33,454 nucleotides of DNA from the NCBI GenBank assembly GCA_027076905.1, contig JALTGP010000102.1, positions 1-33,454 on the forward strand, given 5' to 3'. The DNA comes from Campylobacteraceae bacterium. GTDB taxonomy: Bacteria > Campylobacterota > Campylobacteria > Campylobacterales > Sulfurovaceae. The notes beneath the pieces are model-generated. The model was given only the letters and a program-made list of their open reading frames with translations, was not told the origin of the DNA and ran no database searches. Within the stretch, counting starts at the first letter, position 1, and every line of letters starts with the position of its first letter. Of this stretch, positions 1 to 33,454 are shown one piece after another. The translations under genes were made by a program, and so were the position numbers.

Positions 1-98
1 CAACAGTTTAAGTAAAAATTAATGCCTATAGTTATAAGATTTAAGGGTATAGTCACACTATGTCACTATTCTATCAAAATTTTTAAGAGGAGGTATTG

Positions 99-1571
99 AT
101 GCAAAGCAATGCACAACTTGAGTATGACTACTCAGTAGTAAAACTGTTCACGTTTACTACAATTTTGTTTGGTATCATCGGTATGCTAGTAGGTGTAATT
201 CTAGCCTTTCAACTTGCGTTTCCAGAACTAAGTAACTTAGCAGGGGAGTACGGTACATTTGGAAGGCTTAGACCCATACACACCAACGGTGTAGCATTTG
301 GTTTTACCCTTAGTGGTATTTTCGCAACATGGTACTATGTTGGACAAAGAGTTTTAAAAATGTCTCTAAAAGAGTCTAAATTTTTAATGGTAGTATCAAA
401 GCTACACTTTTGGCTCTATTTCATTACGATACTTTTAGCAGTAGTAACACTTATTATGGGTTATACAACTTCTAAAGAGTATGCTGAGTTAGAGTGGCCA
501 CTAGATTTACTTATCGTAGTATGGTGGGTTTTATGGGGTGTATCAATGTTTGGAATGATTGGTATGAGACGAGAGAGAACCATTTATGTTTCTGTTTGGT
601 ATTATATGTCTTCATTCTTAGCCGTTGCAATGCTGTTCTTGTTTAACAACATGGAAGTTCCTACAATGTTCTGGGCAGGAGATGCTCCAAGTTCAGCAAT
701 GCACTCTATTTCAATGTATGCTGGAACCAATGATGCTTTAGTGCAATGGTGGTATGGACATAATGCTGTTGCATTCGTATTTACTACACCAATTATCGGT
801 ATGATTTACTACTTTTTACCAAAAGAGTCAGGACAAAATGTATTCTCATATAAGTTGTCAGTTCTTGCATTTTGGGGTTTAATGTTTGTATATCTTTGGG
901 CTGGTGGTCACCACTTAATCTACTCAACTGTTCCAGACTGGATGCAGACTATGGGTTCTACTATGTCAATAGTTCTTATTTTACCATCATGGGGTTCGGC
1001 GATTAACATGCTTCTTACCATGAAGGGTGAGTGGCAACAGCTACAATCATCACCATTGATTAAGTTTATGATTATGGCATCTACTTTCTATATGCTATCA
1101 ACAATTGAAGGACCTATTCAAGCGATTAAATCAGTAAATGCTATTGCACACTTTACAGATTGGATTCCAGGACACGTTCATGATGGTACTCTTGGTTGGG
1201 TTGGATTCATGATTATGGCTTCACTTTTCCATATGGCACCAAGAATATTTAAAAAAGAGTTATATTCTAAATCTTTGATGGAGACACAATTCTGGCTTCA
1301 AACTGTAGGTATTGTATTATACTTTACATCTATGTGGATTGCAGGTATTACTCAAGGTATGATGTGGAGAGCGTATGACGATTATGGTTCACTTCTTTAC
1401 TCATTTATTGATACTGTTGAAGTACTACATCCATACTATACACTTAGAGCTATTGGTGGAACATTCTACCTAATTGGATTCTTAATTTTTGCTTATAATA
1501 TGTTTAGAACAGCTATCTCAGGTAGAAAACTAGACAAAGAACCAGCAAATGCATCGCCTATGGCATCTTAA
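99..1571 (+). CDS. ccoN: cbb3-type cytochrome c oxidase subunit I
   Basis: Multi-TM heme-copper oxidase with characteristic His motifs (WWYGHNAV, GGHHLIYSTVPDW, HVHDGTLGW). ATG at 99 follows an AGGAGG-type RBS; the listed start at 96 is a TTG. Confidence 0.97.
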   Translation: MQSNAQLEYDYSVVKLFTFTTILFGIIGMLVGVILAFQLAFPELSNLAGEYGTFGRLRPIHTNGVAFGFTLSGIFATWYYVGQRVLKMSLKESKFLMVVSKLHFWLYFITILLAVVTLIMGYTTSKEYAELEWPLDLLIVVWWVLWGVSMFGMIGMRRERTIYVSVWYYMSSFLAVAMLFLFNNMEVPTMFWAGDAPSSAMHSISMYAGTNDALVQWWYGHNAVAFVFTTPIIGMIYYFLPKESGQNVFSYKLSVLAFWGLMFVYLWAGGHHLIYSTVPDWMQTMGSTMSIVLILPSWGSAINMLLTMKGEWQQLQSSPLIKFMIMASTFYMLSTIEGPIQAIKSVNAIAHFTDWIPGHVHDGTLGWVGFMIMASLFHMAPRIFKKELYSKSLMETQFWLQTVGIVLYFTSMWIAGITQGMMWRAYDDYGSLLYSFIDTVEVLHPYYTLRAIGGTFYLIGFLIFAYNMFRTAISGRKLDKEPANASPMAS

Positions 1572-1586
1572 GAGAAAGGAGATATT

Positions 1587-2252
1587 ATGTTTCATTGGTT
1601 AGAACAAAGACCATTTTTCTTTGCTGTGATGCTGTTTTTAACAATAGCATTTGCGGGATTTATAGAAATAGTACCAGATTTTGCGAAAGCTTCACAACCA
1701 ACAGTAGGGACTAAACCTCATACTGTATTAGAGCTAGCAGGAAGACAAGTTTATATCAAAGACAGTTGTAATGCGTGTCACTCACAGTTGATTCGTCCAT
1801 TTAAGTCTGAAACTGATAGATATGGTATGTATTCATTAAGTGGTGAGTATGCGTATGACAGACCATTCCTTTGGGGTTCTAAAAGAACAGGTCCAGATTT
1901 ACATAGAGTTGGTAACTACAGAACAACTGATTGGCATGAGAATCATATGATGGCTCCTGCAGAGGTTGTTCCAGGTTCAATTATGCCTAAGTACCCACAT
2001 ATGTTTACAAACACAGCAGATATTGCAACAGCGTATGCTAATGCAAATACTCAAAAATCACTGTTTGGTGTTCCTTATGATAAAGAGGGTATGCCTAAAC
2101 TTGGTTCATGGGAAGATGCAAAAGCTCAAGCATTGAAAGATGCTAAAAAAGTTGCTGCTGATATGAAAAATCAATCAGTAAAAGATAAGGTAGCTAAGGG
2201 CAAAGTTCCAGAAATAGTTGCATTAATCGCATACTTAAATTCTTTAAAGTAA
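1587..2252 (+). CDS. ccoO: cbb3-type cytochrome c oxidase subunit II (mono-heme)
   Basis: N-terminal TM, CNACH heme motif, directly downstream of ccoN. Confidence 0.97.
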   Translation: MFHWLEQRPFFFAVMLFLTIAFAGFIEIVPDFAKASQPTVGTKPHTVLELAGRQVYIKDSCNACHSQLIRPFKSETDRYGMYSLSGEYAYDRPFLWGSKRTGPDLHRVGNYRTTDWHENHMMAPAEVVPGSIMPKYPHMFTNTADIATAYANANTQKSLFGVPYDKEGMPKLGSWEDAKAQALKDAKKVAADMKNQSVKDKVAKGKVPEIVALIAYLNSLK

Positions 2253-2262
2253 GAGGTGAGAT

Positions 2263-2460
2263 ATGGATCAAGAGACATTAATGACAATGGCAGGATATGG
2301 AAAGTTTTTTATTCTTCTTTTTGTATTTGTAATTTTTTATAGTTATGCTTATTCTATTTATAAGAGACAGAGAACAGGAGAGAGAGACTTTGAGAAGTAT
2401 ACTAGCTTGGTGCATGATGACTCTTTTGATTCAGCTCCTCTTGAAAAAAGAGATAATTAA
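2263..2460 (+). CDS. ccoQ: cbb3 oxidase small subunit CcoQ-like
   Basis: 65-aa single-TM protein between ccoO and ccoP. Confidence 0.85.
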   Translation: MDQETLMTMAGYGKFFILLFVFVIFYSYAYSIYKRQRTGERDFEKYTSLVHDDSFDSAPLEKRDN

Positions 2461-2478
2461 AGACGAAGGAGGAAAAAT

Positions 2479-3369
2479 ATGAATTCTATGGTAAAAGGTG
2501 GTATTTTACTGGTCATCGCTCTAATGGCAGCTACCTACTTTATGGCAGGTGATGCGTTTACATTGGGTGATGATTATATAAATGACCTTACTATGTTGGG
2601 TGCTGTAGCCATTATTGGTATTACAGTATTTGTATCATTAAAATATATCAATCAGATTAAAAATGATACGGCAACAGGTGAGTTGGCATCAGAAAACTGG
2701 GATGGAATTGGTGAGTACACCAATCCTGTTCCAATGGGATGGGCAATTATCTTCATTGGTACAATTGTATGGATGATGTGGTATCTGTTTGTGGGTTATC
2801 CTACAAATCAGTTCTCTCAAATTGGTCAATACAATGAAGAGGTAAATGAGTATAACACGAAGTTCCAAAATAAATGGGACAATATTGATGAGGGACAGAT
2901 GGCTAAAATGGGTCAATCGGTTTTCTTTCTACAGTGTGCTCCATGTCACGGTGCAGAAGCCGATGGAATGGATGGAAAAGCTCAAGATTTAACAGCTAGA
3001 ATGTCAAAAGAGCAGATTCTTGATGTTATTAAGAATGGTTCAAATAAATTAGGTTACTCAATGGGTGCTATGCCTCCAGGTATGGCTTCAGGTGAAGGTG
3101 CTGAGAAAATTGCAACTTGGATTTCTACAGGGATGAAGGGTGATGCTCCTGCTGAATTTGGTGCATGTTCTTCATGTCATGGTCCTGATGGAAAAGGTAT
3201 GAACGGTATGGCTGCAAACCTTTCTGGGTATGATAATACTTTACTTTCTAAAGTATTAGAGCATGGTAAAAAAGGTTCAATTGGTACAATGCCAAGCTTT
3301 AAGGGTCGTCTAAATAAGACTCAAGTAACAGCAGTGTCTGCTTACCTTCAATCAATTCAAGGAGAATAG
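2479..3369 (+). CDS. ccoP: cbb3-type cytochrome c oxidase subunit III (di-heme)
   Basis: Two N-terminal TMs and two CxxCH motifs (CAPCH, CSSCH). Confidence 0.96.
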   Translation: MNSMVKGGILLVIALMAATYFMAGDAFTLGDDYINDLTMLGAVAIIGITVFVSLKYINQIKNDTATGELASENWDGIGEYTNPVPMGWAIIFIGTIVWMMWYLFVGYPTNQFSQIGQYNEEVNEYNTKFQNKWDNIDEGQMAKMGQSVFFLQCAPCHGAEADGMDGKAQDLTARMSKEQILDVIKNGSNKLGYSMGAMPPGMASGEGAEKIATWISTGMKGDAPAEFGACSSCHGPDGKGMNGMAANLSGYDNTLLSKVLEHGKKGSIGTMPSFKGRLNKTQVTAVSAYLQSIQGE

Positions 3370-3370
3370 T

Positions 3371-3616
3371 ATGGCAAATAATACACAGATAGACCCTCAA
3401 ACTGAGGGGGGGCTTTTTAGTCTGCTTCATGGGCTTACAGGTTATGCGATAGCAGTGGGACTGTTATTGAGTATTTTGGGTGTGTTAACATTTTTGGCTA
3501 TTGAGGTTCAAAATGAGAATGCTGAAACATTTTATTCTGTTAATCATGATCTTAATGCTCTTAAAATGAAGAGCTTAGACAATATCAAACAAAGAACGAT
3601 TCAAGGAGAAAAGTAA
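3371..3616 (+). CDS. DUF4006-like small membrane protein of the cbb3 operon
   Basis: 81 aa, one TM, 1 nt after the ccoP stop; family assignment from recall of the Campylobacterota cbb3 neighbourhood. Confidence 0.7.
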   Translation: MANNTQIDPQTEGGLFSLLHGLTGYAIAVGLLLSILGVLTFLAIEVQNENAETFYSVNHDLNALKMKSLDNIKQRTIQGEK

Positions 3617-3708
3617 TGGATAAAATTATTGGAATAATGCTGTTTGCATCAGCAATAGTAACGATTATGCTCTCTTTTCTTGACCCAACCAGAGTATTTG
3701 TTGGTTAA
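3616..3708 (+). CDS. 30-aa predicted single-TM microprotein MDKIIGIMLFASAIVTIMLSFLDPTRVFVG
   Basis: Not in the ORF track. ATG overlaps the TAA of the previous gene by 1 nt, AAGGAGAA RBS just upstream, stop immediately abuts the ATG of the next gene. Confidence 0.7.
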   Translation: MDKIIGIMLFASAIVTIMLSFLDPTRVFVG

Positions 3709-4383
3709 ATGAAAAGTTCATTGAAAAATATAGGAGTGCTTTTTGCACTTCTATTTACAGTAACAGCTTACTCAACAGCTGAGACAAATCAGAGTATTCC
3801 CCAAACAATCAATATTGATTCTAAGTTTGTTTTAGAGGGAAAAAATAGTATTGACCCACGAGCTATTAAAAAGATAGATACCATGGGAAAAGAACTTTTT
3901 GTAAAAACAGGCGTAAATGTCTATGTTTATGCAAGTAATCGTTATGCAGATAAAAATTTTAGCGATACTAAAAGCAAAATAGAGTTTATAAAAAGTTTTG
4001 AGAGCAATCTTCGTAAAGATTTAAAAGACCCTTATGTGCTTTTGACTGTTTCACTTCAAGACAAACATATCAATATGCTCTTAAGTGATGAGCTTAAAAA
4101 TGTTGTAGAGAAAGATTCTATTCTTAATGGGTACATTGTTCCTCTCTTAGCCTCTCATGATAAGAATTCCCCTGAAGCAAAAATGTCAGCTGGATTGTTA
4201 AATGGTTACTCAGCTGTAGTTGAATCTATTGGTAAATCAAAAGGCGTTAAAGTAGATTCTGTTATTCATGGTAGTGGTAGAACATTTGCCATAATATGGA
4301 AAATTATCATGTACCTTATCGTTGGGCTAGGGCTTCTGGCTTATTTTTATGCACTATGGAAAGATAAAAGGAAAAATAAATGA
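3709..4383 (+). CDS. Exported, C-terminally membrane-anchored protein, possibly TPM-domain-like
   Basis: Signal peptide, soluble alpha/beta domain, C-terminal TM with Lys-rich tail. Co-directional in the cco operon, stop overlaps the next start. Confidence 0.6.
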   Translation: MKSSLKNIGVLFALLFTVTAYSTAETNQSIPQTINIDSKFVLEGKNSIDPRAIKKIDTMGKELFVKTGVNVYVYASNRYADKNFSDTKSKIEFIKSFESNLRKDLKDPYVLLTVSLQDKHINMLLSDELKNVVEKDSILNGYIVPLLASHDKNSPEAKMSAGLLNGYSAVVESIGKSKGVKVDSVIHGSGRTFAIIWKIIMYLIVGLGLLAYFYALWKDKRKNK

Positions 4384-4952
4384 ATATAAAAGTAGAAAAA
4401 TATCAACTCTGGTTAGCCTTTTTCTTTTTTATTTTTGGTATGACATTTTCCATGATTGTATGGACAGTAAAAAGTGCTGTCAATACACCTGTCTATGAAG
4501 ACAAAAGTTTTATGACCTCTTACCAAGATGTTGATGACAACTATAACACTATGGTTATCTCAAATGCACAGTTTAATAACAAATACAATACAGAAGTAAA
4601 TATCAACGGTAGAAAAGTTGGTATGGAGCTTAATGACTTACTCTATGGACAACGTTCATTAAAGAAGAAAAGTACCAATCAAAATATTTTAATAACAGGA
4701 GACAATCAGATATCAGTTAGCATTAAAGATAAAAAAAGTAATGCTCCTGTAACCAATGCCAATGTTACCTTTCAGGTTACAAGAGCTATTGATGATATGA
4801 GTGATATTAACCTTGATAAGTTTACATTAGAGAATAATATCTATGCTACTTCGGCTAAAATTGAAAAAGCTGGTAACTGGAATATTATTGCTAAAATTAC
4901 TATTGATGATGATATCGGATATCTCTATATTAAAACAAATACAAAGAGATAA
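4380..4952 (+). CDS. FixH family protein
   Basis: N-terminal TM plus Ig-like beta domain (NQISVSIKDKKSNAPVTNANVTFQV), cbb3 operon context. Confidence 0.75.
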   Translation: MNIKVEKYQLWLAFFFFIFGMTFSMIVWTVKSAVNTPVYEDKSFMTSYQDVDDNYNTMVISNAQFNNKYNTEVNINGRKVGMELNDLLYGQRSLKKKSTNQNILITGDNQISVSIKDKKSNAPVTNANVTFQVTRAIDDMSDINLDKFTLENNIYATSAKIEKAGNWNIIAKITIDDDIGYLYIKTNTKR

Positions 4953-4966
4953 TCTAATATCTCTTT
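4943..4966 (+). terminator. Hairpin after the cbb3 operon
   Basis: AAAGAGATA-atctaa-TATCTCTTT perfect 9-bp stem at the operon end. No strong U-tract, so function is uncertain. Confidence 0.4.
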
Positions 4967-5007
4967 ATAATCTGCTACAATTCTTCTAACATTTTCTAAG
5001 GATAATC

Positions 5008-6384
5008 ATGCCACATTTACAACACACAGCATTAATTCAAAAATATAATATTCCAGGACCTAGATACACCTCTTATCCCACTGTACCATTTTGGAATAAA
5101 GAGGGGATAAAAGAGCGTGACTGGGAAGATACGGTAAAGCGTTCTTTTAACGAAAGTAATACGCAAGAGGGGATTAGCCTCTATATTCATATGCCCTATT
5201 GTGAAAGCCTCTGTACTTTTTGTGCTTGTCACAAACATATTACTAAAAATCACTCTATAGAGGATGAGTATATCGAGACCGTATTAAAAGAGTGGAAGCT
5301 CTATATAGATATTTTAGAAGATAAACCACGAATACGAGAGATTCATCTGGGTGGAGGAACTCCAACCTTTTTCTCTTCAAAAAATCTAAAGAGAATGATA
5401 GATGGTATCTTCGAGTATGCTACCAAGTGTGATGTGTATGATTTCTCTTTTGAAGCACACCCCAATGAGACCACCGAGCATCAGCTTCAAACGCTATTTG
5501 ACTTGGGCTTTAACCGAACTAGTTTTGGTATTCAAGATTATGACCCAATAGTACAAAAAGCGATTAATCGTCATCAAACATTTGAGACGGTAGAGAGGAT
5601 TCATGGACTCTCTACGAAAATAGGTTATGGCTCTATCTCTCATGATATTATCTTTGGACTGCCTCACCAAAATAAAGACAATATCAAAACCACCATTGCC
5701 AATACCGTAAAGCTACGACCTGATAGAATTGCTTACTACAGTTATGCCCATGTTCCGTGGATAAAAGGGGTAGGGCAACGTGGATTTGATGAAAATGACT
5801 TGCCCAAAGATGAGTATAAGCGTGAGCTTTATGAGCTTGGTAAAAAGCTCTTTTTTGAAGCAGGTTATGAGGAGATAGGAATGGACCATTTCTCTTTGCC
5901 AACAGATAGCCTTTATAAGGCGATGAAAAGTAAAAAGCTTCATAGAAATTTTATGGGTTACACAGCAGGAAAGACACATCTAATGATAGGTCTAGGGATG
6001 TCCTCTATCTCTGATTCATGGTACAGCTTTGCTCAAAATGAGAAACGTGTAGAGGATTATGTTAATCGTGTAAATGAGGGTAAAATACCTATATTTAGAG
6101 GGCATCTGCTTACCGATGAAGATTTGGTTGTTAGAAAGCATATCTTGAACCTTATGTGTAACCTTGAAACCTCATGGGAGGATGAGAGTATGAAACTAAA
6201 GAACATAGATGAGATACTAGAGCGTCTACAAGAGATGAAAGAGGATAATCTTATTGAGATTTATGAAAATAGATTGGTAGTTAAAGAGAAGAGTCGAATG
6301 TTTGTGAGAAATATCTGTATGGCATTTGACCTCAAACTTGCCAAAGCCAAGCCTGAGGGGCGTATTTTTTCTATGACGATATAA
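5008..6384 (+). CDS. hemN: Oxygen-independent coproporphyrinogen III oxidase (radical SAM)
   Basis: YIHMPYCESLCTFCACHK radical SAM Cys motif; N-terminal PGPRYTSYPT typical of HemN; 458 aa. Confidence 0.93.
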   Translation: MPHLQHTALIQKYNIPGPRYTSYPTVPFWNKEGIKERDWEDTVKRSFNESNTQEGISLYIHMPYCESLCTFCACHKHITKNHSIEDEYIETVLKEWKLYIDILEDKPRIREIHLGGGTPTFFSSKNLKRMIDGIFEYATKCDVYDFSFEAHPNETTEHQLQTLFDLGFNRTSFGIQDYDPIVQKAINRHQTFETVERIHGLSTKIGYGSISHDIIFGLPHQNKDNIKTTIANTVKLRPDRIAYYSYAHVPWIKGVGQRGFDENDLPKDEYKRELYELGKKLFFEAGYEEIGMDHFSLPTDSLYKAMKSKKLHRNFMGYTAGKTHLMIGLGMSSISDSWYSFAQNEKRVEDYVNRVNEGKIPIFRGHLLTDEDLVVRKHILNLMCNLETSWEDESMKLKNIDEILERLQEMKEDNLIEIYENRLVVKEKSRMFVRNICMAFDLKLAKAKPEGRIFSMTI

Positions 6385-7594
6385 TTTTACCACCAATAAT
6401 TACCTCTGTCACCTCATTTGTATGCAAAATCGTCTGAAGAGCGATATCCTCTACAGATGAGGGCATATCAGGCAGGGTTACTATCGCAAAATCTGCATCT
6501 TTCCCAATCTCTATGAGACCACTATTAAGATTAAAAAATTTAGCAGGAACAGAGGTGATGGCTTTAATAAGTAGATTTGAAAACTTATCAAGAGGGGCTT
6601 GATGATGAAGCATAAGAGAGGCTCTAAGCTCATCAAAAATATTCAGAGAGTTATTGGAGCTAAGACCATCAGTGGCAACACTAAAAGGGATACCTAAGGT
6701 GATTAACTCCTCTACAGGAAGTCTACCACATCCTAGCAGACGATTTGAGCGTGGACAGTGGGCTATGGAGTGGTTTTTCTCCGCTAGGTAGGCTAACTCC
6801 TCTTTTGTAGCCTGTACTGCGTGAGTAAAATGGGTAGGGATTTCATCAAAACTTTCAATAAATTCTGAGATATTTGTGACTGCCCGTGAAGTAGAAAAAA
6901 ACTTTTTAAAAAAATCTAAAAATTCACCTGACTCTTTCTCTAGCCACTCTCGCTCTGCTTGTGATTCTAAAAAATGAGCAGAGAGAGGTAACTTTTCACT
7001 TATAGCTACATTAATGGCTCGTTTTAGGACAATAGGATGGACAGAGTAGGGTGAGTGGATAGCAATAGCAGGAATTATCCCTTTGTTGATACAATTTTTT
7101 GAAGTATCAAGACGCTCCAAGAAATCAGCATATAACATATCAGCAGTAGTCGCATTAGAGCCGATTAATTCATTAAAAAAGATAACCTTTTGAGGGGTTT
7201 GGGTGCAGACCTCTAGCTCTACTCCAAAAGAGGATATAGCCCCAAAAGTAGTAACCCCTGAAGCTAACATCTCGTTACATGCCTTTTTCATAACACGGTT
7301 GTCACACTCTGCTACTAAGTCTTCTCTATTCTTAATTACTGAGTCTAACCAAGGGATAAACTCTCCATATTTAAGCGTCGTCTTATTGGAAGAAAATTCT
7401 AAATGAACATGGGTATTTATGAATCCAGGGTAGAGAACAGTGTTGGCTTTAGTCTCTTTAATTATTGCATTTGGAAATTTAATTTGTAGGTTCGCTAGTG
7501 AATCTATTGCTTCAATTTTATGGCTATAGGCGATGGCTATATTGGTATAAAAATTCTCATTTATATAGGTGTAGGTTGTCTTTAATATGGTCAT
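6371..7594 (-). CDS. Amidohydrolase, aminofutalosine deaminase family (futalosine menaquinone pathway)
   Basis: Metal-dependent hydrolase motifs (GFINTHVHLEFS, AIHSPYSVHP, HFTHA, HCPRSN, ATDGLSSNNS). Likely start MTILKTTY at 7594 rather than the ORF-track start at 7672. Overlaps hemN by 14 nt, convergent. Confidence 0.75.
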   Translation of the reverse strand: MTILKTTYTYINENFYTNIAIAYSHKIEAIDSLANLQIKFPNAIIKETKANTVLYPGFINTHVHLEFSSNKTTLKYGEFIPWLDSVIKNREDLVAECDNRVMKKACNEMLASGVTTFGAISSFGVELEVCTQTPQKVIFFNELIGSNATTADMLYADFLERLDTSKNCINKGIIPAIAIHSPYSVHPIVLKRAINVAISEKLPLSAHFLESQAEREWLEKESGEFLDFFKKFFSTSRAVTNISEFIESFDEIPTHFTHAVQATKEELAYLAEKNHSIAHCPRSNRLLGCGRLPVEELITLGIPFSVATDGLSSNNSLNIFDELRASLMLHHQAPLDKFSNLLIKAITSVPAKFFNLNSGLIEIGKDADFAIVTLPDMPSSVEDIALQTILHTNEVTEVIIGGKIISS

Positions 7595-7682
7595 GTAATT
7601 ACTTTTTTTTAATTCTAACATATTTTTAAATTTGTATAGGAAAAGAAAAATCTTTATTGAGCTTTTTAACATATTTTTTGGC

Positions 7683-7688
7683 TATAAT
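7683..7688 (+). promoter_or_regulatory. -10 box (TATAAT) upstream of the OmpA-family gene
   Basis: GGCTATAATACGCTAC about 60 bp upstream of the ATG at 7749. Confidence 0.5.
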
Positions 7689-7748
7689 ACGCTACAATAA
7701 ATTTTAAATATAATAAAAAATAACATTAAATGTTTAAAAAGGGAAAAG

Positions 7749-8879
7749 ATGAAGCAGTCAACAAAAATTATTATTTTTGGTCTATTAAGCTCATTTGCAC
7801 TCATCGTCACCTGTATCTATTTTCATAATGATATGGGCAAAAGTACAGATGTTAAACTTATTGCGGATACAAATAGCGAAAAAACTAATATTGTTGAAGT
7901 ATTTCAATCTGATAGCACACCTCAGGTAATTAAGCCTAAGATTAGAGATTTTCAAATGCTACCAGAGAAAAAGATTGTAAAAGAGCAAGAGGTAGAGCAA
8001 AAACTAAAAGAGATAAATAAACAAATAAGAACTCTAAAGGTATCCTCTCTAGATTATAAAATGGAAAAAGAGTTAATTACTATAGATGGGAAAATGCCTA
8101 TTCTTGAAAACAATGATACCTTAAAATTAATCTTAATGAGTCGATGTGAAAAGGTGAAATGTGATAAAAAAATACATTTCTCTTCGGAGCAGGTGATGCC
8201 AAAATGGAAAGCATTGGTAACTGAGACAATTAACCTGTTTCATCATGAAAATATGGAAATGGCTAATTTAACAGTTGATGGAAACTCTATTTATATTTCT
8301 GGAGAGTTTAAAGAGAAAGAGTCTATGGCTAAACTCAAAAAGATATTAACTCCCTATTTGACGATTTATAATATAAAAAATGAGACTAGTCTAAAAGAGA
8401 GAGAAGTCATATTGGCAAAAGTAGAGACTCCTCAAGTCAATACAGATAATAGTTTAAGTAAAAATAGTTCTCTTGAAAGTATTTCTAGTAAAAGTAATTC
8501 TGTTAAAAGTAGTTCTATTAAAATAATAGAGGAGCAGATTTCAGATATCTTAAAAGAGAAGCATATTAACTTCTATAGAAATCGTGCAAAAATTACTAAA
8601 AAAGGTAGAAAAACACTTGATGAAATTATTTTTATTCTAAAAAAACAGAAAGATATTTATATTGAGGTACAGGGTCACACAGATGCGAGTGGAAAGGCAA
8701 AAACAAATCAATGGATTAGTACACAACGTGCAAAAAGTGTTAAAAATTATCTAGGGAGTAGGGGGTTAAATCCTAAACATATTGTTGCTAAAGGTTTTGG
8801 GGAGACAAGACTACTACTTAAAAATAGACCAAATAGTGCAATCAATAGACGTGTTGAAATTAAAATAAAAAGGAGATAA
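7749..8879 (+). CDS. OmpA-family C-terminal domain protein with N-terminal TM and Ser-rich linker
   Basis: C-terminal OmpA motif (IEVQGHTDASGKAKTNQWISTQRAKSVKNYLGSRGLNPKHIVAKGFGE...INRRVEIKI). Confidence 0.85.
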   Translation: MKQSTKIIIFGLLSSFALIVTCIYFHNDMGKSTDVKLIADTNSEKTNIVEVFQSDSTPQVIKPKIRDFQMLPEKKIVKEQEVEQKLKEINKQIRTLKVSSLDYKMEKELITIDGKMPILENNDTLKLILMSRCEKVKCDKKIHFSSEQVMPKWKALVTETINLFHHENMEMANLTVDGNSIYISGEFKEKESMAKLKKILTPYLTIYNIKNETSLKEREVILAKVETPQVNTDNSLSKNSSLESISSKSNSVKSSSIKIIEEQISDILKEKHINFYRNRAKITKKGRKTLDEIIFILKKQKDIYIEVQGHTDASGKAKTNQWISTQRAKSVKNYLGSRGLNPKHIVAKGFGETRLLLKNRPNSAINRRVEIKIKRR

Positions 8880-8884
8880 ATAAT

Positions 8885-9346
8885 ATGTATGAAATTATAG
8901 GAAAAATAGTATTCTGTTTGCTTTTAGCACTCTTATTAGGTGCTATTATTGGATGGTTGCTTTCACGAGCATTACATGCAGAAGAGTTCTTAGAGGAGAG
9001 CTTGGAGGAGGAGTATGCAGATAGTGAAGCTGTGATTCGTATGAAGCAGTTGGAGAAGCTTTATGAAAATGAAAAGTCTCTCTCTACAGAATATCTTAAG
9101 ACCAATAAAGATTTAAAAGGTCAACTAATGAAAAAGAATACGTTGCTAACGAATACCTCAGAGACATTAAGGAGACTTCAAACACAAAAAAATAGTACAA
9201 ATAATAATGCACTCATTAAAACTTTTGAAGAGAAGTTGGCAAAGAAAGATAAAGAGTTGTTAGAGTTTGAACAGGTTTTGATTAAAGCTGAAGAGATGAT
9301 TGAGCTAAAAGAGAATGAAATTAAAAAATTAGATAAGAAGAAATGA
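8885..9346 (+). CDS. Single-TM coiled-coil protein
   Basis: N-terminal TM then Lys/Glu-rich coiled coil; 5-nt gap from the OmpA-like gene. Confidence 0.7.
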   Translation: MYEIIGKIVFCLLLALLLGAIIGWLLSRALHAEEFLEESLEEEYADSEAVIRMKQLEKLYENEKSLSTEYLKTNKDLKGQLMKKNTLLTNTSETLRRLQTQKNSTNNNALIKTFEEKLAKKDKELLEFEQVLIKAEEMIELKENEIKKLDKKK

Positions 9347-9450
9347 ATCTTGTCCGACTCTGGTTCTAAATCCAACCCGATGAACTGTCTCAATGACGTG
9401 TGATGCTAAACCTAATTTTTTACCTTTGTAAATGGGATTAGATTGAAGTG

Positions 9451-9527
9451 TGGTGGGTCGGGGGAGACTCGAACTCCCGACCACTCGGTTATGAGCCGAG
9501 TGCTCTAACCAACTGAGCTACCGACCC
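9451..9527 (-). tRNA. tRNA-Met (anticodon CAT)
   Basis: Reverse complement GGGTCGGTAGCTCAGTTGGTTAGAGCACTCGGCTCATAACCGAGTGGTCGGGAGTTCGAGTCTCCCCCGACCCACCA folds as a canonical cloverleaf with encoded CCA. Elongator Met versus Ile2 (lysidine) cannot be separated with certainty by eye. Confidence 0.92.
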
Positions 9528-9542
9528 TTTAATTAAGAGTTG

Positions 9543-10703
9543 TCAGTTGACCGAAAGTGGATGCCTAATGCGTTTACTTGGCTTAATCATCGTTATTTTC
9601 GAGTCAGAATTATACATAAAATAGAAACGAAAAGCAAGTAAATTCTCTAAAATACCAAAAAGAAATGAAAAAATAATAAAAGAGGTTCCTCCGTGGCTAA
9701 ACATTGGGAGTGGAAGCCCCACAACTGGGGCAAGTCCAATGGTCATAGAGATATTTACCCCCATATAGATAAAAAAGAGAAAAGCGATGCCCGAAGCTAG
9801 AACTTTTACAAAATAGTCTTTGGATTTTGCCATGGAAATCTGTAAAAGATGGATAATCAGCCATATATAGAGAAAAATAACTGAGAGAATTCCTACAAAT
9901 CCCAAACGTTCTCCTAGATATGCAAATATAAAGTCAGTAGATGAAACAGGCAAAAATTTGAGTTGAGTTTGTGTGGCATCATCTCTCTCTTGTCCATTAA
10001 GCCCACCTGAACCGATGGCGATAAGTGATTGCTGTACGTGGTAGCTAGGCTCTCCTAAAAAGTTTGCAATACGTTGCTTTTGATAGGGTTTTAGTCCATA
10101 AGTATAGAGGAGAGGAGCAGATAAACCCACAACCAAAATTAGTACTAGCCATATACGAGATTGAATACCAATAATAAAAAGAACTCCAAAGCCTGTCAAA
10201 AGAAGTACCAAGCCTGTTCCTAAATCAGGCTCTTTGGCAATAAGCACAAATGGTAAAAGGATATAAAAAGAGAGTTTGATGAACATTCTGAAGCCATAAC
10301 CAGACTCTGGTGGAGGGTTACGGGTAATAATATAGCCAAGCATCATCAGTACTGTAATTTTAATAAATTCAGAGGGTTGCAGAGTGAGTCCCACAACAGG
10401 TATCTCTATCCATCGTTGAGCCCCTAAAATACTTTTACCAAAGAACTCTACACTAAGAAGTAGTACCAAGTTGACCCAATAGGAGAGGGGGATGAGCCAC
10501 TTGTATTGTCGCCATGGGATTAAAAAAGCTACCAAAAATACTAGGGCAGAGATAGCATAGTAGACCATCTGTTTTTGAAAAAGACGGGGTTGTATCTCCA
10601 AGACTAAATATGAGGAAATAACAAATAGTGGAATAAGTTGTAAGATTAAGATGAAATTAAATTGTTGTAGTATTCTACGGTCAAATTGAAACCAGTTTTT
10701 CAT
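9543..10703 (-). CDS. rodA: Rod shape-determining protein RodA (FtsW/RodA/SpoVE family)
   Basis: Polytopic SEDS protein with GLTLQPSEFIKI, EPDLGTGLV and GLPLPMFSHGGTS motifs. Confidence 0.93.
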   Translation of the reverse strand: MKNWFQFDRRILQQFNFILILQLIPLFVISSYLVLEIQPRLFQKQMVYYAISALVFLVAFLIPWRQYKWLIPLSYWVNLVLLLSVEFFGKSILGAQRWIEIPVVGLTLQPSEFIKITVLMMLGYIITRNPPPESGYGFRMFIKLSFYILLPFVLIAKEPDLGTGLVLLLTGFGVLFIIGIQSRIWLVLILVVGLSAPLLYTYGLKPYQKQRIANFLGEPSYHVQQSLIAIGSGGLNGQERDDATQTQLKFLPVSSTDFIFAYLGERLGFVGILSVIFLYIWLIIHLLQISMAKSKDYFVKVLASGIAFLFFIYMGVNISMTIGLAPVVGLPLPMFSHGGTSFIIFSFLFGILENLLAFRFYFMYNSDSKITMIKPSKRIRHPLSVN

Positions 10704-10752
10704 AGTATGCTCTAGTAGTGGGATAAGGTATATTATATCTAGCTATTAATTA

Positions 10753-10868
10753 ATCTTAAGTACTGAAGAGAGTTAATAAGGCACAAAAAGAGAAATGTAC
10801 CTATATTATGTTTTGTCTATCAATTTAAAAGGAGGAATGGAAAAATTCTCTCTTCAAATACTTAAGAT
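10753..10868. repeat. Imperfect long inverted repeat (10 + 9 bp stem) in the rhlE-rodA spacer
   Basis: ATCTTAAGTA-c-TGAAGAGAG (10753-10772) is complementary to CTCTCTTCA-aa-TACTTAAGAT (10848-10868). Confidence 0.6.
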
Positions 10869-10941
10869 ATAAGAGAGTATATCTAAATCGGATAAAATTA
10901 CTCTTAATAAGAATTCAAAATATTAAATATTTTTATAAGTT

Positions 10942-12264
10942 TTAGAAGTAACGCCTGTTTCTAGGGCTTTTCTTACTATTTTTTTTCTGATTTGAATCAC
11001 TATTATCCTTTTTTGATATTCTTTCGGCTATCTCTTTTGCTTTTTTTAAGGTTGACTTCTCCTCTTTGGTGCTTTTTTTCTGCTTTTTTTCATTATTTAT
11101 CTTAGGTTTATACTCAAATCCTTCGGTGGATATGCTATCTAGTGTCTGATTGATAAGTATCTCTATCTCTTTAAGCTGTTCTTTCTCTTTTTCACAAATC
11201 AGTGAGAGGGCTTGACCATTTTGTTTTGCACGTCCTGTTCGTCCAATTCTGTGAATATAATCCTCATTTTTAAGGGGAAGTTCAAAGTTTATGACGTGAG
11301 GTAGATTAATAATATCAATTCCTCTAGCAGCTACATCAGTAGCTACTAAAACAGATATCTTCTGCTCTTTAAAGGCATTTAGTGCTTCAACTCTCTGTCC
11401 TTGGCTCTTGTCTCCGTGTATCGCTTGGGCTTTGATAGAGGCATCATTGAGCTTTTGAACAATAATATTGGCTTGTATTTTGGTATTGGAAAAAATCAGA
11501 ACCTGATGCCATCTACTATTACGAATAAGTGTTGTGAGTAGAGAGATTTTATCCTCTTCCTTGACAAGGTGTATCAGCTGTTTAACTTGTTTGGTAGAGA
11601 GATTCTCTTTGTCTATCTCGATGGTGATAGGATTGTCTAAAAAAGAGTTAGCAAGTTTCATAATCTTAGGAGGAAAGGTAGCTGAAAACATAATGGAATG
11701 TCTCTTTTTCTCGCCTATTTTTTTAGGAATTTGAGCGATAATTGCCCGAATATCATCAATAAATCCCATATCTAGCATTTTATCTGCTTCATCTAAAATG
11801 ACTATTTTAACATTGGAGAGATTGATGCTTCTGTTTTTGATGTGTTCTCGTACTCTAGCCGTAGTGGAGACAGCGATATTTGCTCCTGTACGAATCTCTT
11901 TGACCTGTGAACCGAGTTTAATCCCTCCATAGAGTGCTACCGATTTATGAGAGAACTCTGTGGCATAGGCTTCTATCTTTTCATGGATTTGAAGTACTAG
12001 TTCACGGGTAGGGGCTAGGATGAGTGCATCTATCTTATAGCGTTCATCTCCCTTTTGTGGTTCATCTCTCTCCTCTAGGTTCTCTAGCATCGGTAGCACA
12101 AAAGAGGCTGTTTTCCCTGTTCCTGTTTGAGAGGTGGCAAGAATATCCTTCCCCTCTAGGAGTAGGGGAATGGACTCTTTTTGTATCTGGGTAGGTTCAA
12201 TATATCCCAGTTGCTTGATGGTGTCTTGTAGTTTTTGTGAAAGCATTAAGCTTTGAAATGACAT
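10942..12264 (-). CDS. rhlE: DEAD-box RNA helicase, RhlE-like
   Basis: Q motif, TSQTGTGKT, VILDEADKM, SAT, HRIGRTGRA motifs; basic C-terminal tail. Confidence 0.93.
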   Translation of the reverse strand: MSFQSLMLSQKLQDTIKQLGYIEPTQIQKESIPLLLEGKDILATSQTGTGKTASFVLPMLENLEERDEPQKGDERYKIDALILAPTRELVLQIHEKIEAYATEFSHKSVALYGGIKLGSQVKEIRTGANIAVSTTARVREHIKNRSINLSNVKIVILDEADKMLDMGFIDDIRAIIAQIPKKIGEKKRHSIMFSATFPPKIMKLANSFLDNPITIEIDKENLSTKQVKQLIHLVKEEDKISLLTTLIRNSRWHQVLIFSNTKIQANIIVQKLNDASIKAQAIHGDKSQGQRVEALNAFKEQKISVLVATDVAARGIDIINLPHVINFELPLKNEDYIHRIGRTGRAKQNGQALSLICEKEKEQLKEIEILINQTLDSISTEGFEYKPKINNEKKQKKSTKEEKSTLKKAKEIAERISKKDNSDSNQKKNSKKSPRNRRYF

Positions 12265-12285
12265 GGTCTATCCTTGATGAGGTTT

Positions 12286-13059
12286 TTATAAAAATGCTAA
12301 TAGAGAAGCTGTGACAGCCACATTGAGTGACTCAACACCTCGTTTCATTGGGATGATAATGGAGGTGTTAGAGAGTTTTTCTACTTCTTTGGTTACCCCT
12401 TCGCTCTCATTTCCTAAGATAAAAATACTCTTAGTACTGTAATTTTGCTCTTTGTAACTTTTTTGGGCATGAGAAGAGAGGGTGTAGAGTTGGGCTTTAC
12501 TCTCTTTGAATTTTTTTAAGCTTTTAATTAAAGATTTAGTTTTGATAATAGGAATTTTAAATAGTGTTCCCACACTGGCTTTGATAACTAAGGGTGAAAT
12601 CTGTACAGAGTTTTTGGTTGGAAGGAGTATCGCATCGACATCACCTGCCACACAAGAACGGATTATCATCCCTAGATTTTGGGGATTATGAATTCCATCA
12701 AGAGCGATGATTTTATAGGTGTTATGCTTTTCTATAAACTCCTCATCACTGATGGCGTGTTCAAGTACAATATCTAGTGCCACGCCTTGGTCTTGTTTGG
12801 CATTTTTAGAGATGCGAGAGAGTCCTTTTTTATCATGATAGGCAATATTTACTTCTCTTTTCTTAGCAAGGTTAACCATATTTTCTAGTTGTGCTACGGG
12901 TCTATTTGAGTCTGAGAGGTGAAGTTTATACACGGTAATGGCATCATCTTCCAAGACTTCTAATACTGCATTGCGTCCATAAATAGTAATAATTTTAGCA
13001 AAAAAGGCTTTTTTTGCTAAGTACTCGGCTGAATCTTCTATTTGTCTGTTCCATTCCAA
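12286..13059 (-). CDS. rlmB: 23S rRNA 2'-O-methyltransferase (SpoU/TrmH family, RlmB-like)
   Basis: YGRNAVLEVL substrate-binding domain, ALDGIHNPQNLGMIIRSC, ILGNESEGV, IPMKRGVESLNVAVTASLL. The start may be internal, because the N-terminus overlaps fabI by 22 nt. Confidence 0.88.
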   Translation of the reverse strand: MEWNRQIEDSAEYLAKKAFFAKIITIYGRNAVLEVLEDDAITVYKLHLSDSNRPVAQLENMVNLAKKREVNIAYHDKKGLSRISKNAKQDQGVALDIVLEHAISDEEFIEKHNTYKIIALDGIHNPQNLGMIIRSCVAGDVDAILLPTKNSVQISPLVIKASVGTLFKIPIIKTKSLIKSLKKFKESKAQLYTLSSHAQKSYKEQNYSTKSIFILGNESEGVTKEVEKLSNTSIIIPMKRGVESLNVAVTASLLAFL

Positions 13060-13865
13060 GCGATGGTCGCTTTGCCTTTCTCGTTAAAATCAACAGCAGG
13101 TAATCCCATAATATTGTATCCATTGTCAACATAGTGAACTTCACCTGTAACAGCAGAGCTTAGGTCTGAGAGCAGGTACATTCCAGAGTTTCCTACTTCG
13201 TGAATTGTTACATTCTTCTTAAGAGGTGCATGGGCAGAGTTCCATTTGAGTAAAAAGGAAAAATCTCCAATTCCCGCAGCAGCTAATGTTTTGATAGGAC
13301 CTGCTGAAATGGCATTGACCCTGATTCCATCTTTTCCTAAATCTTCTGCCATATATTTGACGGTCATCTCCAACGCAGCTTTTGCCACTCCCATAAGGTT
13401 ATAGTTAGGAACATATTTTACCCCACCAAAGTAGCTAAGTGTTAGTACTGATGAGTTAGGAGAGAGTAGAGGTTTAAGCTCTCTGGTAATCTCTATAAGG
13501 GAGTAGACTGAAATATCCATCGCAATATCAAACGCTTCTTTTGGAATGTCTATAAATCTTCCACCTAAACCCTCTTTTGGAGCAAATGCGATGGAGTGTA
13601 CAATAAAGTCAATTTTTCCCATATCTTTTTCAATAGACTCTTTGAGTGCTTTTATCTCTTCTGGTTTACTCACATCACATGGATAAAATTTAGCCCCACA
13701 CTCCAAATCTTCTGCTATGGGTGCTAGTTTTCTCTCAAATCTCTCATTTAAAAATGTAATTGCCATCTCAGCACCTTGTGCTTGACATGCCTTTGCAATA
13801 CCGTATGCAATTGATTTTTTATTTGCAATTCCTAGGATGATTCCTTTTTTGCCTTTCATTATCAT
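13038..13865 (-). CDS. fabI: Enoyl-[acyl-carrier-protein] reductase (NADH)
   Basis: GIANKKSIAYGIA, YFGGVKYVPNYNLMGVAKAALE, AGPIKTLAAAGI. Confidence 0.95.
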   Translation of the reverse strand: MIMKGKKGIILGIANKKSIAYGIAKACQAQGAEMAITFLNERFERKLAPIAEDLECGAKFYPCDVSKPEEIKALKESIEKDMGKIDFIVHSIAFAPKEGLGGRFIDIPKEAFDIAMDISVYSLIEITRELKPLLSPNSSVLTLSYFGGVKYVPNYNLMGVAKAALEMTVKYMAEDLGKDGIRVNAISAGPIKTLAAAGIGDFSFLLKWNSAHAPLKKNVTIHEVGNSGMYLLSDLSSAVTGEVHYVDNGYNIMGLPAVDFNEKGKATIAWNGTDK

Positions 13866-13951
13866 GATTAATAGTTCCTCTTTTTTTTGATGGCGTATTT
13901 TAGCACGATTGAGATAGAATACACGTTATATATTTTAAATTAAGGTATAAG

Positions 13952-14446
13952 ATGAAAAAAATTCTAATTATAAGTACAGGTGGAACATTTAGCAAAGTTT
14001 ACAACCTACTAAATGGAGAGCTTGAGGTTGATACTACAAATCAAGCTCTAAAGAGTTTGGCAAAGCATTGGATGGTTAATTTTACTATTGTCAATATAAT
14101 AGGAAAAGATAGCCTTTATATGACTGATGATGATAGATTTATTATCGCTCAAATGGTTAAAGAGAGTGAGGTAGAGCGTATTATCATTATTCATGGAACT
14201 GATACCATAGACAGAACAGCTCAATATCTAGCAGAGTGTCATTTGAATAAAAAAATTATCTTAACAGGGAGTATGGTTCCTTTTTCTATCAATCCAATAG
14301 AGGCAACAGCAAATTTTAGTTCAGCCTATGGATATATTTCTATTGTTGATAAAAATGGTGTCTATATTGGTATTAATGGAAAAATAGGTTCATTTAAAAA
14401 AATAAGGAAAAATAGGAAAAAAGGATTTTTTGAAGTTAAAGAATAA
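13952..14446 (+). CDS. Asparaginase-like protein, N-terminal domain only
   Basis: ISTGGTFSK and IIHGTDTIDRTAQYL motifs; 164 aa with no C-terminal asparaginase domain. The 3' end lies inside the tandem duplication. Confidence 0.8.
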   Translation: MKKILIISTGGTFSKVYNLLNGELEVDTTNQALKSLAKHWMVNFTIVNIIGKDSLYMTDDDRFIIAQMVKESEVERIIIIHGTDTIDRTAQYLAECHLNKKIILTGSMVPFSINPIEATANFSSAYGYISIVDKNGVYIGINGKIGSFKKIRKNRKKGFFEVKE

Positions 14447-14591
14447 AAAAGTCCAACGATAAAGAGGTTTCTATTCTCTAGCGATTTAGAAATAGGGGGA
14501 TACTAAAGAGAAACATATATCGTTGTAATTGAATTATAACACAATAAAACTTTAATATAATTAAACATTGATATTTTTTTCTGTTTTTTTT
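14401..14591. repeat. Tandem duplication unit, copy 1 (about 191 bp)
   Basis: aataaggaaaaatagg...tttttt recurs from 14592 with high identity once the internal insertion is removed. Confidence 0.85.
14454..14526 (-). ncRNA. Candidate structured small RNA, copy 1
   Basis: CAACGAT (14454-14460) pairs with ATCGTTG (14519-14525) around a 58-nt core identical to copy 2. Minus-strand TATAAT at 14538-14533 would place the TSS near 14526; T6 on the minus strand follows the stem. Confidence 0.45.
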
Positions 14592-14630
14592 AATAAGGAA
14601 AAATAGGAGAAAAGGATTTTTTGAAGCTTA

Positions 14631-14790
14631 GGAATGCAAATTAAATAAGTACCAAATTTCAAAGGTAAATAAACGAATAGATTTAGCTATAGTTTGACGC
14701 AGGACTACTCCCCGTAATTCAAGGAAAATTAGAGTTAAAGATATTTGTTTAGTTGCCTTTGAAATTTGGTAGTTATTTAATTTGTATTCC
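14631..14790. mobile_element. MITE-like non-autonomous element with ~45-bp terminal inverted repeats
   Basis: GGAATGCAAATTAAATAAGTACCAAATTTCAAAGGTAAATAAAC at the left end matches the reverse complement of the right end with 4 mismatches. TTA on both sides (CTTAG if the ends are drawn one or two bases inward). It interrupts duplication copy 2. Confidence 0.75.
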
Positions 14791-14807
14791 TTAGTAGTAA
14801 AGAGGCA

Positions 14808-14880
14808 CAACAACAAAGAGGTTTCTATTCTCTAGCGATTTAGAAATAGGGGGATACTAAAGAGAAACATATGTTGTTGT
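14808..14880 (-). ncRNA. Candidate structured small RNA, copy 2
   Basis: CAACAAC (14808-14814) pairs with GTTGTTG (14873-14879), with two compensatory pair changes relative to copy 1. Minus-strand TATAAT at 14892-14887 at the same spacing. Confidence 0.45.
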
Positions 14881-14953
14881 AAATGAATTATAACAGAATA
14901 AAACTTTAATACAATTAAACATTGATGTTTTTTTATATTTTTTTTGAAATTTT

Positions 14954-14982
14954 TTGACTTAACACTAATTTAACGATAATAT
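14954..14982 (+). promoter_or_regulatory. Sigma70-type promoter for the NosL-like gene cluster
   Basis: TTGACT (14954-14959), 17-bp spacer, TAATAT (14977-14982), upstream of the ATG at 15030. Confidence 0.55.
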
Positions 14983-15029
14983 GCTAACATTAAAGAAAGC
15001 ATTTAAACATCTAAAAATCAAAGGTAAAA

Positions 15030-15536
15030 ATGAAATCTTTAAAGGCTATATTGATAATTACGGGTATTACTCTGCTTATTATTACGATTTTTGTCTCTTT
15101 GGCAGACAGACAGCATATGGTAACACTAAAAACAGACAATTTAGAGAAAAAACCTTTGCCTATTGTGTTGCATCACTATCAAGACAGTGATTGTGGTATG
15201 GTTATTGACAGCTTGGAGTATGCATCACAAATAATTGCTCCTAATGGAAATACATGGTTTTTTCATGACCACGGTGGTATGGTCTCTTGGTTAAACCGAA
15301 AATCGTTTAAAAACGAAGCGATTCTATGGGTCTATGCTAAAGACAGTAAAAAGTGGATAGATGCCAAAAAGGCATATTACAGTCGTGATGAAGAGACCCC
15401 TATGCACTATGGTTTTGGAGCATATGAGCATCAAAAAGAGAATCTAATAGATTTTAAAACGATGGAACTCCATATGCTACGAGGGGAACATATGGCAAAC
15501 CCAACAATTAGAAAACAGCTACTAAAAGGGGCGTAA
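15030..15536 (+). CDS. NosL-like membrane-anchored copper-binding protein
   Basis: DCGMVIDSLEYASQI, FFHDHGGMVSWL and WIDAKKAYY motifs resembling NosL; N-terminal TM. Confidence 0.7.
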   Translation: MKSLKAILIITGITLLIITIFVSLADRQHMVTLKTDNLEKKPLPIVLHHYQDSDCGMVIDSLEYASQIIAPNGNTWFFHDHGGMVSWLNRKSFKNEAILWVYAKDSKKWIDAKKAYYSRDEETPMHYGFGAYEHQKENLIDFKTMELHMLRGEHMANPTIRKQLLKGA

Positions 15537-16243
15537 TGGAAAATGTAGAGATACTATATATTATGGGAATAGCATTTCTTGGCTCGTTTGGTCACTGTAT
15601 CGGAATGTGTGGAGGGATTGTTATTGCCTATTCAGGGACTAAAATTGACCAAAAGTGGGGAAAAACCAAACAGGCAATCTCTCATCTGTTTTACTCCTTT
15701 GGACGCATCACTACCTACATGACCCTTGGAGCAATATTTGGCTATCTGGGAGGGGTGGCAAGTTTTAATAATACAGCTAATGGAGTCATGTGGATAGTTG
15801 TTGGGGTTGCCATGATTTTTGCAGGGCTTTCATTGCTAGGAAAAACAAAATTTTTGGTAATGATAGAGCATTCTCTCTCCAAATCAATATGGTATCAGCA
15901 GAGTTTTAAAGCTCTACTTAGAAATCAATCACTACTAAGTTTCTATCTTTTGGGGATGTTAAATGGTCTACTACCTTGTGGATTGGTCTACTCCTTTGCG
16001 ATTATCGCCACCAGTACAGGAAGTGTTTTTTCAGGGGCATTGGTGATGTTTGTTTTTGGTATTAGTACCATTCCTGCTCTCTTCTCACTAGGATTTTTTG
16101 TGGGAATATTTAACCAGTCCTCATTTAGAAATATAATGATACGTCTCTCTGCAATTGCTGTGATACTCTATGGACTCTTTACTATCTATAATGGATACCG
16201 TTATTTGGTCGAACCTGATAGAACCATTTTAGAATGTCATTGA
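15536..16243 (+). CDS. Sulfite exporter TauE/SafE-like (DsbD_2-type) membrane protein, putative heavy-metal transport
   Basis: GSFGHCIGMCGGIVIAYSG and GMLNGLLPCGLVYSF motifs; 1-nt overlap with the previous gene. Confidence 0.85.
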   Translation: MENVEILYIMGIAFLGSFGHCIGMCGGIVIAYSGTKIDQKWGKTKQAISHLFYSFGRITTYMTLGAIFGYLGGVASFNNTANGVMWIVVGVAMIFAGLSLLGKTKFLVMIEHSLSKSIWYQQSFKALLRNQSLLSFYLLGMLNGLLPCGLVYSFAIIATSTGSVFSGALVMFVFGISTIPALFSLGFFVGIFNQSSFRNIMIRLSAIAVILYGLFTIYNGYRYLVEPDRTILECH

Positions 16244-16283
16244 TTTAAAAGTAAAAAATTAAAAAAGGAAAAACTTAATTAAC

Positions 16284-17381
16284 ATGAAAAAAACACTATT
16301 ATTTATGATTATCTTACTATCAATCCAATCTTATGCTAGTGAGATGTTCACTAAAAGAGCATCAGGCAAACCTATCTTTATTCAAGAGGGAGAAAAAAAA
16401 TACTGGTGTCCCATCTGTGGAATGTCACTAAAGAAATTTTATAAAACCTCACACGTTACAGAAAAAAAACAGTTTTGTTCTATAAGATGTCTAGCAGTAT
16501 CTGTAGGTTCAATCTCATCAAATAACATAAAAGTAGTAGATGCAAAAACAGAAAATTTAATAGATGCCAAAAGTGCCTTTTATGTAGTAGAGTCCGATAT
16601 ATCAGGAACAATGAGTGAAGTAAGCAAAATAGCCTTCGCCAAAGAGGAGGATGCCAAAGCCTTTTCGGAGGAGTATGATGGAGAAGTTATTAGTTTTCAA
16701 AAAGCGTTTGAGATGGCAAAAAAGAGCTTACTGTCTGATATTGCCATGCTACAAAAAAAGAAAGAGAAGATGATATATCCAATGGGAAAAAAGATTTTTT
16801 CTAAAAAATGTCAACAAGATATCAACCTTAGTAACTTCTATTCTATTAACGAGCTAAAAGCCTCACTTATTAACGACAAGCTATGTAAAAATCTAAAAGG
16901 TATGCAGTCCCAAGCTGTAACCCTCTATCTTTGGGAGGTGAAAAGAGCTAACCTTTTAGAAAAGATTGGTGAGAGTATCACTCTCTCCAAAGATGAAAAA
17001 TGTCCTGTCTGTGGGATGTTTACCTACAAGTACCCAAAATGGGCTACGCAGATTTTTTATGGAGGGAGACACTTCTCCTTTGATGGAGTAAAAGATATGA
17101 TAAAGTTCTATTTTGATGCAACCAAATGGGGGAAATATGAGGGTGCTACCAGAGATAAAATTAGTAAAATATTGGTGACAGACTACTACTCACAAAAGGC
17201 AATAGATGGAACACAGGCTTACTATGTCATTGGTTCAGATGTACTAGGACCTATGGGAAATGAGCTGATACCTTTTACACAAGAGTCCGATGCCAAGAGT
17301 TTTTTTGATGATCATCATGGAAAAACCATTGTTAGGTTTGATAAAATAGTAGAAAAAGAGGTCTACAGACTAGATGAATAG
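16284..17381 (+). CDS. Tandem (two-domain) NosL-family protein
   Basis: Signal peptide; domain 1 CPICGMSLKKF...FCSIRC; domain 2 CPVCGMFTYKYPKWATQIFYGGRHFSFDGVKDM; both followed by NosL-like FYVV/YYVIGSDV-GPMG segments. Confidence 0.8.
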   Translation: MKKTLLFMIILLSIQSYASEMFTKRASGKPIFIQEGEKKYWCPICGMSLKKFYKTSHVTEKKQFCSIRCLAVSVGSISSNNIKVVDAKTENLIDAKSAFYVVESDISGTMSEVSKIAFAKEEDAKAFSEEYDGEVISFQKAFEMAKKSLLSDIAMLQKKKEKMIYPMGKKIFSKKCQQDINLSNFYSINELKASLINDKLCKNLKGMQSQAVTLYLWEVKRANLLEKIGESITLSKDEKCPVCGMFTYKYPKWATQIFYGGRHFSFDGVKDMIKFYFDATKWGKYEGATRDKISKILVTDYYSQKAIDGTQAYYVIGSDVLGPMGNELIPFTQESDAKSFFDDHHGKTIVRFDKIVEKEVYRLDE

Positions 17382-17685
17382 AAAAAGTTACCTACTGTCT
17401 TATATCTTTGTTTGGGTTATTCTCTTTTTAATCGTAGAGATAATATATCTGAAACAGAGCAAATCTATGAGCCTAAAACAGCAAGAGAAAAAAGAGCAGT
17501 TTGTAGCCATAGCAGGGCTTCCAGACCTTGCTATTGTCACCGAGACCTCAACGGTACGGCATAGAAGCATGAGTGATTTATTCTCTATTTATCGTGATGA
17601 TGCTACGCTTCGTGAATATTTCCCCTCTACTTTTGTCTATTCTCATTCGACTGTTATTAATAAGGATTCTTCTATTGAAAATTAA
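17374..17685 (+). CDS. Conserved-looking small membrane-anchored protein
   Basis: N-terminal TM, 103 aa, overlaps the genes on both sides. Confidence 0.6.
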   Translation: MNRKSYLLSYIFVWVILFLIVEIIYLKQSKSMSLKQQEKKEQFVAIAGLPDLAIVTETSTVRHRSMSDLFSIYRDDATLREYFPSTFVYSHSTVINKDSSIEN

Positions 17686-18916
17686 AATTCCTCTATTGCT
17701 AAAGCCATCAGTTCCTATTTTTGCAAGAAGTCTATTACAAACTAAAATAAACCTCTACCTAATAGAGTTTGCAATAAATTCACTGCTAAGAGCCAAAAGT
17801 AAAAATATATTTATTTTAGTGGTTTTCACTCTACTCACCTCTCTTTTGACCTCTGTATTTCTTATTACAAGTTCTATCAAATATGAGCTTCAATCCACGG
17901 TAAACGCCCTTCCTCAAATTACCGTGCAGAAGATAAAAGCAGGACGACACTATGACATAGAAACCTCTGTGGCTGATGAAATTTTGACGATTGCAGGGGT
18001 GAGTGAAGCTGTGCCAAGAGTGTGGGGTTACTACTACTTTGCGAATGCAGGGGTAAACTTCTCAGTAGTGGGAATAGAGCAGTATGCGTCTCAATACAAG
18101 GAGAGTTTAGCCAAGGTAGTAGAGAAGTTTGATTTTGATGAACTCGGTAGCTCTATGGTGGTGGGGCAGGGGGTCAAAGAGGTGATGAGTGCCAACTACT
18201 ATGGTGACTATTTTAATTTTATTAAACCAGATGGAAGTCTACAAAAAGTGGCTTTAGCAGGGGTGTTTGATGGAGAGACAGAGCTGGAGTCCAATGATAT
18301 GATTTTAATGCCAACAGAGCTGGTACGAGAGGTTTTTGATATGAGAGAGGGGAAAGCCACGGATATTGTGGTCAAAGTGCCAAATGTAGATGAGATAACT
18401 ACCGTGGCATCTAAAATCAAGCTCCTCTATCCCGATACACGTGTGATTACCTCTAGTGATTTACAGATAAGCTATCAGAATATTTTTAATTATAAGAGTG
18501 GGCTCTTTTTGGCTCTTTTTATTATCTCTCTGTTTACCTTTTTTATGATTATCTATGACAAAGCAAGTGGATTAAGTAGTGAAGAGAAGCGAGAGATAGG
18601 GATACTCAAAGCGATAGGCTGGAGGGTAGATGATGTACTCAAAGAGAAGTTTTATGAGGCATTTATCCTCTCATTTTTGGCATATCTTTTTGGAGTACTC
18701 CTCGCTTTTGGTTTTGTATATATTTTTCAAGCACCACTCTTAAGGGAGATATTTGTAGGCTATTCTCAATTAAAAACCTCTTTTGAGTTACCATTTGTAT
18801 TTGATATTCAGGTACTCTTTTTGGTCTTTTTTCTCTCTGTTCCCATCTATGTGGGAGCGACCATTATTCCTGCGTGGAGGGCTTCAACACTTGAAGTAGA
18901 TGAGGTTATACGCTAA
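17675..18916 (+). CDS. ABC transporter permease, FtsX/MacB-like
   Basis: Four-TM MacB/FtsX architecture with large periplasmic domain. Likely TTG start at 17675 (AAGGA RBS), not the listed 17573 ATG, whose first ~34 residues overlap the upstream gene. Confidence 0.8.
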   Translation: MKIKIPLLLKPSVPIFARSLLQTKINLYLIEFAINSLLRAKSKNIFILVVFTLLTSLLTSVFLITSSIKYELQSTVNALPQITVQKIKAGRHYDIETSVADEILTIAGVSEAVPRVWGYYYFANAGVNFSVVGIEQYASQYKESLAKVVEKFDFDELGSSMVVGQGVKEVMSANYYGDYFNFIKPDGSLQKVALAGVFDGETELESNDMILMPTELVREVFDMREGKATDIVVKVPNVDEITTVASKIKLLYPDTRVITSSDLQISYQNIFNYKSGLFLALFIISLFTFFMIIYDKASGLSSEEKREIGILKAIGWRVDDVLKEKFYEAFILSFLAYLFGVLLAFGFVYIFQAPLLREIFVGYSQLKTSFELPFVFDIQVLFLVFFLSVPIYVGATIIPAWRASTLEVDEVIR

Positions 18917-19531
18917 TTAAGCAACCATTTTATAGTGTTCTACTCTATAGTTTAGTTTGTCCTTATCTTTTGGTGCTAAGCTTTTTACAAAGATACGTTG
19001 GATAATACCTTTTGGTCGGCTCATCATCTCCATAAGGTCAGTATAACTCATATTGTTTTCATTTAAATGTCGGTTTAGATAGATTAAAGAGGCTTCAACT
19101 CCTCGTCTTTTTTCTATGCCTAATAGTATCTGGTATAGCTCTATAAGCTCATAGATGTTCTCTTCGGGAATCGCTTCTCTAAAGGCAAAAAAGCTAGAAA
19201 TTTGACCTGTTATCATCTCTCTTTCTGGTTCAAAATCGGTAATCGCCCAGTAATACTCTCCTGATTTTGCTAAATTTTTAACAATAGCTTGTATTTTTTT
19301 TCCTTTTTTTATCGCTTGGATAATTAAAAAAAAGATAGCTTGTGGCATATCAGGATGACGTAATGCATCATGAGGAGTTCCTACAATTTCATCTGGTGTA
19401 TATCCTACAACAGAGCTAAAACTTTCATTAACAAAGGTAATATCCCCTTGCATATTTGTTTTTGTTACCATCATGTCATGAGAGCTAATAGTGAGTTCTT
19501 CGTCTATTGGAAGTGGTCTATATAATTTCAT
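18917..19531 (-). CDS. PAS-domain protein (Aer/CetB-like redox/energy sensor)
   Basis: TKTNMQGDITFVNESFSSVVGYTPDEIVGTPHDALRHPDMPQAIF is an Aer-type PAS signature. Likely start MKLYRPLP at 19531; ORF track extends to 19627. Confidence 0.8.
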   Translation of the reverse strand: MKLYRPLPIDEELTISSHDMMVTKTNMQGDITFVNESFSSVVGYTPDEIVGTPHDALRHPDMPQAIFFLIIQAIKKGKKIQAIVKNLAKSGEYYWAITDFEPEREMITGQISSFFAFREAIPEENIYELIELYQILLGIEKRRGVEASLIYLNRHLNENNMSYTDLMEMMSRPKGIIQRIFVKSLAPKDKDKLNYRVEHYKMVA

Positions 19532-19673
19532 GTTAAAATCCCTTTTTATATCTGGTTTCCTATACTTATTGATTGAAATTGTAGGATTAGAGTTGGTAGT
19601 AAATATGAAATTTTGAGATAAAATCATAACTTTTTTTAATATTAATAATTATATTAAATTATATATTTAAGAA

Positions 19674-20078
19674 TTATTCTCTGAAATCACCACTCTCATA
19701 GAGCCATTGGTTTTTAATTTTTAAAAATCTACTTCTCTCCATTATCTCTCCTGAACTAAGTTCTGCTCTAAAAGTGACAAAGGACTCCTCTTTTGTTTCT
19801 ATGGTATTAATAATTTTCAATCCTAAAAACTCTGTATCTTGACAAAACCCCTCAATACTGGCTATCCAAGCAACTGTATTAGAGCTATAATCAACATTGT
19901 CAGGATGGGTAGTTTTAACAAGATAGGAGCTATTACCCACGGCATATGCACTATAGCGAGACCTCATAAGAAGCAGAGCAGTTTTAGGCTTTGCTCCCTG
20001 GTGATAAATTAAACAGCATTTTTTATATTTCTGACGGCTTCCACATGGGCATGGAGCGTTTGGGCTTATTTTTTTCAT
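19674..20078 (-). CDS. YchJ/UPF0225-like protein with SEC-C motif
   Basis: PCPCGSRQKYKKCC SEC-C motif; LMRSRYSAYAVGN. Confidence 0.85.
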   Translation of the reverse strand: MKKISPNAPCPCGSRQKYKKCCLIYHQGAKPKTALLLMRSRYSAYAVGNSSYLVKTTHPDNVDYSSNTVAWIASIEGFCQDTEFLGLKIINTIETKEESFVTFRAELSSGEIMERSRFLKIKNQWLYESGDFRE

Positions 20079-20130
20079 GGGGGATTATAGCAAATTTGAA
20101 ATTTTTTTATAGGTTGTTTTAAAAAAAAGG

Positions 20131-20136
20131 TATAAT
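20131..20136 (+). promoter_or_regulatory. -10 box (TATAAT) for the ABC ATPase transcript with long leader
   Basis: aaaaaaaaggTATAATttt, ~150 bp upstream of the ATG at 20283. Confidence 0.45.
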
Positions 20137-20185
20137 TTTATAACTATTAAAGACTTTTCCTGAAAAAGGTAAGTATTATATTAAT

Positions 20186-20240
20186 TTGGAATCAGGGACT
20201 TTAGTCCCGAATAAGGCGAGGTTAAAGTCATTGTTTCCAA
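20186..20240 (+). promoter_or_regulatory. Structured leader element (riboswitch-like or REP-like)
   Basis: Outer stem TTGGAA/TTCCAA; inner hairpin GGGAC-TTTA-GTCCC; downstream TAAAGTC (20223-20229) is complementary to GACTTTA (20197-20203), giving alternative or pseudoknot pairing. Confidence 0.45.
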
Positions 20241-20282
20241 TATTTTTAAAATTAATTTTGGGATTGAGGCAAAGGAACAACC

Positions 20283-20951
20283 ATGATAAGCCTAAAAAAC
20301 ATAACAAAAAAATATGAACTAAATAAAAACAACACCATAACAGCCCTAGATAATATCTCATTAGAGATAAAAGAGGGTGAATTGGTGATTCTAAAAGGGG
20401 TAAGTGGCAGTGGTAAGAGTACAATTCTCTCTCTTATCGCTTCGCTTACCAAACCAACTACAGGTGATGTGATGGTTAACAATAAGAGAGTATCGAAACT
20501 TCCTGATAACTTTGCTTCGGATTATCGTCAAGAGGATATTGGGTTTATTTTTCAGAGGTATAATCTTATTGTTAGGCTTAGTGTGAGTGATAATATTTTG
20601 CTTCCACTTGTGCCAATAAATCCTGATGAGGTGGAGGCTAAAGAGAAGCTCTATCGGGTGATGGAGCAGTTTGATATTGTGGATAAGAGAGATACTATGG
20701 TGCGTAACCTCTCAGGAGGGGAGCAACAGAGGGTTGCTATTGCTAGGGCGTTGGTTAACGACCCCAAGATAGTAATCGCTGATGAGCCTACAGCGAATTT
20801 GGATGAGAAATTATCTTTGGATTTTATTGAGATTTTGAAAGGGTTAAAAGAGAGTGGCAGGACGATAGTGGTTGCCACCCATGACCCTCTGTTTTTTGAT
20901 TTGGAGATAGTGGATAGGATAGTTGATGTGCAAAGTGGAAAAATCTTATGA
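20283..20951 (+). CDS. ABC transporter ATPase (LolD/MacB-type)
   Basis: Walker A GVSGSGKST, LSGGEQQRVAIARAL, Walker B IVIADEPTANLD. Confidence 0.92.
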   Translation: MISLKNITKKYELNKNNTITALDNISLEIKEGELVILKGVSGSGKSTILSLIASLTKPTTGDVMVNNKRVSKLPDNFASDYRQEDIGFIFQRYNLIVRLSVSDNILLPLVPINPDEVEAKEKLYRVMEQFDIVDKRDTMVRNLSGGEQQRVAIARALVNDPKIVIADEPTANLDEKLSLDFIEILKGLKESGRTIVVATHDPLFFDLEIVDRIVDVQSGKIL

Positions 20952-21907
20952 TGTTGACCCCTGAAGTTTTAGCAATATTGATATTAAATAGTATCTTTTT
21001 GATTTTTGCACTAGTGGCTTTTGTACTTTCGTTGAAGATATTTTTTAGATGGGATATGGAGGTGACGACACAAGAGCAGTATAGTTTAGAGAAACAGAGC
21101 TATTTGGGGGCGACTATTATCAAATATATCTTTGCCATAAAGCTTCCTCTCTTTCTATTTTTTGTCTTTACATTAGATAAAATATCAACACTTCTTACAG
21201 GAGCAATGTGTGGAGCAGGGGTGGTGGATGCTACTGATTATGGTTCATATCTGCTTATTTTAAAGCTTATAAACCTCTATCTTTTTGGATTTTGGTTGAC
21301 CTTACACTACTTGGATATCAAAAGTCCAAATCTACCATATACGAGGCTAAAGTTTGAGTTTTTTATGGTGGCTTTTCTCTTTTTAGTTATTGAAATTGTA
21401 CTAGAGGGGATAATGTTTACCTCAATTGATATTAATAAGATGGTAAGCTGTTGTGGGACGCTCTACTCTAGCTCATCTACCTCAGCTATTGGAGGGATAT
21501 TCTCGATTGATAGGGTGGTGATGTTGACACTCTTTTACGGAAACTTTACCCTAATGGCTATTTTTTATAAGTTGAGGCTCTTCTATCTATTTGCCATTTC
21601 AAATTTTAGTTTTATTTTGGTCTCCCTTATCTCATTAATACAGTTTTTTGGGACATATATTTATCAATTGCCAACCCACCACTGTCCATTTTGTTTTTTA
21701 CAGAGTGATTATTATTACGTGGGCTATCTTCTTTATGGTTTACTATTTCTAGGAACATTTTACGGGATAAGAGTAGGAGTTGTAAAAATATTAGGAGAAA
21801 ATGAGGGTAGGGGGCTAACATACTCTTTGTGGTTTAACTTTGCTTATGTGGTGTTGGTCTCATCTTATGTGGTTGTCTATTTTATTAAAAATGGGGTTTG
21901 GTTATAA
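20948..21907 (+). CDS. Polytopic membrane protein with conserved-looking Cys motifs
   Basis: Multiple TMs; MCGAGVVDA, SCCGTLY, HHCPFCFLQ; 4-nt overlap with the ABC ATPase. Confidence 0.75.
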   Translation: MMLTPEVLAILILNSIFLIFALVAFVLSLKIFFRWDMEVTTQEQYSLEKQSYLGATIIKYIFAIKLPLFLFFVFTLDKISTLLTGAMCGAGVVDATDYGSYLLILKLINLYLFGFWLTLHYLDIKSPNLPYTRLKFEFFMVAFLFLVIEIVLEGIMFTSIDINKMVSCCGTLYSSSSTSAIGGIFSIDRVVMLTLFYGNFTLMAIFYKLRLFYLFAISNFSFILVSLISLIQFFGTYIYQLPTHHCPFCFLQSDYYYVGYLLYGLLFLGTFYGIRVGVVKILGENEGRGLTYSLWFNFAYVVLVSSYVVVYFIKNGVWL

Positions 21908-21918
21908 CACCCCATTTT
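21887..21918. terminator. Bidirectional intrinsic terminator between convergent genes
   Basis: AAAATGGGG (21887-21896 region) / CCCCATTTT (21910-21918) hairpin with A/T-rich flanks at the junction of the membrane protein gene and dut. Confidence 0.6.
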
Positions 21919-21919
21919 A

Positions 21920-22597
21920 TCACCTTTTTAGATAAGCTTTTTTTAGCTCTTGATAGAGTTCATCAGGTTTTATACTCTTTTGTTTATTGAGTAAACTCTG
22001 CATCACCACATTATCCTCTTTTCCATCCCATATTTTGATGTATGAACCATCCTTATATCCATTGTCTTGTCTGAACTTATTTAAGATGTTTTTACCAATA
22101 TAAAGAGCATAAAGAGTAGAGAGATTAAGACCGAGTTTAGAAGTGACATTTAGAAAACTGTTGGTGAGTTGGTTGATATCATTTGAACAAAATAGTACTT
22201 TTATCATCTCCTCTACCAAGGCTATCTGCTCATAACTCTCAAGTTGGCTCTTTTGTGCCTCTTCTAAGTTTTTGTAACTATCCATTGCAATGATATTTTC
22301 TGCTAACTGCTCTATTGTCCCTAAAGCATCTACTTTGTAGAGACGTAGTGCTTCAGACATTATAAAATGCCAAATATCCACAAGCTCTATTTTAATATTT
22401 TCATAATCAGGCTCTGCATCTATATTTTTCCAATGTTTCCACGGATAGGACTCAACCAGTTCAGCCGATTCAAGATATATGCATCGTCGCCAATCAATTT
22501 TTTTGCCATTCTTCGTGATTCCATCTTCCCAGTTTTCTCCATTGGTAGCATCGTTTAGTTGTTGCTGTAGCTCTAGCATCTGTAGTATTTGACTCAT
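21920..22597 (-). CDS. dut: Dimeric dUTP diphosphatase
   Basis: All-alpha dUTPase motifs (CIYLESAELVES, IELVDIWHFIMSE). Confidence 0.85.
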   Translation of the reverse strand: MSQILQMLELQQQLNDATNGENWEDGITKNGKKIDWRRCIYLESAELVESYPWKHWKNIDAEPDYENIKIELVDIWHFIMSEALRLYKVDALGTIEQLAENIIAMDSYKNLEEAQKSQLESYEQIALVEEMIKVLFCSNDINQLTNSFLNVTSKLGLNLSTLYALYIGKNILNKFRQDNGYKDGSYIKIWDGKEDNVVMQSLLNKQKSIKPDELYQELKKAYLKR

Positions 22598-22631
22598 TTT
22601 AGACCTTTTTGATTTTTTGATTTCTATTTTT

Positions 22632-23726
22632 CTATTTTTCTATTTTGGATGTAATTATATCTGCAACATTTTTAGAACTACCATGAGAGAGATATGATTT
22701 TAGCTCTTTTGCTTTTTGGGTAAATATTTCTCTATCGGTGTTATGATACTCTTTTAGTAGATTCTCTACAGTGACACGCTCTTGAAGCAGTTCATTATGT
22801 AGCGTGGTGTTATTGTAATTTGTCAAGATGATATTGGCAAGTCCTACTTGGCTGATACCAAATAGCTTTGTTCCAATAAAAAAATCTATCTTCTTCGCAA
22901 TAAAGCTAAGGGTAAATGGTGTACCAATAAGAGCAGACTCTAGCGTGGCTGTTCCCGAACAGATAAAGGCAAACTCCGACTCTGCCAAAGCTGTTTGGGT
23001 ATCTGTTGAGACCTCAAATATAGATATATCTCCATAAAGCTCTTTTATCTTAGTAGATGAGAAGCTTTGAGGGATAATTAAAATGGCTTTTTTATCAGAG
23101 AGTTTTCTGCGTACCTCTTTAAAAATAGGAAGCAGTTTTAAAATTTCACTTTTTCTACTTCCTGGCATAAAGGCGATGCTTTTACTATTTTTATCATGTT
23201 GTACGGATATCTCATCAAGTAGTGGATGACCGATATATTTGGCTTTGCTACTGTAAAAATTAACTTCAAAGGGTAATATTCCTAAAAGGTGGTCACAATA
23301 TTGCTCTAATTTTTTAGCACGTTTGGGACGTGTGAGCCAAATTTGTGGTAGAATATAGTAGATTATCTCTTTATCAGGATAGGCAATTTTGAGTTTTTTG
23401 GCAAGTGGAAGATTAAAACCTGATGCGTCCATTAGTAAAATTTTATCTACATCTTTTGCCAACTTTACCATCTCATCGGCTACTTTAAATAGCCATCTTA
23501 TTTTTTTGATGGTATCAACCACACCCATAATTGCCATTTCGCTAATATCATAAAGAGGCTCTCCCCTCTCTTTGGTACTTAGCTCTTTACTAAATATACC
23601 AAGAAGTTGAATATCGTTAGTATGCTTCAAAATCTCTTTAAGATGGAGATTTGAAGAGGGTTCATGGGCAGATACAAGAAGTTTCAAGGGCTTTTTGAAA
23701 GGCTTTTTTAAGAGCTGTTTATCCAA
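22632..23726 (-). CDS. lpxB: Lipid-A-disaccharide synthase
   Basis: LLVSAHEPSSNLHL, VDTIKKIRWLF, ILPQIWLTRPKR, LGILPFEVNFY, IGHPLLDE, MPGSRKSEI, CSGTATLESALIGTP. Confidence 0.93.
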   Translation of the reverse strand: MDKQLLKKPFKKPLKLLVSAHEPSSNLHLKEILKHTNDIQLLGIFSKELSTKERGEPLYDISEMAIMGVVDTIKKIRWLFKVADEMVKLAKDVDKILLMDASGFNLPLAKKLKIAYPDKEIIYYILPQIWLTRPKRAKKLEQYCDHLLGILPFEVNFYSSKAKYIGHPLLDEISVQHDKNSKSIAFMPGSRKSEILKLLPIFKEVRRKLSDKKAILIIPQSFSSTKIKELYGDISIFEVSTDTQTALAESEFAFICSGTATLESALIGTPFTLSFIAKKIDFFIGTKLFGISQVGLANIILTNYNNTTLHNELLQERVTVENLLKEYHNTDREIFTQKAKELKSYLSHGSSKNVADIITSKIEK

Positions 23727-24087
23727 ACTTTAGACCAGCAAAAAAACCAGCTACTGCTCCTACACCTGAACTAAATTTCATACTTGAAAGTCTCTCTTGT
23801 AGCATACTTGTTAATCCTTTAAATGAATCAACACCTTGTGAAACACCATTGGTTAATGCCTCTTCATTGACTGTTGAAACACCTTGTGACTCAAGTACAA
23901 AAAGAGCCACCAATCCCAAACCTAAGAAAATGAGAAGAAGTTTAAAAAACTTTTTCATAAAATACCCAACGGCTAAACCGATAACAAAGTGAGTCCCCAT
24001 ATCCAAAAAAGGAAAAGGAGAAACATCTCCACTTGTTGCTGTTGTTGTCGTTGCTGTGTGTGAATTTACTGCATACTCTTCATTCAT
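23719..24087 (-). CDS. FUN14-family-like small membrane protein
   Basis: FVIGLAVGYFMKKFFKLLLIFLGLGL and C-terminal GAVAGFFAGLKFG glycine-rich TM segments. Confidence 0.65.
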   Translation of the reverse strand: MNEEYAVNSHTATTTTATSGDVSPFPFLDMGTHFVIGLAVGYFMKKFFKLLLIFLGLGLVALFVLESQGVSTVNEEALTNGVSQGVDSFKGLTSMLQERLSSMKFSSGVGAVAGFFAGLKFG

Positions 24088-24141
24088 TACTATTTCTTCC
24101 TTATATATTTTATAGTATGGATTATATCTTAATTTTGTGTA

Positions 24142-25068
24142 TTAATTACCATTACCAATGAGTGCATCACATAAATCAAAACGGTTATGTGTCATAAGGT
24201 GAACTTTTGGGTGTAGTTTTAAAATATTATCAAACAGTGTCTTGGATATCTCAAATCCTACTTGTTGCTCCTGCTCTTCGCCATCCATCGCGGCGAGGTT
24301 CATCTCATCTATAATCTCTTTTGGTACAGTAATTCCAGGTACTTTATCAGAGATGAAATTGGCTGTTTTAGCACGTACCACAGGGAATTGACCCAACACA
24401 AGCTCTGCTTCTTTTGCCGTATCTCTTACACTCTCATGTTTACACTCTTCAAAAATATCCAGTAGCTCTTTGGCATTCTCCAAATCATAAACAGGCTGAG
24501 TAATAATTCCTCTTGCCCCATAGTTTAGCTTTTTAAGTATTTTCTTTTTGATATGTCTCATATCTTTGGCATAGGCATTGGCTACAGCAAATGGATAGAT
24601 AGGTTTTGGTTTAGGGTTAAGCTCTCTATTGGAGTAAGAGAAGCCATTGTTTATCTTATAGATGATACTCAAAAGCAGAGTCGAGTCACGCTCTAGCACC
24701 CCTTTTACCTCAGGCTGGTCAGAAAATTTAGCAGGGTCACCTGTCAGTGCCAAGATACAACGCAAATCAAAATCATTCGCCCCCAAAAGGGTTGATTGAA
24801 GTGAGAGTTTATTCTTGTCTCTCATGCTCATGGTCGCAATCACAGGCTTTCCGAATCTCTGTTGTACCTGAATTGCCGAGAGTACTCCCGACATTTTAAG
24901 CTTTGCCAATGGATTGTCTGTCACTGAAAAACCAGCCACTTTTTCATGCAATTTTAGCTTTTCAATCTTTCGGATAATGGGTTTAATAGAAGCACCATGA
25001 GGAGGGGTAATCTCTATGGTTATAAAAGGTCTGTCGCTATGGAGTGTTTTACAAAAAATTTCAAACAT
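24142..25068 (-). CDS. metF: Methylenetetrahydrofolate reductase family protein
   Basis: ITIEITPPHGAS, GFSVTDNP, RCILALTGDP, GARGIITQPVYD. Confidence 0.75.
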   Translation of the reverse strand: MFEIFCKTLHSDRPFITIEITPPHGASIKPIIRKIEKLKLHEKVAGFSVTDNPLAKLKMSGVLSAIQVQQRFGKPVIATMSMRDKNKLSLQSTLLGANDFDLRCILALTGDPAKFSDQPEVKGVLERDSTLLLSIIYKINNGFSYSNRELNPKPKPIYPFAVANAYAKDMRHIKKKILKKLNYGARGIITQPVYDLENAKELLDIFEECKHESVRDTAKEAELVLGQFPVVRAKTANFISDKVPGITVPKEIIDEMNLAAMDGEEQEQQVGFEISKTLFDNILKLHPKVHLMTHNRFDLCDALIGNGN

Positions 25069-25213
25069 ATATTTTATTTTAGTCCTAATAAGTAATTGGG
25101 CATAATTTTAGCCAAATCTAACATAGAGAGAGTTTTATCATGAGGGGTAAAAATTTTAAAAAGGTACTATTCCTAACATATGTCAATAACACATTAAAAG
25201 AAAAATCTATATT

Positions 25214-26305
25214 TTAATCAACCACCAAAACCTCCCCAAATAAAACCTCTTGCATCTTGGGCATCACCCATAAAACATCAATTATTGGTATCTGCTCTGG
25301 AAATGTGCCGTCTCCGTCGGTGAAGTAGATTAAAAATTTAAAATCCTCATGGCTTGATTCCAAATGCTCGAAAACAGGTCTAAAGTCTGTTCCTCCTCCT
25401 CCTTTAACGGTGGAGTTTAGAGGTTCATGGGGGGTGAGTTGTTGGATATTTTGAATCTCTGCATCGCACTCTATTAGCTCAATCATGTAGTGGGTGAAGA
25501 GTTGCATTATCTCCTCTAGTTCTGCTAAAAATTTTCTAAGTAGTTGGTCATCAATGGAGGCAGAGGTGTCGATGGCAACGGATATTTTTAACTCCTCTCC
25601 ATAGATAGAGGGTAAGGCAATACCACGGTAGAGATGCTTTTTAGAGGGGGGGAACATTCTGTAGTCGCTTTTGGCGTGGACATTGACATATCTGTATAGC
25701 TCCTCTCTCCATGAAATTTGAGACGGTTTGGAGGTTTGTATGATTCGCTCTATGCCTTTGGGTAGGTTGCCTTGTTTTTCTAGTTTGACTCCTAGTTGCT
25801 CCAAGATAAGCTCATACTCTTCTTGGGAGAGTATCTCCTCTTTTAAAAGGTCTTCTTCTTGTATCTGTTCGGTCTGTTGCTCCTCTTGCTCGTCTGCTTC
25901 TTCGATATCCAGTTCACCCAAAAGGGTGGTGTATATCTGCTCGGTATAGAGTCGCTCAAAACGGGTGCTGTAGTTTGCCATTGGTGGAAGCATAAAGCCA
26001 TTTTCTACTAGCAAATCATTGATGGCATAATCAGAGGCTAATTGCCATATGGAGGAGACTTTTCCTGCCCCTCTCTCATCGTGAAAGAGGGCTTGGTGCA
26101 TCGCTGCGTTTGCGAGTAGGGTGGTAAGCTCGTTTGGGGTTAGTGCTTCGATATACTCACTGTTATACTCAAAAACATCGCCCAGATTTCTCTTATTGAT
26201 AAGCTTGTCATTTTCTTGTAAGGTTAGAGATGTTACAAGTGTCCCAAAGTATGGGTTTTCTAACATTAGTTTACTTTTTGCCTCTCCTATTTTTTTACCT
26301 ATCAC
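25214..26305 (-). CDS. VWA-like / DUF2201 putative metallopeptidase domain protein
   Basis: SVAIDTSASIDD MIDAS-like motif, GGGGTDFRPVFEH, LIYFTDGDGTFPE. Confidence 0.8.
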   Translation of the reverse strand: MIGKKIGEAKSKLMLENPYFGTLVTSLTLQENDKLINKRNLGDVFEYNSEYIEALTPNELTTLLANAAMHQALFHDERGAGKVSSIWQLASDYAINDLLVENGFMLPPMANYSTRFERLYTEQIYTTLLGELDIEEADEQEEQQTEQIQEEDLLKEEILSQEEYELILEQLGVKLEKQGNLPKGIERIIQTSKPSQISWREELYRYVNVHAKSDYRMFPPSKKHLYRGIALPSIYGEELKISVAIDTSASIDDQLLRKFLAELEEIMQLFTHYMIELIECDAEIQNIQQLTPHEPLNSTVKGGGGTDFRPVFEHLESSHEDFKFLIYFTDGDGTFPEQIPIIDVLWVMPKMQEVLFGEVLVVD

Positions 26306-26835
26306 CGTTGAATAACCTTTACATCTATTGGGGCAATCTCTTCTGGTTTATCTCCATTTCGTCTATTTTCAAGACGCTTACCTCTGTAGTAGTACCCACC
26401 TGCTGCACCACCTGCTGCGGTGAGGGTGAGGAGTCCTACTGTTACCATTTGAGCAAATACAAACAATGCACCCACTGCCAATGTCCCTGCAAAAGCAGCT
26501 CCTACTTTAAAGTTTGCTTTGGCATAGGTGACTTTTGCCTCTCTGGCGATGTCTTGTTGAGCCTCTTTGACTACTTTTAGTTTCTCTTTTTCGGCTTTGA
26601 CTTGTATCTTTTCTCTCTCTTTGACAAAAGTGCTTTTAAGTTTGGCTTCTGAGTCTTTGCGAAAATATGCAGAGAGTGAGGTGAGCCAAAAAGAGGCGAT
26701 AAGCGTAATAAATATAAGAGGAATCGCCAAACGGATAAGGTCTCCTTGGGTTGGGTTTGGAGGGGTCATAGAGAGCATCACTGCTGTGATAATCTGAACC
26801 AAAATGATAGCTAAGAAATTTTTTAATAGTTGCAC
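26302..26835 (-). CDS. Multi-TM hypothetical protein with central coiled coil
   Basis: 177 aa; two N-terminal TMs, charged coiled coil, Gly/Ala-rich TM hairpin; 4-nt overlap with the VWA gene. Confidence 0.65.
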   Translation of the reverse strand: MQLLKNFLAIILVQIITAVMLSMTPPNPTQGDLIRLAIPLIFITLIASFWLTSLSAYFRKDSEAKLKSTFVKEREKIQVKAEKEKLKVVKEAQQDIAREAKVTYAKANFKVGAAFAGTLAVGALFVFAQMVTVGLLTLTAAGGAAGGYYYRGKRLENRRNGDKPEEIAPIDVKVIQR

Positions 26836-26864
26836 GGGTTAATCCTTGAAAAAATAAATGAATG

Positions 26865-26896
26865 AAACGTATTATAGCATATGCTATAATACGTTT
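26865..26896. promoter_or_regulatory. 32-bp perfect palindrome forming a symmetric divergent promoter
   Basis: AAACGTATTATAGCAT|ATGCTATAATACGTTT; TATAAT on + at 26885-26890 and on - at 26876-26871, lying between divergent genes. Confidence 0.75.
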
Positions 26897-26920
26897 TTAG
26901 ATAAAAATAAGGCAATATTC

Positions 26921-28375
26921 GTGCAAATTACGGTAACAACTCAAAAATTCATCTTAAAACTCTTTCCTGAAATAATGGTCAAAGGCTCATCTGCTAAAAA
27001 GCAGATGATTGGACAGCTCTATAACAACTTAATAAAACTTTTAGGAGAGATTGATAGTGATATAAATATTAAAAAATTCTCTGATAAGTTAGAGGTGGTT
27101 ACTTCTATAGAAAAAGTAGATAGAGTAAGAATACGACTGCTAAACACCCCTGGAATAGAGCAGGTGTTAGAGGCATTACAGTTTGATAATATGGAAACAC
27201 TTGAGAGCATCAAAAAACAGGTGTGTGATATCTGTGCTGATGATATATCAGATAAAACGTTTGTGGTTCGTGCCAAACGTTCGGGAAAACATCCATTTAA
27301 CTCCTCGGAGATAGAGCGTACTGTTGGGGGCTATATGTTGGCTCACTCTACAGCAAAAAATGTTGATTTACATACTCCCCAAGTGATGATAAAGATAGAA
27401 CTTATCAATACACAACTTAATATTATTACCAAAAAACATAAAGGACAGGGGGGATACCCTATCGGAACACAAGGCGATGTACTCTCTTTGATGTCGGGTG
27501 GATTTGACTCTACAGTTGCTTCTTATCTCACTATGAGACGGGGGCTAAAGACACACTATATCTTTTTTAATCTTGGAGGAGTAGCCCATGAGATAGGGGT
27601 GAAGCAGGTCTCTTTTTATCTTTGGAACAAGTATGGGGCTTCTCATCGTACCAAGATTGTCTCTGTACCATTTGATGATGTGTTGAGCGAGATTTTTCGC
27701 TCAACGCCTGAGACCTATATGGGGGTGACGCTTAAACGACTGATGATAATGGCATCTGAGAAGATAGCCGATGAGATGGGGATTGATGCGTTGGTAACAG
27801 GAGAGTCGATTGCACAGGTCTCTAGCCAAACACTTAGAAACCTCTCACTTATCGACCAAGTGAGTAATAAGCTCATTATTCGTCCATTAGCTACGGTAGA
27901 TAAGCCTGATATTATTGATATGGCGACTAAGATAGGGACACGACACTTTGCTGAGAATATGCCTGAGTATTGTGGTGTTATCTCCAAAAACCCTATTACT
28001 CATGGCTCTTTTAAACGTATGGAGAAAGAGGCGAAACGGTTTAATTATGCTGTGCTTGATAAAGCTGTAGAGGATGCTGTGACGATTTATGTTGATGAGG
28101 TGATTGATGATGTGACCACGGAAACGCACATTGAGGTTATTCGTGAGCTAAAAGAGGAATATGTGGTGATTGATATTCGTCCTGAACCTGCTTGTATTGA
28201 GACAATTTGTGAGACCATTAAGATACCGTTTCATAAACTAAAAACAGAGTTCAAAAAATTACCACAAGAGAGAGAGTATTTACTTTATTGTGAAAAAGGG
28301 GTGATGAGTCAACTTCATGCACAATATCTACGAGACAAAGGAGAGAGTATAAACGTTCGGGTCTACAGACCTTGA
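26921..28375 (+). CDS. thiI: tRNA 4-thiouridine synthase ThiI with C-terminal rhodanese domain
   Basis: THUMP domain, SGGFDSTVAS PP-loop, rhodanese YLLYCEKGVMSQ. GTG at 26921 is the likely start; the listed 26858 ATG lies upstream of the predicted TSS. Confidence 0.9.
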   Translation: MQITVTTQKFILKLFPEIMVKGSSAKKQMIGQLYNNLIKLLGEIDSDINIKKFSDKLEVVTSIEKVDRVRIRLLNTPGIEQVLEALQFDNMETLESIKKQVCDICADDISDKTFVVRAKRSGKHPFNSSEIERTVGGYMLAHSTAKNVDLHTPQVMIKIELINTQLNIITKKHKGQGGYPIGTQGDVLSLMSGGFDSTVASYLTMRRGLKTHYIFFNLGGVAHEIGVKQVSFYLWNKYGASHRTKIVSVPFDDVLSEIFRSTPETYMGVTLKRLMIMASEKIADEMGIDALVTGESIAQVSSQTLRNLSLIDQVSNKLIIRPLATVDKPDIIDMATKIGTRHFAENMPEYCGVISKNPITHGSFKRMEKEAKRFNYAVLDKAVEDAVTIYVDEVIDDVTTETHIEVIRELKEEYVVIDIRPEPACIETICETIKIPFHKLKTEFKKLPQEREYLLYCEKGVMSQLHAQYLRDKGESINVRVYRP

Positions 28376-28390
28376 CGTTCAACTCAACCT

Positions 28391-30340
28391 CTAATCCACA
28401 TGAAGCTCCTCTTCCATCTCTAATACCTCAAGATATCGCTCACTCATCTCTTCATATTGGGCTTCTACTTTTTTAAGTTCATCGGCTACATTGACCAGCC
28501 CCTTCTCTTCATAACAGGTAGGGTCATAGAGACAGGCATTTATCTCCTCTATCTTGTTCTCTAATGCTTCGATTAGGTCAGGTAGACGCTCTAAATCTCT
28601 TTGGTCTTTGTAACTTAGTTTTGTTCTGATTTTCTCTTTTTGCTCTTTTGGTTTGGTTGTTACTGTTTTTACCTCTTTTTCTATCTCGTATAGGTCATTG
28701 ATATTTTTCTCTATCTCTAGGTACTCACTGTAGTTTTGGTAAGACTCCTCTACCTCTCCTCTACCTTTAAATACAATAAGTTTGGTGGCAATTTTATCAA
28801 CAAAATATCTATCATGACTAACAAATAGCAATGCCCCAGGGAAGTTTATCAGCTTCTCTTCTAAGATATTTATGGTTTGAATATCGAGGTCATTGGTAGG
28901 CTCATCTAGGATAAGGCAGTCCACTTTTCTAGTTAGAAGTAGGGCAATGGCGACACGATTTTTCTCTCCACCACTAAGCATTCCTATTTTTTTAAGCATA
29001 TACTCTTCGGGAAAGAGAAAACTTTTTAGGTAGGCAAAGACGTGCATATTTCGACCATGCACATCCACGATATCTCCACCATCAGGACAGAAGGTATCTA
29101 GGATATTTTTATTTTCATCGAGCATCTCACGATGCTGGTCAAAATAACCTACTGCAAAATCCCCTTGGTCTATTCTTCCTTTGGTCGGTTCTAATCGTCC
29201 AAGAAGCAGTTTCAAGAGGGTAGATTTTCCTGAGCCATTATGCCCTACAATAGCAATTCTATCGCGTTGAAGTATTCTAGTGGTGAATCCCTGTATCAGC
29301 TCTTTCCCTGCAATGGTGTAGTGTAAATTTTCGATATCAAAGAGCATCTTTTTTCGGGACATCCCTTTCTCACCATCTCTGTTAAAACTCTTCTTTTCAC
29401 GCTCAAGCTCTATCTGCATTTTTCGGATAAGGGTAGGGTCTTTTTGAGCTTTGTCTCGTAGCTCAAAGACTCGTGCTTTTCGCCCTTGGTTTCTTGTGAG
29501 TCGTGCTTTGACCCCTCTACTTAACCACTCCTCCTCTTTTTTTAGGAACTTGACCAACGTATCATGGGTTTTTGCGAGGCTCTGCATTCGTTGTTCTTTT
29601 AAAATCAGATAGTTATCATATCCCCCCTCATAGGAGACGATGTTCATATTTTCTACCTCAACAATGCGTGTCACAATAGAGTTGATAAAGTGTCTGTCGT
29701 GGGAGATGATAAGCAGGGTAAACTTTTCTTTGAGCAGAATCTCCTCTAAAAACTCAACCATATAGACATCAAGGTGGTTGGTAGGCTCATCAAGGAGTAA
29801 AATATCGGGCTTTTTCAAGATAAGAGAAGCCAATGCTACACGCCGTTGCTCTCCTCCTGAAAGCATAGTGACATCACGATACTCATACTCTTTTAGTTTG
29901 AATTCTTGAAGTACTCGCTCTATCTTGTCATCCAAGTTCCATGCGTTGTGATGGTCAAGGTAGTTGGTAACTTTGGCGTGTTCTTCTAGGAGTTTTTTGT
30001 TTTCAAAATCTTCAGATATCAGAAGAGAAAGCTCCTCATACCTATCTTTTGCCTCTTTTAGGTCGGTAAGTTCATGCTCAATGGCATCACGTACATTGAG
30101 TCCTCTCTTAAATTTTGGATTTTGGTCAAGTGAGTCGATGATAACACTTTTATTAACAACACGTGTTCCCTCATCTGCTTCTACTTCACCTGAGAGAATC
30201 TTAAGTAGGGTTGATTTACCACAACCATTTTGTCCAACGATAGCCACACGCTCACCCTCATTGAGTTGAAAGTCTACACCTTTTAAAAGTTGTTTGATAT
30301 CATAATTTTTATCTATGTTAAAGAGACCGACGAGTGCCAT
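28391..30340 (-). CDS. ABC-F family ATP-binding protein (Uup-like)
   Basis: Two ABC domains (GQNGCGKST/LSGGEQRRVALA; GHNGSGKST/LSGGEKNRVAIA), DEPTNHLD and DEPTNDLD, C-terminal coiled coil. Confidence 0.93.
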   Translation of the reverse strand: MALVGLFNIDKNYDIKQLLKGVDFQLNEGERVAIVGQNGCGKSTLLKILSGEVEADEGTRVVNKSVIIDSLDQNPKFKRGLNVRDAIEHELTDLKEAKDRYEELSLLISEDFENKKLLEEHAKVTNYLDHHNAWNLDDKIERVLQEFKLKEYEYRDVTMLSGGEQRRVALASLILKKPDILLLDEPTNHLDVYMVEFLEEILLKEKFTLLIISHDRHFINSIVTRIVEVENMNIVSYEGGYDNYLILKEQRMQSLAKTHDTLVKFLKKEEEWLSRGVKARLTRNQGRKARVFELRDKAQKDPTLIRKMQIELEREKKSFNRDGEKGMSRKKMLFDIENLHYTIAGKELIQGFTTRILQRDRIAIVGHNGSGKSTLLKLLLGRLEPTKGRIDQGDFAVGYFDQHREMLDENKNILDTFCPDGGDIVDVHGRNMHVFAYLKSFLFPEEYMLKKIGMLSGGEKNRVAIALLLTRKVDCLILDEPTNDLDIQTINILEEKLINFPGALLFVSHDRYFVDKIATKLIVFKGRGEVEESYQNYSEYLEIEKNINDLYEIEKEVKTVTTKPKEQKEKIRTKLSYKDQRDLERLPDLIEALENKIEEINACLYDPTCYEEKGLVNVADELKKVEAQYEEMSERYLEVLEMEEELHVD

Positions 30341-30421
30341 GTAAAGTCCTTGATTGAATTGAAGCGTATTTTAGCGTAAAGTAATAAAAGGTGATATGAT
30401 GAAAAGGTAAAAAGGAGAAGA

Positions 30422-30444
30422 TAAGCAGAGAAGAACTCTGCTTA
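30422..30444 (-). terminator. Hairpin downstream of hpf
   Basis: TAAGCAGAG-aagaa-CTCTGCTTA perfect 9-bp stem just after the hpf stop, T-rich on the minus strand. Confidence 0.5.
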
Positions 30445-30465
30445 GTTTAGTTATTACTTATTTGA

Positions 30466-31005
30466 TTAATAGAGACCAAATTTCCCATCAACTCTTTTGT
30501 ACATAACTCTCATAAGACCATCATGGTCATTAAATACGATAAATTGTCGTTTTTTCTCTGCTTTTAGTGCGTCCATCGCCTCGTCAAAATCTAGTGGTTT
30601 ATGAAGTTCTAAATCCATTGGTACTATCTCCACTTCATTGTTGTCTACTGGATCTAGCTCAAGTACTGCTTCTGCTTCTAGTCCTAAGTCTTTGAATGAC
30701 ATTACTTTATGGTCTTTAAGTTTATCAGCATAACGTCTTAGTGCTTTTTGAACTCTACTAATTGCTTTGTCTGATGCGATATAAATATCTTTATCTTTTT
30801 GTGTAATAACTATTGTATTTTTATCTTTAAGATTAACAACAAGTTCAAGTGTAACACCCTGTTTATTTTTGCTATCTGCAGATACAATAGTGTTTGTTGA
30901 AATAATATTTAAGTTATATTTATCAAGCCCATCAATGCTATCTGCAATATGATTTCTAATAGAGTCTGATAGGTCGATGTGTCTTCCAACGATATTTTTA
31001 CTCAT
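30466..31005 (-). CDS. hpf: Ribosome hibernation-promoting factor (long form)
   Basis: N-terminal RaiA-like domain (IVGRHIDLSDSIRNHI) and C-terminal domain KPLDFDEAMDALKAEKKRQFIVFNDHDGLMRVMYKRVDGKFGLY. Confidence 0.92.
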   Translation of the reverse strand: MSKNIVGRHIDLSDSIRNHIADSIDGLDKYNLNIISTNTIVSADSKNKQGVTLELVVNLKDKNTIVITQKDKDIYIASDKAISRVQKALRRYADKLKDHKVMSFKDLGLEAEAVLELDPVDNNEVEIVPMDLELHKPLDFDEAMDALKAEKKRQFIVFNDHDGLMRVMYKRVDGKFGLY

Positions 31006-31099
31006 AATAAATCCTTTAAATTCTTATTTTTTCTTAAAACATTTTATTGTTTAAAGTTTTAAATTATATCGAAACTAGGTAAATGAAAGGTAAACAAAG

Positions 31100-31621
31100 C
31101 TATTTTTCAACCAGTTTTCGTATCTCTTTCTCTTCTGTCCAAACGATGGCAGAACTCTTGATATTGGTGAGTATTAATGTTAATGCATAGAAGTTATCAA
31201 TGGTACTAGTTGTATTTTTTTTGATAGAATGTACATCGCCTCTAAGCTCATAATCTTTGGTAATAACTTTGGTTTTATCCAAATATCTACTGTCTAAAAA
31301 ATTAACTTTGCTAGATTTAATAAGATTTGTTCGGATACTGTTTTTAATTAGTACCGTATCGATATGCTCATCTACTCCTACGCCTATTTTAATATCTCCC
31401 AATGCCAAATAGGGTTTAGGCTTTTTGTTTAGAACAGGGCTTTGCAACATGGAATCTACCATTTTTTCTACAAAAATATGTAAATCCTCAGAGCCATAAT
31501 TGGCATCGGTATCTTGTATTTTTCTTGGGTCAACGCGTACTACTTTACCACTATTTGATGAGGCACACCCCATTATTAGGGTAGCTAGTGTGATATAGGT
31601 TATAAGTTTTTTTAGTTTCAT
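31100..31621 (-). CDS. LpoB-like lipoprotein (penicillin-binding protein activator family)
   Basis: Lipobox-like IMGC; LALGDIKIGVGVDEHIDTVLIKNSIRTNLIKSSKVNFLD typical of the LpoB/CsgG-like fold. Confidence 0.75.
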   Translation of the reverse strand: MKLKKLITYITLATLIMGCASSNSGKVVRVDPRKIQDTDANYGSEDLHIFVEKMVDSMLQSPVLNKKPKPYLALGDIKIGVGVDEHIDTVLIKNSIRTNLIKSSKVNFLDSRYLDKTKVITKDYELRGDVHSIKKNTTSTIDNFYALTLILTNIKSSAIVWTEEKEIRKLVEK

Positions 31622-31629
31622 ATAAGCTC

Positions 31630-32814
31630 CTACTTAAAATATATTTTACAACTAACAGCTTTTGGATTAAAAGCAGATTTTTTTACTCTACTGTTATCAC
31701 TCGCTTCAAGGAATAGTGGTTTCCATATGGCCATATTATTGCTTACCTCCATGCCACTATCATCAAACCATCGGTAGCGATACTGTAGGGTTATCTCTTT
31801 ATTGGTATTGTTTCGAACATCAATAATGGTTTCGAGTAGCTCATTGTTTACCCTACTTGATAGACTCTCTACAGTTATTTTCTCTTTTAGATGGGGAGTG
31901 ATAATAAATTTGCTAGAGGAGGTTGAGACAATATTCTGATGGGTTGGCACTTGGTAAGCAGTTGCTGTAGTAGAGGCTGTTGCTTTGCTTGTTGCTTCAT
32001 CGGGAAGTGTAAAGAAAAATTTTCCATTAATGGTCTGATTGTAGATAGCAGGAAACTGTTTTTGATGAGATTCTTGATAGACCTCTTCTCTACTTTTTTG
32101 AAATACCTCTTGCAGGTCAAGGGGCTGTTTCATGTGCTTAATAAGTGATTTGGTAAAGAGACCATTTTCACCTACTTTTCCATCACTAGCAACTTTTCCT
32201 GCTCCTGTGGCATAGGAGACAAAAAGTCCAATGGGTTCTGCTTTTGCCAGTCCCCCTACACCAATGGCTTTGGTAAAGGGGTCATTTCTACAGGCATCAA
32301 GTACCACGATATTGAGACGATTTCCTGCATTTTGCATTCTTTTGGTAATTTTATTTAATGCAATAGCTTCAAACTCGGTATCACTTTTTGCTTTGATATT
32401 GGCATCTACAGGAATTAGATAGTTTTGTCCATCCACCTCTAGTCCATGTCCTGAAAAATAGAGCATCCCTACACCACCTTTGGATATCTTGCTATAGAAT
32501 TTACCCAAGCTGTCTCTTAACGATTTTTTACTTACGTCCTCTCTGTAGATAACATTAAAGCCTCTACTGCTCAATATATCTCTAATCGATTTGGCATCAT
32601 TGACAGGGTTACTTAATTTTGACATTACCCCTTGGTAGTTATTGTTCCCAATAACCAGTGCTACCCGTTGCTCTTGTGACATGGAGGTGGTGTTTATCTT
32701 AACGGCTCTACTATTATCAGTAGTGGTTATTTCCACTTTGCTATCTGTTGAAGCACAACCTGTATAAAGCAATATACTGCTTAGAACTACAAGTCTTTTT
32801 AGTTTTAATATCAT
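31630..32814 (-). CDS. Caspase-family (peptidase C14) lipoprotein with C-terminal YcfL/DUF1425-like domain
   Basis: RVALVIGNNNYQ, YFSGHGLEVDGQNYLIPVDA (His), IVVLDACRNDPF (Cys); C-terminus ITLQYRYRWFDDSGMEVSNNMAIWKPLFLEASDNSRVKKSAFNPKAVSCKIYF; N-terminal signal with TGC. Confidence 0.85.
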   Translation of the reverse strand: MILKLKRLVVLSSILLYTGCASTDSKVEITTTDNSRAVKINTTSMSQEQRVALVIGNNNYQGVMSKLSNPVNDAKSIRDILSSRGFNVIYREDVSKKSLRDSLGKFYSKISKGGVGMLYFSGHGLEVDGQNYLIPVDANIKAKSDTEFEAIALNKITKRMQNAGNRLNIVVLDACRNDPFTKAIGVGGLAKAEPIGLFVSYATGAGKVASDGKVGENGLFTKSLIKHMKQPLDLQEVFQKSREEVYQESHQKQFPAIYNQTINGKFFFTLPDEATSKATASTTATAYQVPTHQNIVSTSSSKFIITPHLKEKITVESLSSRVNNELLETIIDVRNNTNKEITLQYRYRWFDDSGMEVSNNMAIWKPLFLEASDNSRVKKSAFNPKAVSCKIYFK

Positions 32815-32853
32815 GATGCTACTCCTTAAATGAAATGATTAAAATTTTATTTT

Positions 32854-33411
32854 TTATTCATTATACCATGTTGGAATAGTCTCCAATGCTGTAGCTTCAT
32901 TAAACATACCATTAGTATCTGTAATATTCCCCTCTACATTTACATTCCAACGCTCCAAATCTTGATTGAATGAGATGGCTTTATAGAACATCCCGTCCAT
33001 AACTTGTACATTTGAGACGTTCCAACTACTAATATCTTGATTAAAGGCACTATCATTTGCAAACATATTGCTCATATTTATGACACCTGAGACATTCCAC
33101 TTGCTGATATCTTGGTTAAATGCACCCATTGCTCCAAATATACAGAGCATATTATTAACATTCTTTACATTCCAATTGCTTATATTTTGATTAAAGTTAC
33201 TTGCTCCTAAGAACATATATTCCATATTTTCAACCTTGGATAAATCGGGAACATCTCGTGCATTTCCTACAAGATTTGCACATCCTGCAAAAGCTCCTGC
33301 CATAGATGTCCATTCAATCTCACCCCATTTTGGTGATGAGGTCTCTGTATCACTTTGAGCATTTAAACCAATTGACATAATAGGTATTAATAAGAGATTA
33401 TATTTTAACAT
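32854..33411 (-). CDS. BspA-like/DUF285 repeat surface protein
   Basis: Signal peptide and repeated MxxMFxxAxxFNQDISxWNVSNV units of ~25 aa. Confidence 0.85.
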   Translation of the reverse strand: MLKYNLLLIPIMSIGLNAQSDTETSSPKWGEIEWTSMAGAFAGCANLVGNARDVPDLSKVENMEYMFLGASNFNQNISNWNVKNVNNMLCIFGAMGAFNQDISKWNVSGVINMSNMFANDSAFNQDISSWNVSNVQVMDGMFYKAISFNQDLERWNVNVEGNITDTNGMFNEATALETIPTWYNE

Positions 33412-33454
33412 CTGTTTTCTCCTGTTTTATATTATATTATCATCTTTACTTATA

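Follow-up and report, generated by a model that had tools for sequence, protein, structure and literature searches.

Comparative sequence analysis points to a new structured small RNA family in Sulfurovum, present in one genome as two minus-strand copies beside an asparaginase-domain gene

The window analysed here is a stretch of 33,454 nt from a Campylobacteraceae bacterium of the genus Sulfurovum. Between an asparaginase-domain gene and a second, downstream ORF it carries two copies of a small structured element, together with the features that surround them:

13952-14446, plus strand: gene for a 164-aa asparaginase N-terminal-domain protein, convergent neighbour of the RNA (PF00710, E=2.9e-20; synteny)
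14401-14591: first unit of a ~191-nt tandem duplication, taking in the asparaginase ORF end, the predicted sRNA gene and the sRNA promoter (repeat families D1 and D3)
14454-14525, minus strand: predicted sRNA copy 1 (match to model R1 of 83.5 bits; covariation; fold z-scores)
14518-14525 paired with 14454-14461, minus strand: closing stem P1 of copy 1, followed by the inner hairpin P2 and a small variable P3 region
14482-14502, minus strand: apical loop of copy 1, C-rich (UAUCCCCCUAUUUCUAAAUCG) and nearly invariant across short forms (alignments A2/A5)
14533-14538, minus strand: -10 box of copy 1, TATAAT (extended TGTTATAAT), 7 nt upstream of the stem and conserved in homologous loci
14550-14555, minus strand: TTAAAG, -35-like element of copy 1, resembling the C. 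jejuni consensus TTTAAGTnTT (PMC3824568)
14592-14945: second duplication unit, split by a hairpin insertion element (repeat analysis)
14631-14790: MITE-like hairpin element of ~160 bp with TTA on either side, between the two sRNA copies
14808-14879, minus strand: predicted sRNA copy 2, with the architecture of copy 1 and the stem CAACAACA/TGTTGTTG (match to model R1 of 84.8 bits)
14836-14856, minus strand: C-rich apical loop of copy 2, identical to that of copy 1
14887-14892, minus strand: -10 box of copy 2, TATAAT, likewise 7 nt upstream of its stem
14904-14909, minus strand: TTAAAG, -35-like element of copy 2 (promoter comparison)

A first-pass annotation of this DNA had placed two copies of the element at these positions, sharing an identical 58-nt core and differing in their closing stems by two compensatory base pairs, and all of this was confirmed. 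The identical core has no chance expectation in shuffled sequence. The annotation had also taken 72 nt as the length of the duplicated element. That element is indeed present twice, but the true repeat is longer, spanning 148 nt at 91% identity (14444-14591 and 14798-14945), and it forms part of the tandem duplication of about 191 nt, which takes in the end of the upstream ORF; this end is copied ahead of the repeat in each unit (14401-14449 and 14592-14640). Since the duplication is recent, the identical core is partly its product, and it is the stem changes that are informative. The arrangement is most simply explained if the RNA gene and its promoter were first duplicated in tandem and the MITE-like element then entered the second unit.

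The inserted hairpin has a folding energy of -79.5 kcal/mol. Near-identical copies of it, 24 in all, were reported in the window's own genome and a few in genome G003, and none was found in the other 32 genomes of the genus at E<=1e-5. A tandem arrangement of the RNA also occurs in G029 (L054 1501-1577), where a second sRNA copy lies straight behind the first with no promoter in between. The P1 of this second copy is largely different (CAATGGTATAC/GTATACCATTG) yet still complementary, and the copy is an independent tandem duplication.

Covariance models for the short form of the RNA (R1) and for a longer relative (R2) were run on the 34 available genomes of the genus Sulfurovum. Homologues, which thus extend beyond the window's locus, were found in 29 of these, and five show neither form. 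A weak match in G016 was set aside, as it had neither promoter nor synteny. A DNA search of 60 relatives gave clear copies in the same genus only. Similarly, other genera yielded no true homologue when R2 was run over 299 genomes of the order and R1 over 175 of the family, under stricter filters that very divergent relatives could escape. The few matches outside the genus (G317, G407 and G418) had neither a promoter nor a matching C-rich loop and were judged to be chance. Named public records with the loop sequence belong to Sulfurovum sp. or related Campylobacterota MAGs, and viral contigs gave no match to two exact patterns.

The short form, which is the window's type, measures 75-87 nt and occurs in 11 genomes. 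The long form, of 131-141 nt, occurs in 18 genomes of sister species; it has extra inner hairpins, and P1, P2 and the C-rich single-stranded motif are all retained. This motif is the most conserved part of the RNA, though it is unpaired. In short forms the loop UAUCCCCCUAUUUCUAAAUCG is nearly invariant, and long forms keep CUCUCCCCUAUUUCCUGAAUUAGUAU almost unchanged. The two share the core CCCCUAUUUC, on both sides of which their sequences differ. In a tree of two neighbouring proteins, short and long forms are interleaved (L059-L076, L033-L043), and the window's species groups with the long-form G021, G032 and G033 at 96% support. The interleaving suggests that the RNA and its upstream flank have passed together between species, but with some 440 residues the tree is too small to decide the matter.

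The fold is best defined on the minus strand, which gives a z-score of about -4.6 as against -2.6 for the plus strand. Here the conserved inner helix P2 is CUCUUUAG/CUAGAG, which closes the C-rich loop; the inner hairpin CTATT..AATAG put forward in the first-pass annotation is not the conserved helix. In long forms 13 of 30 pairs have changed on both sides, and the covariation score was reached in none of 500 shuffles. Eight held-out sequences fit the long-form model, mainly apart from the outermost P1 pairs. In short forms P1 and P2 hold standard pairs in 99.2% of cells, and seven pairs have changed at both positions; further pair types are no more numerous than in shuffles, so that the short-form case rests on the other measures. 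Covariation is seen in P1, P2 and P4. Selection on structure, which the two stem changes in the window had been taken to suggest, is thus upheld by stems that covary among the homologues, held-out sequences included. Furthermore, G-U pairs outnumber A-C pairs by 70 to 6 in long forms and by 8 to 0 in short forms (78 versus 6 overall). A G-U pair reads as an A-C mismatch on the opposite strand, so this asymmetry indicates that selection acts on the minus-strand RNA. A plus-strand reading was considered and ruled out by the folding z-scores and the G-U asymmetry.

The promoter points to the same strand. As first annotated, a minus-strand TATAAT stands exactly 7 nt ahead of each stem, and copy 1 is followed by six T residues. 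In all 30 loci compared the first P1 pair follows the -10 box (TATAAT in 29, TACAAT in one) after exactly 7 nt, and in nearly all of them a TTTAAG/TTAAAG element is found farther upstream. The sigma70 promoter of C. jejuni has been described as TATAAT together with TTTAAGTnTT (PMC3824568). Because the -10 box precedes the first base pair by 7 nt, the 5' end of the RNA would fall at the closing helix, near 14525 for copy 1. A minus-strand transcript starting at this helix had been proposed, and it is now predicted from a sigma70-type promoter whose spacing is the same in all 30 loci. A strong intrinsic terminator directly after P1 is absent in most species.

The proposal that the element represents an undescribed small RNA family thus draws support from homologues, covarying stems, a conserved minus-strand promoter and the lack of an Rfam match. 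No Rfam 15 family matched the window at gathering scores, and none matched the element at E<=1 in 20 homologous loci. Likewise, the papers found on Sulfurovum sRNAs describe no such RNA in title or abstract. On this comparative evidence we consider it nearly certain that the element is a real structured RNA gene on the minus strand. Judged from sequence, the family is new but belongs to a known kind of RNA, and its structure is strongly supported.

The position of the RNA is fixed on one side. Wherever the flank is available, the RNA is convergent to the 3' end of the asparaginase-domain gene at a distance of a few to a few tens of nt (in G028 the contig ends before this flank), and wherever the flank reaches farther, fabI lies beyond the asparaginase gene on the RNA's strand. 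The other flank varies, with trpB in most of the long-form genomes examined and the g15030-DsbD-NosL operon in most short-form genomes.

Several further observations concern these neighbours. In the window a 168-aa ORF with no Pfam match (15030-15536) opens an apparent operon that also holds genes for a DsbD-like protein, NosL and an FtsX-type permease; most short-form RNA genes have this ORF as a neighbour, and it was not found next to long forms. The short protein consisting of the asparaginase N-terminal domain only adjoins fabI across most family genomes examined. The intergenic region between the asparaginase gene and fabI holds hairpin-forming insertions of about 90-280 bp in G007, G010 and G024 (L063, L068 and L041).

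Near-universal retention, a fixed position and a nearly invariant loop imply a steady function. On the comparative evidence each copy is a predicted small non-coding RNA gene on the minus strand with a sigma70-type promoter just upstream. The RNA folds into the closing helix P1, the inner helix P2, which displays the C-rich loop with its CCCCUAUUUC core, and the small variable arm P3. In the mechanism that we propose, the exposed C-rich motif would be the functional surface; it may base-pair with G-rich mRNA sites, most likely near ribosome-binding sites, and such pairing would repress translation without Hfq. Small RNAs with C/U-rich loops that act on G-rich ribosome-binding sites are established in Campylobacterota, the examples being CJnc190 and RepG (PMC8687705). 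Hfq (PF17209) was found in none of the 34 genus genomes, while control genomes were positive.

No conserved target beyond the RNA's own locus emerged when the 34 genomes were searched, with a strict 10-nt seed, for GAAATAGGGG ahead of ATG; the sites outside that locus were coding or isolated only. Hybrid prediction between the RNA and the start regions of neighbouring genes gave no consistent pairing. By analogy with the known RNAs, we give roughly even chances to a stand-alone regulatory RNA that uses its C-rich loop to pair with G-rich sites in mRNAs without Hfq. A broader version is more tentative and probably overreaches: a genus-wide riboregulator with two alternative forms at a conserved gene pair, which passes from species to species at the same site along with its upstream flank and uses its nearly invariant C-rich loop to control a regulon of mRNAs with G-rich sites in the Hfq-free Sulfurovum.

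The fixed neighbour raises the question of whether the RNA instead controls the asparaginase gene in cis, by reading past P1 into its 3' end, stopping at a hairpin there and altering the stability or expression of the convergent mRNA. The RNA adjoins this 3' end in homologous loci while its other flank changes. Additionally, among the genomes without the RNA, the asparaginase match is absent in G004, G006, G008 and G016 and is cut by a contig end in G012; joint loss of both genes may, however, reflect a single deletion. Long forms carry a further hairpin, P5, which spans the asparaginase stop codon and covaries, and its G-U to A-C count of 20 to 2 favours the RNA strand, so that an overlapping transcript, antisense in part, is conceivable. 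Yet the window and G020 have no P5, the C-rich loop falls outside the overlap although it is the most conserved part, and other genera keep the asparaginase-fabI pair without the RNA. We therefore regard antisense control as unlikely, if still worth weighing. Transcription from the RNA antisense through the asparaginase gene into fabI, in the manner of an excludon, would make the element a structured fabI leader. The constant orientation of fabI fits this, but a conserved promoter of the TCGTGATAAAATACG type stands immediately in front of fabI in nearly all genomes, and fabI thus has no need of the RNA as a leader; the retention of the gene pair in RNA-less genera also makes such a leader improbable.

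The conserved loop might alternatively be a protein site, in an RNA that binds or sequesters a protein (6S-like or titrating, for example). The long form is rod-like with large internal loops and an invariant single-stranded motif of ~25 nt in 18 genomes, and the seed search that yielded no conserved mRNA target would fit such a role. Against a 6S-like RNA, the RF00013 model found no match at E<=1 in the window's own genome, nor did any RNA family at that threshold, a negative weakened by the poor conservation of 6S sequence in this group (PMC3656092); the 77-nt short form moreover lacks a central bubble of the 6S type. A protein-binding role thus seems rather unlikely. A hairpin beside a stop codon, present in two copies of which the second adjoins a MITE, could also be a feature of the DNA or the mRNA end, such as a bidirectional terminator, an attC-like recombination site or a mobile repeat. 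The G-U asymmetry, the promoter at fixed spacing, the single fixed genomic position per genome and the lack of a plus-strand U-run render this highly improbable. An attC/integron site was considered on account of the CAAC/GTTG ends and ruled out, given that the element has a promoter, shows the G-U asymmetry and sits at a single fixed locus. Finally, the first-pass annotation had noted an identical 12-codon ORF in both copies and raised a type I toxin-like peptide. The ORF, encoding MFLFSIPLFLNR, is intact in both window copies, but its start codon is missing in most short-form homologues (G002, G015, G017, G018, G024, G028 and G029, for instance), and long forms have no equivalent. Sequence comparison thus already refutes MFLFSIPLFLNR as a conserved function, and the chance that the locus is a type I toxin-antitoxin peptide gene is close to negligible.

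The stand-alone regulatory RNA proposed here would come from a genus with almost no described sRNAs, and the family is uncatalogued. The covariance model and the sharp promoter prediction make the RNA easily testable in any Sulfurovum transcriptome.

Among known RNAs of Campylobacterota, the type I toxin-antitoxin RNAs of the AapA/IsoA type are also small structured transcripts, sometimes present in several copies. The Sulfurovum RNA differs from these in having no conserved peptide ORF and no recognised antisense partner. 6S RNA (RF00013) resembles only the long form, in its long helix with internal loops and its own promoter; the Sulfurovum RNA differs in having no RF00013 match in its own genome, a length of 75-141 nt, an invariant C-rich loop and a short form with no central bubble. 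The closest likeness in description is to RepG of Helicobacter pylori and CJnc190 of Campylobacter jejuni, which are also Campylobacterota small RNAs with an exposed C/U-rich loop in an Hfq-free host, and RepG is likewise a stand-alone gene (PMC8687705). The Sulfurovum RNA differs from both in its locus, fixed beside the asparaginase gene, and in its short and long forms. It would resemble RepG and CJnc190 in kind, as a likeness of description.

Follow-up and report, generated by a model that had tools for sequence, protein, structure and literature searches.

What does a caspase-fold protease do when it is joined to a DUF1425 (YcfL-like) domain and encoded beside an LpoB-like lipoprotein? This question is raised by a gene on contig JALTGP010000102.1 (C102) of a Campylobacteraceae genome (GCA_027076905.1; GTDB family Sulfurovaceae); the window is the whole stretch of 33,454 nt from this contig that was analysed. 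The source genome (G000) comprises 2.37 Mb in 318 contigs with a completeness of 84.7%, and its one DUF1425 gene and one LpoB gene both lie in the cassette described below. There is almost no functional literature on DUF1425/YcfL, which a single paper of the open-access literature searched mentions by name, though the domain travels with LpoB across several phyla. The natural fusion with a caspase and a DUF1425-LpoB fusion in another genus offer handles on its role.

The fusion of a caspase domain to a YcfL-like domain, proposed in an initial annotation of the window, is real (Table 1). Both domains score above the curated Pfam cut-offs: Peptidase_C14 (PF00656) reaches 133.1 bits against a cut-off of 21.4 (E 1.6e-38), and DUF1425 (PF07233), the match on which the proposal depended, reaches 69.8 bits against 28.3 (E 1.9e-19). 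In addition, the DUF1425 family profile matches the structures 4gio (Cj0090) at 1e-24 and 3o0l at 9e-17. The AF2 model contains a well-formed caspase core and DUF1425 domain, with pLDDT mostly above 85-90; the loops after Cys175 are loose and of low confidence, and the linker has a disordered stretch. The His/Cys dyad is intact, as had been annotated, and together with the putative S1 Asp it is invariant in 14 sequences (five fused proteins and nine close paralogs). Asp73 and Asp173 align with Asp residues of MALT1. The role of an acidic residue in the S1 pocket is established for caspases and paracaspases, and the fusion caspase is predicted from its sequence to cut after Arg or Lys.

Table 1. 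Features of the caspase-DUF1425 fusion gene and the adjacent LpoB gene, in window positions.
Feature	Position	Strand	Basis or remark
Caspase-DUF1425 fusion CDS, predicted to be exported, 394 aa	31630..32814	-	Orthologues in G513, G540, G531, G536
Export signal, residues 1-20; possible lipobox LYTGC, Cys20	32755..32814	-	Sequence reading; lipobox varies among orthologues
Caspase (Peptidase_C14) domain, residues 50-267	32014..32667	-	Pfam; Foldseek and phmmer, MALT1 paracaspase nearest solved relative
Asp73, second candidate acidic S1-pocket residue	32596..32598	-	Aligns with MALT1 Asp
Catalytic His123 codon	32446..32448	-	YFSGHG; invariant in alignment
Asp173, candidate acidic S1-pocket residue (basic P1 expected)	32296..32298	-	MALT1 alignment and established knowledge
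Catalytic Cys175 codon	32290..32292	-	LDACRND; invariant in alignment
Interdomain linker, residues 268-305, variable among relatives; middle part of low model confidence	31900..32013	-	
DUF1425 (YcfL/Cj0090-like) Ig-like beta-sandwich, residues 306-392	31639..31899	-	Pfam, model, family profile
DUF1425 hallmark Y345-x3-W349-x-D351	31762..31782	-	No variation among 14 aligned members
Gene for an LpoB-domain lipoprotein, Cj0091-like, 173 aa; downstream of fusion at 8 nt	31100..31621	-	Pfam, family profile
LpoB signal peptide, lipobox LIMGC, Cys19 (alignment-invariant)	31565..31621	-	

The families involved are already known, and what is new is their combined architecture. MALT1 paracaspase (caspase-Ig3) is the best match of the fusion in both sequence and fold, and in both proteins the caspase domain is followed by an Ig-like beta-sandwich; the likeness is one of domain order and not of placement, since the full-length superposition has an rmsd of about 22 A. 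Unlike MALT1, the fusion has no death domain and no N-terminal Ig. Membership of the MALT1-type paracaspases was rejected, because there is no Ig Pfam match and the sole beta-sandwich is the C-terminal DUF1425. Membership of the CHAT/HetF proteases was also ruled out, the CHAT model scoring 25.3 bits on the protein, far under Peptidase_C14. With bacterial orthocaspases, such as those of Microcystis, the fusion shares the C14 His-Cys dyad, a putative acidic S1 residue and varied C-terminal domains (PMC5756287), but it differs from them in its predicted export and in being joined to DUF1425 inside an LpoB cassette.

The lipoprotein signal read in the initial annotation stood in part. Export to the envelope is predicted for all five fusions known so far (see below) by reading of their N-termini, which agrees with the envelope location that had been assigned. 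Lipidation is uncertain, as the lipoboxes are inconsistent: that of the window protein (L-Y-T-G-C) has a Tyr at -3 and is off consensus, the corresponding regions read I-S-A-C in G531, F-I-G-C in G540 and I-S-I-C in G536, and the G513 orthologue carries a plain Sec-type signal (...LFAQA-DD).

The next gene, separated by the 8-nt gap that had been noted, indeed encodes an LpoB domain (PF13036, 64.2 bits against a cut-off of 22.3, E 1.6e-17), and the LpoB family profile matches E. coli LpoB (2mii) at 1.6e-30. The parallel drawn with E. coli is also correct: there ycfL (b1104) precedes lpoB (b1105) by 13 nt, so that a DUF1425 gene again stands directly before LpoB. The E. coli pair differs from the present locus in lacking a caspase, in its long LpoB linker and in its UB2H-bearing PBP1B. 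UB2H is the domain of PBP1B on which LpoB docks. No UB2H was found above threshold in eight genomes, including the 84.7% complete source genome; one sub-threshold half-domain match, in a 681-aa frame of G249, is probably UvrB-like. In addition, the window LpoB misses the cut-off of the NCBI LpoB equivalog TIGR02722 (69.4 against 110.55 bits), and its lipid-anchor linker is about 23 residues long, whereas that of E. coli LpoB has 55. PBP1B-type activation, to which the annotation had linked the fusion, is therefore unlikely, and the known LpoB-PBP1B contact cannot be assumed. Class A PBPs are present, and the relative G512 has a class A PBP gene immediately upstream of its unfused cassette. A peptidoglycan link of the cassette is thus plausible, not of the E. 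coli PBP1B kind, and a PBP partner is still possible.

The full fusion occurs in five of the 34 genomes of the genus (G000, G513, G540, G531 and G536, the G536 locus being on the same contig as JALXFN, L011). Seven genomes of the genus have DUF1425, and in five of these it is fused. A family-wide search of 175 genomes placed all five fusion genomes in the window's genus. In each of them the fusion gene is followed by LpoB, 8-13 nt away and on the same strand, so the adjacency, whose absence from relatives would have told against the annotation, is retained. Four of the five have a second LpoB gene in tandem. The fusion orthologues share 51-61% pairwise identity (94% for G531/G536), and the same order in five genomes, mostly at 51-61% identity, rules out chance adjacency or an assembly artefact. 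No fusion was found outside the genus among 397 phylum genomes, judged by open-frame length, nor elsewhere in the family. DUF1425 itself is present in 73 of the 397, and the window's copy alone lies in a frame of sufficient length for a caspase. In a second phylum (338 genomes), the inspected long-frame DUF1425 matches, among the matches listed, contained no caspase; in a plasmid collection all caspase matches were below 60% identity and none spanned 80% of the query. A contig scan with a single fusion protein returned two loci only, because such a scan reaches close relatives only. So far, then, the caspase-DUF1425 architecture is confined to one genus. As to its surroundings, in three fused genomes the genes for a histidine kinase and a response regulator converge towards the second LpoB gene (L073:1942-4055, L074:2302-4169, L075:7145-9273), and a similar kinase gene lies beside the unfused G512 cassette (L086). 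Directly upstream of the fusion in the window is a gene for a DUF285/PARCEL-repeat secreted protein (32854-33411, minus strand), and in L011 the region upstream of the fusion likewise holds a DUF285 gene, at a distance of about 4.4 kb. A promoter scan gave fewer sites than in shuffles.

The association of DUF1425 with LpoB is far wider than the fusion. DUF1425 adjoins LpoB in 28 of 29 phylum loci, and among 30 loci inspected in a batch around the Kiritimatiellae relative, all 28 DUF1425 loci adjoin LpoB, in reversed order in two; the batch also holds two G512 LpoB loci without DUF1425. G512 has three LpoB-domain genes, and one G512 gene (L159:851-2443) fuses the LpoB domain to Sel1 repeats. 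A TPR lipoprotein gene of a single family adjoins DUF1425 in most of the inspected cassette loci. Within the genus, this gene is found in seven of seven genomes with the module and in none of three without it; it is adjacent to the fused cassette, or at most about 7 kb away, in G513, G540 and G536, and on another contig in the source genome. G531 carries the fused cassette plus a separate unfused one. The widely conserved unit is thus a triad of TPR lipoprotein, DUF1425 and LpoB, with the caspase added to the DUF1425 member. In G249, DUF1425 and LpoB form one polypeptide (L087:8176-9042), suggesting that both domains work together; beside it the genome has a further DUF1425-LpoB-LpoB set. An AF2 model of this natural fusion contains two good domains with no confident packing (pTM 0.53), which leaves DUF1425-LpoB docking without structural support. 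The same triad constitutes the Cj0089-Cj0090-Cj0091 lipoprotein operon of Campylobacter jejuni (PMC3100323), which differs in having no caspase and in its DUF1425 protein being a separate small lipoprotein. A partial equivalent is HP0018/HP1457 of Helicobacter, wherein HP0018 resembles Cj0089 and HP1457 resembles Cj0091 (PMC11394524).

This arrangement points to a protease that works at the cell wall. Since the caspase is fused to the DUF1425 member, it probably shares a transcript with LpoB, and both proteins probably occupy the same place in the periplasm. We infer that the protease would be active with the predicted specificity, docked through DUF1425, and directed at a substrate whose cleavage affects peptidoglycan. 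In this genus a paralogous exported caspase would have become fused to the DUF1425 member, and the product would be a cysteine protease of caspase fold that is exported and has a predicted preference for Arg or Lys, with its C-terminal DUF1425 serving as a docking subunit that tethers it to an envelope complex of TPR lipoprotein, DUF1425 and LpoB. Its target there would be either a regulator in the envelope or one of the complex members. A candidate site is the Arg/Lys-containing segment just after the lipid anchor of LpoB, a segment that is also found in unfused LpoB, and cleavage would alter the action of LpoB on a class A PBP or a cell-wall hydrolase. The triad seems to span the envelope in the phylum, as Cj0089 is recovered in the inner-membrane fraction and Cj0091 in that of the outer membrane (PMC3100323). 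Mutants of HP0018 show hypervesiculation and less helical cells, and HP0018 co-immunoprecipitates with the wall enzymes AmiA and MltD (PMC11394524). A precedent for such a protease is HetF of Anabaena, a caspase-fold protease of the divisome that is likewise tied to peptidoglycan synthesis. Located at septal peptidoglycan, HetF has FtsI as a binding partner (PMC8406250) and PatU3 as a cleavage substrate (reviewed in PMC12288457). HetF differs from the fusion in belonging to the CHAT branch, in its TPR and TM architecture and in lacking LpoB and DUF1425. The envelope and wall literature on the triad, together with this precedent, leads us to favour local proteolytic control of peptidoglycan growth by a DUF1425-docked, exported Arg/Lys-specific caspase in an LpoB envelope complex, to which we give a probability of roughly 0.45; the report of Cj0091 as an adherence factor, not as a PBP activator (PMC3100323), counts against it. 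Rather doubtful is the further proposition that proteolysis at the outer membrane by a periplasmic caspase, held in the LpoB complex via DUF1425, sets where or when the wall grows and has no part in death. In the open-access literature we found no description of a caspase-DUF1425 fusion or of a caspase in an LpoB cassette, and on a caspase together with LpoB only the work on HetF was relevant. If the caspase acts on the complex in the periplasm, it would join HetF as a second caspase-fold protease that controls the synthesis of peptidoglycan. This time the control would be exerted from the side of the outer membrane and would have no death role, the caspase being an extracytoplasmic switch of cell-wall synthesis instead of an agent of death.

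Phylogenetic analyses bear on whether the caspase and LpoB are partners or mere neighbours. The five fused DUF1425 domains form one clade (support 90/97), and so do the five fusion-adjacent LpoBs (96/87), whose sister is the LpoB of the unfused G531 cassette. The caspase-linked first LpoBs (window 31100-31621, L072-L075) have 7-13 residues where unfused first LpoBs have 26-35, and this loss of a segment of about 20 residues may have happened once, on the branch they share. The LpoB clade, the common loss and the adjacency in five of five genomes point to a functional unit. The caspase halves do not group together (AU p 0.0015 for a broad set, 0.018 for a close set) and intermix with paralogs having Lcl_C or Pro-rich C-termini. 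Either the caspase half was swapped by recombination between paralogs, or more than one fusion event occurred; the caspase may therefore be an exchangeable head and not a partner that is closely tuned to the rest. The source genome has seven caspase genes (L003-L007), including two tandem pairs, some with Lcl_C or DUF4384 C-termini, and close caspase paralogs occur without LpoB in other genomes. The closest paralogs without DUF1425 (L002:250-1685, L076:2950-4281, L077:4272-5613) adjoin a conserved small lipoprotein containing TPKTAGLDS[AS]YL.

These results leave some room for a general envelope protease, in which DUF1425 merely tethers or positions a periplasmic caspase, the substrates are unrelated (misfolded or surface proteins, or envelope-stress signalling), and LpoB adjoins only because DUF1425 brought its operon. 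Such a protease would fit the variety of C-terminal domains borne by the genus paralogs (Lcl_C, DUF4384, Pro-rich), the generic look of a head apparently exchanged between paralogs, and the histidine kinase and response regulator that flank the cassette in three fused genomes. However, the constant company of fused DUF1425 and LpoB, and the single clade and common segment loss of those LpoBs, argue against it, and we regard it as somewhat unlikely.

An adhesion or surface role, which has been proposed for C. jejuni Cj0091, is improbable. Here the cassette would serve to assemble a structure at the surface or in the outer membrane, with the caspase processing a surface protein, for example the product of the upstream DUF285 repeat gene. 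Adherence is reduced in Cj0091 mutants (PMC3100323), genes of the DUF285/PARCEL type lie upstream in both the window and L011, and LpoB-like folds also resemble the outer-membrane proteins CsgG and PelC. However, envelope defects can reduce adherence, surface exposure of Cj0091 was not shown in that study, and the surface genes near the cassette differ between relatives.

Bacterial caspases occur in defence systems. The protein matches the PADLOC caspase model (9.5e-13), which would suit a death or phage-defence module in which envelope damage or infection sets off the caspase as a suicide effector. The death module considered in the initial annotation finds no backing in the neighbourhood, however: export is predicted, the neighbours are housekeeping or envelope genes, PADLOC run on three genes gave the generic caspase model only, and beside the fusion neither a pore-former nor a sensor ATPase nor any other defence gene was seen. 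It is accordingly very improbable. Least credible is a caspase domain that serves as a structural scaffold and is inactive as a protease in vivo, for although the loops after Cys175 are modelled at low confidence, the His, Cys and putative S1 Asp are invariant in the 14 aligned sequences and under purifying selection. Both fusion domains are under purifying selection, with dN/dS of about 0.1-0.2; in the G531/G536 pair the caspase part has a value of 0.12 and DUF1425 one of 0.17.
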